Positions 1-64,000 of a DNA stretch of 64,000 nt are shown piece after piece. The position numbers and the translations under genes are program-made. This DNA comes from Arthrobacter sp. PAMC 25486 (GTDB lineage: Bacteria; Actinomycetota; Actinomycetes; Actinomycetales; Micrococcaceae). Every line of letters starts with the position of its first letter. Position 1 is the first letter of the stretch. The notes beneath the pieces were generated by a model. The model did not search any database. It was not told the DNA's origin and was given only the letters and a program-made list of their open reading frames with translations. The stretch is from positions 2,564,439 through 2,628,438 of the forward strand of contig NZ_CP007595.1 of assembly GCF_000785535.1 (NCBI RefSeq), given 5' to 3'.

Positions 1-774
1 CTGGTGCGGCTGGGCACCGGCAAAGCTGGCAATGGCCACGGTAACTGTCTGGGTCGCATCATTCGAGAGGATACTGGCGATCAGGTACTCATTCCACGCC
101 GCGATGAACGCGAGGATGGCCGTTGTAAAAACTGCCGGCGCGGCCAGTGGCAAGATGACCTTGCGGAAGGCCTGCCCCGCAGTGCATCCGTCAATGCGGG
201 CCGCCTCCTCCAGCTCCCACGGCATCTCCCTGAAGAAGGATGTCAGGGTGTAGACCGTCAGCGGCAGCACGAAGGAAATGTTGGGTATGATCAGCGCCTG
301 GTAGGTGCCGGTCCAGTTGATGTTGGTGAACAGCTGGAACAGCGGCGTCACGATGGCAACACCCGGGAACATCGATGCACCCAAGACAACGCCCAGAACA
401 AGGAACTTTCCGCGGAAGTTGAGCCTGGCCAGTGCGTAGGCCGCGAACACACCAAATAGCAGTGCGACGACGGTCGTGACTCCTGAGATGAACAGCGAGT
501 TCAGCAGCGCCCTGTCAAGGTGATTGCCCCTTTCGGACGAGAACGCCGTAGCAAAGTTATCCCAGGTGACGTGCGTGAAAAATGGTGTGGGGTCAAAGGT
601 GTAGCCAACATCCCTGAAGGCGGTGACCACCATCCAGTAGAACGGCAGCAGGCACCAAATGACAATGACTGCGGCGCTGATGTAGGTCCGCGAACTGGCC
701 CAGCGTTCACGGCGCCGGGCAACGCCCTTGGCAGCGGCAGTGTGGGCATCGGTGGATTGGGTCATGATACTCAT
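1..774 (-). CDS. Carbohydrate ABC transporter permease, MalG-like (3' end missing)
   Basis: This is an inner-membrane permease subunit of a binding-protein-dependent sugar importer. It pairs with the MalF-like permease just upstream. The 258 codons in the window lack a stop and run off the left edge. The EAA loop that contacts the ATPase is visible near 160-200, reading EAARIDG followed by the expected LP-type segment. The last residues in the window read ASFAGAQPHQ, which in MalG-type proteins lies shortly before the C-terminus, so perhaps 30-50 residues are missing. The ATG at 774 overlaps the TGA of the upstream permease by 4 bp (ATGA), so translation is probably coupled. The transported sugar cannot be read from the sequence. 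Confidence 0.9.
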   Translation of the reverse strand, partial: MSIMTQSTDAHTAAAKGVARRRERWASSRTYISAAVIVIWCLLPFYWMVVTAFRDVGYTFDPTPFFTHVTWDNFATAFSSERGNHLDRALLNSLFISGVTTVVALLFGVFAAYALARLNFRGKFLVLGVVLGASMFPGVAIVTPLFQLFTNINWTGTYQALIIPNISFVLPLTVYTLTSFFREMPWELEEAARIDGCTAGQAFRKVILPLAAPAVFTTAILAFIAAWNEYLIASILSNDATQTVTVAIASFAGAQPHQ

Positions 775-1802
775 TTCAGCTTCCCCCTCGCTCCGCCACT
801 TGCGGATTCAACAGCATTGGCCCCGAGGAACCTGACAAAGATGAATGCCACGATGAAGATGATCAGGAACGTAATCGTCGACAGGGCTGCTGCGGAGTTG
901 AAACCGATCCGGATCTGGTTCACCACCAGGATTGACAGCGTTGTGGTGCCATTGGCGCCGCCTGTCATGATGGCCGGCAGATCGTACATGCGCAGCGCGT
1001 CCAGGATGCGGAACAGGATTGCCACCATCAGCGCGGGTTTCACGAGGGGCAGGGTGATCAACCGGAAGCGCTGCCATGCCGAAGCCCCGTCCACTTTTGC
1101 CGCCTCATAAATGTCCGAGGGGATCATTTGGAGTCCGGCCAGAATCAGCAGCGCCATGAACGGTGTGGTTTTCCAGATGTCGGCGATGATGATGGCGGCG
1201 CGGGCCGGACCCTCGCTGCCCGTCCACAGGATTGAGGTGTTGAACAGAGTGTTGGCAATCCCCTCAAAGGCAAAGATGAAGAACCACAGCTTGGCGGTCA
1301 CTGCTGTGGGAATGGCCCACGGCACCAGAACGGCCGCCCGGAGCACACTGCGGCCCTTGAAGGCACGGGCCATGATGATGGCCATCCAGAACCCGAGGAT
1401 GGTTTCAAAGAAAACCGTCACCACCGTGAAGAAGAATGTCACTCCCGTTGCGGACCAGAACTGCGCCCCCAGGGTGCCGGGCGGGCAACTGACAGTTTCA
1501 CCGCCGGGTCCGGTGCACTGTTGGAACAGCCAATGAAGATAATTGGCGAAACCGGCAAATCCCCCGGCAACAAATGTTCCCGTCACAGGGTCCAGGCCTT
1601 CATCATGCTCCAGGGACATGATGATGGCGTTGACCACCGGGTAAAGGATGACGATGGCCAGGACCACCATAGTTGGCACGATCAGCAGCGCCGCCAACCT
1701 GCCCTGGGTCTTTTCCTTGCGGTCCATTCCCACTTCTCTATTGCCACCAGGCATGCGTGCCGCGGTGCTGGTTTTGGCTTGTGGGTCCACGTTTGCGGAC
1801 AT
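771..1802 (-). CDS. Carbohydrate ABC transporter permease, MalF-like
   Basis: This multi-span permease subunit of a sugar ABC importer works with the MalG-like subunit downstream and the lipoprotein upstream. A hydrophilic N-terminus is followed by a first membrane span (LLIVPTMVVLAIVILYPVV), a periplasmic segment, then further spans. The EAA motif EAAKVDGASAWQRF precedes the last spans, as in MalF/UgpA. I place the start at the ATG at 1802 because GGGG-cagga precedes it. An ATG five codons upstream (1817) is the alternative. The C-terminal tail is basic and glycine-rich. The gene is 86 bp downstream of the binding-protein gene in the same operon. Confidence 0.9.
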   Translation of the reverse strand: MSANVDPQAKTSTAARMPGGNREVGMDRKEKTQGRLAALLIVPTMVVLAIVILYPVVNAIIMSLEHDEGLDPVTGTFVAGGFAGFANYLHWLFQQCTGPGGETVSCPPGTLGAQFWSATGVTFFFTVVTVFFETILGFWMAIIMARAFKGRSVLRAAVLVPWAIPTAVTAKLWFFIFAFEGIANTLFNTSILWTGSEGPARAAIIIADIWKTTPFMALLILAGLQMIPSDIYEAAKVDGASAWQRFRLITLPLVKPALMVAILFRILDALRMYDLPAIMTGGANGTTTLSILVVNQIRIGFNSAAALSTITFLIIFIVAFIFVRFLGANAVESASGGARGKLK

Positions 1803-1888
1803 TCCTGCCCCTTTCATCGCTCTCGCTTGTCAGCACAGTCCAACCCGGCGCTGGCACCCGCATCGGCTGCCAACGCCGGAAGGGTCTG

Positions 1889-3175
1889 CTACTTGGACCC
1901 TGTTGTGTTGATGGCGGCTTCCATGTCGTTCAGGGCCTGATCAACGGTTTTGGTCCCTTGCAGGGCCGCGAAACTGTTTTGCTGGATGGCCTGGGTGACG
2001 GCCGGATAGAACGGTGTCACTGGACGCGGGACTGCGTTCAGGATTGAGGTCTTTAGCACTGGCAGGTACGGCAGCTTGGAAATCAAGTCGGCATCGTCAT
2101 ACAGGGATTCCAGCACGGGTGCCAGCGAGCCCTGTGTGGCATAGAACTTCTGAGTTTCCTCGGTCGTCATGAAGGCCAGGAAGTCCTTGGCCGTGGCCTT
2201 GTTCTTCGAGTACACGCTTACCCCCATGTTGTGCCCGCCCAGGGTGGAAGCTCCGGGACCGTCCTTGCCCGGAAGCGGGGCAACACCAAAGGTGTCCTTC
2301 ACCGTGGAGGAACCGTCGGTCTTGGCAAGGTTGTAGACGTAGGGCCAGTTGCGCAGGAACAACAATTTGCCGGCTTCAAAGGACTGGCGTCCTTGTTCTT
2401 CCTGATAGGTCTGCGCCTGCTTGGGAATGTTGCCGTCCTTGAACCCATCCACGAGGTTTTGCAGCCCTGCCTTGGCTTCCGGCGAGTTCACCGTGGCCTT
2501 GCCATCCTTGTCAACAATTGATCCGCCCTGGCTGTTGATGGCCTCGGAAACATTGACGGTCAGGCCCTCATACTGTGCGAACTGGCCGGCGTAGCAGTCG
2601 ATGCCCTTGTCCTTGGCGATCGAACACATGCCCATCATTTCCTCCCAGGTTTTGGGCGGTGTCGGGACCAGGTCCTTGCGGTAGTACAGCAAGCCGCCGT
2701 CGGAGGTCTGCGGGAGCGTGTACAGGACATCCTTGTACGTTCCGGTCTGCACAGTGGCTGGAAGCATGCCCTCGGTGGAGGCCGCCATCTTGTCCTTCAA
2801 AGGCTGCAGCCAGCCCTTGGCGGCAAATTCCGCCGTCCAAATGACATCGACGCTCGCAACATCGTAGTCAACATTCTTGGCCTGAAAGTTCTTCACCAAG
2901 TCATCGTGCTGCTGGTCCGCGTTGTCGGACTGTTCCTTGAATGTGACCTTTTCATCCGGGTGCGCAGCATTCCACTTGTCAAGGAGCGGACGCACGACAT
3001 TCGAGTTGTCCTTGCCCTGCACATATGTAATGGGGCCTCGTCCGTCAAGGTTTTCATCCGCGGCGCCGCCCCCGCCTCCGCCGCCGCCTGTCCCGCCGCT
3101 GCACGCGGTCAGCGCCATCGCCATGACTGCGGCCACCGCCAGCGGCAAACGCATTCTGCTTGTCTTCGTTCCCAT
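1889..3175 (-). CDS. Extracellular sugar-binding lipoprotein of ABC importer (family 1 SBP)
   Basis: This is the solute receptor that captures sugar outside the membrane and delivers it to the two permeases downstream. From the chosen start the protein has 428 residues. A positively charged N-terminus and a hydrophobic stretch end in a lipobox (LTAC), giving lipidation at Cys25, then a Gly-rich linker. The body shows typical MalE/UgpB-like features, including SFEAGKLLFLRNWPYVY and GGHNMGVSVYSKNK. I prefer the ATG at 3175: AGGAG lies 7 nt upstream of it but only 1 nt upstream of the ATG at 3181. It is first in the operon, directly after the LacI-type operator at 3277-3290. No ATPase gene is present; actinobacteria often use a shared MsmK-type ATPase. 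Confidence 0.92.
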   Translation of the reverse strand: MGTKTSRMRLPLAVAAVMAMALTACSGGTGGGGGGGGAADENLDGRGPITYVQGKDNSNVVRPLLDKWNAAHPDEKVTFKEQSDNADQQHDDLVKNFQAKNVDYDVASVDVIWTAEFAAKGWLQPLKDKMAASTEGMLPATVQTGTYKDVLYTLPQTSDGGLLYYRKDLVPTPPKTWEEMMGMCSIAKDKGIDCYAGQFAQYEGLTVNVSEAINSQGGSIVDKDGKATVNSPEAKAGLQNLVDGFKDGNIPKQAQTYQEEQGRQSFEAGKLLFLRNWPYVYNLAKTDGSSTVKDTFGVAPLPGKDGPGASTLGGHNMGVSVYSKNKATAKDFLAFMTTEETQKFYATQGSLAPVLESLYDDADLISKLPYLPVLKTSILNAVPRPVTPFYPAVTQAIQQNSFAALQGTKTVDQALNDMEAAINTTGSK

Positions 3176-3276
3176 GCCCATGCTCCTAAATTCAATGATT
3201 TCCGGTTGCAACACGCAGCTCGACGATGCGCGCACTTAAGTGGTGCAACTCACACTAATGAGTTGATCCGCCATCG

Positions 3277-3290
3277 TGCAAGCGCTTGCA
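3277..3290. promoter_or_regulatory. LacI-family operator, perfect 14-bp palindrome
   Basis: TGCAAGCGCTTGCA is a perfect palindrome with the central CG typical of LacI/GalR/CcpA operators. It lies about 100 bp upstream of the binding-protein start. A second weaker inverted repeat (AACTCA/TGAGTT, 3247-3264) sits between it and the gene. It probably binds a sugar-responsive LacI-type repressor; none is encoded in the window. Confidence 0.75.
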
Positions 3291-3319
3291 CATATTCGTT
3301 ATCAATTGTTATGGGAACG

Positions 3320-3362
3320 CCAAAGGGCGGTGGCCGCCTTGCAGGCAGCCACCGCCCTTTGG
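3320..3362 (-). terminator. Stem-loop after the LEA-like gene
   Basis: A 15-bp perfect stem (3320-3334 with 3348-3362) encloses a 13-nt loop, 21 bp beyond the stop codon at 3384. The T-rich side (ggtttt) is on the + strand, so as a minus-strand terminator it lacks a U tail. It also insulates the sugar operon promoter region. Confidence 0.6.
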
Positions 3363-3383
3363 TTTTCAGGAGGTAATTTATTG

Positions 3384-3746
3384 TTACTTGTCGTGCTTGA
3401 AGAACCCGGCAATCTTGGAACCAAGTCCCTTGACATTCTCTACCGCGTCTTCGGCAAATTCCTTCACGTTTTCAACGGCATCTTCAGTGAATTCCTTTAC
3501 GTTCTCGGCTGCATCGCCGGCGAATTCCTTCACGTTCTCAACAGCGTCCTCGGTGAATTCCTTCACGTTCTCGCCAACGTCGCCTGCCACGGCCTTGGCC
3601 TTTTCGCTTGCGTCCCCGGCAAAGTCCTTCACGTTCTCCATTGCATCCGTAGCGAAGTCCTTGGCTTTTTCGGCGCCTTCGGATCCTGCATTGGCTGCAG
3701 AGCCAACAGCGTTTTCAACTACGTTTTCGGCATTGTTCTCAGTCAT
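3384..3746 (-). CDS. LEA-like protein of 11-residue amphipathic repeats
   Basis: This 120-residue, highly charged, Cys- and Trp-free protein has residues 25-112 made of eight consecutive 11-residue units related to VENVKEFAEDA. A short C-terminal tail reads GFFKHDK. The pattern matches group-3 LEA-like or YtxH/apolipoprotein-like amphipathic helices and should form one long helix or coil. In known families such proteins protect membranes or proteins during desiccation or osmotic stress; that role here is inference. The start at 3746 has AAGGAAGG 4 nt upstream. An ATG 17 codons further up lacks a site. It is the last gene after the Asp23 cluster (71-bp gap), which supports an envelope-stress link. 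Confidence 0.85.
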   Translation of the reverse strand: MTENNAENVVENAVGSAANAGSEGAEKAKDFATDAMENVKDFAGDASEKAKAVAGDVGENVKEFTEDAVENVKEFAGDAAENVKEFTEDAVENVKEFAEDAVENVKGLGSKIAGFFKHDK

Positions 3747-3817
3747 GTTGCCTTCCTTGTTCCATTGCTGCCAGTCCCCCAAGCAGAAAGCACCCAAGGG
3801 TGTTGCTAAAACTGAGA

Positions 3818-4438
3818 CTAGCGGACTCTCTCAGCTTTCGTGAAGCGTGACCGTGCAGCCGCGCCGATACTCAGGAGCACCGGAACCTCAAGTCCTAGAA
3901 GTTCATCCAGCGCCGCCACCAATTCACTAATTTCCTGGGCGACTTCATGCGGGGCGACACCTTGTCGCGGCAGCACCCTTGCCTTGAGCGCGGTCTGTCC
4001 CTTGAAGTCATAACTTGTCACCGAAACACTCAGGAGGTCCGTGCGCTCCAGCAACGCGCTCTTCAGCGCCTGCTCAGCCACAGCGCAACTGAGCTTGACC
4101 GCACCGGGGGCTCCGTCGTCGTCCGTGTTTCCTTGATAGGAAACCAGCGTGTTGGCGCGCCCCTTGCCCTGGCCGGCAATCCACGAAATCATCACCACAA
4201 TGATGACCACAAAGACGGCAGCCGCGGCAAACCAAATCCAACTCTGCGAGGTGACGATCAGCCGGGTGCGCCGCTCAAAGTCCGCGACCCATTCCATCTG
4301 CGCGCCGGCATAGTTCTGCCACCACTGCGCGGCGGCGGGGACGGTTGCAATCAGGGTCAGCCCCGAGCCCGTGATCAGCAGCAAAAGGCCGATCAGGGTC
4401 AACATCACCCGATTGAATCCACGGGGAGTGCCGTTCAT
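3818..4438 (-). CDS. AmaP-like membrane protein of the Asp23 cluster
   Basis: The 206-residue protein has two membrane spans (about residues 11-33 and 66-88) followed by a cytoplasmic alpha/beta domain of about 110 residues. This is the architecture of AmaP, the membrane anchor for Asp23. The C-terminal part carries the VSVTSYDFKGQTALKARVLP-type strand seen in Asp23-associated anchors. It overlaps the preceding DUF6286 gene by 4 bp, as expected for a co-translated operon. It probably tethers or modulates the two Asp23 proteins at the inner membrane. Assignment rests on context and topology more than on a diagnostic motif. Confidence 0.7.
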   Translation of the reverse strand: MNGTPRGFNRVMLTLIGLLLLITGSGLTLIATVPAAAQWWQNYAGAQMEWVADFERRTRLIVTSQSWIWFAAAAVFVVIIVVMISWIAGQGKGRANTLVSYQGNTDDDGAPGAVKLSCAVAEQALKSALLERTDLLSVSVTSYDFKGQTALKARVLPRQGVAPHEVAQEISELVAALDELLGLEVPVLLSIGAAARSRFTKAERVR

Positions 4439-5010
4439 ACGCCGATCACCCCGCTGTCGGCGAGCTTCACGGTGACGGTTGGTGCGGGGTAGAGATCCAT
4501 GGCCGCGAGCTCGGACTCAACAGCTGCCTTGATGCGCGGCTCCGAGAGGCGGATTCCCGATGTGGGGCGGATGTTGACGTACACGTGCTTGGCCGAGACC
4601 GTCACCATGACCTGCTCGCGGGTGACGCCGGCTGCCATGCGGGCGCTTCTGGCCAGCGCCGAGGCAATGACCTCATCCTCGACCACAATGGCGACGCGCG
4701 GGTGGGCGATGGTGTGGCGGGCCCGGCGCCCGGGAAGCAGGCCGTTGGCCAGAAAGATGATGCCGAGAAGTGCCAGCAGAACGCCGGCAGCAGTCAGCAG
4801 GAGGGACGGGTAGTTCCCCGGCAGCTCGGCAAGCCATTGCCCGAAGGAGATCGGATCCATAAGCCATGTGGGCTGCCCCAGCCCTGCCAGCAACATTTCC
4901 AGCAGGCAATAGACGGCGGCAATGGTGATAATGATGGCGGTGAAGACGGCCAGTGGCGAGCGTGACGAATGTGTTTCCCGGCGCAGCACCTTTTGTGTGA
5001 AAGCGCTCAT
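4435..5010 (-). CDS. DUF6286 family membrane protein
   Basis: This 191-residue protein has two membrane spans (about 20-42 and 70-90) and a C-terminal soluble domain (VEDEVIASALARSARMAAGV...VNIRPTSGIR) resembling the DUF6286 proteins found beside Asp23 genes in actinobacteria. Its start overlaps the upstream Asp23 stop by 4 bp, and its own stop overlaps the next start. The function is unknown; the context points to envelope homeostasis. Confidence 0.7.
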   Translation of the reverse strand: MSAFTQKVLRRETHSSRSPLAVFTAIIITIAAVYCLLEMLLAGLGQPTWLMDPISFGQWLAELPGNYPSLLLTAAGVLLALLGIIFLANGLLPGRRARHTIAHPRVAIVVEDEVIASALARSARMAAGVTREQVMVTVSAKHVYVNIRPTSGIRLSEPRIKAAVESELAAMDLYPAPTVTVKLADSGVIGV

Positions 5011-5420
5011 GACACGCGCCCGTCGTCGCGGGTGAGGACACCGGAAATTCGCACGTCCACGCAGCTGAGCTGTGATCCGGTCAAGTGTTCAACCTGGGCC
5101 AGAATCAGTGCCTTGGCTGCCGTGGCGCGTGCCAGAATACTGCCGCCACCCTGCGTCACACGCCCGGGATTCTGCCGGATCTGCGCCAGCGACGGGGCAC
5201 CGATGACTGAGGAGATCGACAGGGCCAGGGCCCCCGCCTCATCTGACCAGCTGACACGGACCTGCCCCGGCGCCACGGCGAGGACTTCTGCCGCCGCCAC
5301 CTTGGCCACAGAGGTCAGCGCCTGGGTGCTGATGCGGTTGTGCCCGGCAAACCCCCCGGAGGTCACGGCGGTGTCCTGGAACCCACTTGCAGGAGCTTTG
5401 TTCACCGATAGCTGTGTCAC
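5007..5420 (-). CDS. Asp23/Gls24 family envelope stress response protein
   Basis: This 137-residue protein has the Asp23 core: a start around NRISTQALTSVAKVAAAEVLAV, then a VRVSWSDEAGALALSISS-type strand and a C-terminal VEHLTGSQLSCVDVRISGV segment. Asp23 proteins assemble at the membrane and respond to alkaline or cell-wall stress. It is the shorter of two paralogues in this operon (the other is at 5605-6150). It overlaps the genes on both sides by 4 bp. Confidence 0.8.
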   Translation of the reverse strand: MTQLSVNKAPASGFQDTAVTSGGFAGHNRISTQALTSVAKVAAAEVLAVAPGQVRVSWSDEAGALALSISSVIGAPSLAQIRQNPGRVTQGGGSILARATAAKALILAQVEHLTGSQLSCVDVRISGVLTRDDGRVS

Positions 5421-5608
5421 GACGAGGAGCGCCGTCCGGTCAGGGCATCAAGGACGCCCCGCCAATCAAGTTTCCCGCTAGCAGCACGGCCAACGAATGC
5501 CCCGACGGCGATGAACACTACCGAGACCACAAAGCCCCAAAAGCCGAAGGCGAAACTCATGAATGCCAGGAAGGCACCGAAGGCCGCGCACACTACGCTG
5601 AGATTCAT
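5417..5608 (-). CDS. Small two-span membrane protein (DUF2273-like)
   Basis: The 63-residue protein is almost entirely hydrophobic up to residue 42, with two closely spaced spans, then a short basic/serine tail (GKLDWRGVLDALTGRRSSS). The size, topology and position between two Asp23 genes match the DUF2273 proteins known from AmaP/Asp23 operons. It overlaps both neighbours by 4 bp, which strongly supports it being a real gene. Confidence 0.75.
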   Translation of the reverse strand: MNLSVVCAAFGAFLAFMSFAFGFWGFVVSVVFIAVGAFVGRAASGKLDWRGVLDALTGRRSSS

Positions 5609-6150
5609 GACTGTTCCCCTGTTTCTGTTGGGTTGATGTGCGATGTCTCGGGTGTTTCAGTCTTTTCGGAGGCCGCGGCCCCGCCGACTGCGGGCTTGGC
5701 GGCGGCACTGATTCTGTCGGCGAAGCGCGGACGTGCAGCGGGTTTTTCAGCGTCGGACACGGGGATGAACACGTCTGTGATCTCAATGTTCACTTCAATG
5801 ACATCGCGGCCGACAAGGTCCTCCACGGCCGCGTAAACAGCTGCCCGGACCGTGTTCGCCAGCGTTTGCAGCGGGTAACCGTATTCGGCTGTCAGGACGA
5901 TGTCCACGGCAACCTGGGACTCGCCAACTTCTACGCGAACACCCTGCGTCAGATCCGTGGCGCCGACCACTTCACGGATTGCACCGATGGACCGGGATGC
6001 CCCGGAGCCCAGCGCGTGGATCCCGGCAACACCGCGCACCGCAACGCCAACCACCTTGGCCACAGCCGTCTCGGCAATGACCGTTCGGCCTTGGGTGTCG
6101 TCAAGGCCGTTTGAGGCCGGGACACTCGATGCAAGATTGTGCGAGTCCAT
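5605..6150 (-). CDS. Asp23/Gls24 family envelope stress response protein (first gene of operon)
   Basis: The 181-residue protein contains the full Asp23 domain: GRTVIAETAVAKVVGVAVRG, then VEVGESQVAVDIVLTAEYGYPL, then a DVIEVNIEITDVFIP strand at about residues 35-140. A low-complexity acidic/alanine C-terminal tail follows. AAAGGG sits upstream of the ATG. As the first gene it starts a five-gene chain (6150 down to 3818) in which every junction overlaps by 4 bp. Two Asp23 proteins of different length suggest a hetero-oligomeric membrane-associated layer. Confidence 0.85.
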   Translation of the reverse strand: MDSHNLASSVPASNGLDDTQGRTVIAETAVAKVVGVAVRGVAGIHALGSGASRSIGAIREVVGATDLTQGVRVEVGESQVAVDIVLTAEYGYPLQTLANTVRAAVYAAVEDLVGRDVIEVNIEITDVFIPVSDAEKPAARPRFADRISAAAKPAVGGAAASEKTETPETSHINPTETGEQS

Positions 6151-6175
6151 GGACGCACCCTTTCTGTTTCTCCTA

Positions 6176-6560
6176 CGGTAAGCCTATGTACAGCGTAGTT
6201 GAGGGGCAACGCCGCCGTGACTTAAGGGTGGTCCAGCCGCTCCCCCAGTCTTATCTGCTGCGGGTTTATCTGCTGCGGGGCCATTGTTCCCGTCGCGGGA
6301 AGGGCACAGGGCGGGCTCGGGTGCCGAGCTGCAAAAATGGTCCCGATCCCGCTATCTGACACCGGGATCGGCGGGATCCGTAAGCGGGAGCGGGATCATT
6401 TTCCGGATTTTGGCGGTGCCCCCACGAAAAAAGGGTGCTTTCCTTCACAACGGGTGTTCTACCACCGGCGCTAACCGCAACCACCGGCTTTTCGCAATGT
6501 GGCGGACAGAGTTCGGCTACACCAATGGTTACACCCAGCCATTTTCGGCCCCCGGGCAAA
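6176..6560. other. Gene-free region with short repeats upstream of the Asp23 operon
   Basis: I see no convincing gene here. The region must hold the Asp23 operon promoter. It contains a 15-bp tandem duplication (TTATCTGCTGCGGG-type, 6251-6280). A cluster of alternating GATCCCG and CGGGATC words between about 6343 and 6396 could form mutually exclusive hairpins. Confidence 0.5.
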
Positions 6561-6590
6561 AAGAAAGACCCCTTATTTCTAAGGGGTCTT
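6561..6590 (-). terminator. Rho-independent terminator of the tRNA operon
   Basis: A perfect 10-bp stem (6565-6574/6581-6590, AAGACCCCTT) has a 6-nt loop and on the minus strand is followed by TTTCTTTTT. It lies just past the 3' end of tRNA-Phe and ends the Glu-Asp-Phe transcript. Confidence 0.9.
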
Positions 6591-6592
6591 GC

Positions 6593-6668
6593 TGGTGGCT
6601 CCGACCGGCGTCGATCCGGTGACCTTTCGATTTTCAGTCGAACGCTCTACCAACTGAGCTACAGAGCC
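6593..6668 (-). tRNA. tRNA-Phe (GAA)
   Basis: It folds as a standard cloverleaf. The acceptor GGCTCTG pairs with CGGAGCC (one G-U pair), the anticodon GAA lies in CTGAAAA, and the T-loop is TTCGA-like. The CCA end is encoded, unlike in the neighbouring Asp and Glu tRNAs. Confidence 0.97.
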
Positions 6669-6725
6669 TTGGTGATCTGAAAATCTCGTCACCAGATCTT
6701 CTTGCACTAGTCAAGAAAACCAAAG

Positions 6726-6799
6726 CGACCCTGACGGGACTCGAACCCGCGACCTCCGCCGTGACAGGGCGGCGCGCTAACCAACTGCGCTACAGGGCC
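6726..6799 (-). tRNA. tRNA-Asp (GTC)
   Basis: The cloverleaf has acceptor GGCCCTG/CAGGGTC, anticodon GTC in the loop CTGTCAC, and GGTTCGAGTC in the T arm. The discriminator is G and CCA is not encoded. Confidence 0.97.
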
Positions 6800-6900
6800 A
6801 TACGTTTACTGCGTTTTGTTGCCATCAACACTCTCGTGTGATTTTCACGAGTTATAGCGTACCAGCAAATTTCTTACTGATTTACCACTCACTCGCAACG

Positions 6901-6973
6901 TACCCCCAACGGGATTCGAACCCGTGCCGCCGCCGTGAAAGGGCGGTGTCCTAGGCCGCTAGACGATGGGGGC
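6901..6973 (-). tRNA. tRNA-Glu (TTC)
   Basis: The acceptor GCCCCCA pairs with TGGGGGT, the anticodon is TTC in the loop CTTTCAC, and the T arm carries GGTTCGAATC. CCA is not encoded. It is first in the Glu-Asp-Phe cluster. Confidence 0.97.
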
Positions 6974-7190
6974 CTAAGTCTCCTTCAATCCTCTGCATTG
7001 TTTCCAGTGCTTTGGTTCGAAGCGGACTTCAAAAACTATAGGGCTTATTTGTCTAGAACACAAAACGGACGGCGATCCCGGACCCGCAGCCACCACCCCC
7101 TCGCCCCCCGGCACCATCTGCAAGGGCGCGGTTTCCGCTCAAATTCCCCATGAATACGCCATTCTTGCCGCATTTCACTAGGCTGGAGGC

Positions 7191-7598
7191 ATGCAAGTGA
7201 ACCCGTTGGCTTCGATTCCCTCCTTTGGCCCCTTTCGCATGACTGAGGCCGAATTTGATGCTGCCGTGCAGTCGGCTATGGCCGGCATCCCGGCGGATCT
7301 TCGCGCCGAGATGAACAATGTGGCGATCTTCACAGCCGACGACTACATTCCAGGACCCGGCGAGGATCCCGACACTGTGCTCCTTGGCCTCTACGAAGGC
7401 ACCCCGCTCACGGAACGCGATTCCTGGTGGGGAGCGGGCTCGCTGCCTGACCGGATCACCATCTTTCGCGAACCGATCCTGGGCATCTGCCTCAGCCGCG
7501 AGGACGTCATTCACGAGGTCACCGTGACGGTTGTCCACGAGATCGCCCACCACTTCGGCATCAGCGACGAACGCCTGCACGAGCTGGGCTGGGGCTGA
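7191..7598 (+). CDS. Small metallopeptidase-family protein (minimal zincin, HEIAH)
   Basis: This 135-residue protein contains the zinc signature HEIAHHFGISDERL near its C-terminus, where two His bind zinc and the Glu is catalytic. It belongs to the short 'metallopeptidase family' proteins widespread in actinobacteria. No signal peptide is visible, so it is probably cytoplasmic; its substrate is unknown. CTGGAGG precedes the ATG. The N-terminal MTEAEFDAAVQSAMAGIPADL segment is typical of this family. It is monocistronic and follows the tRNA cluster. Confidence 0.85.
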   Translation: MQVNPLASIPSFGPFRMTEAEFDAAVQSAMAGIPADLRAEMNNVAIFTADDYIPGPGEDPDTVLLGLYEGTPLTERDSWWGAGSLPDRITIFREPILGICLSREDVIHEVTVTVVHEIAHHFGISDERLHELGWG

Positions 7599-7742
7599 CC
7601 GCTGTGAACAGTGTTTCCAAAGTGGCAGATGTTGCCAAAGATGTCGGCGCGTCGTAGTGTCAGATCAGCTGTGTAATTGCGTATCCTGCCCTCGACCGGC
7701 AGCGGCGGCGCATTTATCTCCCGATCTGCAGTTAGGCACCGG

Positions 7743-9254
7743 ATGACCAAGCGCTTCTTGCTTCGCGGCACAACAGCACTGGCCTGCGCCACTTTGGCCT
7801 CGACGGCATTTTTTGCCCCCGCCGCCCAAGCCGTCCCGCCGGGCTCCCACTTTTTAAGCACGACGGCGTTGCAACAGTTCTCGCTGCGGCCCTTCAGCCC
7901 CAAGGTGCCCACCGAGGAAGAGATCACCAAGGCCAAGGAATCCGAATCGGCCACGGCGGCCGCATCGACCCAACTGGAGTCGGTCATCAGCGAGGCCAGC
8001 GAGCGCTTGGCTGAGTCCGTGGTGGCATCCATGGGTGCCAACGATGCGTACACAACCGCCATGGTGCTCCGGGATCAGCGGGTGGCCGAGGCCGACGCCG
8101 CCCAGGTCAACGCGGATGCAGCCACGCAGGCGTATGGCGAGGCGAAGTCGCAGCTGGGACAGCTGGCCGGCAGCCTGTACAAGAATGGCGGCCTGGACCT
8201 GAGCGTGCAAAGTTTTCTCACAAGTGAGGACGCCGACGACGCCATCTACCAGGCCTCAACCCTCATGGTGTTGGGCACCAACCGGGCGCAAACCTTTAAT
8301 ACGGCAGAGGCCACGGCCGCAACCTCCAGCGCCTTGGCCGCCCAGGCAGCGGAAGCCCGCAAGGCAGCGGATGCCGCGATCGCTGCCGCCCAGGCATCCT
8401 ACACGGAAGCCGAGAAGGCAGCGGCGGCCCAGTCCGCCGTCGTCGCTGAAAACACTGCCCAACGCGCGACCCTGCTTGAACGGCTGGCCTCCTTGCACAA
8501 CACGACCGTGGAGCTGGAAGGCGCCCGTGTTGACGAGCTGGAGCGCAAGGCCCAGGATGCCGCGCTGGCGAAGCAGATCGAGAGTTCAGCCAAAACGCCG
8601 GAACCTGTCAGGCCGATGGGCAGCGTGGAGAACGCGATCATTGCCCCGGCGCTTCCCTCGGCAGCGGCCACCCCGGCTCCCCCGCCACCGGTCCAGCTCC
8701 CTAAGCCGCAGGCCACGAAGGATCCGGCCCCTCAGCCGACTCAGGCGCCGGCCCCGATACCCGAACCAACAAAGGCTCCCGCGCCGGCACCTGCTCCCAA
8801 ACCGGAACCCACCCAGGCACCGGCGCCCCCGCCCACGACGCCGCCGGTGGAACCGCCGGCACCCCCTGTTGCGCCGCCGTCGGACAACTCCATCCAGGTC
8901 ATGGTGAACTACGCCATGTCCAAGGTCGGCAGCCCGTACCTGCTGGGCGGCAATGGGCCTAACGTCTTTGACTGCTCCGGGCTGGTGCAGCAGGCCTTTG
9001 CCGCCGCCGGACGGTCGGTTCCGCGCCAGGGCTCGGACCAGTTCTGGGCGGCTCCCGTGCGGGTGCCGCTCTCGGAAATGCGGTACGGGGACCTGCTGGT
9101 TTTCAATGAATCCGGCAGCCGGTTCAGCCACATCGCCATCTACATTGGCAACAACCAGGTGGTCCAGGCCCTAAACCCGGACCAGCCGCTGGGCGTAACG
9201 GATTTATCGTGGATGTCAGGCATGAACCTGTACCCGTATGCGGCAAGGTACTGA
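7743..9254 (+). CDS. Secreted NlpC/P60 cell-wall hydrolase with coiled coil and proline-rich linker
   Basis: This is a predicted peptidoglycan endopeptidase acting outside the membrane. From the chosen start (503 aa) the order is: signal peptide ending near AQA, a long Ala/Glu-rich coiled coil (about residues 50-270, RipA/CwlO-like), a low-complexity Pro/Ala/Gln/Lys linker (about 290-380), and a C-terminal NlpC/P60 domain. Catalytic residues are Cys411 (in FDCSGLV) and His463 (in FSHIAIYIG). I place the start at the ATG at 7743, giving MTKRFLLRG, because the upstream in-frame sequence does not look like a signal peptide. The coiled coil in such proteins usually inhibits or recruits the enzyme at the septum. 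Confidence 0.9.
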   Translation: MTKRFLLRGTTALACATLASTAFFAPAAQAVPPGSHFLSTTALQQFSLRPFSPKVPTEEEITKAKESESATAAASTQLESVISEASERLAESVVASMGANDAYTTAMVLRDQRVAEADAAQVNADAATQAYGEAKSQLGQLAGSLYKNGGLDLSVQSFLTSEDADDAIYQASTLMVLGTNRAQTFNTAEATAATSSALAAQAAEARKAADAAIAAAQASYTEAEKAAAAQSAVVAENTAQRATLLERLASLHNTTVELEGARVDELERKAQDAALAKQIESSAKTPEPVRPMGSVENAIIAPALPSAAATPAPPPPVQLPKPQATKDPAPQPTQAPAPIPEPTKAPAPAPAPKPEPTQAPAPPPTTPPVEPPAPPVAPPSDNSIQVMVNYAMSKVGSPYLLGGNGPNVFDCSGLVQQAFAAAGRSVPRQGSDQFWAAPVRVPLSEMRYGDLLVFNESGSRFSHIAIYIGNNQVVQALNPDQPLGVTDLSWMSGMNLYPYAARY

Positions 9255-9292
9255 CCCCGCACCGTAACGCGCACAGACCGCAAAAAGCATAC

Positions 9293-9341
9293 AAAGAAGA
9301 CGCCCCTCCACCACGAATTGTGGGGAGTAGGCGCCTTCTTT
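9293..9341. terminator. Bidirectional stem-loop terminator
   Basis: AAAGAAG...CTTCTTT arms enclose a GC-rich stem with a gaattg-containing loop, between the converging hydrolase and universal-stress genes. A-rich and T-rich flanks allow function on both strands. Confidence 0.75.
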
Positions 9342-9391
9342 AAGTGCTGCCTGGCCTGCAGGTTGTCCGCCCGGCAACAGTCAGGCCAAGG

Positions 9392-10396
9392 TCAGGCCTT
9401 CAGTAGCGGGCCAAATGCTGAGCGGTCGCCTTGGCGGGGGTCTTCCCTGTCCTTGACGACCATGATGGGGCCCTTGGCGTGGTGCCGCACCCCGTCAGTG
9501 GTGGAACCGAGCATCATGCCTGCGAAGCCGCCGCGTCCGCGGGTGCCCATGACAACGATTTCCGAGATCTCAGTGGCGTTTACCAGGGCCTCCACGGCCG
9601 ATCCTTCAAGCAGGTCGATCTTAATCGGCAGCTTCGGGAAGTGGTGTTGGAGCCATTTCTCCCCGGCGTCGAGCTGTACTTGTATCTCGGCAAACAACGA
9701 CTCCCGGTCCACGGGTGCCGGCATCCAGGCCAGCGATCCCGTGTACGGCTGCACCGCACAAATAATGCGCAGCGTGCTGCCGTTACGTTCGGCCTGTTCC
9801 GCAGCGAGCAGCACGGCGTACCGGGCTTGGTCGGAACCGTCCACACCCACCGTGACGACCTTTTCAATCTTCGCCTTGGCACCATCCACATCCGGCGCTT
9901 CGCCGAGCCGGGGTGCACAGCTGAGGGGGACGGTGACGGTGGGGCACTTGGCGTGGGCCGGCAACGCGGAGCTGACGCTGCCCAGCAGCCTCCCGATGAA
10001 ACCGCCGCGGCCGCGTGAGCCAAAGACCAGCAGCTGCGCGGTCTCGCTGAGCTCCAGCAGCACCCCTGCCGCATCGCCGTTTTCAACCCGGGCATCCATC
10101 TGGATGTCCAGGTGGGCAACCTTGGCTGCCGACTCGCGAAGGACAGCCTCGGCACCTTGGCGGATGACGTCGTCGTCCACGGTGGCGTACCCGCCGTCGA
10201 GCCCGGAGGCAGCGAAAATGGGCACGGTGTAGGCGGTGACCAGGTGCAGCGGAACGTTGCGCAGCTTGGCCTCACGGGCGGCCCAGATCAAGGCGCAGTG
10301 GCTTTGCTCGGAGCCGTCAATGCCCACAACAATCCCTGTGGGCGTGGGTGCGAATTCGGGCGTGGGTGCCGGCGAAGTGTCTTCTGGGCTGCTCAT
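9392..10396 (-). CDS. Universal stress protein with two tandem UspA domains
   Basis: The 334-residue cytoplasmic protein has two Usp domains. The first (about residues 20-165) starts IVVGIDGSEQSHCALIWAA and ends in a GSRGRGGFIGRLLGS nucleotide-binding motif. The second (about 185-325) starts VVTVGVDGSDQARYAV and ends GTRGRGGFAGMMLGS. Both G-2x-G-9x-G(S/T) motifs are intact, suggesting ATP binding. Tandem Usp proteins in actinobacteria are linked to hypoxia, starvation and redox stress. The start at 10396 has GGAGG 6 nt upstream. Confidence 0.92.
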   Translation of the reverse strand: MSSPEDTSPAPTPEFAPTPTGIVVGIDGSEQSHCALIWAAREAKLRNVPLHLVTAYTVPIFAASGLDGGYATVDDDVIRQGAEAVLRESAAKVAHLDIQMDARVENGDAAGVLLELSETAQLLVFGSRGRGGFIGRLLGSVSSALPAHAKCPTVTVPLSCAPRLGEAPDVDGAKAKIEKVVTVGVDGSDQARYAVLLAAEQAERNGSTLRIICAVQPYTGSLAWMPAPVDRESLFAEIQVQLDAGEKWLQHHFPKLPIKIDLLEGSAVEALVNATEISEIVVMGTRGRGGFAGMMLGSTTDGVRHHAKGPIMVVKDREDPRQGDRSAFGPLLKA

Positions 10397-10618
10397 GCTG
10401 CGCCTCCTGGCTTTTGTATGCCGGATGGTGCGAAACGCGTGTGGCGCCTCCCCTTCGCGGCCTGTACTTGTGACTATTGCGGGTTCAGCTTGGCACGTCA
10501 AGTTACCTCGCCCGGCAGCGAAAAAGTCACGTAATCTGCTTTGGCACATGATCGCCCCACTTGTGGCACAGTAGAGACGAGAATCACATACTGGAGAGTA
10601 ACTTGAAAGTGGGGCACC

Positions 10619-11917
10619 ATGCTGACGTTGCTTGAACCGGAGCTGTCCGCCGGACGTAACAATGGCCGCGCGCCGGCGAAGATTTGGGCCGCGGCGGACA
10701 CCGCCTGCGCCGATTTTTCAGCGCCTTTGGCCATCCTCGATGTGAAGGCCCTTTCCTATAATGCCGGTTCCTTGTTGCGCAGGGCCGCCGGCAAGCCCAT
10801 CCGGGTGGCCAGCAAGTCCATCCGCAACAAGGACGTGCTGCGGGCCGTGCTGGCGCAGCCCGGATTCGCGGGGATCCTTGGCTTCACGCTTCCCGAGGCG
10901 ATCTGGCTGGCAACGGACCCCAGCGATGCGTTCACCGACATTGTGGTGGCCTACCCCACCGCGGACGCCCATGCGCTGCGGGAACTGGCGGCCGATCCGG
11001 CGGCCTGCGCCCGGGTCACGTTGATGGTTGATTCCACAGAGCAGTTGCAGTGGATGGCCGCGATCCTGGCGGACGCCAACCCGGCAGCGCCGCTCCGGCT
11101 GTGCCTTGACCTTGACGCCTCGTGGCGGCCGTCGGTGCGCGGGCGCGCCCTGGGCCACATTGGCGTGTACCGTTCCCCCCTCCGCGACGGGGCCGACGCT
11201 GTGACCCTCGCCTTGGCGGTTGACGGCTTCAAGAACGGCACCGTTCCGCTCTTCCAGTTGGTCGGCATCATGGCCTATGAAGCCCAGGTTGCCGGTTTGC
11301 AGGACACCCCGCACAGCTCCAGCAAGGTGGCACATCTGGCCAAGTCCGCCGTCCTCCAGCAGATGCAGCGCTCCTCGATGGCCGAGATCCTCCACCGCCG
11401 CGGCAATGTGGTGACTGCCGTGCGCAATGTGGTTGATCTGGAGTTCGTCAACGGCGGCGGCACCGGCAGCCTTGAGCTGACCACCAAGGACGCGTCGGTG
11501 ACCGAACTCGCCGCCGGTTCCGGCTTGTTTGGCCCCACCCTTTTTGACGGCTATTCACGCTTCACCCCGGCACCTGCCGTAGGTTTTGCCGTGCCGGTGG
11601 TCCGCCGCCCGGCCCCCGATATCGTCACAGTCCTGGGTGCCGGCTGGATTGCCTCCGGCCCCGCCGGCTCCGACCGCTCCCCCGTCCCCGTGCACCCGGC
11701 CGGGTTGTCACTGATCGGCACCGAGGGCGCCGGCGAGGTGCAGACCCCGTTGCGCGGCGCGGGCGCCGCCCAGCTGCGCATTGGTGACAAGGTGTGGTTC
11801 AGGCATGCCAAGTCCGGCGAGGTGTGTGAGCACGTGGACGCTTTGGAGATGCTCGACGGCGGCCAAAGGGTGGGCGCGGCGCCCACCTACCGAGGAGAAG
11901 GGAAGGCATTCGTATGA
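10619..11917 (+). CDS. PLP-dependent amino acid deaminase/aldolase (alanine racemase N-terminal fold)
   Basis: This 432-residue protein resembles D-threonine aldolase/D-serine dehydratase-type enzymes. The N-terminal PLP barrel begins near FAPLAILDVKALSYNAGSLLRRA, with the likely PLP-lysine in RVASKSIRN. The C-terminal beta domain carries the metal-site-like GDKVWFRHAKSGEVCEHVD. It would cleave or deaminate a D-hydroxy amino acid; the substrate is unproven. Its stop overlaps the start of the FAD-linked lactone oxidase by 4 bp, so the two are made together. This pairing recurs in Arthrobacter-type genomes. A weak GGGG precedes the ATG. Confidence 0.82.
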   Translation: MLTLLEPELSAGRNNGRAPAKIWAAADTACADFSAPLAILDVKALSYNAGSLLRRAAGKPIRVASKSIRNKDVLRAVLAQPGFAGILGFTLPEAIWLATDPSDAFTDIVVAYPTADAHALRELAADPAACARVTLMVDSTEQLQWMAAILADANPAAPLRLCLDLDASWRPSVRGRALGHIGVYRSPLRDGADAVTLALAVDGFKNGTVPLFQLVGIMAYEAQVAGLQDTPHSSSKVAHLAKSAVLQQMQRSSMAEILHRRGNVVTAVRNVVDLEFVNGGGTGSLELTTKDASVTELAAGSGLFGPTLFDGYSRFTPAPAVGFAVPVVRRPAPDIVTVLGAGWIASGPAGSDRSPVPVHPAGLSLIGTEGAGEVQTPLRGAGAAQLRIGDKVWFRHAKSGEVCEHVDALEMLDGGQRVGAAPTYRGEGKAFV

Positions 11918-13221
11918 GTGAGTGGCGCAATTGGGCCGGGGACCAGCGGTGCCGGCCAACCGACGTCGCGCATCCCAGCACGGTGGCCGAAATTTCCGCC
12001 TTGGTCGCCTCTGCCGCGGCATCGGGCGGCGTGCTCAAGGCGGTGGGTGCCGGGCATAGTTTCACCGACATTGCCCTGACGCAGGGCGTGCAGCTGCGCC
12101 TGGACGGGATCAGCGGGCTGCTGGCCGTCGACCGGGACAAGAAGCTCGTGACGCTTGCCGGCGGAACCCGCCTGCATGAGATTCCGGCACTGCTGGAACC
12201 GTACGGGCTGGCCATGGAGAATCTGGGCGACATCGACAGGCAGTCGATTTCCGGCGCCGTCTCCACGGGCACGCACGGGACCGGGCTGAGGTTCGGCGGC
12301 ATTGCCACCCAGATCCGGGCCCTGACCCTGGTGACGGGAACGGGGGAAGTGTTGACTTGTTCGGAGACGGAAAACGCGGAGGTCTTCACTGTGGCCCGGG
12401 TGGGGCTTGGGGCACTGGGGATCATCACCTCTGTCACCCTGCAATGCGTTGCTGCGTTCATGCTGCATGCCGTTGAACGGCCGGAGTCGCTGGCAGGCGT
12501 CCTCGAGTCCCTGCCGGAACGCCAGCTGGCTGCCGACCACTTTGAGTTTTACTGGTTCCCGCACACGGACATGGCGCTGACCAAGGCCAACACGCGCCAT
12601 GCCCCCGGCGGACTGCCCGCACGTGTGCGCCCGTTGTCCACCATGGCGCATCTGGTTGATGACGTGTTGGTCTCCAACACCTTGTTTTCCGCCCTGTGCA
12701 ACGTCACGGGGAAGCTGCCGGACGTCATTCCGCGGGTCAATCGCATGGCCTCCCACCTCACAGGCAACCGGGAGTTTGGGGACGCCTCCCACAAGGTGTT
12801 TGCCACGCAACGCACCGTGCGCTTTCGCGAGATGGAATACGCCATTCCGCTGGAACAGATACCCAATGCGTTGCGGGACCTCGAGGCCATGATCAAGCGC
12901 CGGGGATTTCAGATCTCTTTCCCTGTCGAGGTGCGCAGCGCGGCGGCGGACACCATTGCGCTGTCCACGGCCAACCACCGCGAAACTGGCTACATTGCCA
13001 TCCACCAGCACATCAAAACGGATCCCTTTGCGTACTTCCGGGCGGCCGAGGAAATCTTCCGGTCCTACGCCGGACGGCCGCATTGGGGGAAGTGGCATTT
13101 TCTCCAATCGAAGGACTTTCTCGGGCTCTACCCAGACCTGGAAAAGTTCTGTAAGGTTCGAGATGTTCTCGATCCCAATCGCGTGTTCACCAACGCTTAT
13201 TTAGACCGGGTCCTGCTCTAA
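11914..13221 (+). CDS. D-arabinono-1,4-lactone oxidase / alditol oxidase-type flavoprotein
   Basis: This 435-residue FAD-linked oxidase belongs to the VAO family. The N-terminal FAD-binding domain includes VGAGHSFTDIA; by analogy with alditol oxidase the His of GHSF is the likely covalent FAD attachment site. A DIDRQSISGAVSTGTHGTG segment follows. The C-terminal ALO domain ends in RPHWGKWH and DPNRVFTN, both typical of aldono-lactone and alditol oxidases. Expected reaction: oxidation of a sugar lactone or polyol with O2 to give H2O2. It is translationally coupled to the aldolase upstream. The precise substrate cannot be told from sequence. Confidence 0.85.
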   Translation: MSEWRNWAGDQRCRPTDVAHPSTVAEISALVASAAASGGVLKAVGAGHSFTDIALTQGVQLRLDGISGLLAVDRDKKLVTLAGGTRLHEIPALLEPYGLAMENLGDIDRQSISGAVSTGTHGTGLRFGGIATQIRALTLVTGTGEVLTCSETENAEVFTVARVGLGALGIITSVTLQCVAAFMLHAVERPESLAGVLESLPERQLAADHFEFYWFPHTDMALTKANTRHAPGGLPARVRPLSTMAHLVDDVLVSNTLFSALCNVTGKLPDVIPRVNRMASHLTGNREFGDASHKVFATQRTVRFREMEYAIPLEQIPNALRDLEAMIKRRGFQISFPVEVRSAAADTIALSTANHRETGYIAIHQHIKTDPFAYFRAAEEIFRSYAGRPHWGKWHFLQSKDFLGLYPDLEKFCKVRDVLDPNRVFTNAYLDRVLL

Positions 13222-13294
13222 ACCACACCACGGCAAAGCCATGCTCCCGGCTGCGCCAATCCCAGTTCTCCCACCGTTCGAGGAGGCATTTGCC

Positions 13295-13912
13295 ATGAGT
13301 GTTGCGTCGAGTACTGCCCGCGCCCGAGCAACTGCCCCGCAGGCCGCGGAGAAGACCACCACCATTGTGATCGGTTCAGGCTTTTCGGCTCTTGCCGTCG
13401 CAGCCGAACTCAACAGGCAGGGCATCGAGGCGATTGTTGTGGACGGTTCCTGCGCGCTGAAGCAGCCTTCATCCATTCAGCCCATCACCGGTGGCATCAG
13501 TCTTGATGAGCTGAGCGAACGCAGCGAAATTGTGCGGCTTCTGGAGCATTACGCCCGCCGCCACGAATTGGACATCCGCCCCGAAACCAGGGCTCTTGAG
13601 TTGACGCGGGCCCACCACCCCGTACCCACAAACCGGCAGTGGCGCGTGCATACGGCCACCGGCACACTGACAGCGCACAGTGTCGTCTTTACGCGCGGCG
13701 CACTCAGCCAGCTCCGACGGGTGCTGCACGGCGTGGGAGTCACCACCACCACTGACCTGCGCACCAGCATGCACACCCTGGGCCTGTACTTGGTGGGCGT
13801 GGGAAACCTTGAAATTCCCACCACCCAAGAAGTCCTGCACCAAGCCAAACGTGCCGGGCAGTCAATCGCAGCCCGGGTCGCTGCCCGTGAATTAGGCTGC
13901 GCCGTCGCGTAA
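13295..13912 (+). CDS. Short FAD/NAD(P)-binding Rossmann protein
   Basis: The 205-residue protein has an N-terminal dinucleotide-binding motif (TTIVIGSGFSALAVAAEL, GxGxxA) and an ELNRQGIEAIVVDGS second strand. A C-terminal YLVGVGNLEIPTTQEVL...GQSIAARVAAREL segment resembles the end of flavin monooxygenases. It is about half the length of a normal FAD-dependent oxidoreductase. It could be an internally deleted derivative or a small standalone family. The ATG at 13295 is well supported by GAGGAGG 8 nt upstream. It lies 73 bp after the lactone oxidase and may be co-transcribed. Confidence 0.65.
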   Translation: MSVASSTARARATAPQAAEKTTTIVIGSGFSALAVAAELNRQGIEAIVVDGSCALKQPSSIQPITGGISLDELSERSEIVRLLEHYARRHELDIRPETRALELTRAHHPVPTNRQWRVHTATGTLTAHSVVFTRGALSQLRRVLHGVGVTTTTDLRTSMHTLGLYLVGVGNLEIPTTQEVLHQAKRAGQSIAARVAARELGCAVA

Positions 13913-13923
13913 ACCACCACATT

Positions 13924-13983
13924 GGCGGGCGCAACAAGAAATGCGCCCGCCCCCATTAATGCGCCCTGTCTACGGGGCGCATT
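13924..13983. terminator. Two tandem hairpins between converging genes
   Basis: The first hairpin is a perfect 10-bp stem, GGCGGGCGCA/TGCGCCCGCC (13924-13933/13942-13951). The second is a 9-bp stem, AATGCGCCC/GGGCGCATT (13958-13966/13975-13983). No U tail follows, as is common for actinobacterial terminators. They separate the FAD protein from the converging CopC-like gene. Confidence 0.65.
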
Positions 13984-14056
13984 TCCACCAAGGATCGGCC
14001 AATGCCCGGGCGAGAGTGGCTTGCGCGAGTGGGCGAACAGCGGATTTGCCCTGAGG

Positions 14057-14629
14057 TTAGTCGTCCTTGGACAGCCGGCGCCGGGCCACAACCACCATGG
14101 CCACAACAACACCAACAAGAACCACAATCAGGCCGATGACACTCCACGGTACGGCGCTGTTGTCCTGAACTTGCTCAGGGGCAGTTTGCGGCTGGGGTGA
14201 CACAGGCACCACGGGACCGGCGCCTGCCACCTGGCTTGCACCGGTTCCGGCAGCGGTTGCCGTGAACGTAAACTCGCCCTCAATCGGGTGCGAGTCGGAG
14301 GACACCAGACGCCACTTGACCGTGTATTTTCCTGCAGGCGCACCGGGCTTGATCGCCTGCGTGGCGACCCTGTCCAGCACCTCCACCCCACCGGTGGCCC
14401 AGTTCGTTCCGGACGCGTCGAGCACCTGAACCTCCGAGCCAATGCTGGCAGGTGTATTGGACATGCTGATCTCCAGCTTCTCCGGAACCGTGTCCACAGT
14501 TGAGCCGTCCGCGGGTGCCGTTCCCGTCACCGCATCGTGGGCAAAGGCCGCCGTTGACGTGCCAAAAAACACGAGCAAAAGCGCCAACATAGCGGCCAAA
14601 GTACGGCGCACCAGCATTTTTGATGTCAT
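14057..14629 (-). CDS. CopC-domain copper-binding protein with C-terminal membrane anchor
   Basis: This exported copper-binding protein is anchored by its C-terminus. A signal peptide (LLLVFFGTSTAAFA) is followed directly by mature HDAVTGTAPADGSTV. In CopC proteins the new N-terminal His is a Cu(II) ligand. The Ig-like CopC domain spans about residues 35-130, including SSDSHPIEGEFTFTA. A Pro/Gln linker and one C-terminal span (VIGLIVVLVGVVVAMVVVA) with RRR stop-transfer follow. The start at 14629 is chosen because the longer form would place 26 hydrophilic residues before the signal. No CopD is adjacent. It may buffer or deliver copper at the cell surface. Confidence 0.88.
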   Translation of the reverse strand: MTSKMLVRRTLAAMLALLLVFFGTSTAAFAHDAVTGTAPADGSTVDTVPEKLEISMSNTPASIGSEVQVLDASGTNWATGGVEVLDRVATQAIKPGAPAGKYTVKWRLVSSDSHPIEGEFTFTATAAGTGASQVAGAGPVVPVSPQPQTAPEQVQDNSAVPWSVIGLIVVLVGVVVAMVVVARRRLSKDD

Positions 14630-14901
14630 GTTCGTCTCACTCAGCCGGAGACTGACGGGGGAAATCACAGCGGAAATTCCTTTGTTTGTTGGGTGACGGC
14701 ACTTCACGCTATCCCAGAACTATGGGAGTTTGCCCAACAAGGACGGCACCTGGGCGGGCCAAGACAGGAACCCGGGAGCCGCCGTCGTGCTTAGTAAACA
14801 GGAAAGTCCCAGCTTGACTCACTATCCTGCGCGGCCGCATTACCAGCTAGTATTTCCTCGAATAACTAAATTTCATTTCACTTTGCCCGGAGGGCTCTTA
14901 T

Positions 14902-16356
14902 ATGGCTACCAAAACGGACGTCAGGCTGTCAGCGGTCGACAAATACTTCATGATCACCGCGCGTGGCTCAAACTACTCCCGGGAAATCCGCGGCGGCTTC
15001 GCCACGTTCTTCGCGATGAGCTACATCGTGGTCCTGAACCCGCTGATCCTGGGCGGCGCAGACTCCTCCGGCGCCGAATTGGGCCTGGAACGCGTTGCCG
15101 CGGTCACAGCTTTCGTGGCAGGCATCCTGACCATCATCATGGGCGCCTGGGCGAAGCACCCGTTCGCCATGGCGGCCGGATTGGGCGTCAACGCCTTCAT
15201 CGCGGTCACCGTCGCCACCAACCCGGGGCTAACTTGGCCTGATGTCATGGGCCTGGTGGTGCTCTCCGGGATCACCATGTTCATCTTGGTTCTCACCGGC
15301 TTCCGCACCGCCGTATTCAAGGCCGTTCCGGAAGGGCTGAAGACGGCCATTGTGGTGGGCATTGGCATGTTCATTGCGCTGATCGGCCTGGTCAACGCCG
15401 GCTTCGTGCGCCGCATCCCGGACGTTGCCGGAACCACTGTTCCCGTGGGCCTGGGCTTCGACGGCAAGCTCATGGGCTGGCCTACTCTGGTGTTTGTTAT
15501 TGGTTTGGTTTTGACGATCGGCATGGTGGTCCGCAAGGTCAAGGGCGCCATCCTGATCGGCATCCTGGTCTCAACTCTTCTGGCGAACATCCTGGAAATG
15601 ACATTGCACATCGGTCCGTCCTTCGATGGCACCACGAGTAACCCGCAGGGCTGGTCGCTGGTTTCCCCGCAGTTTTCCGCATGGTCATGGCCCGATCTGT
15701 CCCTGATCGGTGAGGTTAACATCTTTGGCGCCTTCAGCAAGCTGGGCGCCCTGGCTGCAATCCTGCTGGCGTTTGTGATCCTGCTGAGCATCTTCTTTGA
15801 CGCCATGGGCACCATGGTCGGCCTGGCTTCAGAGGCCGGCACCATGGACAAGGATGGCAATATCCCCGACGTCGACAAGGTTCTGCTCGTTGACGCCTTT
15901 GGTGCGATCGCTGGCGGTGGCGCATCTGCCTCCTCCAACCAGATCTACGTGGAGTCCGGTGCCGGCATCGGCGAGGGCGCCCGCACCGGGCTGGCTTCCA
16001 TCGTGACCGGCCTGCTCCTGCTGGTAGCCATGTTCGCCACCCCGCTGATCAAGCTGGTCCCGTTCGAAGCCGTCGCCCCTGCCCTGGTTGTGGTTGGTTT
16101 CATGATGGTGTCCCAGGTGGGCAAGATCGACTGGTCCGACTGGGGCATCGGCATTCCCGCATTCCTGACGTTCACCCTCATGCCGTTCACCTACTCGATC
16201 GCCAACGGCCTCGGCGCCGGCTTTATCGCCTTCGTGCTGATCCGCCTGTTCCAGGGCCGCGCCAAGGAAATCCACCCGTTGATGTGGGCTGTTGCGGCGG
16301 CGTTCCTGCTGTTCTTCGGCATCGGCACCGTGGAAGCGCTGTTCGGCGTCGGATAG
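14902..16356 (+). CDS. NCS2-family purine permease (AzgA-like)
   Basis: This 484-residue multi-span transporter belongs to the AzgA/GhxP branch of NCS2, which imports hypoxanthine, guanine or adenine with protons. Diagnostic stretches are the N-terminal GSNYSREIRGGFATFFAMSY, MAAGLGVNAFIA, the SIFFDAMGTMVGLASEAG segment, and GGGASASSNQIYVESGAGIGEG. CGGAGGG lies upstream of the ATG. It is monocistronic and ends at the long hairpin at 16379-16451. I see no purine riboswitch in the 270-bp leader. Confidence 0.93.
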   Translation: MATKTDVRLSAVDKYFMITARGSNYSREIRGGFATFFAMSYIVVLNPLILGGADSSGAELGLERVAAVTAFVAGILTIIMGAWAKHPFAMAAGLGVNAFIAVTVATNPGLTWPDVMGLVVLSGITMFILVLTGFRTAVFKAVPEGLKTAIVVGIGMFIALIGLVNAGFVRRIPDVAGTTVPVGLGFDGKLMGWPTLVFVIGLVLTIGMVVRKVKGAILIGILVSTLLANILEMTLHIGPSFDGTTSNPQGWSLVSPQFSAWSWPDLSLIGEVNIFGAFSKLGALAAILLAFVILLSIFFDAMGTMVGLASEAGTMDKDGNIPDVDKVLLVDAFGAIAGGGASASSNQIYVESGAGIGEGARTGLASIVTGLLLLVAMFATPLIKLVPFEAVAPALVVVGFMMVSQVGKIDWSDWGIGIPAFLTFTLMPFTYSIANGLGAGFIAFVLIRLFQGRAKEIHPLMWAVAAAFLLFFGIGTVEALFGVG

Positions 16357-16378
16357 CCACCCGGCTCCCCCACCTCTC

Positions 16379-16457
16379 AATCGAGTACGCAGTTGTTGGA
16401 CCGATTTACCCGGTTTTTCCGGATTTCGGTCTAACAACTGCGTACTCGATTTTTTTG
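16379..16457. terminator. Very long hairpin with U tail after the purine permease
   Basis: The 26-nt arms (16379-16404 and 16426-16451) pair completely, with one G-U pair. The 21-nt loop contains an inner CCGG-ttttt-CCGG hairpin. A run of seven T follows on the + strand. It is a terminator by position, but the stem is far longer than termination needs. Confidence 0.8.
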
Positions 16458-16532
16458 TGGGTGTCTGTCAGGTGAGACGCCCCGTTGCCCCTGCGGGTGG
16501 CTTTCAGTGGCCGGTTGCGGTTGGCTGGGAGC

Positions 16533-17492
16533 ATGGACTTTTCTGCGCTGGCTATTGATGTTCCCGCTGCCCCCTGGACTGGGAGGGACGACGGCGGATC
16601 CCCCGCCCACCGCCGCTGGTGGCAGGCGGTGTCCACGTCCGCCATGGCGCCCGCCGCACTGGACGCCGAGCTGCCGGGTCCTGCCGCTCTTCTGGGGTTC
16701 TGCTCCGATGCCGGTGTGGCCCGTAATTTTGGGCGAACAGGTGCCGCCGCCGGCCCGGCAGCCATCCGTGCCGCCCTTGGTTCGTTGGCGTTCCACGGCA
16801 CCCGCGCAGTCACCGATGCCGGGGATATTGTGGTTTCCGGGGACGCCCTCGAGGACGGCCAAGTCCGTTCCGGGGCTGCCCTCACCACCATGCTCGACGC
16901 CGGATATCTCACCCTTGTCCTGGGCGGGGGTCACGAGACCGCCTATGCCAGCTACCTGGGGGTGGCCGGCACGGCGGCCGTTACGAACGGCGCCCGGCTG
17001 GGCGTGCTGAACCTCGACGCCCACTTTGACCTGCGCGACGCCCCGGCACCCAGCTCGGGCACGCCGTTCCTGCAGATGGCCCGGGCGGAAGCCGCCGCGG
17101 GGCGCGAACTAAATTACGCCGTCGTCGGCATCAGTGAACCAAACAACACGCGCGCACTGTTCGATACGGCACATGAACTCGATGTGAAATACCTGCTCGA
17201 CGAGGACAGTTCGGCGGAGCGCACGGAAGCGTTTGTGGGTTCATTTCTGGAGACCGTGGACATTGTGTACCTGACGATCGACCTCGACGTGTTGCCCGCC
17301 GCAACGGCTCCCGGCGTCAGCGCACCCGCGGCCTACGGGGTGCCGCTGCCGGTCATCGCCGCCGTGTGCCGCCAGGTCGCCGCGAGCGGGAAGCTGTTCC
17401 ACTTTGATGTAGCCGAACTGAACCCGTCCTTCGACATCGACAACCGCACCGCCAAGGTCGCGGCCCGCCTGATCGACACCCTACTGCGGTAA
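16533..17492 (+). CDS. hutG: Formimidoylglutamase (histidine degradation)
   Basis: This cytoplasmic ureohydrolase hydrolyses N-formimino-L-glutamate to glutamate and formamide, the last step of one hut pathway. It has 319 residues from the ATG at 16533. The Mn-binding arginase-fold motifs are intact: LGGGHETAYASY, NLDAHFDLRDAP, and LTIDLDVLPAATAPGVSAPA. The AHFDLR and SFLETVD patterns fit HutG rather than arginase or agmatinase. GGGAG is close to the ATG, so the start is only moderately certain. hutH lies 4.5 kb away on the other strand, with an ABC exporter pair between them. hutU and hutI are not in the window. Confidence 0.88.
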   Translation: MDFSALAIDVPAAPWTGRDDGGSPAHRRWWQAVSTSAMAPAALDAELPGPAALLGFCSDAGVARNFGRTGAAAGPAAIRAALGSLAFHGTRAVTDAGDIVVSGDALEDGQVRSGAALTTMLDAGYLTLVLGGGHETAYASYLGVAGTAAVTNGARLGVLNLDAHFDLRDAPAPSSGTPFLQMARAEAAAGRELNYAVVGISEPNNTRALFDTAHELDVKYLLDEDSSAERTEAFVGSFLETVDIVYLTIDLDVLPAATAPGVSAPAAYGVPLPVIAAVCRQVAASGKLFHFDVAELNPSFDIDNRTAKVAARLIDTLLR

Positions 17493-17524
17493 GTCGCGGC
17501 AAGCCTGCGGAGTCTCCCTCGCGG

Positions 17525-17611
17525 GCAGTAAGATTTCTGCGGCGGCGGGCGGTTGGGCCACGGAGCGAGGATGGATTTTTCGGGGAGGAACGAGTCGGAA
17601 AATCTTACTGC
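17525..17611. repeat. Inverted-repeat-bounded element of about 87 bp
   Basis: Perfect 12-bp arms GCAGTAAGATTT (17525-17536) and its complement (17600-17611) enclose 63 bp without an open frame. The arms extend imperfectly outward with CTCGC/GCGAG. It could be a small non-autonomous insertion or a structured 3' UTR. Confidence 0.55.
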
Positions 17612-17619
17612 GAGCGAGT

Positions 17620-17643
17620 GGCCCGGCCGTTCGCGGCCGGGCC
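17620..17643. terminator. GC hairpin with TTCG tetraloop
   Basis: A perfect 10-bp stem GGCCCGGCCG/CGGCCGGGCC is closed by a TTCG tetraloop on the + strand. It lies between the converging hutG and ABC-exporter genes. No U run is present; an intrinsic terminator of the GC-hairpin type is likely. Confidence 0.7.
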
Positions 17644-17651
17644 AACGACCG

Positions 17652-19700
17652 TTAGTGCACCTCGGCGGCGACCTCATCTTCCAGGTCGTGGCCACCTTGG
17701 AACTGCGTCATGTACAGCTCGTAGTACGCGCCGCGGCGTTTGAGCAGCTCCTCGTGGTTGCCGTGTTCGACGATGTCCCCGTCCTCCATGACCAGGATGG
17801 TGTGGGCGTCGCGGATGGTGGAGAGCCGGTGCGCGATGACAAACGACGTCCTGTCCGTGCGCAGCGCCGCCATGGCGTGCTGGACGAGGAGTTCGGTGCG
17901 GGTGTCCACGGAGGACGTGGCCTCATCCAGGATCAACAGTGACGGCTTCGCGATGAAGGCGCGTGCAATCGTGAGCAGCTGTCGTTCGCCGGCGGAGACT
18001 GTGCCGCCGTCTGCGTCGATCACGGTGTCGTAGCCGTCGGGCAGCTGCCGGACGAACCTATCCACCATGGTGGCCTCGGCCGCGGCAACTATCTCCTCGT
18101 CGGTGGCGTCGAGACGCCCGTAACGGATGTTCTCGCGGATGGTGCCCTCAAACAGCCAGGCGTCCTGGAGCACCATGCCGACTTGGGCGCGCACCTGCTC
18201 GCGGGACAGCTCGCGGGTATCCACGCCGTCGAGCATGATCCGCCCGCCGGTGAGCTCGTAGAAGCGCATGACGAGGTTGACCAGCGTGGTCTTGCCGGCG
18301 CCGGTGGGACCCACAATGGCCACCGTCTGGCCCGGTTCCACCGTGAAGGACACGTCGTGGATCAGCGGTGTCTCGGGCGAGTAGCTGAAGGAGACGTTCT
18401 CAAAGCGCACATGCCCGTCGGTCTGCGCGGGCAGCAGCTCGGAATCCTCTTCCTCTTCCTGCTCCTCTGCGTCGAGAATCTCAAAGGTCCGTTCGGCCGA
18501 GGCGACACCGGATTGGATCATGTTGGCAATACCCGCCATCTCGCCGATGGGCTGGGAGAACTCGCGCGAGTACTGGATGAACGCGGTGGCATCGCCGAGC
18601 GTCATCTGCCCCGTGGCCACGCGCAGTCCGCCGACGACGGCGACCAGCACGTAGGAGAGGTAGGAGACGAACTGCATGGCCGGCATGATCATGCCGGAGA
18701 CAAACTGTGCGCCGAAGGAGGCCTTAAACAGGTGGTCGTTGCGGTCGTCGAATTCGGCCAGCATTTCCTCGTCACGTCCGTAGGCACGGACCAGCTCGAG
18801 GCCGGAGAACGTCTCCTCAATGTGGCCGTTGAGTGAACCGGTGTGCTTCCACTGGGCCGCGAAGAGTTTCTGCGAGCGTGTGCCGATGATGCCGGCGACG
18901 ACGGCGGACAGTGGCAGGGCAATCAGTGCGATGAGCGCCAGCTGCCACGAGACGATGAACATCATGACGCCGATGCCGATCACCGTCAGTGCGGACTGCA
19001 CCAGTTGCGAGAAGGCCTGTTGCAGCGCGGCTTGGATGTTGTCGACGTCGTTCGTCACCCGGGACATCAGGTCCCCGCGCTGGCGGGTGTCGAAGTACCC
19101 CAGCGGCAGGCGGTTGAGTTTGCGTTCAATGTCCTCGCGCAGGCGGAACACCACGCGCATGACGAGGGCGTTCAACAGGTAGCCCTGCAGCCACATGAGC
19201 GTGGAGGCCACCATGTACAGGGCCAGCACAAACACGATTAACCGGCTCAGCTGGACAAAGTCGATGCCGGCGCCGGGGACCAGGTTGGTTTTGGCGAGCA
19301 TGTCGGCGAACTGGTCGTTGCCTTCGGCGCGCAGGCCCGCAACGACAGTCTCCAGCGGCACACCGGCCGGCAGCTGCGAACCAATCACGCCGTTGAAGAT
19401 GACATCCATGGCCTGCCCCAGGATCTTCGGGGCAATCACGGTCAGCACCACCGAGCCCGCCACGAGGGCAATGACCACGGAGAACATGACGCGTTCCGGG
19501 CGCAGCAGCCCCACGAGCCGCTTCACCGAGGGCCAGAAGTGCTCGGCTTTCTTGGCGGGGGTGCCGCCAAACATGTCGCCGTCCGCCTCGCTCGGCTTGT
19601 ACTCGGGGGTGAGCTCTTCTTCAAGCTCTTCAAGTTCGACGGCGGACGAAGACTTGGGTGCCACACCTGTAGCCTTCTGGTCCTTGCCTTTGCGCGCCAT
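17652..19700 (-). CDS. ABC exporter half-transporter, TMD-NBD (canonical ATP site subunit)
   Basis: This 682-residue type I ABC exporter subunit has an acidic N-terminal extension (about 60 residues), six membrane spans (about 70-390) and a C-terminal ATPase. Walker A is GPTGAGKTT. Walker B is LLILDEATSSVD with the catalytic Glu present. The signature is degenerate (TVSAGERQLL instead of LSGGQ). Its start overlaps the stop of the partner gene by one base (TGATG). With the partner's degenerate Walker B this predicts an asymmetric heterodimer with one active ATP site (see findings). The substrate is unknown, possibly drugs or lipids. Confidence 0.92.
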   Translation of the reverse strand: MARKGKDQKATGVAPKSSSAVELEELEEELTPEYKPSEADGDMFGGTPAKKAEHFWPSVKRLVGLLRPERVMFSVVIALVAGSVVLTVIAPKILGQAMDVIFNGVIGSQLPAGVPLETVVAGLRAEGNDQFADMLAKTNLVPGAGIDFVQLSRLIVFVLALYMVASTLMWLQGYLLNALVMRVVFRLREDIERKLNRLPLGYFDTRQRGDLMSRVTNDVDNIQAALQQAFSQLVQSALTVIGIGVMMFIVSWQLALIALIALPLSAVVAGIIGTRSQKLFAAQWKHTGSLNGHIEETFSGLELVRAYGRDEEMLAEFDDRNDHLFKASFGAQFVSGMIMPAMQFVSYLSYVLVAVVGGLRVATGQMTLGDATAFIQYSREFSQPIGEMAGIANMIQSGVASAERTFEILDAEEQEEEEDSELLPAQTDGHVRFENVSFSYSPETPLIHDVSFTVEPGQTVAIVGPTGAGKTTLVNLVMRFYELTGGRIMLDGVDTRELSREQVRAQVGMVLQDAWLFEGTIRENIRYGRLDATDEEIVAAAEATMVDRFVRQLPDGYDTVIDADGGTVSAGERQLLTIARAFIAKPSLLILDEATSSVDTRTELLVQHAMAALRTDRTSFVIAHRLSTIRDAHTILVMEDGDIVEHGNHEELLKRRGAYYELYMTQFQGGHDLEDEVAAEVH

Positions 19701-21430
19701 CAGGCTGCTCCTTCAATGCTCAGCTGCGATTGAACAATTTCGCGGTAGGTTTCGTTGCTCTCGAGCAGTCCGTCGTGGGTGCCGGTGCCCACGATTTCGC
19801 CGCCGTCGAGCACGATGATGTGGTCGGCCTCCCGGATCGTTGATATCCGCTGGGCCACGATGATGACAGTGGCACCTTCCGTGGCGCCGTGGAGGGATTC
19901 GCGCAGCCGCTGGTCGGTGGCAACGTCGAGGGCCGAGAAGGAATCGTCGAACAAGAATATGCGCGGACGGGCTGCGAGCGCACGGGCAATGCACAGCCGC
20001 TGCCGCTGCCCGCCGGAGACGTTGGTGCCGCCCTGGGCGATGGGCGTGGCCAACTGTTTGGGCTTTTCTTCCACAAAGTCCTTGGCCTGGGCCACGGTCA
20101 GCGCATGCCACAGATCGCCGTCGTCCGCGTCGGGGCGACCAAACTTCAGGTTCGAGGCAACCGTACCGGAGAACAGGTACGGCTTTTGTGGGACCAGTCC
20201 CACGAGGCCGGCCATCTGCTTGCGGCTGAGCTCGCTGACATCGACACCGCCAATGCGCACGGACCCGTCCTGCGGATCAAACAGGCGCGGGATGAGGTTG
20301 AGCAGCGTTGACTTGCCGGAGCCGGTGGATCCGACGATCGCCGTCGTTTTCCCGGCCTCGGCCGTGAATGTGACGTTGTTTAGGACGGGACGCTCGGCCC
20401 CGGGATAGCCGAAGGACACCGCTGAAAATTCGACGGCGTGACTCACCGGCAGTTCCCGGCCCGCCGGCACTGCGAGGCTGGGCTCGGCTGTAAGGACGTC
20501 ATCGAGGCGTTCGGCGGAGATGGCTGCGCGCGGGATCATCATGACCATGAAGACGCCCATCATGACGGCGACCAGGATTTGCAGGAGGTACTGCAGGAAT
20601 GCGGTGAGCGAACCAATCTGCATCTGGCCGGCGTCGACCCGGTGCCCGCCAAACCACAGCACGGCGGCGGTGGCCAGGTGCAAGATCATCATGATGAGAG
20701 GGAACATCAGCACGAACAAGTTGCCCACGCGCACGGAGACGCGGGTGAGGTTCAGGTTGGCGTCGCGGTACCGTTCGGCTTCAAACTTCTCCCGCACAAA
20801 GGCGCGGATGACCCGGATGCCCGTGATCTGCTCGCGCAGCACGCCGTTGACGGTGTCGATCCGGTCCTGCATTTCACGGAACAGAGGCAGCAGCTTGACC
20901 ACGAGGAAGCCCACCACAATGAACAGCAGCGGCACGGACACCCACAAGAGCCAGGACAGGCCCACGTCTTCGCGCAGCGCCATGACGATCCCGCCAATGC
21001 ACATGATGGGCGTGGACACCATGAAGTTCAACGCCATGAGCACCAGCATCTGTACCTGTTGGACGTCGTTGGTGTTGCGTGTGATCAGCGTGGCAGTGCC
21101 GAAGCGGCTCACATCCAGGGCGCCGAGGGCGTTGACACGGTAGTACACTTCGCGGCGCAGGTCTCGGCCAATCGCCATGGCGGTGCGGGCGCCAAAGTAG
21201 ATGCCGCCGATCGCTGCGGCCACTTGGACGAAGCAGACGATGATCATGGTGACACCTGTAGACCAGATGAAGTCGGTGTCGCCCTTGGAGATGCCCTGGT
21301 CGATGATCTGGGCGTTGAGGCTGGGCAGGTACAGGGCGGCGATGGTGGAGATCAGTTGCAGCACAAGCACTGCAATGATCCACGACCAATACGGCTGTGC
21401 ATGGCGGATTGCCAGGCGAAGAAGTTTCAC
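19700..21430 (-). CDS. ABC exporter half-transporter, TMD-NBD (degenerate ATP site subunit)
   Basis: This is the partner of the downstream exporter gene. Six spans occupy about residues 10-310. In the NBD, Walker A is GSTGSGKST, the signature is the canonical NVSGGQRQR, and Walker B is IFLFDDSFSALD. The catalytic Glu is therefore replaced by Asp. I start it at the GTG at 21430 (VKLLRLAIRHAQPYW), where alignable sequence usually begins. The open frame continues to a GTG at 21502, but those 24 residues are atypical and neither start has a strong ribosome-binding site. It is first of a two-gene operon. Confidence 0.9.
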   Translation of the reverse strand: MKLLRLAIRHAQPYWSWIIAVLVLQLISTIAALYLPSLNAQIIDQGISKGDTDFIWSTGVTMIIVCFVQVAAAIGGIYFGARTAMAIGRDLRREVYYRVNALGALDVSRFGTATLITRNTNDVQQVQMLVLMALNFMVSTPIMCIGGIVMALREDVGLSWLLWVSVPLLFIVVGFLVVKLLPLFREMQDRIDTVNGVLREQITGIRVIRAFVREKFEAERYRDANLNLTRVSVRVGNLFVLMFPLIMMILHLATAAVLWFGGHRVDAGQMQIGSLTAFLQYLLQILVAVMMGVFMVMMIPRAAISAERLDDVLTAEPSLAVPAGRELPVSHAVEFSAVSFGYPGAERPVLNNVTFTAEAGKTTAIVGSTGSGKSTLLNLIPRLFDPQDGSVRIGGVDVSELSRKQMAGLVGLVPQKPYLFSGTVASNLKFGRPDADDGDLWHALTVAQAKDFVEEKPKQLATPIAQGGTNVSGGQRQRLCIARALAARPRIFLFDDSFSALDVATDQRLRESLHGATEGATVIIVAQRISTIREADHIIVLDGGEIVGTGTHDGLLESNETYREIVQSQLSIEGAA

Positions 21431-21536
21431 GAAGGGATCCCATTCGAATATACGTTTGAATCTCGGGGTACCAACATTAAACACCCCGTCCGGGGCAATC
21501 ACAAGTGATTTTTTATGGCGCCGGTCGGGGTCTCCC

Positions 21537-21744
21537 GCCCGGCCCTCGCCATACTCCTGCCCACCCCGTTGCCCGGCCCTCGCTCTACTCCTGCCCGCCC
21601 CGTGAACTCGCAGTTAATGCCGCCGGATGAGGATTTGAAGGCATTAACTGCCACCTGACCGACGGGTCAGTTGGTGGGCGGCTTCGTCTCGCCGGTGGAG
21701 CGCGCAAAATCTATTTGCCTAGCAGTTCGCGCAACGCGAACTGC
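21537..21744. repeat. Repeat-rich intergenic region: tandem 34-mer and three hairpins
   Basis: This lies in the 0.5-kb gap between the ABC operon and hutH, where I see no gene. A degenerate 34-bp unit is repeated twice (21537-21570, 21571-21604). Hairpins follow: 12-bp arms GCAGTTAATGCC at 21610-21621/21640-21651; CTGACC/GGTCAG at 21655-21670; and 10-bp GCAGTTCGCG-caa-CGCGAACTGC at 21722-21744. A TCTCAGCACG doublet follows at 21751-21770. The last hairpins may terminate the minus-strand hutH transcript. Confidence 0.6.
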
Positions 21745-22025
21745 CTCCGTTCTCAGCACGTCTCAGCACGCGGGGAGCCGGGCCGCGCAGCCTGTCCCCG
21801 TTCTCGGCGGCGGTTGTGCCGTCCAGGCTCATGCTGGCCGCCGGGCGCCGACCTTTGCGGCAGGTGCTGACCCCGGAGGCGGACATTCATCAATTGCCAC
21901 GCCCGGAAGTCGGTGCGCGTTGCGGCTGCAAACGCGCCCGAATCACCAGCGCCCCGCCGCTGCGTGGGCCACGCACCCGAGGCACCCGCTGCGAGGGACG
22001 AACAGTGGGAGGCCCCAGGCGAGAA

Positions 22026-23615
22026 TCAGTTGAGCGTCCCGGTCACTTTTTCTGCGGCGGCGCGGATGGCTCCGGAGCCCACCAAGCGGTCGGCCTCTTC
22101 AAGTTCCGGGGACAGGAAACGGTCGGAACCCGGACCCTGGACCGTCGCACGAAGCACCTCAAGCACAGCAGCGCCGGCCGGTCCGGGGACCAGTTCGCCG
22201 TCGGACATGGCAGTGCGCATGTCAATGGCACGGGTCGCCGCAACGAGTTCAATGGCGAGCACGCGGCGCAGGTTTTCCACGGAGCGGCGCAGCTTGCGGG
22301 CGGCATGCCAGCCCATCGACACATGGTCCTCCTGCATGGCGGAGCTGGGGATCGAATCCACGGAGGCGGGGACGGCAAGGCGCTTGGAGTCCGAGACGAG
22401 CCCGGCCTGCGTGTACTGGGCGATCATGAGACCCGAATCCACGCCGGGGTCGCCGGCCAGGAAGGCGGGCAGGCCGTGCGAGCGGGCTGGGTCGAGCATG
22501 CGGTCGGTGCGGCGCTCCGCGATGGAGGCTACGTCCGCGGAAACAATGGCCAAAAAGTCAAGCACGTACGCCACGGGGGCGCCGTGGAAGTTGCCGTTGG
22601 AGGAGACGCGGCCGTCGGGCAGCACCACGGGGTTGTCGATCGCGGCGGCGAGCTCGCGGGTGGCGACCATGAGGGCGTGGTCTACGGTGTCGCGGGCGGC
22701 GCCGGCCACCTGCGGGGCGCAGCGCAGCGAATAGGCGTCCTGCACGCGGGAATCGCCCACCCGGTGCGAGGCCACGATGGGCGAGTTGGCGAGAACGGCC
22801 AGCATATTCTCCGCACTCAACGCCTGGCCGGGGTGCGGGCGCAGCTCCATGTGCAGCTCGGGCAGGAACACCTGGTCGGTGCCCAGCAGGCCCTCAACGC
22901 TGAGCGCGGCAGTGATGTCCGCCGTTGTGAGAAGCAGGCGGAGGTCGGCGATGGCCATGAGCAGCATGCCGAGCATGCCGTCGGTGCCGTTCACGAGTGC
23001 CAGCCCCTCCTTTTCGGCGAGCTCCACCGGCGTGATGCCGGCCTCGGCGAGCAATTCGGAGACGGGGCGCTCCCCGTTGCCGCCGAAGTGCGTGCCGTCC
23101 GGCCCAACGGCCTCGCCCTCCCCCATCAGTACCAGTGCGCAATGCGAGAGCGGCGCGAGGTCACCGGAGCAGCCGAGCGAGCCGAATTCGCGGACCACGG
23201 GGGTGATGCCGGCGTTGAGCACATCCACCATGGTTTCCAGCACCACGGGGCGCACGCCGGTCCGGCCGGAGGCGAGGGTTTTGGCGCGCAGGAACATCAG
23301 CGCACGCACCACCTCGCGTTCCACGGCCGGCCCCATGCCGGCGGAGTGGCTGCGAATGAGCGACTTCTGCAGTTGCGTGCGCATGTCCTGCGGGATGTGG
23401 CGGTTGGCCAGCGCGCCGAATCCCGTGGAGATGCCGTAGGCCGGGGTGTCGGAGTGGGCCAGCTTTTCAATGTGTTCCCTGACCCGTTCGACGCCGGCCA
23501 GCGCCTCCGCGCTGATCACCACCTTGGCATTGTGGCGGGCCACGGCGATGACGTCCTCGGGGGTGACCCCGGTTGAGGAGAGCGTTACTTCTTGGGACAA
23601 AACGGTGGCGGTCAT
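22026..23615 (-). CDS. hutH: Histidine ammonia-lyase
   Basis: This enzyme removes ammonia from L-histidine to give trans-urocanate, the first step of histidine degradation. It has 529 residues, full length for the family. The MIO electrophile forms from a tripeptide in GSLGCSGDLAPLSH. Here it is Cys149-Ser150-Gly151 rather than the textbook Ala-Ser-Gly, a substitution the family signature allows. Other hallmarks are YGISTGFGALA, the GTDGML and QDAYSLRCAPQV segments and the C-terminal catalytic region. AAAAGGATCC precedes the ATG. The IclR regulator and permease at 25-27.6 kb are likely functional partners. Confidence 0.95.
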   Translation of the reverse strand: MTATVLSQEVTLSSTGVTPEDVIAVARHNAKVVISAEALAGVERVREHIEKLAHSDTPAYGISTGFGALANRHIPQDMRTQLQKSLIRSHSAGMGPAVEREVVRALMFLRAKTLASGRTGVRPVVLETMVDVLNAGITPVVREFGSLGCSGDLAPLSHCALVLMGEGEAVGPDGTHFGGNGERPVSELLAEAGITPVELAEKEGLALVNGTDGMLGMLLMAIADLRLLLTTADITAALSVEGLLGTDQVFLPELHMELRPHPGQALSAENMLAVLANSPIVASHRVGDSRVQDAYSLRCAPQVAGAARDTVDHALMVATRELAAAIDNPVVLPDGRVSSNGNFHGAPVAYVLDFLAIVSADVASIAERRTDRMLDPARSHGLPAFLAGDPGVDSGLMIAQYTQAGLVSDSKRLAVPASVDSIPSSAMQEDHVSMGWHAARKLRRSVENLRRVLAIELVAATRAIDMRTAMSDGELVPGPAGAAVLEVLRATVQGPGSDRFLSPELEEADRLVGSGAIRAAAEKVTGTLN

Positions 23616-23826
23616 GGCGGATCCTTTTCAGTGGCACGGTCTTACCTGCCACTATTGCGCTTAACCGCGCGGAAGTCTGCCGCTTTCCGGTCGGGCTGTC
23701 CGGTATGCAAGACACACCCTTCATTGGCTTCCGACGCTCCTGCACATGTGGGGCGTTTCCAGCCAACGCTCCTGCTGCTCCGGGCAGCCAACGGAGCGGG
23801 ATTAACTCATACCAGGCGACGCCGTA

Positions 23827-23909
23827 GTGGACACTCTTAGTAAACGCGGGGGTAGTTGTTGCCAAATGCGGCCGGTAGACCGGCGTCGCTTGGTAACAGC
23901 TACCCCCCG
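23827..23909. repeat. Hairpin repeat, copy A (left of AbiEi/nuclease-like gene)
   Basis: This is about 71 bp identical to 25031-25101, starting GTGGACACTCTTAG and running through GGGGGTAGTTGTTGCC to CGCTTGGTAAC. The GGGGGTAG...CTACCCCC ends pair as a long imperfect stem. The copy lies 124 bp before the start of the 24033 gene. Confidence 0.85.
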
Positions 23910-24032
23910 AACCAGTCGGTGGCTCCCGGGTGGAGCCCGTTGGTTTCTCCACAGCCCCTACAAGTTGCACCCTCGCCCACATTTCGCCCATTGGGCCTGT
24001 CACTCAAGCGCCATGGGTCCCACTATTGGACA

Positions 24033-25001
24033 ATGAGCAGCTTTCAAGTTCCACCATTCATTACTCCCTCAAGTAAATTCGCCGACGAGCACTCAGCCCG
24101 GAGGCTTGCCCGGCAGGCTGAATCCGGAAAATTGGAGCGGGTGCGCCGGGGCTTTTACCTCCCCACAGAGGTTTGGGACGCACTCAAACCCTGGGAAAAG
24201 TATCGAGTCCGCATTCAGGCTGTCCACGAGTCTGCCGAAAGCCCTCCGGTCTTTGCCCGCGAATCCGCTGCCCAGATCATGGGCCTGCCCATCATCGGTG
24301 TACCCGAGGAAGTGCAGACTGTTGTCCCACCCGGCAAGAATGGCGGCCAAAGCAACCGCGGCGTCCGGCGCATCAATGCCCTCGAAGGGGATCCACCGCC
24401 CTGGCAGATGTTCGGAATGCGGCTGACCCCGCCACCCCAAACAGCTCGGGACCTTGCCGTTCGCCTGCCTCTCACCGGATCCTTACCCTCCATGGACAAG
24501 CTTCTACAACGTAAGTTGCTCGATGATTCCCCCACGGACCAGCAACGCTTCTTCACGGCGGACGACGTCGCCTCAGCCAGCAGCTTGCTTCCCTACAGGA
24601 CCCAGCGCCACCGTGTTGAGAGAGTGCTCAGCGTCGCAGACCCACTTTCTGGATCTCCGGGCGAATCCTTCAGCCGGGCCATCATGATTGAACAAGGATT
24701 CCCACTTCCCGCACTGCAGGTTCCCTTCTCGGACAGCCGAGGATTCATCGGCCGGCCCGACTTCGATTGGGAGGAATGCAAGACACTCGGCGAGTTCGAC
24801 GGCTACGAAAAGTATTCAGCCCAGCGATACTTGAAGGGAAAGACTCCCTCCGAAGTCGTGGTGGACGAGAAGAACCGTGAGAACAGGCTTCGCGCCAAAG
24901 GCTACAACGTGGTGCGGTGGGTTTGGGATGACCTGAAGGACAGCCGCAGGCTCATTCGGCTTCTCCACGAGGCCGGCTTGCCATCAAAATGGCCCAGCTG
25001 A
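24033..25001 (+). CDS. AbiEi-like winged-helix protein with PD-(D/E)xK/DUF559-like C-terminus
   Basis: The 322-residue protein begins with an AbiEi-antitoxin-like winged helix (SARRLARQAESGKLERVRRGFYLP, about residues 22-50). The middle is uncharacterised. The C-terminal domain looks like the DUF559/Vsr-type nuclease fold: GRPDFDW, then LGEFDGYEKY, then RENRLRAKGYNVVRWVW. The spaced D, E and K residues fit a PD-(D/E)xK active site. Such fusions are frequent single genes in actinobacteria and their role is unsettled (toxin, restriction or repair). No AbiEii partner is adjacent. The gene is bracketed by two near-identical hairpin repeats, suggesting insertion as a unit. The start is inferred from the first plausible domain residue; the ribosome-binding site is weak. 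Confidence 0.7.
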   Translation: MSSFQVPPFITPSSKFADEHSARRLARQAESGKLERVRRGFYLPTEVWDALKPWEKYRVRIQAVHESAESPPVFARESAAQIMGLPIIGVPEEVQTVVPPGKNGGQSNRGVRRINALEGDPPPWQMFGMRLTPPPQTARDLAVRLPLTGSLPSMDKLLQRKLLDDSPTDQQRFFTADDVASASSLLPYRTQRHRVERVLSVADPLSGSPGESFSRAIMIEQGFPLPALQVPFSDSRGFIGRPDFDWEECKTLGEFDGYEKYSAQRYLKGKTPSEVVVDEKNRENRLRAKGYNVVRWVWDDLKDSRRLIRLLHEAGLPSKWPS

Positions 25002-25030
25002 GGGGGTTGATATGACCCAACGCCGCCGTT

Positions 25031-25111
25031 GTGGACACTCTTAGTAAACGCGGGGGTAGTTGTTGCCAAATGCGGCCGGTAGACCGGCGTCGCTTGGTAA
25101 CGACTACCCCC
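25031..25111. repeat. Hairpin repeat, copy B (right of AbiEi/nuclease-like gene)
   Basis: This is a second copy of the 23827 element in the same orientation, 30 bp after the stop of the enclosed gene. The outer stem is GGGGGTAG...CTACCCCC. Immediately after it, TACCCCCGGGCGTCAA occurs twice at a 20-bp spacing (25105-25120 and 25125-25140). Confidence 0.85.
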
Positions 25112-25163
25112 GGGCGTCAAAAGTTACCCCCGGGCGTCAATATCGCGCCATGCCAGGACCGAA

Positions 25164-25958
25164 TCAGCCGTCCCGGCGGCCGTGAATCCTTGTGGACAGC
25201 TCCCCTGCAACCTTGGTGACGCGGGCGGCCAGGGCGGGCCACTGCTCGGCGGGCACCTTTTCCTCCAGGAACGTCACGGCGACGGCGGCAACCGGCCAGC
25301 CGAGGTGGTCGGTCACGGCGGCGGCAACCGAGGCGAACCCGTCGGTGACTTCCCCGCTTTCGGTGGAGTAGCCGCGAATCCGCACCTGGTCCAGGTGCGC
25401 CGAGAGTGTTGAGTACTTCACGATGGGGGAAGGAACTTCTGTGCGTGAGCTAAACGCAGCCGCGTTGGGATACAGCGCCCTGACCTGGGACTTGGGCAGT
25501 GCCGCCAGAATGGCCCGGCCGCTGGCGGTGAGGTGGCTGGGCAGTCGCACGCCGACGTCGGTCACTAGTGACGGGCGGTTCTTGGCCCGCTCCTCAACAA
25601 TGTAAAGCACATCGCGCCCGTGCAGCACGGCCAGGTGGGCGCTTTCGCCAATCTTGTCCACCAACGAGGCGAGCAGCGGCCGGCCAAGCCTGGACAATGG
25701 CTCCTGCCGCGAATACGCACTGCTGAGTTCAAACGCCGCCACACCGAGGCCGTAGCGCTGCTCCTCGTGCAGGTGCATGACAAATCCGCTCTGCTCCATA
25801 ACACCGAGCAGGTGGTAAACGCTGGATCGCGGAAGTTCCAACGACGTCGCGATCGTCGATGCCGCCAGCGGCCCGCGCTTGGCGGACAGCAATTTCAGGA
25901 TGCGCAGCGTGTTCTCTGCGGCAGGCACTTTGGAGGGCTTGCGTTCAGTGGTTGTCAT
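25164..25958 (-). CDS. IclR-family transcriptional regulator
   Basis: The 265-residue regulator has an N-terminal winged helix (NTLRILKLLSAKRGPLAASTIATSLELPRSSVYHLL, about residues 15-70) and a C-terminal IclR effector domain (about 85-260, including the SGRAILAALP stretch). GAGGGG precedes the ATG at 25958. It is transcribed divergently from the amino-acid permease; the 190-bp shared region contains TGCAG direct repeats around 26010-26025 that may be its site. It probably controls histidine uptake and degradation, since hutH and hutG are nearby. That is inference. Confidence 0.9.
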   Translation of the reverse strand: MTTTERKPSKVPAAENTLRILKLLSAKRGPLAASTIATSLELPRSSVYHLLGVMEQSGFVMHLHEEQRYGLGVAAFELSSAYSRQEPLSRLGRPLLASLVDKIGESAHLAVLHGRDVLYIVEERAKNRPSLVTDVGVRLPSHLTASGRAILAALPKSQVRALYPNAAAFSSRTEVPSPIVKYSTLSAHLDQVRIRGYSTESGEVTDGFASVAAAVTDHLGWPVAAVAVTFLEEKVPAEQWPALAARVTKVAGELSTRIHGRRDG

Positions 25959-26149
25959 GGTCCCCTCATCGTTGGCCCAAATCGCCATGGGTCTTTGCAC
26001 AATATAGAATACTGCAGTCTGCAATCCCAGATTCTTGGGCCTTTTGGGGCGCTTTTCGCCCATTTCCACCTGAATGAGTGACACCACTCACGCCAGCGGC
26101 GCCCAGAGCGACGCCGGCCACCTCGCACACCGTGTTAGAAAGCTCACGC

Positions 26150-27589
26150 ATGAACACCAAGGGATCCGTCCTGACCCGTGGCTTGAACGCCCGCCACATC
26201 CGCTTCATGGCGTTGGGATCCGCCATCGGCACCGGCTTGTTCTACGGTTCCTCCAGTGCCATCCAAAAGGCCGGCCCCGCGGTTCTGCTGGCTTACATCA
26301 TCGCGGGCGCGGCCGTGTTCATGGTGATGCGGGCACTCGGCGAGCTGGCTGTGCGACACCCCGTCTCAGGCTCCTTCGGCCAATACGCCAGCCGCTATCT
26401 GGGCCCGCTTGCCGGATTCATTACCGGCTGGACATATGTTTTTGAAATGGCCATCGTTGCCATCGCCGACGTCACGGCCTTCAGCATCTATATGGGCTTC
26501 TGGTTCCAGGACGTGCCACGCTGGATTTGGGTGCTGGCCATCATCTTCTTCCTGGCTGCCGTGAACCTACTCAGCGTGAAGGTGTTCGGCGAGCTGGAAT
26601 TCTGGTTCACGCTCATCAAGGTCTCAGCCATCATCGCCATGATCGCCGGCGGCGCCGCCATCATCGTGTTCGGCTTCCAGCTGGAGGGTGCACAAACCGC
26701 AGCCGGCCTCGGCAATCTGTTCAACAATGACGGTTTCATGCCGAACGGCTGGGTGGGGCTCCTGGCCGCGTTCGCCGTCGTCATGTTTGCCTTTGGCGGC
26801 ATCGAAACCATCGGCGTCACCGCCGGTGAGGCCGAGAACCCCGGCAAGTCCATCCCCGCCGCCGTGAACACGGTGCCCCTGCGCATCCTGCTGTTCTACG
26901 TACTGACCCTCGGCGTGCTCATGAGCCTGGTCCCGTGGAATGAAATCACCGGCGAAACCAGCCCGTTCGTGCAGATCTTTGATTCGCTCGGCATCCCCAT
27001 GGCAGCGCACATCCTGAACGCGGTCGTCATCACGGCGGCGCTCTCGGCGATCAACTCCGACATTTTCGGCGCCGGCCGCGTGCTGTTCGGCCTGTCCCAG
27101 CAGGGCCACGCACCCGCCGTCTTTGGCCGCATCTCCCGGCGCGGCGTGCCGTGGATGACCGTCATGCTGATGACCGGGGTGCTGCTGGTGGGCGTCGTCT
27201 TGAACGCCACCATCCCCGAGGACGTCTTCCTGCTCATCGCCTCGATCGCCACGTTCGCGACCGTGTGGGTGTGGATCATGATCCTCGCCTCGCACGTGGC
27301 CATGAAGCGCGAAATCGCCCGCAACAACTTGGCCCCGTCGGCATTCCCGGTCCCGTTCTGGCCGCTCGCCTCGGTCCTGACAGGCGTGTTCATGCTGGGC
27401 ATCATCGTACTGCTGGGCGTCTACCCCGACACCCGCGTGGCCCTGTACGTCGGTGCCGCGTGGCTGGTGTTGCTGACTGTTGCGTTCCAGCTGTGGGTCC
27501 GTGGTGATGGACGACGGCGGCCCGACCTTTTCGATGAAACCCCGCCCGCCGCCGTGGTCTCCCAGGCGCCAGTCACGGCAGTCAAGTAG
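26150..27589 (+). CDS. Amino acid permease, APC superfamily (candidate histidine transporter)
   Basis: This is a transporter of about 480 residues with 12 spans. The APC N-terminus is clear: [57 protein letters not shown] follows, and the [21 protein letters not shown] motif appears mid-protein. It resembles ProY/HutT-type proline/histidine permeases. Its position opposite the IclR regulator and near hutH suggests histidine import. The ATG at 26150 matches the family start, though an upstream in-frame ATG exists at 26078. It converges on the spermidine-synthase-like gene with only 3 bp between stops. Confidence 0.88.
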
Positions 27590-27592
27590 CCG

Positions 27593-28468
27593 CTACTCCG
27601 GTTCGACGTCGGTCAGCACCACGGCGCTGCGGGCGAAATGACGGACCTTGGAGTCGTCCCAGAGTTGGGCGGGCATGGCTCCGCCGAGCAGGACTCGAGG
27701 CAGTCCGGCACCGTCCCCGAGCGTGGCATCGCTGCCGGCGATGATGATGTTGCCTGAACGCCGCCCCTTCAGCATGGGCGGGTCGGCAATGATGGCGGTG
27801 TGCTTAAACGCCGCGGCAATCGTGGCAGCCTCGCGCCGTGCGGTGGCCAAGGCGGAGGAATCGCCGCAGTTCACAACGTAGACGCCGCCGGGACCAAGAA
27901 CTTTTTTGGCGGCTGCCGTGAACTCGGAAGTGGTCAGTGCAACCGGGGTCTTGGATCCGGCAAAGACGTCGCGGATGATCAGGTCCCGGCTGGCTTCGGT
28001 CAGCGATTCCGTGACCTCGCGGGCCTCACCCACCCGGATCTTCATGAGGGGTGCGCGGGGCAGCTCAAACCAGTCGCGGACGTAGTTGGCGAGCTGACCG
28101 TCGATCTCCACCACCACGTTGCGGGAGTTCGGGTAGGCAGCCACAAGGTAGCGCGGCATCGAGCAGGCGGCGCCGCCGAGGCTCAGCGTGCGCAACTTCT
28201 CGCCGGACGCCCAGCGGTCCTCCACCAGCGCCATAATCCAGCGCATGTATTCGAATTCCAGGCGCAGGGGGTCGGCCAGGTCAACGTGGGAGCTTTGCAC
28301 GCCGTTGAGCATGAGCAGCCAACCGTTAGGGTTGTCGCCGTCGGGGATCAGCTCCGCCGTGCCGGTGTCGGTCCGAAAGGTCCCGGCCACGGGCCCCTTG
28401 GCCGCGGTCCCTCTCACGGAGCCTTCGGGTTCAACAGCACCATTTTTGGTTGTCCGCTTGCGGCCCAT
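27593..28468 (-). CDS. Spermidine-synthase-like SAM-binding protein
   Basis: This 291-residue protein has a polyamine-synthase/methyltransferase fold. SLGGAACSMPRYLVAAYPNSRNVVVEIDG is the nucleotide-binding core, and DLIIRDVFAGSKTPVALTTSEF follows. N-terminal HVDLADPLRLEFEYMRW is typical of the actinobacterial fused-type family. Classical active-site Asp pairs of true spermidine synthases are not all recognisable, so the reaction is uncertain. The N-terminal 30 residues are charged and low in complexity. Confidence 0.75.
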   Translation of the reverse strand: MGRKRTTKNGAVEPEGSVRGTAAKGPVAGTFRTDTGTAELIPDGDNPNGWLLMLNGVQSSHVDLADPLRLEFEYMRWIMALVEDRWASGEKLRTLSLGGAACSMPRYLVAAYPNSRNVVVEIDGQLANYVRDWFELPRAPLMKIRVGEAREVTESLTEASRDLIIRDVFAGSKTPVALTTSEFTAAAKKVLGPGGVYVVNCGDSSALATARREAATIAAAFKHTAIIADPPMLKGRRSGNIIIAGSDATLGDGAGLPRVLLGGAMPAQLWDDSKVRHFARSAVVLTDVEPE

Positions 28469-28514
28469 CAGGACAGCTCAACGGGTTGATAGGCGGTGGT
28501 GCACGGAAGAATGT

Positions 28515-29042
28515 TCACCCTGCCAGCGTAGCCGAGGGAACCACCTGACCCGTCGCTCCGCGAACCATCCGGACCTCGGGAAGGCTGTGCCATTCCGGCG
28601 GCATCAGCTTCCGTGCCCCGTCCACAACAAAACCATTCTTGGCATAAAAGGCCTGGGCGCGAGGGTTGTCTTCCAAGACCCAAAGGAAGGCCGCATCCGC
28701 ACCGATGAGCGCGTCGAGCAGCAGTTGCCCGGCCCCGCGGCCATGAACGCGGGCCAGCGTGTAAATCCAGTGCAGTTCAAGGGCTGTAGGGGCATCGGCG
28801 TCACGTGCGGGACCCGCACCTGCCACCCCGACCAGCCCATCGTCGTCGTATGCCAGCATGGGTATGCGTCCGGCCAGAAGGTTGCCACGGAAGCTCTCCA
28901 CCCGCGAGACCAGGGTCCGCCGGCGCATCTCAAAGAACTCCGGCGGCAGGTGCCTGCCATACGCCTCCTCATGACAACGCAGGTGCAGACGCATCACGGC
29001 TTCCGCATCCTCAGGGGTGGCGGCTCGCAGCAATATGGTCAT
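28515..29042 (-). CDS. GNAT family N-acetyltransferase
   Basis: This 175-residue acetyl-CoA-dependent transferase starts ILLRAATPEDAEAVMRLHLRCHEEAYG. The acetyl-CoA loop is represented by ARVHGRGAGQLLLDALIG. The distal FYAKNGFVVDGARK strand is typical of GNATs related to RimI. The substrate is unknown. It lies 34 bp after the O-methyltransferase stop on the same strand. Confidence 0.87.
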   Translation of the reverse strand: MTILLRAATPEDAEAVMRLHLRCHEEAYGRHLPPEFFEMRRRTLVSRVESFRGNLLAGRIPMLAYDDDGLVGVAGAGPARDADAPTALELHWIYTLARVHGRGAGQLLLDALIGADAAFLWVLEDNPRAQAFYAKNGFVVDGARKLMPPEWHSLPEVRMVRGATGQVVPSATLAG

Positions 29043-29076
29043 TCCGCCAGCGTAGTCCAGTGCCCATGACGGCTCT

Positions 29077-29745
29077 TCAGCGCACCACGGCGATCGCGAA
29101 GCCGTCCCAGCCCTTCGACCCCGCGGTCTGGATGGCGGTGGCGTCCAGCGCCGGGCTGGCGCCCATGAACTCCAGCGCCGCCCTAATGGCTCCGGCGTCG
29201 GGATCGGAAACAGGGTCCAGAATGGCCCCTTCCCACACCACGTTGTCCATGACTATCACGGCCCCGGGCCGGGTCAGGCGCAGCGCCCACTTGAGGTATT
29301 CGACGTTGTTGGCCTTGTCCGCATCGATGAACACAAAGTCGTACGGTTCCCCGCCGTCCAAGGTAACCAGCGTGTCCAGCGCGGCCCCCACACGGATGTC
29401 GACCATGGGCCCGAACCCGGCCGCGTCAATGTTCCGCCGGGCCACGGAGGCATGCTCCGGCAGGAACTCGCACGTGGTGACATGGCCGCCGTCGGGCATC
29501 CCCCGGGCAAGCCAAATGGTGCTGAAACCAGCCAGCGTGCCAATCTCCAATACCCGGCGTGCACCGCTAATCCGGGCCAGCAGCATGAGCAGCTTCCCGG
29601 CGGTGGGCGCCACCTCGATCCGTGGCATGCCTGCGGCGTCGATGCTCTCGATCACGGCGGCCATGCCCGGCCCGCCGTGGACCAGCGTCTGGGATAGAAA
29701 CTCCTCAACCTCGGCCCAACCGGGCCTGCGCTGATGCTCAACCAT
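29077..29745 (-). CDS. O-methyltransferase (COMT-like, class I SAM)
   Basis: This 222-residue enzyme transfers a methyl group from SAM, usually to catechol-type oxygens. Motifs are VLEIGTLAGFSTIWLARGMP (SAM loop), VTTCEFLPEHASVARRNI, YDFVFIDADKANNVEYLKWA (metal-site Asp) and VIVMDNVVWEGAILDP. The start at 29745 excludes an upstream in-frame extension that consists of translated repeat DNA. The 29758-29874 repeat lies directly upstream of the start. Confidence 0.9.
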   Translation of the reverse strand: MVEHQRRPGWAEVEEFLSQTLVHGGPGMAAVIESIDAAGMPRIEVAPTAGKLLMLLARISGARRVLEIGTLAGFSTIWLARGMPDGGHVTTCEFLPEHASVARRNIDAAGFGPMVDIRVGAALDTLVTLDGGEPYDFVFIDADKANNVEYLKWALRLTRPGAVIVMDNVVWEGAILDPVSDPDAGAIRAALEFMGASPALDATAIQTAGSKGWDGFAIAVVR

Positions 29746-29757
29746 GATCCCAGCGTA

Positions 29758-29874
29758 GGCCCCCGAGGGACCCAAAACGAGCGCAGCGAGTTTGGGGAGG
29801 GGGACACGCGGAAGGCCCCCCAAGGGACCCAAAGCGAGCGCAGCGAGTTTGGTTGGGGAGGGGGACACGCGGTA
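29758..29874. repeat. Tandem intergenic repeat, two units
   Basis: Units at 29758-29813 and 29814-29874 share GGCCCCC, AGGGACCCAAA, GAGCGCAGCGAGTTTGG and GGGGAGGGGGACACGCGG. The unit ends resemble the repeat at 47716-47840 (CGAGGGACCCA...TTTGGGAGGG), so a dispersed intergenic family is likely. Confidence 0.8.
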
Positions 29875-29922
29875 GGCCCGTTCCGGCAGCGGGCAAAGGG
29901 CCAAAGGCGACAGCCTGCAGGC

Positions 29923-31206
29923 TCAGCCCTCGACGGCGGCAAGCAGCCGTGCATTGACCGCGTCGGCTTCGCGCGAGACAGCACGGCCCAGCTCCGCGGC
30001 AGCCGAGGCATAGGAAGGAGAGCCAAGGACGGTTGTGACGGCCTCGGCAATCCGCGCGGACGATGCCCCGCGCGGAACCGTGCGGCCGGCGCCGTGGACT
30101 CTCACCCTCACGGCGTTGTCGGCCTGGTCTCGGCCATGGTGCAGCACGACGAGCGGCAGTCCGGCAGCCAGCGCCTTCATGACCGTGCCGTGGCCGCCGT
30201 GGGTGACAACGAGGCTGGCGCGGCGCATGACTTCCGCGTGCGGTGCGGCGGCCACCACCACAACATTCGCGGGCGCAGTGAGATCGGAAATCGCAAGAGC
30301 CGGCCCCGTGGTCACCAGGCCCCGCACGGGCAGGGTCCCGAGTGCGTCGATGATGCGTTGGAGGCACTGCACATGGTTTTGGAAGGTGGAGGACATGGCA
30401 ACCAGCACCAACGGGTCCTCACCCTCAGGCTCCGTCCAGCTCACATCTGCGGCCCAGGCCGGATCGTCCAGGACCGGCCCCAGATAGCGGGCATTCGCCG
30501 GTAGTTCCGCGAGAAAGTCAAACGCCTCGGAGGAGAGAATCAGCTGCAGCCTCGCATGCTGCAGCTGCTCCCAGATGGTCGCGATCGGGCCAAGTCCGTA
30601 CCCGGAGCGCAACGCATTCGCGGGTGCCAGCGCATACCTGTCGAACATCGCGTTGACGCCGGACTGCACCATGCGGTCCCGCAAACGCCCCAACGGACCA
30701 CCCATCGGTGCGAGCCCGGCACCGCCCGGCGGCCTGCCCTTCGCCGGCAGCGGGTAGACGTTGGGCAACAGGACATCAAACGGAACCCCTTTGCCCTCAG
30801 CAGCGATCATGGCGCCGAGGGCAAAGAACGAGGTCAGCACCAGCTCGGGCCGTGTGCCGTCGATCGCGTGCGCCACGTCCCGCGCCTGGCTCGGCCCCGG
30901 TCCCGTGATCATGTGCTCGACCGTGTTGCGTGCAAGGCTCAGCGGCGATTGCCTGCCCCAGTCGTGCAACTCCCCCGCCGGCGGCCCCGTCCACGGTAAA
31001 AACGCGGCTCCCGTGCCCCGGGTCTGCCCCGCCATCGACTGATCGGCCAGCACCGTGACGTGGTGCCCCCGCTCCACCAGCCGCCGCGCAACGCCAAGTT
31101 CCGGAGGTACCGTGCCGCCGCCGTCGGTCAGTGCGAAGAGGTATTCGCGGACTGCGATGGCACTGCTGCCACCCGTGCTGCTGTGGTGGGGCTCATGGCC
31201 GGTCAT
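29923..31206 (-). CDS. Glycosyltransferase, GT1/UGT-MGT family
   Basis: This 427-residue GT-B enzyme transfers a sugar from a nucleotide donor to a small acceptor. The N-terminal half contains ELGVARRLVERGHHVTVLADQSM. The C-terminal donor-binding half has the hallmark VTHGGHGTVMKALAAGLPLVVLHHGRDQADNAVRV followed by GAGRTVPR. It resembles macrolide and calicheamicin glycosyltransferases. The acceptor cannot be told. The gene starts 72 bp from the thiamine-binding gene and may share its transcript. Confidence 0.88.
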   Translation of the reverse strand: MTGHEPHHSSTGGSSAIAVREYLFALTDGGGTVPPELGVARRLVERGHHVTVLADQSMAGQTRGTGAAFLPWTGPPAGELHDWGRQSPLSLARNTVEHMITGPGPSQARDVAHAIDGTRPELVLTSFFALGAMIAAEGKGVPFDVLLPNVYPLPAKGRPPGGAGLAPMGGPLGRLRDRMVQSGVNAMFDRYALAPANALRSGYGLGPIATIWEQLQHARLQLILSSEAFDFLAELPANARYLGPVLDDPAWAADVSWTEPEGEDPLVLVAMSSTFQNHVQCLQRIIDALGTLPVRGLVTTGPALAISDLTAPANVVVVAAAPHAEVMRRASLVVTHGGHGTVMKALAAGLPLVVLHHGRDQADNAVRVRVHGAGRTVPRGASSARIAEAVTTVLGSPSYASAAAELGRAVSREADAVNARLLAAVEG

Positions 31207-31278
31207 GGTGCAATGCTACGCCCGCCCACATCCGCTGTCCTGCGTGGAATTACGGAGTTTTTCCACGCACGACGCCGG

Positions 31279-31611
31279 TCAGTCACCAAGCGTGTCGAGC
31301 GCACCTTCCAGCCGGGTCACCTTGCCGCTGAGTTCACCGGTGTGGCCGGGGCGGATGTCGGCTTTCAAGACCAGGGAGACGCGGGAACCGTAGCGGGCCA
31401 CGGCCTCGGTTGCGCGCTTGACCACGTCCATGACCTCATCCCATTCACCCTCTATTTCGGTGAACATGGAGCTGGTGTGGTTGGGCAGGCCCGATTCTCG
31501 CACCACCTTAACGGCAGCGGCGACGGCTGTGTGGACGGAGGCGTCGTCACCCGTGCCTGCCGGCTCCTCAATCGGGGTTCCGCTGGGCGCCACTGAAAAT
31601 GCCACGATCAT
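31279..31611 (-). CDS. MTH1187/YkoF-like thiamine-binding protein (DUF77)
   Basis: The 110-residue protein matches the MTH1187 family: an N-terminal MIVAFSVAPSGT strand, then SGLPNHTSSMFTEIEGEWDEVMDVVKRA, then SRVSLVLKADIRPG. Members form ferredoxin-like dimers or tetramers that bind thiamine or HMP-like ligands. No thiamine transporter or TPP riboswitch is adjacent. Confidence 0.85.
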   Translation of the reverse strand: MIVAFSVAPSGTPIEEPAGTGDDASVHTAVAAAVKVVRESGLPNHTSSMFTEIEGEWDEVMDVVKRATEAVARYGSRVSLVLKADIRPGHTGELSGKVTRLEGALDTLGD

Positions 31612-31707
31612 GATTCTCTCCTCATTATTAACGGGTGTGTCCGGCTTCCATTATCGCCGCCCGGCCATCCTTAGCGGGTGTGGGTAGCGAAGGGATTCGC
31701 ACAGCAG

Positions 31708-32019
31708 TCAGGGAACGCCGAGCAGCCGCAGCCCCGCGGCGGCGGCCGCGCCAACAATGACCACCACCAGGAACGGGGCCTTGAGCCAGAGCGCAATGGC
31801 CGCCGCCACGAGTGCGCCGAGCCTGGCATCCGCCACCACCGAGGTGCCGCTGGCCGCCGCATTCACCACCGTGAGGGATGCCAGGAGCCCGATGGTGAGT
31901 GTGCCCGCCACCCGGGACATGCGCGGATTCGCCAACACCTTGGCCGGAACAAGATAGCCCAGCAGCTTCGTCAGGTAACCCAAAACCACGGCAACCAGCA
32001 GCCAAAACCACAAACTCAT
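31708..32019 (-). CDS. azlD: Branched-chain amino acid exporter small subunit AzlD
   Basis: This 103-residue protein with four predicted spans matches AzlD (WLLVAVVLGYLTKLLGYLVP, then RMSRVAGTLTIGLLASLTVVNA). AzlD partners with AzlC to export branched-chain amino acids. GGGGGAG lies 5 nt upstream of the ATG, which overlaps the azlC stop by 4 bp. It is intact, whereas azlC is frameshifted. Confidence 0.88.
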   Translation of the reverse strand: MSLWFWLLVAVVLGYLTKLLGYLVPAKVLANPRMSRVAGTLTIGLLASLTVVNAAASGTSVVADARLGALVAAAIALWLKAPFLVVVIVGAAAAAGLRLLGVP

Positions 32020-32896
32020 GGCGTCTCCCCCTTGGGACTTGCACCTGGGGCACCGGTTCCGCTCGTTCCGGCACTCTGCGCACCTTGGGCACCGGTTCCC
32101 TGGGCGTCCAGCTCGCGGGCACCGGCGGCGTGCTCGTCGTCCGCATGCCTGTACGGCTCAATGTCAGGCTCCATGCCGTCGTCAACATGGCCAGGCGCGT
32201 GGTCCGGCGTGCCACCGTTGCGGAACCAGCCGATGAGCCCAGCCACCAGGGCAGCCACTAAAATCGGCACACCCGGGGGCACAAAGGGAACCGCAAGCAG
32301 CGTCACCACGGCACAGACCACGGCGATCGCGGCCGGCTGGAACGCCTTGATGCGCGGCCACAACAGGCCAAGGAACGCTGCCACGGCGGCACCGTCCAGG
32401 CCCCCCACTGCTTGGGGTCGCCCAGCGCATCACCCAGCACCGCACCCACCGCCGTCATAATATTCCACAACAGGAATATACCCAGACCGGCAACCCAGAA
32501 GCCCCGCTTTTGCTCGGCAGGATCGCTCTGGCCGGTGGCCGTCGCCGTGGATTCATCGATCGTGACGTGGGCTGCGGCAAAGCGGCGCCAACCCGTGGGC
32601 CGCAGCAGGGCGTTGAGCTGCATGCCGTAAACACCGTTGCGGATGCCCAACAGCGCCGAGGCACTCATGGCGGCAACGCCGGTCCCGCCGGCCGCAATGA
32701 CACCGATGAAGGCAAATTGCGAGCCGCCGCTAAAGAGCAGCAGGCTCAGCACCATGGTCTGCCAAAAGCTCAGCCCCGACGCCACGGACAGCGCGCCGAA
32801 GGAGACCCCGTACAGGCCGGTGGCGATCGCGATCGAGGCGCCGATCTTCGCCGCCGGGGAGGCCTTCAGGGATTGCAGCAGTGCCTGTCTGCTCAC
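32016..32896 (-). pseudogene. azlC: AzlC branched-chain amino acid permease, interrupted by a frameshift
   Basis: The 5' part (32896 to about 32406) encodes normal AzlC: LYGVSFGALSVASGLSFWQTMVLSL, FSGGSQFAF, LLGIRNGVYGMQL. It ends in GDALGDPKQWG, after which the frame goes off. The 3' part (about 32405 to 32016) continues in another frame with GLDGAAVAAFLGLLWPRIKAF, the normal end of AzlC. A low-complexity Gly/Ala/Thr tail follows. The frames join at a run of six G (32401-32406 on the minus strand); one extra G restores a continuous protein. The GTG start overlaps the GH15 stop (GTGA), and the stop overlaps azlD. It could be a true mutation, phase variation or a sequencing error. Confidence 0.85.
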
Positions 32897-34737
32897 TGCG
32901 GCACAACGATGGGCATGGTGTGCGTGTCGATGGGCTCATCCGACAGGCTCAGGTGTTCGGTGCCATGCAAGGCGTCAGCGGCCCGAACCAGGGCCAGGTG
33001 GGAGAAGGCCTGTGGGAAGTTCCCCGCCATCCGACCCTGCACCATGTCGTACTCCTCGCTGAGGAGCCCCAGTTCGTTGGCGAGCCCCACCAGGGTGTCC
33101 ATCAGGGCGAAGGCATCCTTGCGGCGGCCCGTATGCGCATACTGCTCAACCAACCAGAAGGAGCAGGCGAGGAACGGGTGTTCGCCGGGCGCCAGGCCGT
33201 CCAGTCCGGAAGCGGTCTGGTAGCGCAAGATCAGCCCGTGCTCATCAACAAGTTCGGCTTCCAGTGCGGCAACCGTGCCCAGCATCTCAGGGGAGCTGTA
33301 CCCCACAAATCCCACTTGCGGCAGGACTAGGAGTGAGGCGTCCGTGGTGGTGCCGCCGTACGTTTGCGTGAAGGTGTTCAGTTCCTTGTTGAAGCCGAAT
33401 TCGAGGATTTCTGCACGCAACTTTTCACGGAGTTCCGCCCACCGCTCAACAGGCCCTGCCAGGCCGTGGTCCAGTACGGCCCGCACGGCACAGTCGAACG
33501 CGGCCCACATCATGACGCGCGAATGTGTGAAGTGCAGCAGGTCCCCGCGCATTTCCCAGATGCCGTGGTCCTTGGCCTCAAGGTGCTTCTCAATGAATCC
33601 CAGCATGGCCTGCTGCAGCGGCCACGAGAAATGGTCCTCGTGCCCGCCCGCCAGGCGCAGCTTTTCCAGGGCCACCAGCACCTCGCCCACAACATCGGCC
33701 TGGTACTGGCCCACGGCACCATTGCCAATACGCACCGGCAGCGCACCCTCATAGCCGGGCAGATGCTCCAGTTCGCCCTCCGTCAGGTCCCGTTCGCCGG
33801 AGAGACCGTACATGATCTGCAGGTCCTCGGGGTCGCCGGCCACCGCACGCAGCAGCCAGTCACGCCATTTCAGCGCCTCATCCGCATAGCCGTGGGTCAG
33901 CATGGCCTCAAGCGTCAGGGCCGCATCGCGCAGCCAGCAAAAGCGGTAGTCCCAGTTTCGTGCGCCACCAAAATCCTCCGGCAGCGACGTGGTGGGGGCC
34001 GCCACAATGCCGCCGGTGTCCTCGTGCGTCAGCGCCCGCAACACCAGCAGCGAACGCTCCACCAGGTCCGCATACTTGCCGTCCTGGTTGTAGCGCGCGG
34101 CCCAGTCCTGCCAATATTTGGATGTCTGTGCCAGGGCCGAGTCGGTGTCGATGGCCACCGGAATCTTCCTGTGCGAGGGGTACCAGGTCAGCTCCTGCTC
34201 AACCCGCTCCCCTGCCCGCACGGTGAAGGTGCCTGCGTGTTCATGGTCGACGGCGTGTGGCAGCTCATCGCCGCGCAGCACCAGGGCGTCTGGTCCCGCA
34301 ACGGCAATGATGGCCTCGGCGCCGTCTGCCTCCTCCACACGCCGCACCCAGGGCAGGACCTTGCCGTAGATCGGGCGGATGGTGATGTTTTGGCCAAACT
34401 CCACAAGGCCGTGCAGGCCTTCAATGCGGCGCACAATGGAGGCGCGGCGGTCACCCAACGGCATGAAGTCGGTGATCTTGGCGGAACCGTCGGGTGTTTC
34501 CCACACCGTTTCAAGGATGAACGTCCGATCCGCATAGCAGCGGTGCGCAACGGCAGCCTCCGGATGGGTGGGTGCCATGAGCCAGCGGCCGTGGTCGGAT
34601 GTTCCCAGCAGAGCCGTGAACACTGCGGGTGAGTCAAACCGTGGAAAACACAACCAGTCGATGCTGCCATCCCGGCCCACCAGGGCGCCCGTGTGCAGAT
34701 CTGACAGGAGTGCGTAGTCTTCAATTCTCGATGCCAT
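32893..34737 (-). CDS. Glycoside hydrolase family 15 (glucoamylase/trehalase-like)
   Basis: The 614-residue intracellular enzyme starts RIEDYALLSDLHTGALVGRDGSIDWLCFPRFDSPAVF, the N-terminal GH15 beta domain. The catalytic (alpha/alpha)6 barrel has NWDYRFCWLRDAALTLEAML and KDHGIWEMRGDLLHFTHSRVM, whose Glu is the likely general acid. PGEHPFLACSFWLVEQY carries the likely general-base Glu. Members cleave alpha-1,4-glucans or trehalose from the non-reducing end. No signal peptide is present. The start at 34737 fits the family; an ATG at 34755 adds six residues. Its stop overlaps the azlC start, an unexpected operon partner. Confidence 0.92.
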   Translation of the reverse strand: MASRIEDYALLSDLHTGALVGRDGSIDWLCFPRFDSPAVFTALLGTSDHGRWLMAPTHPEAAVAHRCYADRTFILETVWETPDGSAKITDFMPLGDRRASIVRRIEGLHGLVEFGQNITIRPIYGKVLPWVRRVEEADGAEAIIAVAGPDALVLRGDELPHAVDHEHAGTFTVRAGERVEQELTWYPSHRKIPVAIDTDSALAQTSKYWQDWAARYNQDGKYADLVERSLLVLRALTHEDTGGIVAAPTTSLPEDFGGARNWDYRFCWLRDAALTLEAMLTHGYADEALKWRDWLLRAVAGDPEDLQIMYGLSGERDLTEGELEHLPGYEGALPVRIGNGAVGQYQADVVGEVLVALEKLRLAGGHEDHFSWPLQQAMLGFIEKHLEAKDHGIWEMRGDLLHFTHSRVMMWAAFDCAVRAVLDHGLAGPVERWAELREKLRAEILEFGFNKELNTFTQTYGGTTTDASLLVLPQVGFVGYSSPEMLGTVAALEAELVDEHGLILRYQTASGLDGLAPGEHPFLACSFWLVEQYAHTGRRKDAFALMDTLVGLANELGLLSEEYDMVQGRMAGNFPQAFSHLALVRAADALHGTEHLSLSDEPIDTHTMPIVVPQ

Positions 34738-34786
34738 GGTTCCATGCAACCACACGGCATACGCATCGGGTCAAGGGCGCCTGCAT

Positions 34787-35593
34787 TTACAGGCGTGCCG
34801 CCAGCATTTCCCTGATCTCGCGCGGCACATTGGTGGTCACCTGGGCGACGCCCGCGCCAAGGCACAGCTGAAGTTCTGCTGCGGTGTTCACCGTCCACAC
34901 CCGCAGGACGCGCCCGGCAGAAACCCAGCGGGCTACGTCCCCCGGGTGCTCACGCAGGTACTCGACGCCGGGCCCGGCAAGGTGGGCCACGCCGTCGTCC
35001 ATCATCTGGTGACGCTGCCCTTGCTCCGCCGACTCCTCCGACCCAACAATTTCAAGGAGCTGGCAGAGCTGGGCCGGCGACACCCGCTGCGCCAAATATT
35101 TGACGGCCGCGGGGTGAAAGGACATGAAGGAAAGCTCGACGTTCCCGGCCGTCGAGGGCTCGGGGGTCCAGCCGTGGCCACGCAGGGTTTCCAGGGCGGC
35201 ATCGACCAGAGCCGGATCAAAATTAGCAGCGTACTTGAACTCGATGGCGAGGCCGATGTTCCGCTGCGCGTCGGCAAGGATCTCCAGCAGCTCGGGCAGG
35301 GTCAGCAGCTGGTCCGTCTGGGAGCCGAATTCCGGCGGGATGGCGGCGCCGTGCCACGAACTGAAATCCAGCATGCGCAGCTGCGCTAGGGTCATTTCCG
35401 CCACGGGGCCGCTGCCATTGGAGGTCCGGTCCACGGTTTCGTCATGCAGCAGGACAAGGTGGCCGTCACCCGTGAGGTGGAGGTCGCACTCAACTCCGTC
35501 GGCGCCGTCGGCCAGGGCCTGTAAATAGGCGGCCCGGGTGTGTTCGGCGTAGGCGCCGCTGGAACCGCGGTGGGCAAAAATCTGAACCGTCAT
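34787..35593 (-). CDS. Glycerophosphodiester phosphodiesterase
   Basis: This 268-residue TIM-barrel enzyme splits glycerophosphodiesters into glycerol-3-phosphate and an alcohol. Active-site motifs are HRGSSGAYAEHTRAAY, GADGVECDLHLTGDGHLVLLHDE and AIEFKY. These supply the catalytic His pair and the metal-binding Glu/Asp/Glu. It is cytoplasmic, with no signal peptide. It lies 49 bp before the GH15 gene on the same strand and is divergent from DUF445, with only 22 bp between starts. Confidence 0.92.
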   Translation of the reverse strand: MTVQIFAHRGSSGAYAEHTRAAYLQALADGADGVECDLHLTGDGHLVLLHDETVDRTSNGSGPVAEMTLAQLRMLDFSSWHGAAIPPEFGSQTDQLLTLPELLEILADAQRNIGLAIEFKYAANFDPALVDAALETLRGHGWTPEPSTAGNVELSFMSFHPAAVKYLAQRVSPAQLCQLLEIVGSEESAEQGQRHQMMDDGVAHLAGPGVEYLREHPGDVARWVSAGRVLRVWTVNTAAELQLCLGAGVAQVTTNVPREIREMLAARL

Positions 35594-35615
35594 GGCTCCA
35601 CGCTACGCTTACTTC

Positions 35616-36899
35616 ATGGCGCAGACACAACAGCTTGACCCGTCCGGACTTCCACCGCACCCCGATGTTGCGAAGGCGGTGGCACTGCGGCGCATGAAGA
35701 ACATTGCGTTGGGGCTGCTGGTGTTCATGGCGGTGGTTTTCTGCTTCGCTTTTGCCCTTGAACACAAATATCCGTGGCTGGCGTACGTCCGCGCGGCGGC
35801 CGAAGGCGGCATGGTGGGTGCCCTGGCAGACTGGTTCGCGGTGACGGCGCTGTTCCGTTACCCCATGGGCATCAAGATCCCGCACACGGCCATCATCCCC
35901 AACCGCAAGGACGAGATCGGGGAATCCCTGGCCGAGTTTGTGGAAACCAACTTCCTCTCCGAAGAAGTCGTTGCCCAGAAACTGGCATCCACGCAGATTG
36001 CCCAAAAAGCCGGGGCCTGGCTGGCCAAACCGGAAAGTGCCCAGCGCGTGGCCACCGAGGGTGCCGCCGCCATTCGCGGTGCCATGGCCGTGCTGAAGGA
36101 CGACGACGTCAAGGACATCATCGAGTCCATGGTGCGCAAGCATGTCCTGGAACCACCGTGGGGCCCGCCCATCGGAAAACTCGCCGAGCGAATTTTTGCC
36201 GAAGGCCACCACCACTCCCTCGTTGACCTGCTCGTCGACAGGTCAACGACGTGGATTCGCGCCAACCACACCACCATCAGCGGACTCGTGGCCAATCGCT
36301 CACCCAGCTGGGTTCCCGGCTTCGTGGACGGCCTCGTCGGCGACAAGATCTACACCGAGTTCTACAAGTTCGCCCGCGCCGTGCAGGACGATCCCCAGCA
36401 TGAGGTCCGCCTGCAGCTGGACAACTATTTGCAGGAACTGGCCCAGGAACTGCAGCACGACCCCGCCATGATCGCGAAGGCCGAGGGCATGAAGGCCCAG
36501 GTCCTGGGCGACCCGGAAGTCCGCGAACTGGCCGGGCGCACCTGGGAAACCATCAAGTCCGCACTGACGGACGCCGTCGAGGACCCCAACTCGGAACTCC
36601 GGCTCAAGTTCACTTCTGCCGTGCAGGAATTTGGTCTCCGCCTTACCACCGACGACGAGCTGGCAGCCAAGGCCAACAAGTGGATTTCGGACGCCGCCGC
36701 ATATCTCGTCGGCACCTACAAACACGAGATCACATCCCTGATCACCGACACCGTGGAGCGCTGGGATGCTGCCGAAACCAGCCAGAAGATTGAGCTTCAG
36801 GTGGGCAAGGACCTGCAGTTCATCCGCATCAACGGCACGGTGGTCGGTTCGCTCGCCGGCGTCGCCATCTTCACGATCGCGACGCTGGTGTTCGGGTAG
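35616..36899 (+). CDS. DUF445 family membrane protein
   Basis: The 427-residue protein has an N-terminal span (NIALGLLVFMAVVFCFAFAL) and the diagnostic VRAAAEGGMVGALADWFAVTALFRYPMGIKIPHTAIIPNRKDEIG. A long helical region and a C-terminal span (GSLAGVAIFTIATLVFG) follow. The DUF445/YjiN family function is unknown. The start at 35616 has no Shine-Dalgarno sequence and sits 22 bp from the divergent GDPD start. The transcript may be leaderless. Confidence 0.88.
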   Translation: MAQTQQLDPSGLPPHPDVAKAVALRRMKNIALGLLVFMAVVFCFAFALEHKYPWLAYVRAAAEGGMVGALADWFAVTALFRYPMGIKIPHTAIIPNRKDEIGESLAEFVETNFLSEEVVAQKLASTQIAQKAGAWLAKPESAQRVATEGAAAIRGAMAVLKDDDVKDIIESMVRKHVLEPPWGPPIGKLAERIFAEGHHHSLVDLLVDRSTTWIRANHTTISGLVANRSPSWVPGFVDGLVGDKIYTEFYKFARAVQDDPQHEVRLQLDNYLQELAQELQHDPAMIAKAEGMKAQVLGDPEVRELAGRTWETIKSALTDAVEDPNSELRLKFTSAVQEFGLRLTTDDELAAKANKWISDAAAYLVGTYKHEITSLITDTVERWDAAETSQKIELQVGKDLQFIRINGTVVGSLAGVAIFTIATLVFG

Positions 36900-36926
36900 T
36901 TCGACGGTGCTCATTCCTGCGGCCCG

Positions 36927-37856
36927 TCAGCGCGGGCGTCGGGGAGCTTTCGGACCCTTCGGCGTCTTGACCTTCGCAGCCTTACCGGCCTTGGCGGGCT
37001 TGGCGGGCTTTCCCGGTTTCAGCGCCTTCACTTTCGCAGGCTTCGGCGCATTAAGTTCGGCGAGTAACAGCGGCGGGATTTCCAGGGGCGCCGGGCCGAA
37101 GGCCCGCTGGGCCGAGGCGATCACCGCCCTGCCCATCATGTAGTTGCCCACGCCGCCGACGGCTGCACCAATGCCGAACGGCAACGCCCTGCCAACAATT
37201 GAGGCGCTGCCCTTGACGGCCATCTTGCGCAGGAACATTTTTTGCATGGGCGCCACAAGGCCCTTGACGGAAGCCAGCGGCACATTCTTGCTAAACGTCT
37301 TGCCCCACGCCTGCATGGGTGTTTTGCCGTTGCCGAGAGCGTGCCCGGTCAAGCCGGCCAACATGGCCTGCCCCTCGTCGCCCAGAATAATGGCCATGAC
37401 GGTGAGCTGGGCGCTTTCGGGATTCGCCAACCGCACACCGTGGAGTTCGGCGATGGATTGGGCGTACAAGGCGGTGGCTTCAAGGAAAACAACAGTGGCC
37501 GCTGCGGAAATCGACAGTGCGGCAACAGTTCCGACGCCGGGGATGATGGCGGTGGCACCGATGGCTGCACCGCCGGTTCCGACGCCGGAGAGGAAGTCGC
37601 GTTCGAGGCGCTGGCTCAGTTCAAAGGCGGTGGCGTTCGGGTAGCGCCGGCGCAGGCGGCGCAGGTTTGCCAGCACCAGGGGCCGCTGTACCTCGACGGC
37701 CCGCAGCAACATGCCATGGACCGCCGGCGTTGGGTTTCCGCGAGCATCAAATGCCGCACCGGCCGCCATTTCCACGGCAGGGTTGGCCCTGGCCGTGTTT
37801 TTGGCAAAGCCCGGGGCAGCGCCCATCCCCACATGATTGAGATCTTTGCGTGCCAT
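36927..37856 (-). CDS. EcsC-family protein
   Basis: The 309-residue protein has EcsC-domain hallmarks: glycine-rich GTGGAAIGATAIIPGVGTVAALSISAAATVVFLEATALYAQSIAELHGV, and MGRAVIASAQRAFGP near the end. The C-terminus (about 30 residues) is a Lys/Pro/Ala-rich basic tail. EcsC proteins are peripheral membrane proteins of unclear function. GGGGAG precedes the ATG at 37856. The stop is 27 bp from the converging DUF445 stop. Confidence 0.8.
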   Translation of the reverse strand: MARKDLNHVGMGAAPGFAKNTARANPAVEMAAGAAFDARGNPTPAVHGMLLRAVEVQRPLVLANLRRLRRRYPNATAFELSQRLERDFLSGVGTGGAAIGATAIIPGVGTVAALSISAAATVVFLEATALYAQSIAELHGVRLANPESAQLTVMAIILGDEGQAMLAGLTGHALGNGKTPMQAWGKTFSKNVPLASVKGLVAPMQKMFLRKMAVKGSASIVGRALPFGIGAAVGGVGNYMMGRAVIASAQRAFGPAPLEIPPLLLAELNAPKPAKVKALKPGKPAKPAKAGKAAKVKTPKGPKAPRRPR

Positions 37857-37969
37857 TGACTCCCCTGCCGTGATCGTCACTCCAGCGTAACTCCCCAACC
37901 CGGGTGCAGCCCCGTCATTCACTGTGGGAATACCCATCCGGTGGTCAGCCCGCATGCTTCCGTGGCGCC

Positions 37970-38311
37970 CTAATATCGCAGACCTTCTGGAATGAGGGCC
38001 CGGCCGGCCGCCGTAAGGTCAAACATCAGTGTCATGACGGGCCCCAACGGATCCAGCGGATCGGGCTCAAGCCACAGGCACATCCTGGCTTCCAAAGCAT
38101 CGTCCGTTTCCGGCCATTTCACCAAGCCGCATTCCCCGTAATCGCCCGCCACCAAATAACCCCTTCGGCAGTATTTCAGTGCCCAGGCAATGGAATCTTC
38201 CCGTGGATTTGGCGTGTGGGCTTTCCCGAGCTGCTCCTCGATCTGGCCAAACAGGATCCGCTCCAGCCACCCGAATGACAAGATCCAGACGTCGGTCTCC
38301 GACTCGTTCAC
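37970..38311 (-). CDS. Hypothetical protein, 113 aa
   Basis: I do not recognise this protein. It starts at a GTG with GGAGAG 6 nt upstream, and codon usage is normal. The sequence is acidic and aromatic-rich (WILSFGWLERILFGQIEEQL, then ALKYCRRGYLVAGDYGECGLVKWPETDD), with no membrane span or signal. The ordered composition suggests a small folded cytoplasmic protein. Confidence 0.65.
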   Translation of the reverse strand: MNESETDVWILSFGWLERILFGQIEEQLGKAHTPNPREDSIAWALKYCRRGYLVAGDYGECGLVKWPETDDALEARMCLWLEPDPLDPLGPVMTLMFDLTAAGRALIPEGLRY

Positions 38312-38444
38312 ACCGCTCTCCGTCCGGACTGGTGGCCGCCGGCGTTTCCAACGGCACCTGTCCGGCCAGCCTACGTCTCAGCGCCGGTGGGATCAGCCGG
38401 TGGAATCAGCCGGGGGAACCGCCCGTCCGCACCCGGCTGGAACC

Positions 38445-38894
38445 TCAGCCTGCGAGCGCTGAGGAGGCTCCGGCGTCGTGCTTCACAGAGGCACCAAACA
38501 GCCGGGTGCGCAGTGCCAGGAACAGCAGCACCATGGCCACGCTGAGCAGGATGTGGCCCAGGCCGGCGATTCCGGGGATGGCTGCGGAGACGTCGGTGGT
38601 GCCGTTGACCTGCAGGATGCCGTGGACCACCATGATGGCCGCGGTCAGGATCAGGCCGGCGTTGTACGTCCAGAAGAACCAGTTGAACAGGCGCGATTTA
38701 GACAGCGTGAACAGCTTTTCCAGGATGAGCACAATGAGCAGGACGATGAAGCCGAGCGTGAGCAGGTGCGTATGGACGACCGAGAGCTGGGTGAAGCCGG
38801 TGAAGTCCTTGCCCTTGGTGTACTCGCGGTAAAACAGGCCAGAGAGCACGCCAATGACCATGTACGCGAACGATGAGTAAAAGAGCTTCTTCAT
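38445..38894 (-). CDS. DUF2871 family four-span membrane protein
   Basis: This 149-residue protein with four spans starts MKKLFYSSFAYMVIGVLSGLFYREYTKGKDF. The FTQLSVVHTHLLTLGFI segment has conserved His residues like those in heme/copper-oxidase-related or DUF2871 proteins. AAAGGAC precedes the ATG. The conserved HTH pair inside the membrane region hints at metal or heme binding; that is inference. Confidence 0.82.
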   Translation of the reverse strand: MKKLFYSSFAYMVIGVLSGLFYREYTKGKDFTGFTQLSVVHTHLLTLGFIVLLIVLILEKLFTLSKSRLFNWFFWTYNAGLILTAAIMVVHGILQVNGTTDVSAAIPGIAGLGHILLSVAMVLLFLALRTRLFGASVKHDAGASSALAG

Positions 38895-39062
38895 GGGATG
38901 TCCTTTGCTGGTGGGCCCCTGGTTGGGCTTTGCTTCCAGTCTACGGACGCGCACGACGCCGACCATCAACCTTTTGGTTGAATCGGCGGCGGCAGTTGGC
39001 TGCTTTGGCGACGAGCGGGCCGGGTTTCGCATCCCCGCGTCCGGGCGGGGGAATTCGGGCGG

Positions 39063-39704
39063 CTACCCCTTGGGCACGAAGGAGCCGGGCACGGTGGCTG
39101 TCAAAAATGATGAGACGTCGGCGAGCTCGGCGGCGCTGAAGTTGTGGCCCACGCCGTCGTAGCGGGCCTGTTGCAGATCGGTGTTGTGGGCCAGCCATTC
39201 GGCGGTGAATGCGATGGCGTCGGGGTTGATGACAAGGTCGGCGGTGCCGCGGGCCCAAAAGAACGGGAGCTTGCGGGCCAGCGGCTCCATGGCGGCGAGC
39301 AGTTCATTCTGGAGGGCGAATCCGGAGAGTCCAACGCCGGCCGTGAATTTGTCCGGGCGCAGCCGAATGAGAGTGGTGGCCATGGCCATGCCCTGCGAGA
39401 AGCCGAGGACGGAGACGGAGCTGAACTGGTGCTTGACCATCATGGTGTCCAGCCAGGCCAGCACTGCGGTGGTCGCGCCCACCACCTCGGCGAAGTCGTT
39501 GGCCAGGAAGTAGTCCAGGAGGAACCAACCGTAGTCACCGGAAATATCCAGCGGGGCGCGAGGTGCAGCACACACGAACCCCTGCGGCATGTCCTTGAAC
39601 AGGGCGCTCATGCGGGACTCATCCGAGCCGTAACCGTGCAGCATGAGCAGCAGCGGCTTTCCCGCGCGTTCGTTTTCGGGGTGGGACCACGCAACAGTTT
39701 CCAT
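39063..39704 (-). CDS. Alpha/beta-hydrolase (carboxylesterase/phospholipase type)
   Basis: The 213-residue esterase has the fold of YpfH/YtpA-like serine hydrolases. The N-terminal LLLMLHGYGSDESRM gives the oxyanion loop. Nucleophile Ser lies in VLGFSQGMAMA, acid Asp near GTADLVINPD, and His in GVGHNFSAAEL. No signal peptide is present. The substrate is likely a short-chain ester or lysophospholipid. Confidence 0.88.
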   Translation of the reverse strand: METVAWSHPENERAGKPLLLMLHGYGSDESRMSALFKDMPQGFVCAAPRAPLDISGDYGWFLLDYFLANDFAEVVGATTAVLAWLDTMMVKHQFSSVSVLGFSQGMAMATTLIRLRPDKFTAGVGLSGFALQNELLAAMEPLARKLPFFWARGTADLVINPDAIAFTAEWLAHNTDLQQARYDGVGHNFSAAELADVSSFLTATVPGSFVPKG

Positions 39705-39845
39705 GGGGCCAGACTACCCATTGGGGTGTGGCGGCTCGTGTCTCGGCGCCGGTTCACCCGCCGGGTGGCCGCCTGCAGTTTGGACGGCAGAATCGCGCTG
39801 AGTTGGGCAAAAGCCGGCGCCCGGAGCCCCCTGCCCACACCATCA

Positions 39846-39899
39846 ATCTGTGTTTATGTGGGAATCGTCTTGACATTCAAAGATAAACACAGATAAAGT
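39846..39899 (+). promoter_or_regulatory. Promoter with 12+12 bp inverted-repeat operator for the fru/pts operon
   Basis: Half-sites ATCTGTGTTTAT (39846-39857) and ATAAACACAGAT (39883-39894) are perfect inverted copies 25 bp apart. Between and within them lie TTGACA (39870-39875) and, after 18 bp, TAAAGT (39894-39899). The right half-site fills the -35/-10 spacer. DeoR/FruR binding would block transcription of its own operon, with fructose-1-phosphate the expected inducer. Confidence 0.8.
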
Positions 39900-39988
39900 C
39901 AGCTGAAACAACTTCCTGTGACTCGCATCACGGGCATCGGCGCCGTCAGCGGATCATGCAGGCAGTCGCCACCATCGGAAGGAACGTC

Positions 39989-40777
39989 ATGTTTGCGGAG
40001 GAACGCCATCTCAGGACCGCCGAACTCGTCAGCGCCCGGGGCCGGGTCGGCGTGAACGAACTGGCCGAACTGTTTTCCGTCACCCAGGAAACCGTCCGCC
40101 GCGACCTCGCCGCCCTTGAGGAAGCGGGCCAATTGCGCCGCGTCCACGGCGGCGCGGTTGGTACCGACCGGCTGACCCGCTCGGAGCTGAGCCTGACCGA
40201 GCGCCAAACCCAGCACCTGGATGAGAAGCAGCGCATCGCCACGGCTGCACTGGCACTCATCCCCCACGCACCGACGGCCTCGATCCTGTTGGACTCGGGC
40301 ACCACCACGGCGGCTCTCGCCGAACGCCTGGACGACTGGATCCCCGCCAACGACGGCGACGAGCTGCTCGTCATCACCAACTCCCTCCCCACCGCCGCTT
40401 CGTTGAGCACCAACAAACACCTGCTGTTGGACATTGTCGGCGGACGTGTCAGGGGCTTGACCAGCGCAGTCGTGGGCGCCCGCGCCACGGAGCAGCTCGG
40501 TGCACTGCGCCCCGACATTGCCTTCATTGGCACCAACGGCATCCACGCCGGCTTCGGCTTGAGCACCCCCGACCCCGTCGAGGCGGCCACCAAGACCGCC
40601 ATGGTCCGGGCCGCCCGGCAGGTCGTGGTCTTGGCTGACGCTTCCAAGCTCGGCGCCGAAACACTTGTCCGCTTTGCAACCCTTGAGGAGATCGACACGT
40701 TGATCACCACCGCCGAACCGTCTGCCGAACTTGCGGCAGCCCTGGCCGCTGCCGGCGTTGAGGTCGTGATCGCATGA
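39989..40777 (+). CDS. DeoR-family regulator of the fructose operon
   Basis: The 262-residue repressor has an N-terminal DeoR winged helix (RTAELVSARGRVGVNELAELFSVTQETVRRDLAALEEAGQLRRVHGGAV, about residues 7-55). The C-terminal sugar-phosphate-binding DeoRC domain contains ILLDSGTTTAALAERL and DIAFIGTNGI. GGAAGGAA lies upstream of the ATG at 39989. It overlaps fruK by 4 bp and follows the inverted-repeat operator, so autoregulation with fructose-1-phosphate as effector is likely. It is analogous to FruR of Corynebacterium. Confidence 0.92.
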   Translation: MFAEERHLRTAELVSARGRVGVNELAELFSVTQETVRRDLAALEEAGQLRRVHGGAVGTDRLTRSELSLTERQTQHLDEKQRIATAALALIPHAPTASILLDSGTTTAALAERLDDWIPANDGDELLVITNSLPTAASLSTNKHLLLDIVGGRVRGLTSAVVGARATEQLGALRPDIAFIGTNGIHAGFGLSTPDPVEAATKTAMVRAARQVVVLADASKLGAETLVRFATLEEIDTLITTAEPSAELAAALAAAGVEVVIA

Positions 40778-41736
40778 TCCTCACCCTGACCCCCAACCCA
40801 AGCCTGGACCGCACCATCGAGCTCCAGGCCCCTCTGGAACGCGGCGCGGTCCAGCGTGCAACCTCAGCCTCTCAGCACCCAGGCGGCAAGGGAGTGAACA
40901 TTGTCCGTGCTTTGTCTGCTTCCGGCATTGAGTCGCTCGCGCTGTTGCCCGGGGACGCGGATGACGCCGTCGTCCGCGCCCTGGCCCTTGAAAACATCCC
41001 GCACCTCACCCTCCCCATCGGGGCGGCGCTGCGCAGCAACGTGGCCATCACCGAGCCCGACGGGACCACCACCAAGGTCAACGAGCCAGGCCCGGTGCTC
41101 ACCGCCGCACAGCTTGCGGACCTGCTGGCGCTCACCGTGGAAAAGTCCGACGGCGCTTCCTGGCTCGTCCTTGCCGGCTCGCTGCCGCCCGGAGTCCCTG
41201 CAGATTTTTATGCCGTCGTCATCGATGCTGTGCGTGCCGCCTACGGAACGAAAGCCCCGAAGATCGCGGTTGACTCTTCCGGTGCACCGCTGCGCGAATG
41301 CCTGCGCTCGGCCCCGGACCTGCTCAAGCCCAACGGCGAAGAACTCGCCGAACTGACTGGCATTGCCGACGGACAGGCCATCGAGGCGGACCCCTCATTG
41401 GCAGCGGACGCATCCACGTCCCTCATCCATCGAGGTGTCGGCGCAGTCCTGGCCACGCTTGGTTCCAAGGGTGCCGTCCTGGTGAGCGCAAACGGCAGTT
41501 GGCACGGCCGCGGCCCTGCCATTGAAGCAAAAAGCACCGTCGGCGCGGGCGATTCCGCCTTGTCCGGATATCTGTTGAGCACACTCCGCGGGGACTCTCC
41601 CGAGGCGTGCCTGCAGCAAGCAGTGGCCCATGGGGCGGCCGCAGCTTCCCTCCCCGGAACCATGGTTCCCTCCCTCGCTCAAACAACCCCCACCGCCGTC
41701 ACCGTGACGGCTCTGGCCTCAGTCGAAGAGATCTAA
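40774..41736 (+). CDS. fruK: 1-phosphofructokinase
   Basis: This 320-residue PfkB-family kinase phosphorylates fructose-1-phosphate at C6 to fructose-1,6-bisphosphate. Motifs are ILTLTPNPSLDRTIEL at the N-terminus, HPGGKGVNIVRAL (sugar site) and STVGAGDSALSGYL with the catalytic Asp. It overlaps the regulator by 4 bp and precedes fruA by 1 bp. Its substrate is the product of the FruA PTS. Confidence 0.95.
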   Translation: MILTLTPNPSLDRTIELQAPLERGAVQRATSASQHPGGKGVNIVRALSASGIESLALLPGDADDAVVRALALENIPHLTLPIGAALRSNVAITEPDGTTTKVNEPGPVLTAAQLADLLALTVEKSDGASWLVLAGSLPPGVPADFYAVVIDAVRAAYGTKAPKIAVDSSGAPLRECLRSAPDLLKPNGEELAELTGIADGQAIEADPSLAADASTSLIHRGVGAVLATLGSKGAVLVSANGSWHGRGPAIEAKSTVGAGDSALSGYLLSTLRGDSPEACLQQAVAHGAAAASLPGTMVPSLAQTTPTAVTVTALASVEEI

Positions 41737-41737
41737 C

Positions 41738-43795
41738 ATGACCACCCTCATTAGCACCGATCTGGTGCTCCTTGACGCCAACCTTGGCATGGACACCACC
41801 TCCGTCATCCGCACCCTGGCCGAGCTCATTGCAAAGACCGGCCGGGCCTCCGAAGTTGCAGGATTGTTCGCCGATGCGCTGGCCCGCGAGCAAAAAACCG
41901 CCACCGGCGTCCCCGGCGGCATCGCCATCCCGCACTGCCGCTCCGAGGCGGTGCTTGAACCCACACTCGCCATGGCCCGTCTGAACCCTGCTGTCGACTT
42001 CGGTGCCAAAGACGGCCCGGCCGACATCATCTTCTTCATTGCGGCCCCGGCCGGCGCCGACAACGCCCACCTCAAGCTGCTCTCCAAGCTGGCCCGCTCC
42101 CTCATCAAGAAGGACTTCACGGCGGCCCTGCGCGCAGCAGCAACCCCGGCCGACATCGTCGCCCTCGTCGACGAAGCGCTGGCAGACAAACCCAAGCCGG
42201 CCACGGCAACAGCCGCACCTGCGGCGCAAGCCGATCCCGGCGCAGCCGCCGCCACACCCGAGCCGGCCCGCCGGAAGCGGATCGTTGCCGTGACGGCGTG
42301 TCCCACGGGAATCGCCCACACGTACATGGCCGCCGATTCGCTCGTCGCCGCAGCCGAGGAGGCCGGTGTTGACCTGCAGGTCGAGACGCAGGGCTCCGGC
42401 GCCGTGACACCGCTGGACCCGGCCGTCATTGCAGCAGCGGACGCCGTGATTTTTGCCGTCGACGTGGATGTGCGCGGCAAGGAGCGCTTTGCCGGCAAGC
42501 CCCTCGTCAGCTCGCCCGTGAAGCGCGGCATTGACGAACCCGCCAAGATGGTCCAGGAAGCTGTTGCCGCGTCGAACAACCCCAACGCGCACCGTGTGCC
42601 GCACTTCGGCGCAGAGGAAGCCGCCGACCAGAAGGCCGAATCCTCCAGTGAAAGCCTCGGCGCCAAGATCAAGAAGGTCCTGCTGACCGGCGTCAGCTAC
42701 ATGATCCCGTTCGTGGCCGGCGGCGGTTTGCTGATCGCCCTGGGCTTCCTGCTGGGCGGTTTCCTGATTCCGGACTTCGCGGACAAGATCCTGACAACCA
42801 ACAGCCTGGCCAACCTGCCCACGGACTTCCCGGACCAGGCCCTGGGCCCGCTCGGTGCCTACCTTGGCGCCGTGGCGTTCACCATCGGCAACCTGTCCAT
42901 GAGCTTCCTGGTCCCTGCGTTGGCGGGCTACATCGCGTTCGGCATCGCCGACCGACCCGGCATCGCCCCCGGCTTCACGGCCGGCGCGATTGCCGTGTTC
43001 ATGGGTGCCGGTTTCCTGGGCGGGCTGGTGGGCGGCATCCTTGCCGGCCTCGCCGCCTACTGGATCGGCAGCTGGAAGGTGCCCCGCTGGCTGCGCGGCC
43101 TCATGCCCGTCGTGATCATCCCACTGTTGGGCTCCATCATCGCCTCCGGCGCCATGCTCCTCTTCCTGGGCGCGCCCATCGCCGCACTCTCCGACGGTTT
43201 GAACAGCTGGCTGACAGGCATGACCGGGGCATCCGCCGTCGCGCTTGGCATCATCCTGGGCCTGATGATGTGCTTTGACCTGGGCGGGCCTGTCAACAAG
43301 GTGGCCTACGCATTTGCGGTTGCCGGGCTCGGCGCGGGCAGCATTGCCGCCCAAGCGCCGTGGGAAATCATGGCCACTGTCATGGCTGCGGGTATGGTCC
43401 CGCCGCTGGCGATGGCGTTGGCCACCGTGCTCGATGCGAAGCGTTTCTCTCTTGCCGAGCGTGAAAACGGCAAGGCCGCCTGGCTGCTCGGCGCCTCGTT
43501 CATCACCGAAGGCGCCATCCCGTTCGCGGCCGCCGATCCCTTACGCGTCATCCCCGCCTCCATGCTGGGCGGCGCCGTGACAGGTGCCATGACCATGGCC
43601 TTCCACGTGACCTCGCAGGCACCCCACGGCGGCATCTTCGTCTTCTTCGCGATCGGCAACGTCGTCATGTTCGTAGTTTCCATCCTGGCGGGCACCGTCG
43701 TGGCCGGTTTCGCGGTTGTTGCACTCAAGCGCTGGGCCGTGCGCAAGCCCGTTGATACCCTTGCAGCAACGCAGCTTGCAAGCCAGGCCAGCTAA
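41738..43795 (+). CDS. fruA: PTS fructose transporter, fused EIIABC
   Basis: This 685-residue protein imports fructose and phosphorylates it to fructose-1-phosphate. Domain order is EIIA (about 1-150, phospho-His66 in IPHCRSE), an Ala/Pro linker, EIIB (about 183-285, phospho-Cys188 in TACPTGIAHTYMAAD), then the EIIC membrane domain (about 310-670). EIIC includes VAGGGLLIALGFLLGG, FDLGGPVNKVAYAFA and FITEGAIPFAAADPLRVIP. Phosphate arrives from the PtsI and HPr encoded downstream. The fused layout is typical for actinobacteria. Confidence 0.96.
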   Translation: MTTLISTDLVLLDANLGMDTTSVIRTLAELIAKTGRASEVAGLFADALAREQKTATGVPGGIAIPHCRSEAVLEPTLAMARLNPAVDFGAKDGPADIIFFIAAPAGADNAHLKLLSKLARSLIKKDFTAALRAAATPADIVALVDEALADKPKPATATAAPAAQADPGAAAATPEPARRKRIVAVTACPTGIAHTYMAADSLVAAAEEAGVDLQVETQGSGAVTPLDPAVIAAADAVIFAVDVDVRGKERFAGKPLVSSPVKRGIDEPAKMVQEAVAASNNPNAHRVPHFGAEEAADQKAESSSESLGAKIKKVLLTGVSYMIPFVAGGGLLIALGFLLGGFLIPDFADKILTTNSLANLPTDFPDQALGPLGAYLGAVAFTIGNLSMSFLVPALAGYIAFGIADRPGIAPGFTAGAIAVFMGAGFLGGLVGGILAGLAAYWIGSWKVPRWLRGLMPVVIIPLLGSIIASGAMLLFLGAPIAALSDGLNSWLTGMTGASAVALGIILGLMMCFDLGGPVNKVAYAFAVAGLGAGSIAAQAPWEIMATVMAAGMVPPLAMALATVLDAKRFSLAERENGKAAWLLGASFITEGAIPFAAADPLRVIPASMLGGAVTGAMTMAFHVTSQAPHGGIFVFFAIGNVVMFVVSILAGTVVAGFAVVALKRWAVRKPVDTLAATQLASQAS

Positions 43796-43824
43796 GTCCT
43801 GAAATGATTTTCGAAGGAGCACCC

Positions 43825-45537
43825 GTGCAAAACTTTGTTGGAGTTGGCGTCTTCCGGGGCCGTGTCATTGGCCCGGTCCGGCACATGCCGCCCGCGTTGG
43901 CCGAACCTCCCGTTGGTGAAAAGTTGGAAAGTTCGACGGCGCCCGAGACTGCCGCGGCATCCCTCAAGTCCGCCGGGGCAACAGTGAAAGCGCAGTTGCA
44001 GGAGCGTGCCGCACGCGCCGATGGTGCCGGCCGGGAAGTGCTGGAAGCCACGGCCCTGATGGCCACCGACCCCATGTTGATCAAGGCAGCCATCAAGCTG
44101 GTCAACACCGGCACCTCCGCCGAACGGGCCATCTGGGAGGCCGGCGACACAGTTGCGAACATGCTGGCGAACCTCGGCGGCATGATGGCCGAGCGTTCCC
44201 ACGACGTCCTGGACGTCCGGTCCCGGATCGTGGCTGTGCTGCGCGGGGTGCCCGCCCCGGAAATCCCCGACTTCGCCGAGCCGTTCATCCTGGTGGCCGA
44301 GGACCTTGCCCCTGCCGACACGGCCACGCTTGACCCGTCAAAGGTCATTGCACTGGTCACGGCGGGCGGAGGCCCGCAGTCGCACACCGCCATCATTGCC
44401 CGCAGCCTGGGGCTGCCGGCCGTGGTTGCCGCGGTTGGCGTCTCCGGCATCGCCGACGGCGCACTCGTCTTCGTTGACGGCTCCGCCGGGGTTGTCAGCA
44501 CCGAACCTGGCGACTCCGAACGTTCCGCCGTTGCCGTGTGGGAGGAAAAGTCTTCTTTACTCAGTGTCTTTGACGGTGAGGGGCAGCTTGCCGACGGCAC
44601 GCTGATCCCGCTGCTGGCGAATGTGGGCGGGGCCAAGGATGCCGGTGAGGCGGCCGCTGCCAACGCCCAGGGCGTGGGCCTGCTGCGCACCGAATTTTGC
44701 TTCCTCGGCAACAGCACCGAGCCCGGTCACGACGACCAGGTGGCCGCCTACAAGGGTGTCTTTGACGCCTTCCCGGGCAAGAAGGTTGTGGTCCGCACCC
44801 TTGATGCCGGGGCTGACAAGCCGCTGCCGTTCCTCACGGATTCCACCGAGCCCAACCCCGCACTCGGTGTGCGCGGCTACCGCACCGACCTGACCACCCC
44901 GGGGGTGCTGGCCCGGCAGCTGGCCGCCATTGCCGCTGCGGCCGCTGCGGCTTCCGCCGAGGTGTGGGTCATGGCCCCGATGATTTCCACCTCTGCCGAG
45001 GCAGCAGACTTTGCCGCCCTGTGCACGGCCGCCGGCCTGCGCATCCCGGGTGTCATGGTGGAGGTGCCGTCCGCGGCCCTGACCGCACGGCACATCCTGG
45101 ACCAGGTGGAGTTTGCCAGTCTCGGCACGAACGACCTCACCCAGTACGCCATGGCCGCGGACAGACAGCTGGGCACCCTGGCCGGCCTCAACGACCCCTG
45201 GCAGCCAGCCGTGCTGGCCCTTGTCCAGGCAACTGTTGAGGGCGCCATCTCACAGGCCAAGCACTCAGTCTCACTTGAGACGTCATCACCCAAGCCCGTG
45301 GGCGTGTGCGGCGAGTCGGCCGCGGACCCGGCCCTCGCCGTCGTCCTTGCCGGTTTGGGGGTCAGCACGCTGTCCATGACGCCGCGCGCCTTGCCGGCCG
45401 TGGCCGCTGTGCTGCGCACTGTCACCCTGGAGCAGGCCAGGGCTTTGGCGGACCGGGCCGTTGCCGCACCGTCCGCCGCCGAGGCCCGCAAGCTGGTCCG
45501 TGCCGGGCTGCCAGCCCTGGCCGAACTCGGCCTCTGA
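43825..45537 (+). CDS. ptsI: Phosphoenolpyruvate-protein phosphotransferase (enzyme I)
   Basis: This 571-residue enzyme transfers phosphate from PEP to HPr. The active-site His187 lies in GGGPQSHTAIIARSLGLPAVV. The PEP-binding barrel includes GVGLLRTEFCFLG and VGVCGESAADP. The GTG start at 43825 has AAGGAG 5 nt upstream, giving VQNFVGVGV; an upstream ATG at 43804 is less likely. It follows fruA after 29 bp. The gene probably supplies the general PTS for this cell, as no other copy is in the window. Confidence 0.95.
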   Translation: MQNFVGVGVFRGRVIGPVRHMPPALAEPPVGEKLESSTAPETAAASLKSAGATVKAQLQERAARADGAGREVLEATALMATDPMLIKAAIKLVNTGTSAERAIWEAGDTVANMLANLGGMMAERSHDVLDVRSRIVAVLRGVPAPEIPDFAEPFILVAEDLAPADTATLDPSKVIALVTAGGGPQSHTAIIARSLGLPAVVAAVGVSGIADGALVFVDGSAGVVSTEPGDSERSAVAVWEEKSSLLSVFDGEGQLADGTLIPLLANVGGAKDAGEAAAANAQGVGLLRTEFCFLGNSTEPGHDDQVAAYKGVFDAFPGKKVVVRTLDAGADKPLPFLTDSTEPNPALGVRGYRTDLTTPGVLARQLAAIAAAAAAASAEVWVMAPMISTSAEAADFAALCTAAGLRIPGVMVEVPSAALTARHILDQVEFASLGTNDLTQYAMAADRQLGTLAGLNDPWQPAVLALVQATVEGAISQAKHSVSLETSSPKPVGVCGESAADPALAVVLAGLGVSTLSMTPRALPAVAAVLRTVTLEQARALADRAVAAPSAAEARKLVRAGLPALAELGL

Positions 45538-45570
45538 TTTACCTTTTTTCGTACCTTTTAGGAGCACACC

Positions 45571-45846
45571 ATGATTGAACGTACCGCCACCATTGCCAGC
45601 ACCGTAGGGCTGCACGCCCGCCCGGCCTCGATCTTTGCCGAAGCCGCCGGTGAACTGGACGCGGAAGTGACCATTGCGCGTGCCGGCGAGGCCGTCGACG
45701 AAGCGGTGGACGCCGACAGCATGCTCGCACTCATGAGCCTTGGTGTGGAGCACGGCGAAGTCGTTGTCCTGCGCACCGAGGACGACTCCGCAGGCGAGGC
45801 CTTGGACGCACTGGTCCGCATCCTGGAGACCAACCACGACGCCTGA
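45571..45846 (+). CDS. ptsH: Phosphocarrier protein HPr
   Basis: The 91-residue cytoplasmic phosphocarrier has phospho-His15 in VGLHARPASIFAEAAG. A Ser sits at the position of the regulatory serine (ADSMLALMSLG). It accepts phosphate from PtsI and passes it to FruA. TAGGAG lies upstream of the ATG. It is the last gene of the operon, directly before the strong terminator. Confidence 0.96.
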   Translation: MIERTATIASTVGLHARPASIFAEAAGELDAEVTIARAGEAVDEAVDADSMLALMSLGVEHGEVVVLRTEDDSAGEALDALVRILETNHDA

Positions 45847-45915
45847 CTCCGCTTCCCGCACGGGAACCGGATGCGCCGTTTAAGGTGTCGCAATCAACCG
45901 AAAAAGAAGTGCACG

Positions 45916-45964
45916 AAACCCCGCAGGGAAGGCAGTTCCAGGCCTTCTCCTGCGGGGTTTTTGC
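45916..45964 (+). terminator. Rho-independent terminator of the fru-pts operon
   Basis: A stem AACCCCGCAGG...CCTGCGGGGTT with inner GAAGGC/GCCTTC and an 8-nt loop is followed by TTTTT. It lies 69 bp past the ptsH stop. Confidence 0.93.
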
Positions 45965-46006
45965 GTCATTGACAAGAACCCCGCCCAGGGCGGAAAATGG
46001 CCCGTC

Positions 46007-46015
46007 TGCTAGAAT
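46007..46015 (+). promoter_or_regulatory. Candidate extended -10 promoter for the MHS transporter
   Basis: TGCTAGAAT is an extended -10 element (TG-n-TAGAAT) 68 bp upstream of the ATG. No good -35 lies at 17 bp. The RBS AAGGGGAT sits just before the start. Confidence 0.45.
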
Positions 46016-46082
46016 CTAAGGTCTGCCCGTAGCGATGCAGCAGAAAGTCGCAAGCAAATGGATTCCTTAAGGGGATAAACAA

Positions 46083-47690
46083 ATGCCCATAGACCGAAGC
46101 ATGACTCAACCGGAAACAGGTGTTAAGGACACCGCAGAACGCTCGCAACCCCGGCTCAAAAAGCCCCGTTTGCCCAAACTCAAAAAACGCAGATTGGGCA
46201 TCGACGACGTAAATGTTGTTGATGCCCCAATGCTCAAAAAAGCACTTAGTGGCACCGTTGTCGGAAACACCATGGAATGGTACGACGTCGGTGTCTTTGG
46301 ATACCTGATCGCCACCATGGGCCCGGTGTTCCTGCCGGATTCGGACCCTGACGTACAGACCCTGTTCCTCCTGGGCACCTTTGCCGCAACCTTCCTGGCC
46401 CGCCCGCTCGGTGGCGTTGTGTTTGGTTGGATGGGTGACAAAATTGGGCGGCAGAAGGTGCTGGCCATGACGCTGATCGTCATGGCCGCGTCGACGTTCG
46501 CCGTTGGGCTTCTGCCCGGGTACGCACAAATAGGCATTTGGGCTGCCGTGCTTCTTGTGGTGGTCAAGCTCGTTCAGGGCTTCTCCACCGGCGGCGAGTA
46601 TGCCGGCGCCACCACCTTCGTCAGCGAATACGCCCCGGACAAACGCCGCGGCTACTTCGCCAGCATCCTCGACCTGGGCAGCTACATGGGCTTCGCCATC
46701 GGTGCCGCGCTAGTCTCTGTGCTGCAGCTGACCCTTGGCCAGGAGGCCATGGAACAGTGGGGCTGGCGCCTGCCCTTCCTGGTCGCGGGACCCTTGGGTC
46801 TCGTTGCTGTGTACTTCCGCATGAAGATCGAGGAGTCTCCCCAGTTCCAAGCCACCTTGGACGCCAACGAAGAGAAGTCCAAGTCTGCTGCCGCCGGTGA
46901 CGAGGACACTTCAAACGGTCCTGTCCACCTGGTCAAGGTGTACTGGCGGCAAGTCCTGCTCGCCATGATTCTTGTGGCAGCAGCCAATACCGCGGGCTAC
47001 GCACTCACGTCCTACATGCCAACATATTTGACCGATTCCATGGGTTATGACCCGGTGCACGGAACCATACTTACCATCCCCATTCTGGTCGCCATGGCCG
47101 TGTGCATACCACTGGCCGGACGCCTCTCCGACAGGATCGGCCGCCGCCCCGTGTTGTGGGTCGGCGCGATAAGTACAGTGGTGCTGGCCACCCCGGCCTT
47201 CATGCTTATCGGCGTAGGTCCCGTCTGGACCACATTGCTGGGGCTTGCGCTGATCGCTTTCCCCGTCACGTTCTACGTGTCAAACCTGGCCTCGGCACTG
47301 CCGGCATTGTTCCCGACGTCCAGCCGCTACGGCGGGATGGGCATCTCCTACAACTTTGCCGTAGCGATCTTTGGCGGCACCGCCCCCTTCATCATGAAGG
47401 GCCTGATCACCCTCACCGGCAATCAGATGATGCCTGCCTACTATCTGATGCTGACTTCCGCCATTGGCGCAGTGGGCATCTATTTCCTGCGGGAATCTTC
47501 CCAGAAGCCGCTACCCGGCTCCATGCCAAGCGTATCGACGGAGGAAGAGGCTCGGGAGCTGGTGGCGACCCAGGACCAAAATCCGCTGCTGGACATGGAC
47601 TATCTGCCCTTTGACGACTCCTACGAGCCGCCAACCCCGGGCACCGGAATCCCCATCACAGTGGGCCGCCCGGAATCCATCGACGCCTAG
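46083..47690 (+). CDS. MHS-family MFS transporter (metabolite:proton symporter, ProP/KgtP-like)
   Basis: This 535-residue 12-span symporter shows MHS hallmarks: GNTMEWYDVGVFGYL in the first span, RPLGGVVFGWMGDKIGRQKVL between spans 2 and 3, and FSTGGEYAGATTFVSEYAPDKRRGYFAS. Members import osmolytes such as proline and betaine, or dicarboxylates. N- and C-terminal cytoplasmic extensions (about 55 residues each) are longer than usual, the first strongly basic. The long C-tail recalls osmosensing ProP, but no coiled coil is obvious. Confidence 0.92.
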   Translation: MPIDRSMTQPETGVKDTAERSQPRLKKPRLPKLKKRRLGIDDVNVVDAPMLKKALSGTVVGNTMEWYDVGVFGYLIATMGPVFLPDSDPDVQTLFLLGTFAATFLARPLGGVVFGWMGDKIGRQKVLAMTLIVMAASTFAVGLLPGYAQIGIWAAVLLVVVKLVQGFSTGGEYAGATTFVSEYAPDKRRGYFASILDLGSYMGFAIGAALVSVLQLTLGQEAMEQWGWRLPFLVAGPLGLVAVYFRMKIEESPQFQATLDANEEKSKSAAAGDEDTSNGPVHLVKVYWRQVLLAMILVAAANTAGYALTSYMPTYLTDSMGYDPVHGTILTIPILVAMAVCIPLAGRLSDRIGRRPVLWVGAISTVVLATPAFMLIGVGPVWTTLLGLALIAFPVTFYVSNLASALPALFPTSSRYGGMGISYNFAVAIFGGTAPFIMKGLITLTGNQMMPAYYLMLTSAIGAVGIYFLRESSQKPLPGSMPSVSTEEEARELVATQDQNPLLDMDYLPFDDSYEPPTPGTGIPITVGRPESIDA

Positions 47691-47715
47691 CGCAGGCGGT
47701 CCCCACGCGGGTTTC

Positions 47716-47825
47716 GGTGGGCCCACACGCCCGAGGGACCCAGATCAGAGACGCGCCAGCGATTTTCGGGCCGGCAAGTGGTGGGCCCACACGCCCGAGG
47801 GACCCAGATCAGAGACGCGCCAGCG
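47716..47825. repeat. 46-bp perfect direct repeat pair
   Basis: The same 46 bp, beginning GGTGGGCCCACACGCCCGAG and ending GACGCGCCAGCG, occurs at 47716-47761 and 47780-47825 with an 18-bp spacer. The second copy continues into GGATCTGATTTGGGAGGG, which can pair with CCCAGATC. It lies between converging genes and resembles the family at 29758-29874. Confidence 0.9.
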
Positions 47826-47850
47826 GATCTGATTTGGGAGGGTGTGGGGA

Positions 47851-48612
47851 CTAGCGGCCGCGATTGCCTGCGGCCGCGGACAGCCTGTCAGGGATGAACT
47901 TAGTGGCTGCCATGAGCACCCGATATCGCCTGGACGGGACGGATACGGCCTTGCCTGCTGCGTTGTCGGCCAGGCCCTCGCGCACCACCTGCTCGGCGTC
48001 CAGCCACATCCACGGCTTCACGCCTTTCATGTCCGCGCCCATGCGCTGGTGGAACTCGGTGTGCACAAAGCCGGGGCACACAGCCGTCACGTTGACCCCG
48101 CGCGGGCCGTACCGCAGGTTGGCGAAGCGGCTGAAGCTGACACCCCACGCCTTGGCGGCGCCGTACGTGCCACGCGGGATGAACGCCGAGACACTTGAGA
48201 CGTTGATGATGCGCCCGCTGCCGCGCTCCAGCATCCCCGGCAGCACGGCGTGTGTGAGCTCCATGGGCGTCTGGGCCAGGATCCGCAGGTGCGCGGCCTC
48301 GTCCTCCACCGTGTTCTTCTCAAAGGCCTTCACAAGCGAGAACCCGGCATTGTTGACCAAGACCGAGACGGGGACGGCAGGGTCCGCCAGCCGGGCACTG
48401 ACGGAAGCAACGCCGTCGTCCGTAATCAAGTCCGCCGGCAGGATCGCAACGTCAATGCCAAAGTCGTTGCGCAGCCGGACGGCCTTGACCTCAAGCCGGG
48501 CGGCGTCACGGGCAACCAGCACCAAATCATGCTGGGCGCGGCCGAGCTGCTGGGCAAACTCGGCACCGAGCCCGGAAGTGGCGCCAGTGATCAGCGCAAC
48601 GGGGCGGTCCAT
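47851..48612 (-). CDS. Short-chain dehydrogenase/reductase
   Basis: This 253-residue NAD(P)-dependent oxidoreductase has the cofactor motif GATSGLGAEFAQQL, NNAGFSLV, a catalytic Ser region (ISVSSVSAF-like) and YGAAKAW with the catalytic Tyr-Lys pair. It resembles DltE/YqjQ-type SDRs. The substrate is unknown. Its start abuts the stop of the GNAT gene with no gap, so the two are co-transcribed. Confidence 0.9.
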   Translation of the reverse strand: MDRPVALITGATSGLGAEFAQQLGRAQHDLVLVARDAARLEVKAVRLRNDFGIDVAILPADLITDDGVASVSARLADPAVPVSVLVNNAGFSLVKAFEKNTVEDEAAHLRILAQTPMELTHAVLPGMLERGSGRIINVSSVSAFIPRGTYGAAKAWGVSFSRFANLRYGPRGVNVTAVCPGFVHTEFHQRMGADMKGVKPWMWLDAEQVVREGLADNAAGKAVSVPSRRYRVLMAATKFIPDRLSAAAGNRGR

Positions 48613-48948
48613 CTACGCGTCCTCGGGGAAGTCCGTGTACTGCAGGTACGGGTCCGGATGCTTCTCCAGGAACCGGGCCACGTAGCTGCAATGCGGGATG
48701 ATGCGCTTGCCGGAGGCCACCACGTCGTCGAGCGCGTAGCGGGCCAGCACCTTGGCCAGCCCGCGCCCCTCAAAGCCGGGCTGGCCAATGGTGTGGACAA
48801 GGTCGATGTGCCCCGGCAGGTCCTTGAACGTGATGATCACTGCCAGTTCCTCCGCAGCATAGAGCTCGTAGCGGTGCCGGGCATCGTTGCGGGTCATGCG
48901 CACGGTTGCGTCGAAGGGGTCGGATTCCAAGGCTTCATTGACACTCAT
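48613..48948 (-). CDS. YjdJ-like GNAT N-acetyltransferase (small)
   Basis: This 111-residue minimal GNAT has the sequence HRYELYAAEELAVIITFKDLPGHIDLVHTIGQPGFEGRGLAKVLARYALDDV followed by IIPHCSYVARFLEKHP. This is the compact YjdJ/GtlA-type acetyltransferase pattern, with the EGRGLA acetyl-CoA loop. An ATG six codons upstream is possible. It ends exactly where the SDR begins. Confidence 0.88.
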   Translation of the reverse strand: MSVNEALESDPFDATVRMTRNDARHRYELYAAEELAVIITFKDLPGHIDLVHTIGQPGFEGRGLAKVLARYALDDVVASGKRIIPHCSYVARFLEKHPDPYLQYTDFPEDA

Positions 48949-49013
48949 AAAGTGAGCTTGGCACACTGGGCTGGCGCTGGCAACAGTGTCCCGGCTGCGG
49001 GTTCCGGGGGCCG

Positions 49014-49847
49014 TTATGCGCGGGCGCCGCCCTGCCAGAGGGCAGTGAACGGCGCACCCGAGGCAACACGGTTCTTGATGCCTGCGGTGACAAAAGCCTT
49101 GGCCGTGCGGGCGGCCTCCAACGGTGTTGCCCCCTTGGCCAGCTCGGCGGTCACGGCTGCGGCCAGTGAACAGCCTGCACCGGAGACAGCCACCTCGCCA
49201 ACCTTCGGTGCAGAGAGGACCTCAAGGGTCACCCCATCAAAGAAGACGTCGACGGCGTCTGCCCCAATCAGGCGCACCCCGCCCTTGGCGAGGACTGCTG
49301 CGCCGCTGATCTCGTGGATCTTGCGGGCGGCCGCCTTCAGGTCCTCAACATTGTTGATGGTCATCCCGGAGAGCGATTCGGCCTCAAAATGATTGGGTGT
49401 GACGAACGTGGCCAGCGGCAGGAGCTGAGCCTTCAACGCCTGGTCGGTGTCCAGTGCGTGGCCGGGCTCCTGGCCCTTGCAGATCAGCACCGGGTCAAGC
49501 ACCACATTCTTGAACGCGGCAGCCTGCAGTGCGGTTTCCACGGTGTTGATGGTGGCGGGGCTGCCCATCATGCCTATCTTGACCGTGTCCAACGTGGTGG
49601 GTGCGCCGGAGTTTTTGCCGTAGGCCGCCGTCGTGGCCTCCAGCTGGTCCGCAATGACCTGCTGGTCCACAGGCACGAAACGGTGGTTCCAGTTGTCCTT
49701 GGGATCAAAGGAGACGATGCAGGTCAGGTTCACAATGCCGAAAACGCCCAGCTCCTGGAACGTTTTGAGGTCGGCCTGGGCACCGGCACCGCCAGTCGCT
49801 TCGGATCCGGCGATGGTCAGGGCAAGTGCGGGGGCGTTTGTTGTCAT
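49014..49847 (-). CDS. pdxK: Pyridoxine/HMP kinase, ThiD-fold (Bacillus PdxK type)
   Basis: This 277-residue ribokinase-fold enzyme phosphorylates pyridoxal/pyridoxine and possibly hydroxymethylpyrimidine. Motifs are [63 protein letters not shown] and the catalytic [20 protein letters not shown]. The NWNH and LICKG signatures match Bacillus PdxK more closely than ThiD. No thiamine genes are adjacent, which fits salvage of vitamin B6. Confidence 0.82.
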
Positions 49848-49948
49848 GGAACTATCTTGCCACCTTGGACGGCCCTACCAATGTCCATCCGGCGGCGGTA
49901 GATTCAGCCTTGTCTGGGATTCCTTCCCCCAACCCAAGGAGCAACGCC

Positions 49949-50584
49949 GTGGATACTGATTCAACAGCTGTGGTTTTCATTGAGTTTCAAAACGATTTCA
50001 CCTCCGAGGGCGGGGTCCTGCACGGCGCCGTCAAGGACTCCATGGAGGCCAACGCCACCTTGGACAACGCAGAGAAGGTGCTCGCCGCCGCCCGTGCGGC
50101 AGGGGCCACCGTCATCCACTCCCCCATCAGCTTTGCGCCCGGCTACAACGAAATTTCCAAGCACCCCTACGGCATCCTCAAGGGCGTGGTAGACGCCACG
50201 GCGTTCGTGAAGGGCGCGTGGGGTGCCAAAATCATGGACAGGTTTGCCCCGGCGGAGTCCGACATTGTCATTGAAGGCAAGCGTGGCCTGGACGCGTTTG
50301 GCAGCACCAACCTTGACTTCATCCTGCGCGCCAAGGGCATCAAGACCGTGGCACTGGCGGGGTTTCTGACCAACTGTTGTGTGGAATCCACCATGCGCAC
50401 CGCGTATGAACGCGGCTACAACGTGGTGACCCTGACCGATGCCGTGGCTGCCACGAGCGTGGAGGAGGGCGAGTCGGCGGTGAAGTTTGATTATCCAATG
50501 TTCTCAACTCCCACCACCTCGGATGAATTCATCGCGGCGCTGGAATCATCTTCCACGTTGGAGGACTCCTCCCGGGGGTACTGA
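49949..50584 (+). CDS. Cysteine hydrolase, isochorismatase family
   Basis: This 211-residue amidohydrolase has the catalytic triad of the family: Asp in [13 protein letters not shown], Lys in [11 protein letters not shown], and Cys in [14 protein letters not shown]. Members hydrolyse nicotinamide, N-carbamoyl compounds, isochorismate or similar. The GTG start at 49949 is supported by AAGGAG 7 nt upstream. Its start faces away from pdxK with about 100 bp between, so a shared promoter region and a B6/nicotinamide salvage link are possible but unproven. Confidence 0.88.
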
Positions 50585-50615
50585 CGCGCCGGCCCGGCCA
50601 ACTCCCACCAAGAAC

Positions 50616-50683
50616 AAAAAATGCCGCCGTTTGACACATTTTCCACAGATCAAACTGTGGCAAATGCGTCAAACGGCGGCATT
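50616..50683 (-). terminator. Long-stem terminator of tRNA-Lys
   Basis: The 29-nt arms AATGCCGCCGTTTGAC...CCACAG (50620-50648) and their complement (50655-50683) pair with two mismatches around a 6-nt loop. On the minus strand TTTTTTGTTC follows. It begins 12 nt past the tRNA-Lys 3' end. Confidence 0.88.
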
Positions 50684-50694
50684 CTTGTGGTCGG

Positions 50695-50767
50695 TGGGCC
50701 CTGCGGGGCTCGAACCCGCGACCCACGGATTAAAAGTCCGATGCTCTACCAACTGAGCTAAAGGCCC
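50695..50767 (-). tRNA. tRNA-Lys (TTT)
   Basis: It is a complete cloverleaf. The acceptor GGGCCTT pairs with AGGGCCC (one G-U), the anticodon TTT lies in the loop CTTTTAA, and the T arm carries GGTTCGAGCC. A T-T mismatch lies at 27-43. CCA is not encoded. Confidence 0.96.
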
Positions 50768-50941
50768 GACCTAAACGACAACCCGTACAACGATGAAACC
50801 ATCCCTGCAAAAGTTGACGCATATCAGACTACCGCACGGCATGCACCAGAATGCAATTTGACCACGGACCCCAACACCAGGATTCAGTGCAATGACGCGG
50901 CCTCCCTCGACCGCACCGGGCAGCAGGGGTAGTGTCGTGTC

Positions 50942-51589
50942 ATGAATGATCGACCAGTCAACAACGCTCCCCGACCGCACAAGCCGGTGCCGTTTGCACC
51001 GGCTGACTTTGAGCCGTTTGCTGGTGGCATCGATCCGGCGCGCGTTTCCGAAGCAGCACACCTTGCTGCCCGGGCCTTGGTCCACGGCGGCCGTGAAAGC
51101 AACGACCCCGAGGTGACCAAGCGGCTGGTGAAGCTTGCCGACAAGCAGGGCCTTGAAGCCATCGCCGAGATGTGGGCAGCCAGCCCGGCCCGCTCCCTCC
51201 CCGGCGCCCTGTGGCGTCTGTACGCATTGCGTGCAGCCACCTTGCAGGACCCCGAGGGCATCAGCGTGTTCTTCCGTGCGGGCCAGCAAAAGGCACAGGT
51301 GGCCACCGCCGTGGCCGGTGTGGCCGAGCCTCCCGGAGCCGAGGAAATCACTGCCATGGCGAACGCCATTCTCTCTGGCGCGTTCGACGGCGACTTCGAC
51401 GTTGCGCTTGAACGCTCGGCCGCGTTTTGCCGGGTCATTGCGTTGGGCCAGGCCACACTCGCTGAGGAACGTGTTGCCGCTCACGCCGAGCACTCGGCAG
51501 CGTTGACAAAGAAGGCCCACCAATTGGTGCGCACGGCCGAGGATCTAGAGGGTGCCGCCAAGTCGTGGCGCAAGGGCGAACTCGACTGA
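50942..51589 (+). CDS. Conserved actinobacterial helical protein, unknown function
   Basis: I do not recognise a named family. The 215-residue cytoplasmic protein is almost all helical, Ala/Glu-rich and acidic, with TKRLVKLADKQGLEAIAEMWAASPARSLPGALWRLYALRAATLQ as its most conserved-looking part. No signal or membrane span is present. The ATG follows a GGGGTAG-containing leader. It lies 190 bp upstream of the DUF47-Pit phosphate module, but the intervening RNA structure and promoter suggest separate transcription. Confidence 0.75.
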   Translation: MNDRPVNNAPRPHKPVPFAPADFEPFAGGIDPARVSEAAHLAARALVHGGRESNDPEVTKRLVKLADKQGLEAIAEMWAASPARSLPGALWRLYALRAATLQDPEGISVFFRAGQQKAQVATAVAGVAEPPGAEEITAMANAILSGAFDGDFDVALERSAAFCRVIALGQATLAEERVAAHAEHSAALTKKAHQLVRTAEDLEGAAKSWRKGELD

Positions 51590-51639
51590 GAAACTGGGCC
51601 CCGGTTGACACTGGGGTCAGGACGTAGAAGACTGAAAGC

Positions 51640-51723
51640 GGTGTCGAACCGTGGAACCCCCGGGCTCCATTTTATAGCCGCCTAGAGCGGCCCAGTGCCG
51701 AGAGGCGCTCCCGGTTCGACACC
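51640..51723 (+). ncRNA. Candidate cloverleaf-like structured leader RNA upstream of DUF47-pit
   Basis: An 84-nt region is closed by a perfect 12-bp helix GGTGTCGAACCG/CGGTTCGACACC (51640-51651/51712-51723). It holds three hairpins: TGGAACC-CCCG-GGCTCCA (51652-51669, one A-C mismatch), GCCGC-CTAGA-GCGGC (51677-51691) and AGTGCC-GAGA-GGCGCT (51694-51709, GNRA tetraloop). A TTGACA lies at 51605-51610 and the DUF47 start is 57 nt downstream. There is no match to a riboswitch class I know; it may instead be a palindromic repeat. Confidence 0.45.
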
Positions 51724-51779
51724 ACTTTTATGCCCTGAGAGTCCCGGAACCCGATGGGATCCGCCAACGAAAAGGCTGC

Positions 51780-52400
51780 ATGGTGAAGCTTCGACTTTTC
51801 CCCCAGGAGACCGCCGGGCTGCAGGTCCTGGCCAACATGGCAGAGCAGATTCTGGCCGGCACACACACCCTTGCAGAGATGCTCGGCGCCGGACGAGGAA
51901 ACTTCGGGGCACTGACGGAATCACTGCGCCAGCACGAAGCCGCCTCAACGGCGGATTTCGCCACACTCTTGACAGGCATGCGCACCAGCTTCATCAACCC
52001 GCTGCCGCGCGAAGACCTTTACGCGTTGGGCCAGCTCCTCAATGAAACCAGCGAAATCCTTGCAGGTGCCGGGGAAGTCATCGAGCTGTACACCCTTGAC
52101 CGCATCCCCAACCGGGTCAGTGACCAGCTGGAAATCCTGTCCCGCCAGGCGGAGCTGACCACCGGGGCCATGAAGTCCCTCAACGACCTCGACAGCCTAG
52201 AGGACTATTGGCTTGAGGTGCTGCGCCTGGCCAAACGTGCCGATCACACCCACAGGATAGTTGTCGCCGAACTGCTGGAGGCCCACAGCCCCACAACCTT
52301 CGCCAAGTACAAGACCCTCGCCGACCAATTCGCGGCCGCCAGCGGACAAATGCGTGCCGTCGCCATACAGGTGGGCAGCCTCATCGTTAAGGAATCCTAG
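51780..52400 (+). CDS. DUF47/PhoU-like phosphate transport accessory protein
   Basis: The 206-residue all-helical protein matches the DUF47 family (LRLFPQETAGLQVLANMAEQILAGTHTL, LPREDLYALGQLLNETSEIL, TLDRIPNRV). Members bind metals and partner with low-affinity Pit phosphate transporters. It ends 2 bp before the pit start and is certainly co-transcribed with it. The candidate structured RNA lies in its leader. Confidence 0.88.
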   Translation: MVKLRLFPQETAGLQVLANMAEQILAGTHTLAEMLGAGRGNFGALTESLRQHEAASTADFATLLTGMRTSFINPLPREDLYALGQLLNETSEILAGAGEVIELYTLDRIPNRVSDQLEILSRQAELTTGAMKSLNDLDSLEDYWLEVLRLAKRADHTHRIVVAELLEAHSPTTFAKYKTLADQFAAASGQMRAVAIQVGSLIVKES

Positions 52401-52402
52401 GC

Positions 52403-53413
52403 TTGGTCGCCTTCCTGCTCGGTGCCGTGCTCGTCACGGCGGCGGTCTTCGCATTCCTGAACGGTTTCCGCGATGCCTCCTCCGCCGTCGCACTTTCGGT
52501 CCGGACCCGTGCACTGACACCCTCCATCGCGGTCCTGCTCGCGGCCCTGTTCAACTGTCTCGGCGCCCTGGCGAGTGTGGCGCTGACCGCCGCGTTCGCA
52601 GAGAAGCTGTTCACGGTGCCGCCTGGCAAGAACGGGCTGATTCTGCTGCTGGCGTCGCTGATCGGGGCGTGCCTGTGGGGCATTTACCTGTGGTGGCGCG
52701 GCTATCCGTCCTCGTCCACGCATGCGTTGATAAGCGCCTTGGTGGGTGCTTCACTCGGTTCGGCCATGATGGGCCAATCGCCGCTGGAGGGGATCAACAC
52801 CACCATGTTGACGCTGGTGCTGCTGCCATTGCTGGTTTCGCCGATCGTGGCTTTTGTGTTGGGATTCGCCGCGGTCTATCCCACGTCGTGGGCCGCGCGG
52901 AACACCGCACCCAACAGCGTGAACCGGCGCACCCGCCAGTTGCAGTCCGTGGCGGGGGCTGCTGTGGCCTTTGGGCATGGTTTGCAAGATGGCCAGCGCA
53001 CGACGGCGGTTGTCCTGTTTGCGCTGATAGCAGCCGGCACGATTGGGGCTGGGGAGATACCCTTGTGGGTGCCCATATTTACTGCTGTGATGCTTACGGC
53101 TGGCACTCTTTGGGGCGGCTGGCGCATCTCCTACACTTTGGGACACCGGCTGGTTCGGATTGACCCCATGCGCGGTTTTGTGGCCCAGCTGGTGGGTGCC
53201 GCCTTGCTGTTTTTTGGTGCGTTCGGCCTTCACATGCCGTTGTCCACCACCCATACCGTCACAGCGGCCACGGTGGGGGCCGGGGCCAACCAGCGCTTCT
53301 CCTCAACCAATGGGCGGGTACTGATTCGGATCGCCGGCGCCTGGGTTGTCACCCCGGTTGTATGTGTTGCCTTGGGAGCGCTGTTCTTCCTGGCACTGTC
53401 ACCCCTGGCGTAG
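52403..53413 (+). CDS. pit: Low-affinity inorganic phosphate transporter, PiT family
   Basis: This 336-residue proton-coupled (or metal-phosphate) permease has about ten spans. The duplicated PiT signatures are visible: FAFLNGFRDASSAVALSVRTRALTP in the first half and GAAVAFGHGLQDGQRTTAVVLFALI in the second. The SSTHALISALVGASLGSA and HMPLSTTHTVTAATVGAGA segments are also present. The start is a TTG with AAGGA upstream, inside the end of the DUF47 gene. A high-affinity Pst system (pstB) is encoded at the right edge. Confidence 0.92.
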   Translation: MVAFLLGAVLVTAAVFAFLNGFRDASSAVALSVRTRALTPSIAVLLAALFNCLGALASVALTAAFAEKLFTVPPGKNGLILLLASLIGACLWGIYLWWRGYPSSSTHALISALVGASLGSAMMGQSPLEGINTTMLTLVLLPLLVSPIVAFVLGFAAVYPTSWAARNTAPNSVNRRTRQLQSVAGAAVAFGHGLQDGQRTTAVVLFALIAAGTIGAGEIPLWVPIFTAVMLTAGTLWGGWRISYTLGHRLVRIDPMRGFVAQLVGAALLFFGAFGLHMPLSTTHTVTAATVGAGANQRFSSTNGRVLIRIAGAWVVTPVVCVALGALFFLALSPLA

Positions 53414-53447
53414 CCTCTGTTCCGCCAGTCGTCGTGCGTGGATCGGG

Positions 53448-54080
53448 TCAGCGCGGCGCCGGGAACGCTCCGTGGAGTGCGTTGCGGACGAGCTCGTCGG
53501 CGAACTCGACGGTGAGGGGCTCGTCGGGGATGACGAGGCGGTGGTAGCAAGCGCCCCAGAGTTGGTCGACGATGACATCCAGGGAGAAGCCGCCGCGGAG
53601 CTGGCCGCGGTCCCGCGCCCGCTGCAGCGCCGCAATCGCCAGGTCCCGCCGCGGACGTGAGTAGGCCGCCGAGAATGCCGCCCGCAGTGCCGGGTCGGTT
53701 TGCGAGGCGCCGATCAATTCCGCAATGACGGTGCCGGCGCCCTCCTCGGCCAGGAGGTGCACGAACGCGCGCAATTGGGTGCGCAGGTCCGCCTCGATGT
53801 CGCCGGTGTCAGGGAACTCAAGCGTGTGCTCCACGCGGTTGAAGTAGGCTTCTGCGGCGAGCGCCCCGGCGCTGGGCCACCACTTGTAGAGGGTCGTCTT
53901 GCTAGAGCCTGCGAGTGCGGCCACCTTGTCGAACGTGACGGCGGGCAGGCCCTGCTCGAACAGCAGCTCGGCAGCTGCGGCAACCACCCTGCCCCGTACT
54001 TCCGCGGCGGGTCGCCGGCCCCTCCCGCGCCGTTCCGGCAGGGCCTCACCGGACAAAGTTTTTATGGACATGTTGTTCAT
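53448..54080 (-). CDS. TetR/AcrR-family regulator
   Basis: The 210-residue repressor has an N-terminal TetR helix-turn-helix (RGRVVAAAAELLFEQGLPAVTFDKVAALAGSSKTTLYKWW, about residues 28-70) and a C-terminal ligand domain. It is divergent from the SDR gene with 47 bp between starts, the classic layout for a local repressor. There is no clear Shine-Dalgarno sequence; a second ATG lies three codons in. Confidence 0.9.
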   Translation of the reverse strand: MNNMSIKTLSGEALPERRGRGRRPAAEVRGRVVAAAAELLFEQGLPAVTFDKVAALAGSSKTTLYKWWPSAGALAAEAYFNRVEHTLEFPDTGDIEADLRTQLRAFVHLLAEEGAGTVIAELIGASQTDPALRAAFSAAYSRPRRDLAIAALQRARDRGQLRGGFSLDVIVDQLWGACYHRLVIPDEPLTVEFADELVRNALHGAFPAPR

Positions 54081-54127
54081 TATGACATAGCGTAAATGGT
54101 GTACAACTTGTTCATATAGGAGTTTTC
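54081..54127. promoter_or_regulatory. TetR/SDR divergent promoter with candidate operator
   Basis: The 47-bp gap and the first codons hold a palindrome ACAA-c-TTGT (54103-54111) and a TTGTTCAT direct repeat (54073-54080, 54108-54115). One repeat covers the TetR start and the other the SDR leader, so one TetR dimer pair could repress both genes. The region is strikingly AT-rich. Confidence 0.5.
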
Positions 54128-54865
54128 ATGGAAAGCAACCAGACCCGCAGCGCGATCGTGACCGGCACCTCCGGTGGCATAGGCCGCGCCGTGGCCCAAC
54201 GCCTCGCCGCCGACGGCTTTGCCATCACTGCCCACTACGGCGGAAACCGCGGGCGGGCGGAAGACGTGGTGGATGAGGTCCGCGCGGCGGGCGGCCAGGC
54301 GATCGCCGTCGGCGGGGACGCTGCGGACGAGTCCGCCATGGACAAACTTTTCGGGGCTGCAGAAGAGGCGTTCGGCGGGGTCGACGTCGTCGTGCACACC
54401 GCGGGCATCATGCCGCTGGCGCCGTTGACCGAGCTGGACCTGGCGGTTTTTGACCAGGTGCAGCGCACAAACGTCAGGGGCACCGCCGTCGTCGCCCAGC
54501 AGGCAGCCCGTCGGGTTCGGGCGGGCGGGGCGATAGTCCTGTTCTCCACCAGCATCACCCGGCTCCAGTCGCCGGGCTACGCAGCGTACGCGATGTCGAA
54601 GGGCGCTGTCGAGGCGCTCACCCTGGTCCTGGCGCGCGAGTTGCGCGGCCGCGACGTCACCGTCAACACGGTGGCGCCGGGCCCCACAGACACGCCGCTG
54701 TTCCGTGAGGGAAAGCCTGCGCAGCTCATCGAAACCATTGCGGGGCTCAACCCCATGGGCCGGCTCGGCACGGCGGAGGACATTGCCGGGGTCGTCTCGG
54801 CGCTGGCCGGAACTGCCCGCTGGGTCAACGGCCAGGTAATCTACGCCAACGGCGGCGCGGCCTGA
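54128..54865 (+). CDS. Short-chain dehydrogenase/reductase (FabG-like)
   Basis: The 245-residue SDR has the cofactor site GTSGGIGRAVAQRLA, then HTAGIMPLAPL, a catalytic Ser in FSTSITR and YAAYAMSKGAVEAL with Tyr-Lys. NTVAPGPTDTPLF follows. It resembles 3-oxoacyl-ACP reductase-like enzymes of secondary metabolism. TAGGAG is upstream of the ATG. It is probably de-repressed by a ligand of the divergent TetR. Confidence 0.9.
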   Translation: MESNQTRSAIVTGTSGGIGRAVAQRLAADGFAITAHYGGNRGRAEDVVDEVRAAGGQAIAVGGDAADESAMDKLFGAAEEAFGGVDVVVHTAGIMPLAPLTELDLAVFDQVQRTNVRGTAVVAQQAARRVRAGGAIVLFSTSITRLQSPGYAAYAMSKGAVEALTLVLARELRGRDVTVNTVAPGPTDTPLFREGKPAQLIETIAGLNPMGRLGTAEDIAGVVSALAGTARWVNGQVIYANGGAA

Positions 54866-55120
54866 GCGGCGGGCCGGCCGCACACCGGTTCTCCCGGCGT
54901 GGCCATCACCAGCGGATTGTTTTGCCTGCGACGACGCTCGGCCCGTGAGACCGAAATTCTCAGTTTTGTGTCACTTTCCTACAGGCAGTTTGCCGTTGAT
55001 GAAGATGACAGCGCTCCGTCCCTAGTACGACAACTAAACTCTCTGTATCCATCAGGCATTGGTGAGCACCGACCCAGCGATTGTCGGAGCCAGAAGAATG
55101 ACCTCACATGAACAGAAGTC
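54866..55120. other. Left flank of the cassette array, no convincing gene
   Basis: An open frame of 70 codons exists here (54899-55111), but it lacks a ribosome-binding site and recognisable sequence. GC drops visibly from about 54940 onward, marking the likely junction between backbone and acquired DNA. A gene remnant or an array-proximal attachment site could lie here. Confidence 0.4.
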
Positions 55121-55150
55121 CTGTCCCGTATAGGGTCCCTTCACCGGGCA
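55121..55150 (+). repeat. Cassette-array repeat copy 1
   Basis: CTGTCCCGTATAGGGTCCC is followed by CCGGGCA. Arms TG(T)CCCG and CGGGCA pair with one bulged T. This is the leftmost copy. Confidence 0.75.
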
Positions 55151-55278
55151 ATTTTGCGGGCGGGGTATACGGGAATCCGGCGACCGCGGAAGCACGCGGA
55201 CTGTCGTTCCGGGTATCCTTGATGGCGGTTGGACCGGCCATGGACCGGCTTGCGGGACGACATTCAGGTGAGTGACTG

Positions 55279-55740
55279 TTAACTTTGTGGTTGATATGCC
55301 TGTGCAGGTGCGAGGTGCAGGTGCAGAAGCGGGAACGCGCGGCCTTCACCGTCGGTTTCGGACCGACCTATCTCAGTGAATCCTTTTGCGGCGTAAAAGT
55401 TTCGTCCCGATGGATTCTGTTCGTTGACATCGACTCGTATGGACTCCCGGCCAGTGACGACAGAAGCAAGTAGGGCACTTCCGATCCCACGGCCCTGCGC
55501 AAGCGCATCAACAAACAGCATCTCCACTGTGTCATTCTCGATCGCGATGAACCCTATGAGTTGCCCACCTTCTTCGGCAACGCGCAGGTCGGACATCTGC
55601 GGCAAATATGTTGCTACGTCCTGCTCAATGGCATCGACATCCGCTGGCGTCAAGAACTCGTGTGTTGCCTCTACAGAGCGCCGCCAGATCTCGAGTAGTG
55701 CAGAGTAGTCGGTATCGATAGCTGCGCGGATAGAAATCAT
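55279..55740 (-). CDS. YjaB-like GNAT N-acetyltransferase (array gene 1)
   Basis: The 153-residue acetyltransferase aligns by eye with E. coli YjaB: IWRRSVEATHEFLTPADVDAIEQDVATYLP, GFIAIENDTVEMLFVDALAQGRGIGSALL and VDVNEQNPSGRNFYAAKGFTEIGRSETDGEGRAFPLLHL. The acetyl-CoA loop is QGRGIG. The ATG at 55740 matches the family start (ISIRAAIDTDY). It is the only gene between array copies 1 and 2. Acetyltransferases are among the commonest integron cassette genes. Confidence 0.9.
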   Translation of the reverse strand: MISIRAAIDTDYSALLEIWRRSVEATHEFLTPADVDAIEQDVATYLPQMSDLRVAEEGGQLIGFIAIENDTVEMLFVDALAQGRGIGSALLASVVTGRESIRVDVNEQNPSGRNFYAAKGFTEIGRSETDGEGRAFPLLHLHLAPAQAYQPQS

Positions 55741-55842
55741 GGCATCACCGTAATATGCCGCGGATGCCCGAAGCAATTCAGGCGCCAGAGCCTCTTGGTC
55801 CCGAAAGTAGCCCGTTGAGCACCCTCGGATGGAAATGTGCAC

Positions 55843-55870
55843 CTCGCAGAGGGTTCCCGTTACGAACACT
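55843..55870 (+). repeat. Cassette-array repeat copy 2 (degenerate left arm)
   Basis: The core CGCAGAGGGTTCC is identical to the consensus. The left arm is altered (ACCT) and the right reads CGTTACGAAC. Confidence 0.55.
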
Positions 55871-55907
55871 GTGTTAGCGGGTCCACGGTAGGAAACTCAT
55901 GAGCTGG

Positions 55908-56312
55908 TTATTTATGGGTCATCAGCAAGCGCGCGTCAAAGATACTTACCAAGGATTGGGCGAACTCAGCTTCCGACCCCTCGATTCCCTCGCCTCCAGG
56001 ACCATAACTGATCCCGGTTCCTGACTCATTAAGTTCGCAGTCGACGTCAAGGGCACGTAGGAGCGAAAAGAGCCTAGAAATTCCCTCTGTCTCTGATATG
56101 TCTCGCAGTTTTGGAACATTAACGGTGAGCGTTTTAATGGTCAGATCGTTGTTCTCGTTGTTTTCGATGATTTGCCTCGGTTTCTCAGTAATTCGACCCT
56201 GATGAACCCTGAATTTATCACCCTCGTTGACCAGTGGCCGGTAGCTAAGCCGGTCCGGTTCTCCGATTTCAGCTACCTTGGTCAAAGAGCTGCCCCGTAA
56301 ACCGTTCCCCAT
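55908..56312 (-). CDS. Hypothetical protein, 134 aa or shorter (array gene 2)
   Basis: I do not recognise this protein. It is acidic and soluble, with NNENNDLTIKTLTVNVPKLRDISETEGISRLFSLLRALDVDCEL in the centre and a GTGISYGPGGEGIEGSEAEFAQSL C-terminal region. It shows no signal or membrane span. The first codons overlap array copy 3, so the true start may be a TTG about ten codons inside. The composition is less GC-rich than the backbone genes. It might be an immunity-like or regulatory small protein; there is no direct evidence. Confidence 0.6.
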   Translation of the reverse strand: MGNGLRGSSLTKVAEIGEPDRLSYRPLVNEGDKFRVHQGRITEKPRQIIENNENNDLTIKTLTVNVPKLRDISETEGISRLFSLLRALDVDCELNESGTGISYGPGGEGIEGSEAEFAQSLVSIFDARLLMTHK

Positions 56313-56320
56313 CTGCGACG
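56290..56320 (+). repeat. Cassette-array repeat copy 3
   Basis: CTGCCCCGTAAACCGTTCC matches the consensus at 15 of 19 positions and is followed by CTGCGACGG. It overlaps the annotated 5' end of array gene 2. Confidence 0.55.
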
Positions 56321-56355
56321 GTCAATATCTATCTGGCAATCCGGTCAAGCGCAGT

Positions 56356-56526
56356 TTACCGCCGGGACTGTCTTGGTCGGGTCATGGCGATAACTAGAAC
56401 GACGATTCCCGCAACTATTAGGATCCATCCCAGTATGCCGAGATTGGTGAACGTAACCACAATCGCTCCGGCAACTAGCAGCGCAATGGATAAAGCCCGG
56501 ACCGACAGCGCAACTCTAGTCATCAT
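56356..56526 (-). CDS. Small membrane protein, 56 aa (array gene 3)
   Basis: The protein is almost entirely two closely spaced hydrophobic stretches (ALSIALLVAGAIVVTFTN and GILGWILIVAGIVVLVIAM) with a basic TRPRQSRR tail. It resembles small DUF6458-like actinobacterial membrane proteins. The frame is open upstream to a TTG at 56637, and a longer form is possible. An AGGAG at 56608-56612 precedes an out-of-frame ATG-AGC minicistron of five codons. It is the only gene between copies 3 and 4. Confidence 0.6.
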   Translation of the reverse strand: MMTRVALSVRALSIALLVAGAIVVTFTNLGILGWILIVAGIVVLVIAMTRPRQSRR

Positions 56527-56643
56527 GCAACCCACTCTACGGTCACAGGAGAAGCTCATCGAGGCAGATGCCTTCGCATCTAAGAAACCGTGCTCATGAA
56601 GTAACTCCTGCCAACGTCGCTTCAGAGCTTCGAACAATATTCA

Positions 56644-56673
56644 CCGTCCCGGTAGAGGTTCCCCTTCGGAATG
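56644..56673 (+). repeat. Cassette-array repeat copy 4
   Basis: CCGTCCCGGTAGAGGTTCC is followed by CTTCGGA. The left flank TTCAC is shared with the copy at 60675. Confidence 0.7.
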
Positions 56674-56806
56674 CCGCTACGTGCCCCAGATTGGCACATT
56701 CATTGCAAACGCCCCGTGCAACTGTTGACATGAGGGTAGTGCCGCCCTCGGTGCAATCCATCTGCAGGGGCGAGCCACCACGCTTTCTTCAAGCAAAGAG
56801 GCCTTC

Positions 56807-56980
56807 TCAGAGGTGCAACACCTGACCAACCACTGCGACCGCAATGACAATGAGCGCTATAGGAACCAGGCGAAGCCACCACCGGCCGGACCATGGCCGT
56901 GGCCGATTGCGTGTAGCCTCTTCAGATTCTGTGATGCCTATGAAGTCGGTGATTCGGCGCCAGCGCCGCAGTTCGGTTGC
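56807..56980 (-). CDS. Single-span small membrane protein, 57 aa (array gene 4)
   Basis: A basic N-terminal half (RRWRRITDFIGITESEEATRNRPRPW) is followed by one C-terminal span (WLRLVPIALIVIAVAVVGQVLHL), a tail-anchored topology. There is no recognised family. The start at 56980 is chosen as the first Met before the ordered sequence; a longer frame to 57106 lacks support. It lies alone between copies 4 and 5. Confidence 0.5.
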   Translation of the reverse strand, partial: ATELRRWRRITDFIGITESEEATRNRPRPWSGRWWLRLVPIALIVIAVAVVGQVLHL

Positions 56981-57123
56981 CATATTGGAAAGTATTGCAC
57001 TCGGCAGCCCGAGTGTGCAGCCGCTCCCCATCGTCAAAACGGCCGGCTGCCCGTTTGAGCGAAGAGGCTGGGACCTCTCGCGTTTCACTTGGGCGACGAG
57101 ATTCAAAGTTCCTCGACTTCTCA

Positions 57124-57177
57124 GCTATGCATCTGAGGCGTGCGCGGAGGGCTATGCATCTGAGGCGTGCGCGGAGG
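57124..57177. repeat. 27-bp perfect tandem duplication
   Basis: GCTATGCATCTGAGGCGTGC plus CGGAGG-type sequence occurs twice without a gap (57124-57150, 57151-57177) just before array copy 5. The multiple-of-three length is probably coincidental since no gene is evident. Confidence 0.9.
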
Positions 57178-57188
57178 CTACCGAGATA

Positions 57189-57218
57189 GCGTCCCGCAGG
57201 ATGTTCCACGTATGGGAT
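57189..57218 (+). repeat. Cassette-array repeat copy 5
   Basis: GCGTCCCGCAGGATGTTCC is followed by GTATGGGAT. Arms TCCC/GGGA are retained. The start of the hydrolase pseudogene is 40 bp away. Confidence 0.65.
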
Positions 57219-57257
57219 TTATTGATGAACACAGATGTCCGCACGTAGCCTTGTGCA

Positions 57258-58063
57258 ATGGCATTTCACCAGGGCACCCTCGAAGGATCCACTATCGATG
57301 TGGGAACGGGCGTGCGTATCAACTATTTTGATTCGGGTGGCGATGGCTCTCCCGTGGTCATTTTGCATGGGCTTGCGGGCAGCGCCAGGGAGTTCTTCCC
57401 GACTGCGGATGCGCTCCCTGATTTTCGGACCATCCTCATTGACCTCCGCGGCCATGGGCGAAGCACTCGAAGCCCGAGTGATCTATCTAGGAAAGCCTTC
57501 GTTGACGATGTCGTTTACGTGATTAAGGCTGTCGTGGGTGGACCTGTGACGCTTGTCGGGCAGTCCATGGGCGGGCACACGGCAATGCTCGTCGCGGCAG
57601 CCCGGTCAGATCTTGTCACTAGGCTGGTGCTACTGGAAACCGGCCCCGGTAGTGGCACGCACACCCAGAACGAGGCCATGGGTGACTTCTTTCGTTCGTG
57701 GGCATTGCCTTCCCGAATCGTGAGGTTGCCCGCGCGCATATTGGCGATGGTCCACTAGAACAAGCGTGGGTGGATGATCTTGAACAATGCAGCGATGGCC
57801 TGTGGCCACGGTTCGATGCTGACGTCATGGTCGCGGCAATCAACGCGGTATCGGAGCCGAGGTGGCACGAATGGGAGAGCGTAGAAGGACCAACGCTCGT
57901 CGCGTACGGAGAGAACGGAATGTTCACCCCCGATGAGAAATCTGAATTTGTCAGACGGGGGCGCAATGCCGTACGAATCGACCTCGCTGGAGCCTCCCAT
58001 GACGCACACCTTGACGCCTTCGAAGACTGGATCGCGGCGTTACGATCGTTTCTATTGCCCTAA
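57258..58063 (+). pseudogene. Alpha/beta-hydrolase broken by a one-base frameshift (array gene 5)
   Basis: The first frame (57258 to about 57702) carries PVVILHGLAGSAREFF, IDLRGHGRSTRSPSDL and the nucleophile elbow LVGQSMGGHTAML. The second frame (about 57703-58063) continues with FPNREVARAHIGDGPLEQAW and GPTLVAYGENGMFTPDEKSEF, ending with the His region ASHDAHLDAF. Adding one G to the GGG at 57701-57703 joins them into a normal 268-residue hydrolase. The full triad would then be present. It is one of only two array genes on the + strand; copy 6 begins 2 bp after its stop. Confidence 0.85.
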
Positions 58064-58064
58064 A

Positions 58065-58092
58065 TGTCTCGCAGAGCGTTACGCTAACGACA
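58065..58092 (+). repeat. Cassette-array repeat copy 6
   Basis: TGTCTCGCAGAGCGTTACGC is followed by TAACGACA. It is a good palindrome: TGTC/GACA outer arms and an inner AGCG-tta-CGCT. It starts directly after the hydrolase stop codon. Confidence 0.65.
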
Positions 58093-58240
58093 CAGTGATA
58101 CTTCTTCGACCACTAAAGCCTGCAATCTTCGGAAGAAGCACCCATCGTGGGTCTGAACTGAGGCCTAAACTTAGGGCTTTTCGTGCTTCTCCCTAGAGGG
58201 CAAAGGGCGGTTGTCATTGATTACTTGCAGCCTTATAGCA

Positions 58241-59347
58241 TCAAATTCCGGCGATATACTCACGCAAGCCGGGGATGGCGAAGTCAATCACTCCACGGCC
58301 TGCGGGTTGGACGAGCCCAGCGTCGATGAGCCGGGCTCGGTAGTTGCCGATGGTATTTTTTGCGTCTCCGAGGCGCCTGCCGATATCAGCCGTGTTCGAT
58401 GGCCCATCATCTTCAGACATTGCCTGTAAGAACTCGATATCCTTGGGCGATGCCGTGGCCAATGCCGCAGCTAGGACTACGCGAGTGTTTTTCCGGTGTG
58501 CGGCACCTAAAGCCAGATCAACGCCTGCTGCTGTCAGCGGGGCTTCTGTGGACTCCGCTATCTGCCATAAGTGGTATCCCACCAGTTGTATGAGGAATGG
58601 GTAGCCTCCGGTTGATTCGGCTGCTTTCCGAATGAGTTTCGACGAAATTGGGTGTTCTAGGCTTGCAAACGTTTCTAGGTAAGATTCTTCAACCTCGCGG
58701 ATTGCCGCGGCATGCAAGTCAATTCGGTCGGCTCTGCGGAGGAATGTTGCGACGCCCTCATTGAGCAGATCGGAGACGGCGGCGGGCAGGCCTGCAAACA
58801 ATAGAGCAATTGGCAGTCCTTGGCGGATAAAGTGCTGAACGAAGGCGGCCAGTTGTGCAAGTTCATCACGGTTGGCGCCGTGAATCTCGTCTAGGGTGAT
58901 AGCCAACCCGGTGCGCTTCTCATCCAGCAATTGCAACAGTTGCTCTCCCAATTGCCTCCATCCCAATTGCTGCGCCGGAGGCAACTGAGCAGTGATCGAG
59001 AAGCCTGCGGCTCCGATGCCCGTAATTCGACGGCCCTTCGGCCCTTCTCCCAGCTCTTCAGCCGCTGAACGCATGGCTTCTCCTATTCGCCCCAAGAAAC
59101 CTGTCGTTGCAGTCTCCGAGACCACCAGCCATCCTTGGGCACGCGCGATATCTTCAGCCTCGCCGAGCATGACGGTCTTGCCGATACCGCGGGCTCCGGT
59201 GAAAATAGTGAGCAAGCCAGGGGCCCCGGATCGGATCTGCAGACCGTAGGAGAACTCGTCCAGCAGTCCGGTTCGACCGATGAGCTGTGGTGGCTCGGCT
59301 CCTGCCGTGGGACGGAAAGGATTCTGAGTTATTTGCTGACTGGTCAC
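58241..59347 (-). CDS. AAA-type ATPase with C-terminal winged helix (array gene 6)
   Basis: This is the largest array gene (368 aa). Residues 10-40 (QNPFRPTAGAEPPQLIGRTGLLDEF) lead into Walker A GARGIGKT and Walker B LAITLDEIHG. FLRRADRIDLHAAAIREVEESYLETF and TGGYPFLIQLVGYHLW are typical of the ORC/Cdc6-like STAND-AAA ATPases of actinobacteria. The C-terminal part (SNTADIGRRLGDAKNTIGNYRARLIDAGLV) is a winged helix. It probably is a DNA-binding regulator or defence-type ATPase. The GTG at 59347 has AGGAG 5 nt upstream. Four phased GTACAC sites precede it. Confidence 0.85.
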   Translation of the reverse strand: MTSQQITQNPFRPTAGAEPPQLIGRTGLLDEFSYGLQIRSGAPGLLTIFTGARGIGKTVMLGEAEDIARAQGWLVVSETATTGFLGRIGEAMRSAAEELGEGPKGRRITGIGAAGFSITAQLPPAQQLGWRQLGEQLLQLLDEKRTGLAITLDEIHGANRDELAQLAAFVQHFIRQGLPIALLFAGLPAAVSDLLNEGVATFLRRADRIDLHAAAIREVEESYLETFASLEHPISSKLIRKAAESTGGYPFLIQLVGYHLWQIAESTEAPLTAAGVDLALGAAHRKNTRVVLAAALATASPKDIEFLQAMSEDDGPSNTADIGRRLGDAKNTIGNYRARLIDAGLVQPAGRGVIDFAIPGLREYIAGI

Positions 59348-59367
59348 GACTTCTCCTGTGAATAGTT

Positions 59368-59411
59368 GTGTACTCAGTGTACTCCTGTGTACCTGATGAA
59401 TGAGGGTGTAC
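59368..59411 (-). promoter_or_regulatory. Four helically phased GTACAC sites upstream of the ATPase
   Basis: GTGTAC on the + strand (GTACAC on the minus) occurs at 59368, 59377, 59387 and 59406. The steps are 9, 10 and 19 bp, i.e. about one DNA turn with one missing site. They lie 20-65 bp upstream of the GTG start and would suit cooperative binding by one protein. Confidence 0.65.
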
Positions 59412-59570
59412 TGATCGGTGCTATCGGTGAGTTTTGTTGAATATCCCGGGAGGAGACTCAGAAACGGATGGAACGAGCATTTGGAAGATCGAGTCAGAGG
59501 CCTCCAGAAATGTCGGCTAAATCCGAGAAAGTGCACATCTTTGATTACACGGATCAATTTCGCATGTCAG

Positions 59571-59600
59571 CTGTCCCGTAGAAGGTTCCTACTGCGGGCA
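59571..59600 (+). repeat. Cassette-array repeat copy 7 (near consensus)
   Basis: CTGTCCCGTAGAAGGTTCC is followed by TACTGCGGGCA. The CCCGTAG/CTA..CGGG arms pair with small bulges. The flank CATGTCA is shared with the copy at 61454. Confidence 0.8.
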
Positions 59601-59631
59601 CTTTCCCTCTATCTCGTTGGTTCGTCGCCCC

Positions 59632-60228
59632 CTAGTGGTAGAAGGGCAGTTTTTGGTTCGCCTCGACCCGGACGACGTCGAGACGTGGTTCGGTCAGTAG
59701 CGGGTCGATCAGCGCCTGCTCAGCCCCGATACCAGCCCAATGGGGATCAACATCTGAGGTGATGCACCAGGACCGGTCCGAAGGCCAAATGAACGCAGGG
59801 TGCGGCATAAGGTGACCCGTTCCCGTTTGCCACGAGTCTTCGATCGCCCCGGATACGAAGTCCTGCAGCGAGACCCTGTACAAGTAGTACTCACGATTTG
59901 GGACCACCACCTGGGGCGTGCGCAATAACGGCTCGGGGAACGAGTCACCACCCCAACCGTCCCATATCAGCAGGTATCCCTCGGTGGGCGAGCCGGTGTG
60001 CTGCAGTAACGTCCCCACCGCGATACGGAGCTGATCATTGTCTGAGAGGGCGTCATCCTGGCGTGCAGCATCGTTTTCGGACTGACCCTCGTAGGCCGGA
60101 TCAGGGATGAACCGTAGTCGCGCATACGCCGGGAATCCCGGAGGGCCCAGCGTCACCAGGTTCCACCAGTGCTCATCGCTGGTCGTGATCCATTTTGCGG
60201 CCGCCCGGTCACTGTAAGGAAATAACAT
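59632..60228 (-). CDS. Hypothetical soluble protein, 198 aa (array gene 7)
   Basis: I do not recognise this family. The protein is rich in Trp and Pro (KWITTSDEHWWNLVTLGPPGFPAYARLRFIPDPAYEG, then GYLLIWDGWGGDSFPEP, then YYLYRVSLQDF, then WCITSDVDPHWAGIGAEQALIDPLL). It looks like a folded cytoplasmic domain of the kind seen in actinobacterial orphan or immunity proteins. GGAGG lies 4 nt upstream of the ATG at 60228. It is the only gene between copies 7 and 8. Confidence 0.75.
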   Translation of the reverse strand: MLFPYSDRAAAKWITTSDEHWWNLVTLGPPGFPAYARLRFIPDPAYEGQSENDAARQDDALSDNDQLRIAVGTLLQHTGSPTEGYLLIWDGWGGDSFPEPLLRTPQVVVPNREYYLYRVSLQDFVSGAIEDSWQTGTGHLMPHPAFIWPSDRSWCITSDVDPHWAGIGAEQALIDPLLTEPRLDVVRVEANQKLPFYH

Positions 60229-60273
60229 CACCCCTCCATCCTCCTGCACGACAGTCTAACGAGTAGCGGGAGG

Positions 60274-60304
60274 CCCGTCCCGGTCAAGGTTCCTCCTACG
60301 GGGG
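60274..60304 (+). repeat. Cassette-array repeat copy 8
   Basis: CCGTCCCGGTCAAGGTTCC is followed by TCCTACGGGGGG. It lies between the 5' ends of two divergent array genes. Confidence 0.7.
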
Positions 60305-60340
60305 GATGTTGGCGGTGGCGTGGCCGTGTTTGGATGAACC

Positions 60341-60619
60341 ATGAGTGCTTCCAGAAAGACCCTGTACGCGGCGTTGGGAACCGTGCTCGCTCTCGCAGGA
60401 GTAGCAGGAGGGTTGGTGATGTTTTTACAGCCTTGGAGGAGCTGCCCCGAGATTGATGACAGCTCTGCCGGCTGCCCAGCCACCGGGAGTGATCAAGGCC
60501 TACTTGGTATTGCTGTTCTCGTTCTGTTGGTTGGGATCGTGCTTCTGGCCATGTCCATCTCCATTAGACGAGAGCAGATTCCGTCCGACGCTGCCGGACC
60601 CTTCGGGAAATTCACCTAG
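60341..60619 (+). CDS. Two-span small membrane protein, 92 aa (array gene 8)
   Basis: A basic N-terminus is followed by span 1 (LYAALGTVLALAGVAGGLVMFL), an external loop with two Cys (SCPEIDDSSAGCP) that could form a disulfide, span 2 (LLGIAVLVLLVGIVLLAMSI) and a charged tail. No family is recognised. It is one of two + strand genes in the array. Copy 9 lies 56 bp past its stop. Confidence 0.7.
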   Translation: MSASRKTLYAALGTVLALAGVAGGLVMFLQPWRSCPEIDDSSAGCPATGSDQGLLGIAVLVLLVGIVLLAMSISIRREQIPSDAAGPFGKFT

Positions 60620-60674
60620 CGCCCGCCAAAGAATAGTCCCGGCAATTCCATGGCGCTCTTATTGCAACCTTTCA

Positions 60675-60704
60675 CGGTCCCGTAGAGGGTTCCGACTACG
60701 ACCA
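60675..60704 (+). repeat. Cassette-array repeat copy 9
   Basis: GGTCCCGTAGAGGGTTCC is followed by GACTACGACC. The arms GGT..CGTAG and CTACG..ACC form an 8-bp stem with a 2-nt bulge. Confidence 0.75.
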
Positions 60705-60862
60705 CGCAATCGCATCCCAGCAGGCCTCGCATTAGCAGGCCGTGCGCCGTCCAGCGAAATCGATTGTGACTGCCCATTTTGACCAGGCCAGCCTGGACTT
60801 GTGAGTCGGCCTGCAAAGAGAAAGCGAATCCTGCAGTTCAGCTGGCCAGAGGCTGTTGCGTT

Positions 60863-61315
60863 TTAGCTGCCGTCACGGGATTGGGTGTTAAGAGTCCCGT
60901 CATTGGAAGCGCCTGGCAATACGCTGGCGGCCCGGAGCTGTTCAATACGTTTCCCCCGAAGTATCGTGGCCCACCTAATGCCGACACACGCAATAAGGAC
61001 TGCAATCGGGAGGGCCGCGATCATGGTCCCAGCAATATCCGTGTGCACTACTGTGACGCTCGGAGTCGTTTGGGTATAGGTGCACACGTAGCTGATGGGC
61101 ACTAACTGAGACTCAGATCCGGGCAAGGGGCCTTCATGCACCGGGGGAAGGCCCGCCGGCAGTTCTTCAACGCAGAACTCCCACAGCCTGTCGCGAGTAA
61201 ACCCTGTGTAGAGAAAGGCCGCGAGTCTTTCGGCAACCAGGTAGTACCACCCCAGTGCCAACACCAGGAGTGGAATCGCAAGTAGGTCAATGCGTCCGTA
61301 GGAAGTCCGTTTCAT
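60863..61315 (-). CDS. Two-span membrane protein, 150 aa (array gene 9)
   Basis: Span 1 is near the N-terminus (LLAIPLLVLALGWYYLVA). A soluble middle of about 70 residues follows (WEFCVEELPAGLPPVHEGPLPG...CTYTQTTPSVTVVHTD, two Cys), then span 2 (MIAALPIAVLIACVGI) and a basic cytoplasmic tail. GGAGAT precedes the ATG. No family is recognised. It is alone between copies 9 and 10. Confidence 0.72.
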   Translation of the reverse strand: MKRTSYGRIDLLAIPLLVLALGWYYLVAERLAAFLYTGFTRDRLWEFCVEELPAGLPPVHEGPLPGSESQLVPISYVCTYTQTTPSVTVVHTDIAGTMIAALPIAVLIACVGIRWATILRGKRIEQLRAASVLPGASNDGTLNTQSRDGS

Positions 61316-61453
61316 CGACGATCTCCATGTCTTTGGGCGGCAGGGGCATCCGTAGGATCTCGTTGGAGCGAGAATTCGAGTAGAAATCCTCAGGATAGTT
61401 CCATAGTCGGGAAAACCTCACACGCGACTTGGAAGAGACCTCCCGGCATGTCA

Positions 61454-61483
61454 CTGTCCCACAGAGGGTTCCACTTATAGGGA
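61454..61483 (+). repeat. Cassette-array repeat copy 10
   Basis: CTGTCCCACAGAGGGTTCC is followed by CACTTATAGGGATG. The stop codon of array gene 10 (61475-61477) lies inside its right arm. Confidence 0.75.
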
Positions 61484-62032
61484 TGGGTCGATCTTGTCTG
61501 GTTTGTGGGTCTGGTGGACTGCTTCTGCTTCTGCTGCCGCTTCAAGTTCCTCGTCGGAAATGCTCAGCATTAATGTGCTGTCGCGCTTGGTGAAGAGATG
61601 CGTGGCTATCTCGCGGCGGTTGACCTTCCAAATGCTAGGCGGCACTTCTTCGTCCTCCCACGGCCGGGTCGGCTGGCCGTAGAGATCCGTCAGCTTGCCC
61701 GACACAGCGTCGTGGCCGAGGCGGGTCGCAGGGCCCTGCGCATCGGGGAATGAGTATAGGTGGAAGTGAACGCTCATGAACCTGCCGCGAAACGAGTCCC
61801 ATGAGGCAAAGGAAACACCTGGAAGGTCAGTGAGGAGGGTAAATGACGCCGTGGACGACCCGTCCGAGTCATGATCCAAGCGCTCTCCCGTTTTGAAGTG
61901 AAGTCGTCTGAAGAGAGACTTGCGTTTCTCATCGGAGCTTGGCCAGGGTCCATCCACCAGTTGCGCCACTAGGGCCGCAACTGTGGCTGGACCTGGAGTT
62001 AGTTCGCTCTGCGGCTCGACGGTCGTGTTCAT
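61475..62032 (-). CDS. Hypothetical soluble protein, 185 aa (array gene 10)
   Basis: The N-terminal half reads ALVAQLVDGPWPSSDEKRKSLFRRLHFKTGERL, followed by a beta-rich middle (ASFTLLTDLPGVSFASWDSFRGRFMSVHFHLYSFPDAQG) and GKLTDLYGQPTRPWEDEEVPPSIWKVNRREIATHLF. It resembles small immunity-type proteins of polymorphic toxin loci in length and order, but I cannot name a family. No signal peptide is present. Its stop lies within the adjoining repeat, showing how tightly gene and repeat are joined. Confidence 0.75.
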   Translation of the reverse strand: MNTTVEPQSELTPGPATVAALVAQLVDGPWPSSDEKRKSLFRRLHFKTGERLDHDSDGSSTASFTLLTDLPGVSFASWDSFRGRFMSVHFHLYSFPDAQGPATRLGHDAVSGKLTDLYGQPTRPWEDEEVPPSIWKVNRREIATHLFTKRDSTLMLSISDEELEAAAEAEAVHQTHKPDKIDPSL

Positions 62033-62176
62033 ATGGCGACCCTACAGGCTGAACGCGGCGAAGTAAGCTCTTCATCCCCTGAAGATTGATTCGCAAAGAT
62101 GATCACTTTCTAGCTGAATCTCCAAGCCAAACAATTGCACTCACTTCTCACCGTCACGCGGCCACCACCAAAAATT

Positions 62177-62206
62177 CTTCCCGCAGGAGGTTCCTCTACC
62201 GGGACA
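62177..62206 (+). repeat. Cassette-array repeat copy 11 (rightmost)
   Basis: CTTCCCGCAGGAGGTTCC is followed by TCTACCGGGACA. The outer arms TCCCG/CGGGA and inner GAGG-TT-CCTC pair. Backbone sequence resumes beyond about 62320. Confidence 0.72.
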
Positions 62207-62271
62207 CCCAACCACCGGACATGAATCAAATTGACTCGCTGCTCGTTGCGGCTGGATTTGGAGTTTGATCC

Positions 62272-62314
62272 GGCTGTAGTGAGACAACTGCAGCAATTTC
62301 GTCTCACTACAGTC
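62272..62314. repeat. 14-bp inverted repeat at the right edge of the array
   Basis: CTGTAGTGAGAC (62274-62285) and GTCTCACTACAG (62301-62312) pair perfectly, extended by two further pairs, around a 15-nt loop. There is no U tail. Its place between the last array repeat and the backbone gene could mark a boundary or end the minus-strand MetE-like transcript. Confidence 0.7.
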
Positions 62315-62455
62315 GGACCATTCCGCTAGCTTCCACGCTTTTCGTGGTCCAACACGAATGAGTCGGGCGGGACAGCAACGGTGACACGCAACTGAGAACA
62401 GTGACATCAAATACGAGGATCTACAGCCGCGCGTGGCCCGGGTTGCTCTGGCGTG

Positions 62456-63556
62456 TTAGGCGTTGGCTGCCTCGATGATGTCGGCGTGCAGGCGCAACAG
62501 GGGTGCCGTTCGCTCTGCCGGGCCGCGGCCGAAACCGCATTCGGTGGCGATGCCGAACTCCGAGAAGCCTGCCTCGGCCACTGCGGGGCGGGCCGCTGCG
62601 ATGCGGCGGGCCGCGCCGTCGACGCCGTCTTCGTGGTGCACCAGGCCCAAAAACAGCGCCGTTTCGGGGTGCAGCTCCAGGTTGGCCAGCGGCGCAAAGT
62701 AGGCTGCGTCGTCGCGCTCGATGGGCACCGGCAAGTGCAGGAACTCGATGGGTCGGGTGATCTTCTCGGACAGCGCATTGGCCACGGCGGTCAGGTAGGT
62801 GGCGTCCGAGGGCTCCACGAAGTGTTTCTCGGCGACGTCGCCGTAGCACAGGTGGATCCCGAACTGCACGTCGTCCGGAACGGCGGCGGCAACGGCGGCA
62901 GCCATGGATGTCGCAGCCTCGATGATCCGTTCCGAGGAGGGGTCAGCACCCAGCACGTACCAGCAGTCTGGCGTGTTGCCGGCCACGGGAACTTGTTCAA
63001 TGTGGCTGAATTCAACGGCCAGGTCGATTTGGATGGCCAGGTCCTCTGCAGGGATGCCCGCCGCAATTTCCGCAATCTCCCGCCTGATGGCGTCAGCGTA
63101 GGCCGGGTAGACGGCGGGCTGGTCTGCAACGGCCACAAACGAACCCAGCGGGGCGAGCGGCGACGGAATGGCGACCTGGAAGCGGGTGCCTTGGGCTATG
63201 CTGCCGGCATCCCGCAGCGCCTTGAAATCCTGGTAGCTGGCCAGGGCTGCCTCGGCGTAGCCCAGCGGGCCGAACTTCAGCTCGGCGGCGGCCACGGTGC
63301 CGTCCAGGACAATTCTGCGCAGGTCGAAGCCGGCAATCATGAACGGCTCCCCCGGCACGCGGCTCAGGCCGTCAACAGCCTCAAACCTGGCGCCCTGGAA
63401 CAGGATCCAGTGGTAGCGTTCGCCGACTTCGCCGTCGGGGATGCGGGCAACGTGTCCGCCAAGGTTCTCGGCAACGATCGCCAGGGTGTCCTTGGCTGTG
63501 GGCTGGTTGATGGAGCCGACAAGGTGGGCCCCGCGGACTGCTGGAAGACTGGTCAT
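62456..63556 (-). CDS. MetE-like (cobalamin-independent methionine synthase C-terminal fold) protein
   Basis: The 366-residue protein has the UROD/MetE TIM-barrel fold. It starts with the family's HLVGSINQ-like region. Zinc-site motifs are visible as FGIHLCYGD (His-x-Cys) and FGIATECGFGRG (Glu-Cys). AIQIDLAVEF and ARIPDGEVGERYHW are typical of the short MetE-like proteins of actinobacteria and fungi. Whether it is a methionine synthase or another methyltransferase is unclear, as it lacks the N-terminal MetE half. TGGAAG precedes the ATG at 63556. Confidence 0.82.
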   Translation of the reverse strand: MTSLPAVRGAHLVGSINQPTAKDTLAIVAENLGGHVARIPDGEVGERYHWILFQGARFEAVDGLSRVPGEPFMIAGFDLRRIVLDGTVAAAELKFGPLGYAEAALASYQDFKALRDAGSIAQGTRFQVAIPSPLAPLGSFVAVADQPAVYPAYADAIRREIAEIAAGIPAEDLAIQIDLAVEFSHIEQVPVAGNTPDCWYVLGADPSSERIIEAATSMAAAVAAAVPDDVQFGIHLCYGDVAEKHFVEPSDATYLTAVANALSEKITRPIEFLHLPVPIERDDAAYFAPLANLELHPETALFLGLVHHEDGVDGAARRIAAARPAVAEAGFSEFGIATECGFGRGPAERTAPLLRLHADIIEAANA

Positions 63557-63714
63557 GCTTCCAGCGTATCCCCGCGCCAAAACCCTGGAGATTTTTGCTC
63601 TTCACAGCCCCTTAACACTGGACAGCCGCACGTGCACACGCTACCGGCCGCACCGGGCACCCAAGGCGCCGATGGGCGCGGAAGGCGCGGGCCGCCGTCG
63701 TACATGGGAAACGG

Positions 63715-64000
63715 TTACCCGAAGCGGCCCGAGACGTAATCCTCGGTGGACTTCTGCGAGGGGTTGTTGAAGATGGTGGCAGTTTCTGCGTACTCAATGA
63801 GCTTGCCGGGCTTGCCGGTGCCGGCGATGTTGAAGAAGGCGGTCTTGTCGGACACACGGGCGGCCTGCTGCATGTTGTGGGTGACGATGACAACGGTGTA
63901 CTCGTCCTTGAGCTCGTTGATGAGGTCCTCAATGGCCAGGGTGGAGATGGGGTCGAGGGCGGAGCAGGGCTCGTCCATGAGGATCACGTCGGGCGAGACG
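63715..64000 (-). CDS. pstB: Phosphate ABC transporter ATP-binding protein PstB (5' part missing)
   Basis: The final 94 codons of PstB are present. Walker [24 protein letters not shown] is followed by [23 protein letters not shown] with the switch His and ends [11 protein letters not shown]. These sequences are nearly invariant in PstB. The gene runs off the right edge toward pstA/pstC on the minus strand. It powers high-affinity phosphate import and complements the low-affinity Pit module at 51.8-53.4 kb. Confidence 0.95.

Follow-up and report, generated by a model that had tools for sequence, protein, structure and literature searches.

An integron-like gene-cassette array in Arthrobacter whose joining points and head region suggest a resolvase-type serine recombinase

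A gene array of the soil bacterium Arthrobacter sp. PAMC 25486 looks like an integron, and its joining points and head region fit a serine recombinase of the resolvase type, which suggests a second gene-collecting platform in bacteria. Integrons, with the related CALINs and the elements IntI, attI and attC, are the usual view of a bacterial platform that collects single genes in arrays. Here it is judged quite likely that single-gene cassettes are handled by a small serine recombinase through conservative recombination at the TT centre of a 30-bp site, an activity that we infer from sequence. The sequence-only reading of the window (the whole 64,000-nucleotide stretch analysed) had proposed recombination sites of a cassette system, perhaps distinct from integrons, and the cassette-sized indels with a fixed junction described below bear this out.

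The cassette site is a 30-bp near-palindrome, TGTCCCGYAGRSG-GTTC-CNCTTACGGGACA, present in the window ten times in one orientation. Eleven co-oriented repeats had been listed previously, and a position-weight scan across all 64 kb of the window recovered every one of them in place on the + strand (scores 23.7-38.8), as did a matrix retrained on other genomes; positions and strand stand, but the copy at 55121 is an accessory part of a res-like region and not a cassette site. The next-best score, 15.7, was the reverse reading of one repeat. Central TT was found in 305 of 315 TT-class sites, and 27 arrays contained 297 co-oriented sites against 3 opposite ones. A loose pattern (at most three mismatches) was not enriched genome-wide, giving 74+74 matches versus 145+118 for the reversed control; the repeat signal resides in close matches and co-oriented clusters, not in the loose pattern. 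The repeats had also been read as hairpins and they are real, but pairing received no clear support: across 37 sites from this genome, 59.7% of cells are paired versus a shuffled mean of 58.6%, and 29 of 500 shuffles attained the covariation score (0.209 vs 0.180), slid versions scoring lower. Pairing and covariation are weak tests here, because the right arm carries indels and because site halves derive from different cassettes. In Rfam no repeat of window 54000-63500 was matched, the only hit being a sub-threshold mir-4427 at 62260-62326, outside the repeats.

The first cassette gene, 55279..55740 (-), with a start chosen by eye, encodes a GNAT acetyltransferase (PF13673, E 1.7e-13) and is followed by cassette site 1, of TT class, at 55840..55869 (+), located like all later sites by matrix scans. 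Next come an open reading frame of no assigned function and no Pfam match (55908..56312, -) with site 2 (56291..56320, +), then a small protein judged membrane-like by eye, with only a sub-threshold UbiA match (56356..56637, -), and site 3 (56645..56674, +). The frame at 56807..57106 (-) was given no function after a Pfam search and precedes site 4 (57190..57219, +); window 56645-57150 is 94% identical to G229. An alpha/beta hydrolase-like gene, recognised by resemblance, occupies 57258..58063 (+) before site 5 (58065..58094, +), and an AAA_16 ATPase gene (58241..59557, -; PF13191, E 9.8e-10) lies before site 6 (59572..59601, +). They are followed by an open reading frame without assigned function or Pfam match (59632..60249, -) and site 7 (60276..60305, +), a second small frame, membrane-like by eye (60341..60619, +), and site 8 (60676..60705, +), window 60323-60625 being 78% identical to G203. 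Another frame with a membrane-like product by eye and no Pfam match (60863..61315, -) is followed by site 9 (61455..61484, +), and a 185-aa gene of no assigned function (61475..62032, -) by site 10 (62177..62206, +), where the array ends. The cassette of the 185-aa gene also occurs in array C of the same genome (77%), and an Arthrobacter plasmid carries it too (81%).

Against Pfam, GNAT and AAA_16 of the ten cassette genes passed the cut-off, one gave the sub-threshold UbiA match and six had no match. The earlier product labels hold for GNAT and AAA; the hydrolase label is a resemblance to alpha/beta hydrolases, with no curated NCBIfam cut-off passed. As had been claimed, every one of the ten intervals contains a single plausible open reading frame, with the correction that the hydrolase gene is split over two frames. 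A crude gene caller applied to array intervals up to 2.5 kb long (30 that exceed this are left out) found one gene in 111 of 240 intervals, none in 88, two in 37 and three in 4, with 118 genes along the array and 79 against it; no such one-to-one rule is therefore asserted beyond the window array. The GC content, noted earlier as lower than in the flanks, is 0.53-0.595 in the array segment versus 0.59-0.68 outside. Five further site clusters are present in the same genome. At the window locus the array was absent, with no site there, in 10 of 10 relatives examined; the relative G014, which has the same neighbours, gave only short alignments, from which the exact ends of the inserted block are not readable.

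Cassette-wise exchange is shown by comparison of sequences. Between G018 and G019, six shared blocks (at least 96.5% identity) have 11 of their 12 ends within 25 bp of a site. At one place G018 carries 5.9 kb between two cassettes that are direct neighbours in G019, and the G019 junction joins the left half of one G018 site to the right half of the second; elsewhere it is G019 that carries the surplus, three or four cassettes, one of their sites scoring weakly at 14.1. Of 330 ends of shared blocks, 151 lay within 25 bp of a site, compared with 15 of an equal number of random positions. In the set of 300 TT-class sites, the left flank alone is common to 38 pairs, with 74-100% identity up to -1 and near-random identity from +4/+5, and the right flank alone to 41, near random up to -1 and 95-100% identical from +1 to +4; the pairs draw on 57 and 59 distinct sites and so are not independent, and the matrix that picked the sites favours the centre. 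Cassettes common to arrays and species change partner inside the GTTC centre, which places the crossover within four bases. Cassette-size gain or loss with a fixed junction place in the repeat, proposed earlier as a check, is seen both in G018 versus G019 and across the 300 sites.

These data bear on the idea that the repeats merely recombine by homology over their degenerate 30 bp, or are REP/MITE-type insertions at gene ends. The repeats are indeed located between genes and loose matches are scattered over the genome, yet the partner changes within four bases at divergent sites, the co-orientation is strict, and the locus lacks the site in the ten relatives. Cassette-sized indels at a fixed repeat point, together with clustering, argue against REP elements, and trained matrices found 2 TT-class and no GT-class sites in 392,035 bases of non-array control. 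The REP/MITE alternative of the earlier reading is disfavoured, and homology-driven exchange or REP/MITE insertion is regarded as highly improbable.

The case for a serine recombinase comes from the array head. The accessory part of a res-like region, 55121..55180 (-), which contains the first of the earlier repeats, is defined by head alignments: it aligns with 12 other heads, and in 8 of the 12 the start codon of a recombinase gene follows directly. Res site I, of GT class and opposite to the array, lies at 55230..55259 (-) with a GT-class matrix score of 30.4; this second-class site, centred on GT at 55246 on the - strand, was absent from the earlier list. The GNAT cassette (55243-55855) is 97.7% identical to G019, and the left end of this match falls at the centre of site I. 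The window head shows 60% identity to that of G001, where a recombinase gene stands at the head of 15 sites, and window 55137-55256 matches, at 75% identity, the sequence immediately preceding a recombinase gene that a Pseudarthrobacter plasmid carries. The same res elsewhere directly precedes a serine recombinase gene of about 193 aa, and at some of these loci cassette sites lie farther on. In 8 gene-bearing heads the gene is immediately preceded by site I and its accessory subsites; the window is without the gene. Judged from these alignments, the window head is homologous to the res of the recombinase gene, and the window array is an orphan, its recombinase gene missing and its genome without a close homologue. 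Outside the res a conserved leader (54891..55120, -) was delimited by local alignments to other heads, 3 of 7 compared heads reaching window 54891-54905; the heads of G000 array E, G019 (48006) and G017 carry it too, and a search there found no recombinase gene of this kind. A GT-class site was found within 7.5 kb upstream in 14 of 27 arrays (13 in opposite orientation) versus 3 of 27 downstream; 13 arrays had none upstream at the cut-off, 5 of them having too little sequence, and in some arrays, the window included, the accessory repeat was scored as the first site in this count.

The G001 reference recombinase, absent from the window, is about 190 aa long with PF00239 (6.7e-40) and HTH_7 domains, and its closest solved proteins over nearly the full length are DNA-invertase and gamma-delta/Tn3 resolvase. 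At E <= 1e-55 this recombinase family has members in 89 of the 245 genomes of the bacterial family and in 22 of 32 genera, also in genomes without any site match (e.g. G023, G029, G031); no match was obtained in 5 of 16 sampled genus genomes, the window's own included. Of the 30 recombinase loci examined, 8 are preceded by a GT site, and 3 have a TT site, within about 1.5 kb. Among the 80 loci listed from other actinobacterial genera, each with one half-site pair, 23 show a serine-recombinase start about 40 bp or less from that pair. Serine recombinases require matching central dinucleotides in partner sites. TT cassette partners match each other, but a GT head and a TT cassette do not; site I is GT in 8 of 8 aligned gene-bearing heads (found with the GT-class matrix), so integration of a cassette at the head is doubtful there. 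Among the 23 heads in other genera, 13 carry AA at site I, equivalent to TT in array direction, which would match TT cassettes if arrays exist there.

The same mismatch gives some weight to another serine recombinase acting in trans, the arrays standing beside res regions merely by descent. Many other PF00239 proteins exist in these genomes, and a different, convergent resolvase adjoins two heads (G018, and G001 at 30-90 kb). Nevertheless the half-site TGTCCCGYA is common to GT and TT sites, the accessory half-sites resemble it, and the head position is recurrent; an in-trans enzyme is thus considered unlikely.

A true or divergent integron, in which IntI, XerCD or another tyrosine recombinase acts and the res-like head is a bystander, has to be weighed as well. 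The integron-like features are a crossover at or adjacent to G-TT, the shared orientation of the sites and cassettes with one gene each, and gain or loss of cassettes at a fixed point between co-oriented sites, an integron trait, is present. The genome has XerC- and XerD-like genes (named by context), a conserved integrase family occurs in many genus genomes, and 29 of 500 shuffles leave a weak covariation excess. Against this, IntI (TIGR02249) passed the cut-off in 0 of 16 sampled genus genomes and in 3 of 245 of the family, and no PF00589 match lay by coordinates inside the G019, G018, G008 or G011 arrays. A linked tyrosine recombinase, suggested earlier as a search target, was not found in the arrays examined, and it is a serine recombinase that recurs at heads. 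The attC core had been called not obvious; likewise no R''/R' box layout was seen by eye in the window repeats, GTTC having no partner box. Apart from XerC/XerD, the best-shared tyrosine recombinase is the conserved integrase family L050; at E <= 1e-60 it has no match in 3 of 16 genus genomes or in genus g23, and a match of only 37% identity in g24, both of these genera bearing arrays. The XerD-like gene of the G001 plasmid (114 kb) is about 40 kb from the nearest array site. Action of a tyrosine recombinase is accordingly held to be quite unlikely. As a separate observation, L050 adjoins a DsbA-like gene in several genomes, perhaps an insertion spot.

In the preferred reading, a small serine recombinase of the resolvase/invertase family would have its own res as the array head, ordered as site I (GT, opposite orientation), accessory half-sites and a recombinase gene pointing away from the cassettes. 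This head-linked enzyme would perform the exchange: a cassette between two directly repeated TT sites would be excised as a circle that retains one of them, TT x TT recombination would insert the circle elsewhere, and GT x GT recombination between heads would exchange heads, giving two presumed compatibility groups, TT for cassettes and GT for heads. The window copy would have lost, or never possessed, its recombinase gene, and the array probably came as a block of about 7.5 kb. We somewhat favour the broader view of a serine-recombinase counterpart of integrons, widespread in Micrococcaceae, with recombinase-res head, TT-crossover cassettes, CALIN-like orphan arrays and both compatibility groups.

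Integrons and CALINs share with this system co-oriented arrays of mostly single-gene cassettes, a crossover at or next to a conserved G-TT, a recombinase gene at the head facing away from the array (at several loci here) and orphan arrays. Unlike them, here IntI was not found, the linked enzyme is a serine recombinase with a res-like head, and the site is short and near-palindromic with neither an attC layout nor clear covariation. The dif (pdif) modules on Acinetobacter plasmids reportedly likewise have short double-strand sites around shuffled small gene modules; XerCD sites alternate in orientation there, whereas one orientation and long arrays are seen here. As in resolvase-res systems of Tn3-family elements and plasmids, the serine recombinase gene immediately follows a res composed of site I and accessory subsites, but here up to dozens of tandem site-I-like sites with genes between them occur, in two central-dinucleotide classes. 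Module shuffling by resolvase is reportedly the subject of Kholodii 2001, as cited in PMC12217951. In the open-access papers searched, no such system was found. If a convergent system with other enzyme chemistry is true, the gene-array strategy arose twice, and it would open up a pool of uncharacterised genes from soil Actinobacteria and supply gene stacking with a compact recombination site; gene capture by an enzyme family known for excision and inversion becomes testable.

A plasmid search with a 20-kb array stretch returned six records with coverage of at most 2%, and a 69%-identical member of the recombinase family adjoins a Tn3-family transposase on plasmid pAG1. Some cassette sites are accompanied by a GT-class partner, 27 or 69-71 bp away, whose relative orientation is constant; these spacings differ by about four helical turns, and such sites may, together with their partner, be full two-site substrates.

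Eleven co-oriented repeats had been claimed for the window by the sequence-only reading, and a matrix built from them recovered all 11, each on the + strand, with no other window position scoring above 16; the same repeats were recovered again with a matrix retrained on other genomes. The lower GC content of this stretch has also been confirmed, together with a single plausible ORF in each repeat interval. Aligned on GTTC, the cassette site takes the form TGTCCCGYAGRSG-GTTC-CNCTTACGGGACA, a near-palindrome with a central TT. A loose site pattern is not enriched genome-wide (74+74 matches versus 145+118 in the control) and its close matches are clustered in the genome. Above a score of 15, 47 sites (window sites included) were noticed in the fetched regions of this genome, where five additional clusters are located at 35-45, 420-438, 574-605, 2121-2124 and 2528-2531 kb. 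The proposed covariance-model search, with a model built from 37 own-genome sites, gave matches in all 23 genus genomes examined at the loose limit of E <= 5 (best E-values per genome from 5.3e-6 to 1.9e-3, with 150 of at least 640 candidates scored per genome). With stricter filters a match at E <= 0.05 was present in 95 of 245 family genomes, where single matches may be due to chance. Inside 27 arrays with four or more sites each, taken from regions selected for having site matches, 297 sites are co-oriented and 3 opposite.

In a flank comparison of 300 sites, half-sites were found to be exchanged with the switch falling within GTTC (an earlier comparison comprised 231 sites, with 30 and 22 pairs). 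Differences occur at 0 to +3 in eight left-shared pairs and at 0 to +2 in six right-shared pairs, and are too few and too mutation-prone to show at which of the GTTC positions the cut falls. Among six blocks of at least 96.5% identity shared by the compared genomes G018 and G019, 11 of the 12 ends lie within 25 bp of a site. Gain or loss of cassette-size units was evidenced by 5.9 kb of G018 missing in G019, where the left half of the junction corresponds to one site of G018 and the right half to another. As judged from the sequences compared, array material is mobile cassette by cassette. The first window cassette (GNAT, 55243-55855) shows 97.7% identity over 613 bp to a cassette at an array head of G019; the match extends from the middle of site I, the GT-class site, to the middle of the first TT site, and past site I at that head BLAST gave no comparable match. 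The last window cassette has counterparts in this genome's array C (77% identity) and on an Arthrobacter sp. ERGS1:01 plasmid (81%), the latter also with sites at both ends.

The integron reading, in which the repeats are known attC sites, was considered and is unlikely. No clear covariation between the site arms was noticed in 37 own-genome sites, a weak test with indels in the right arm; IntI was not found in the genus genomes sampled, and the linked tyrosine recombinase that the sequence-only reading had suggested looking for is absent inside the arrays of the four genomes examined. No description of such a cassette system was found in the open-access literature searched, including passages of PMC7157771, concerned with Tn3-family res and passenger genes, and of PMC12217951.

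Sites of a second class have a GT centre in 56 of 58 cases. Such a site is located within 7.5 kb upstream of 14 of the 27 arrays and downstream of three, and arrays tend to start with it in the opposite orientation. Half-sites are located beyond this head site. When species genomes were scanned with one pair of them, 23 of the 80 rows listed had a serine-recombinase start within about 40 bp, all actinobacterial and most of one near-identical lineage; the start type in these listed rows is MSPLKVGYARVSTDEQ, a serine-recombinase N-terminus, and many other rows listed are chance matches in unrelated phyla. Alignment of 13 heads, that of the window included, revealed a common res, followed directly by a recombinase gene in eight; it is lacking there in the window, array E of G000 and two heads of G019, and the fetched sequence of the G007 head (39640) stops 360 bp beyond. 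Gene-bearing heads are accompanied by TT sites in the expected orientation in G001 (15 sites), G007 (five, 8-13 kb off), G213 (two), G002 (two, 4-5 kb off), G076 (one, 6 kb off), G144 (one) and plasmid pA40H1 (one), and in G006 a truncated recombinase gene lies 1.6 kb from the GT site, followed by 11 sites. GT sites at 69-71 bp (n=20) or 27 bp (n=7) from a TT site, in a single relative orientation throughout, could hypothetically serve as accessory sites. A motif close to GTGCAGACGACTTCTGAAA is found repeatedly, both within res heads and beside some of the cassette sites (e.g. G001:C2 215000-254999, G000 2520000-2539999). At two array heads (L104 10135-10737; G001:C2 about 74.1-74.7 kb) there is a convergent resolvase of a second type, whose upstream region differs. 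Two further observations, both named by eye, concern array C: a TnsA/TnsB/TnsC/TniQ-like gene set immediately outside its head (L033 5595-10385) and, inside it, an ORF resembling a group II intron reverse transcriptase (L032 12385-13851).

The recombinase of G001, 193 aa long, is a complete protein of resolvase/invertase type. Members of its family occur in 89 of the 245 family genomes (E <= 1e-55) and in 532 plasmid records (E <= 1e-40), and the member on pAG1 adjoins a Tn3-family transposase. The family is thus one of resolvases common on plasmids and transposons, so that the arrays probably represent a derived use. The window array looks orphan, because its own genome has no head-type recombinase match at E <= 1e-55, and the four PF00239 matches there include an intact gene whose upstream region is of a different kind, along with two fragments of a broken gene. 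The difference between GT and TT centres argues against simple integration at GT-type heads; exchange of GT with GT would place different heads around a common GNAT cassette.

The suggested synteny comparison at the array locus gave a site in none of ten relatives. In eight of them no more than 300 bp separate the transporter region (named by eye) from the MetE-like gene; in G011 the two are about 1.3 kb apart, with other sequence in between, and G014 has the TetR-like and SDR genes as well, with the site absent. A leader of about 230 bp beyond res is common to the window and three of seven other heads compared. The array is bracketed by an 18-bp inverted repeat (GTGACAC..CTGAGAA; 54957-54974 and 62381-62398), which resembles IS21-type ends; the motif occurs also near the G019 and G017 heads and had no match in 338,035 control bases. 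Because of this shared leader and the bracketing repeat, the array may have been brought to the locus by transposition, much as a Tn402-like transposon brings along a class 1 integron. Within the array, a perfect 27-bp tandem duplication (57124-57177) stands immediately ahead of a cassette site, and an alpha/beta hydrolase-like cassette gene (57258-58063) is split over two overlapping frames.
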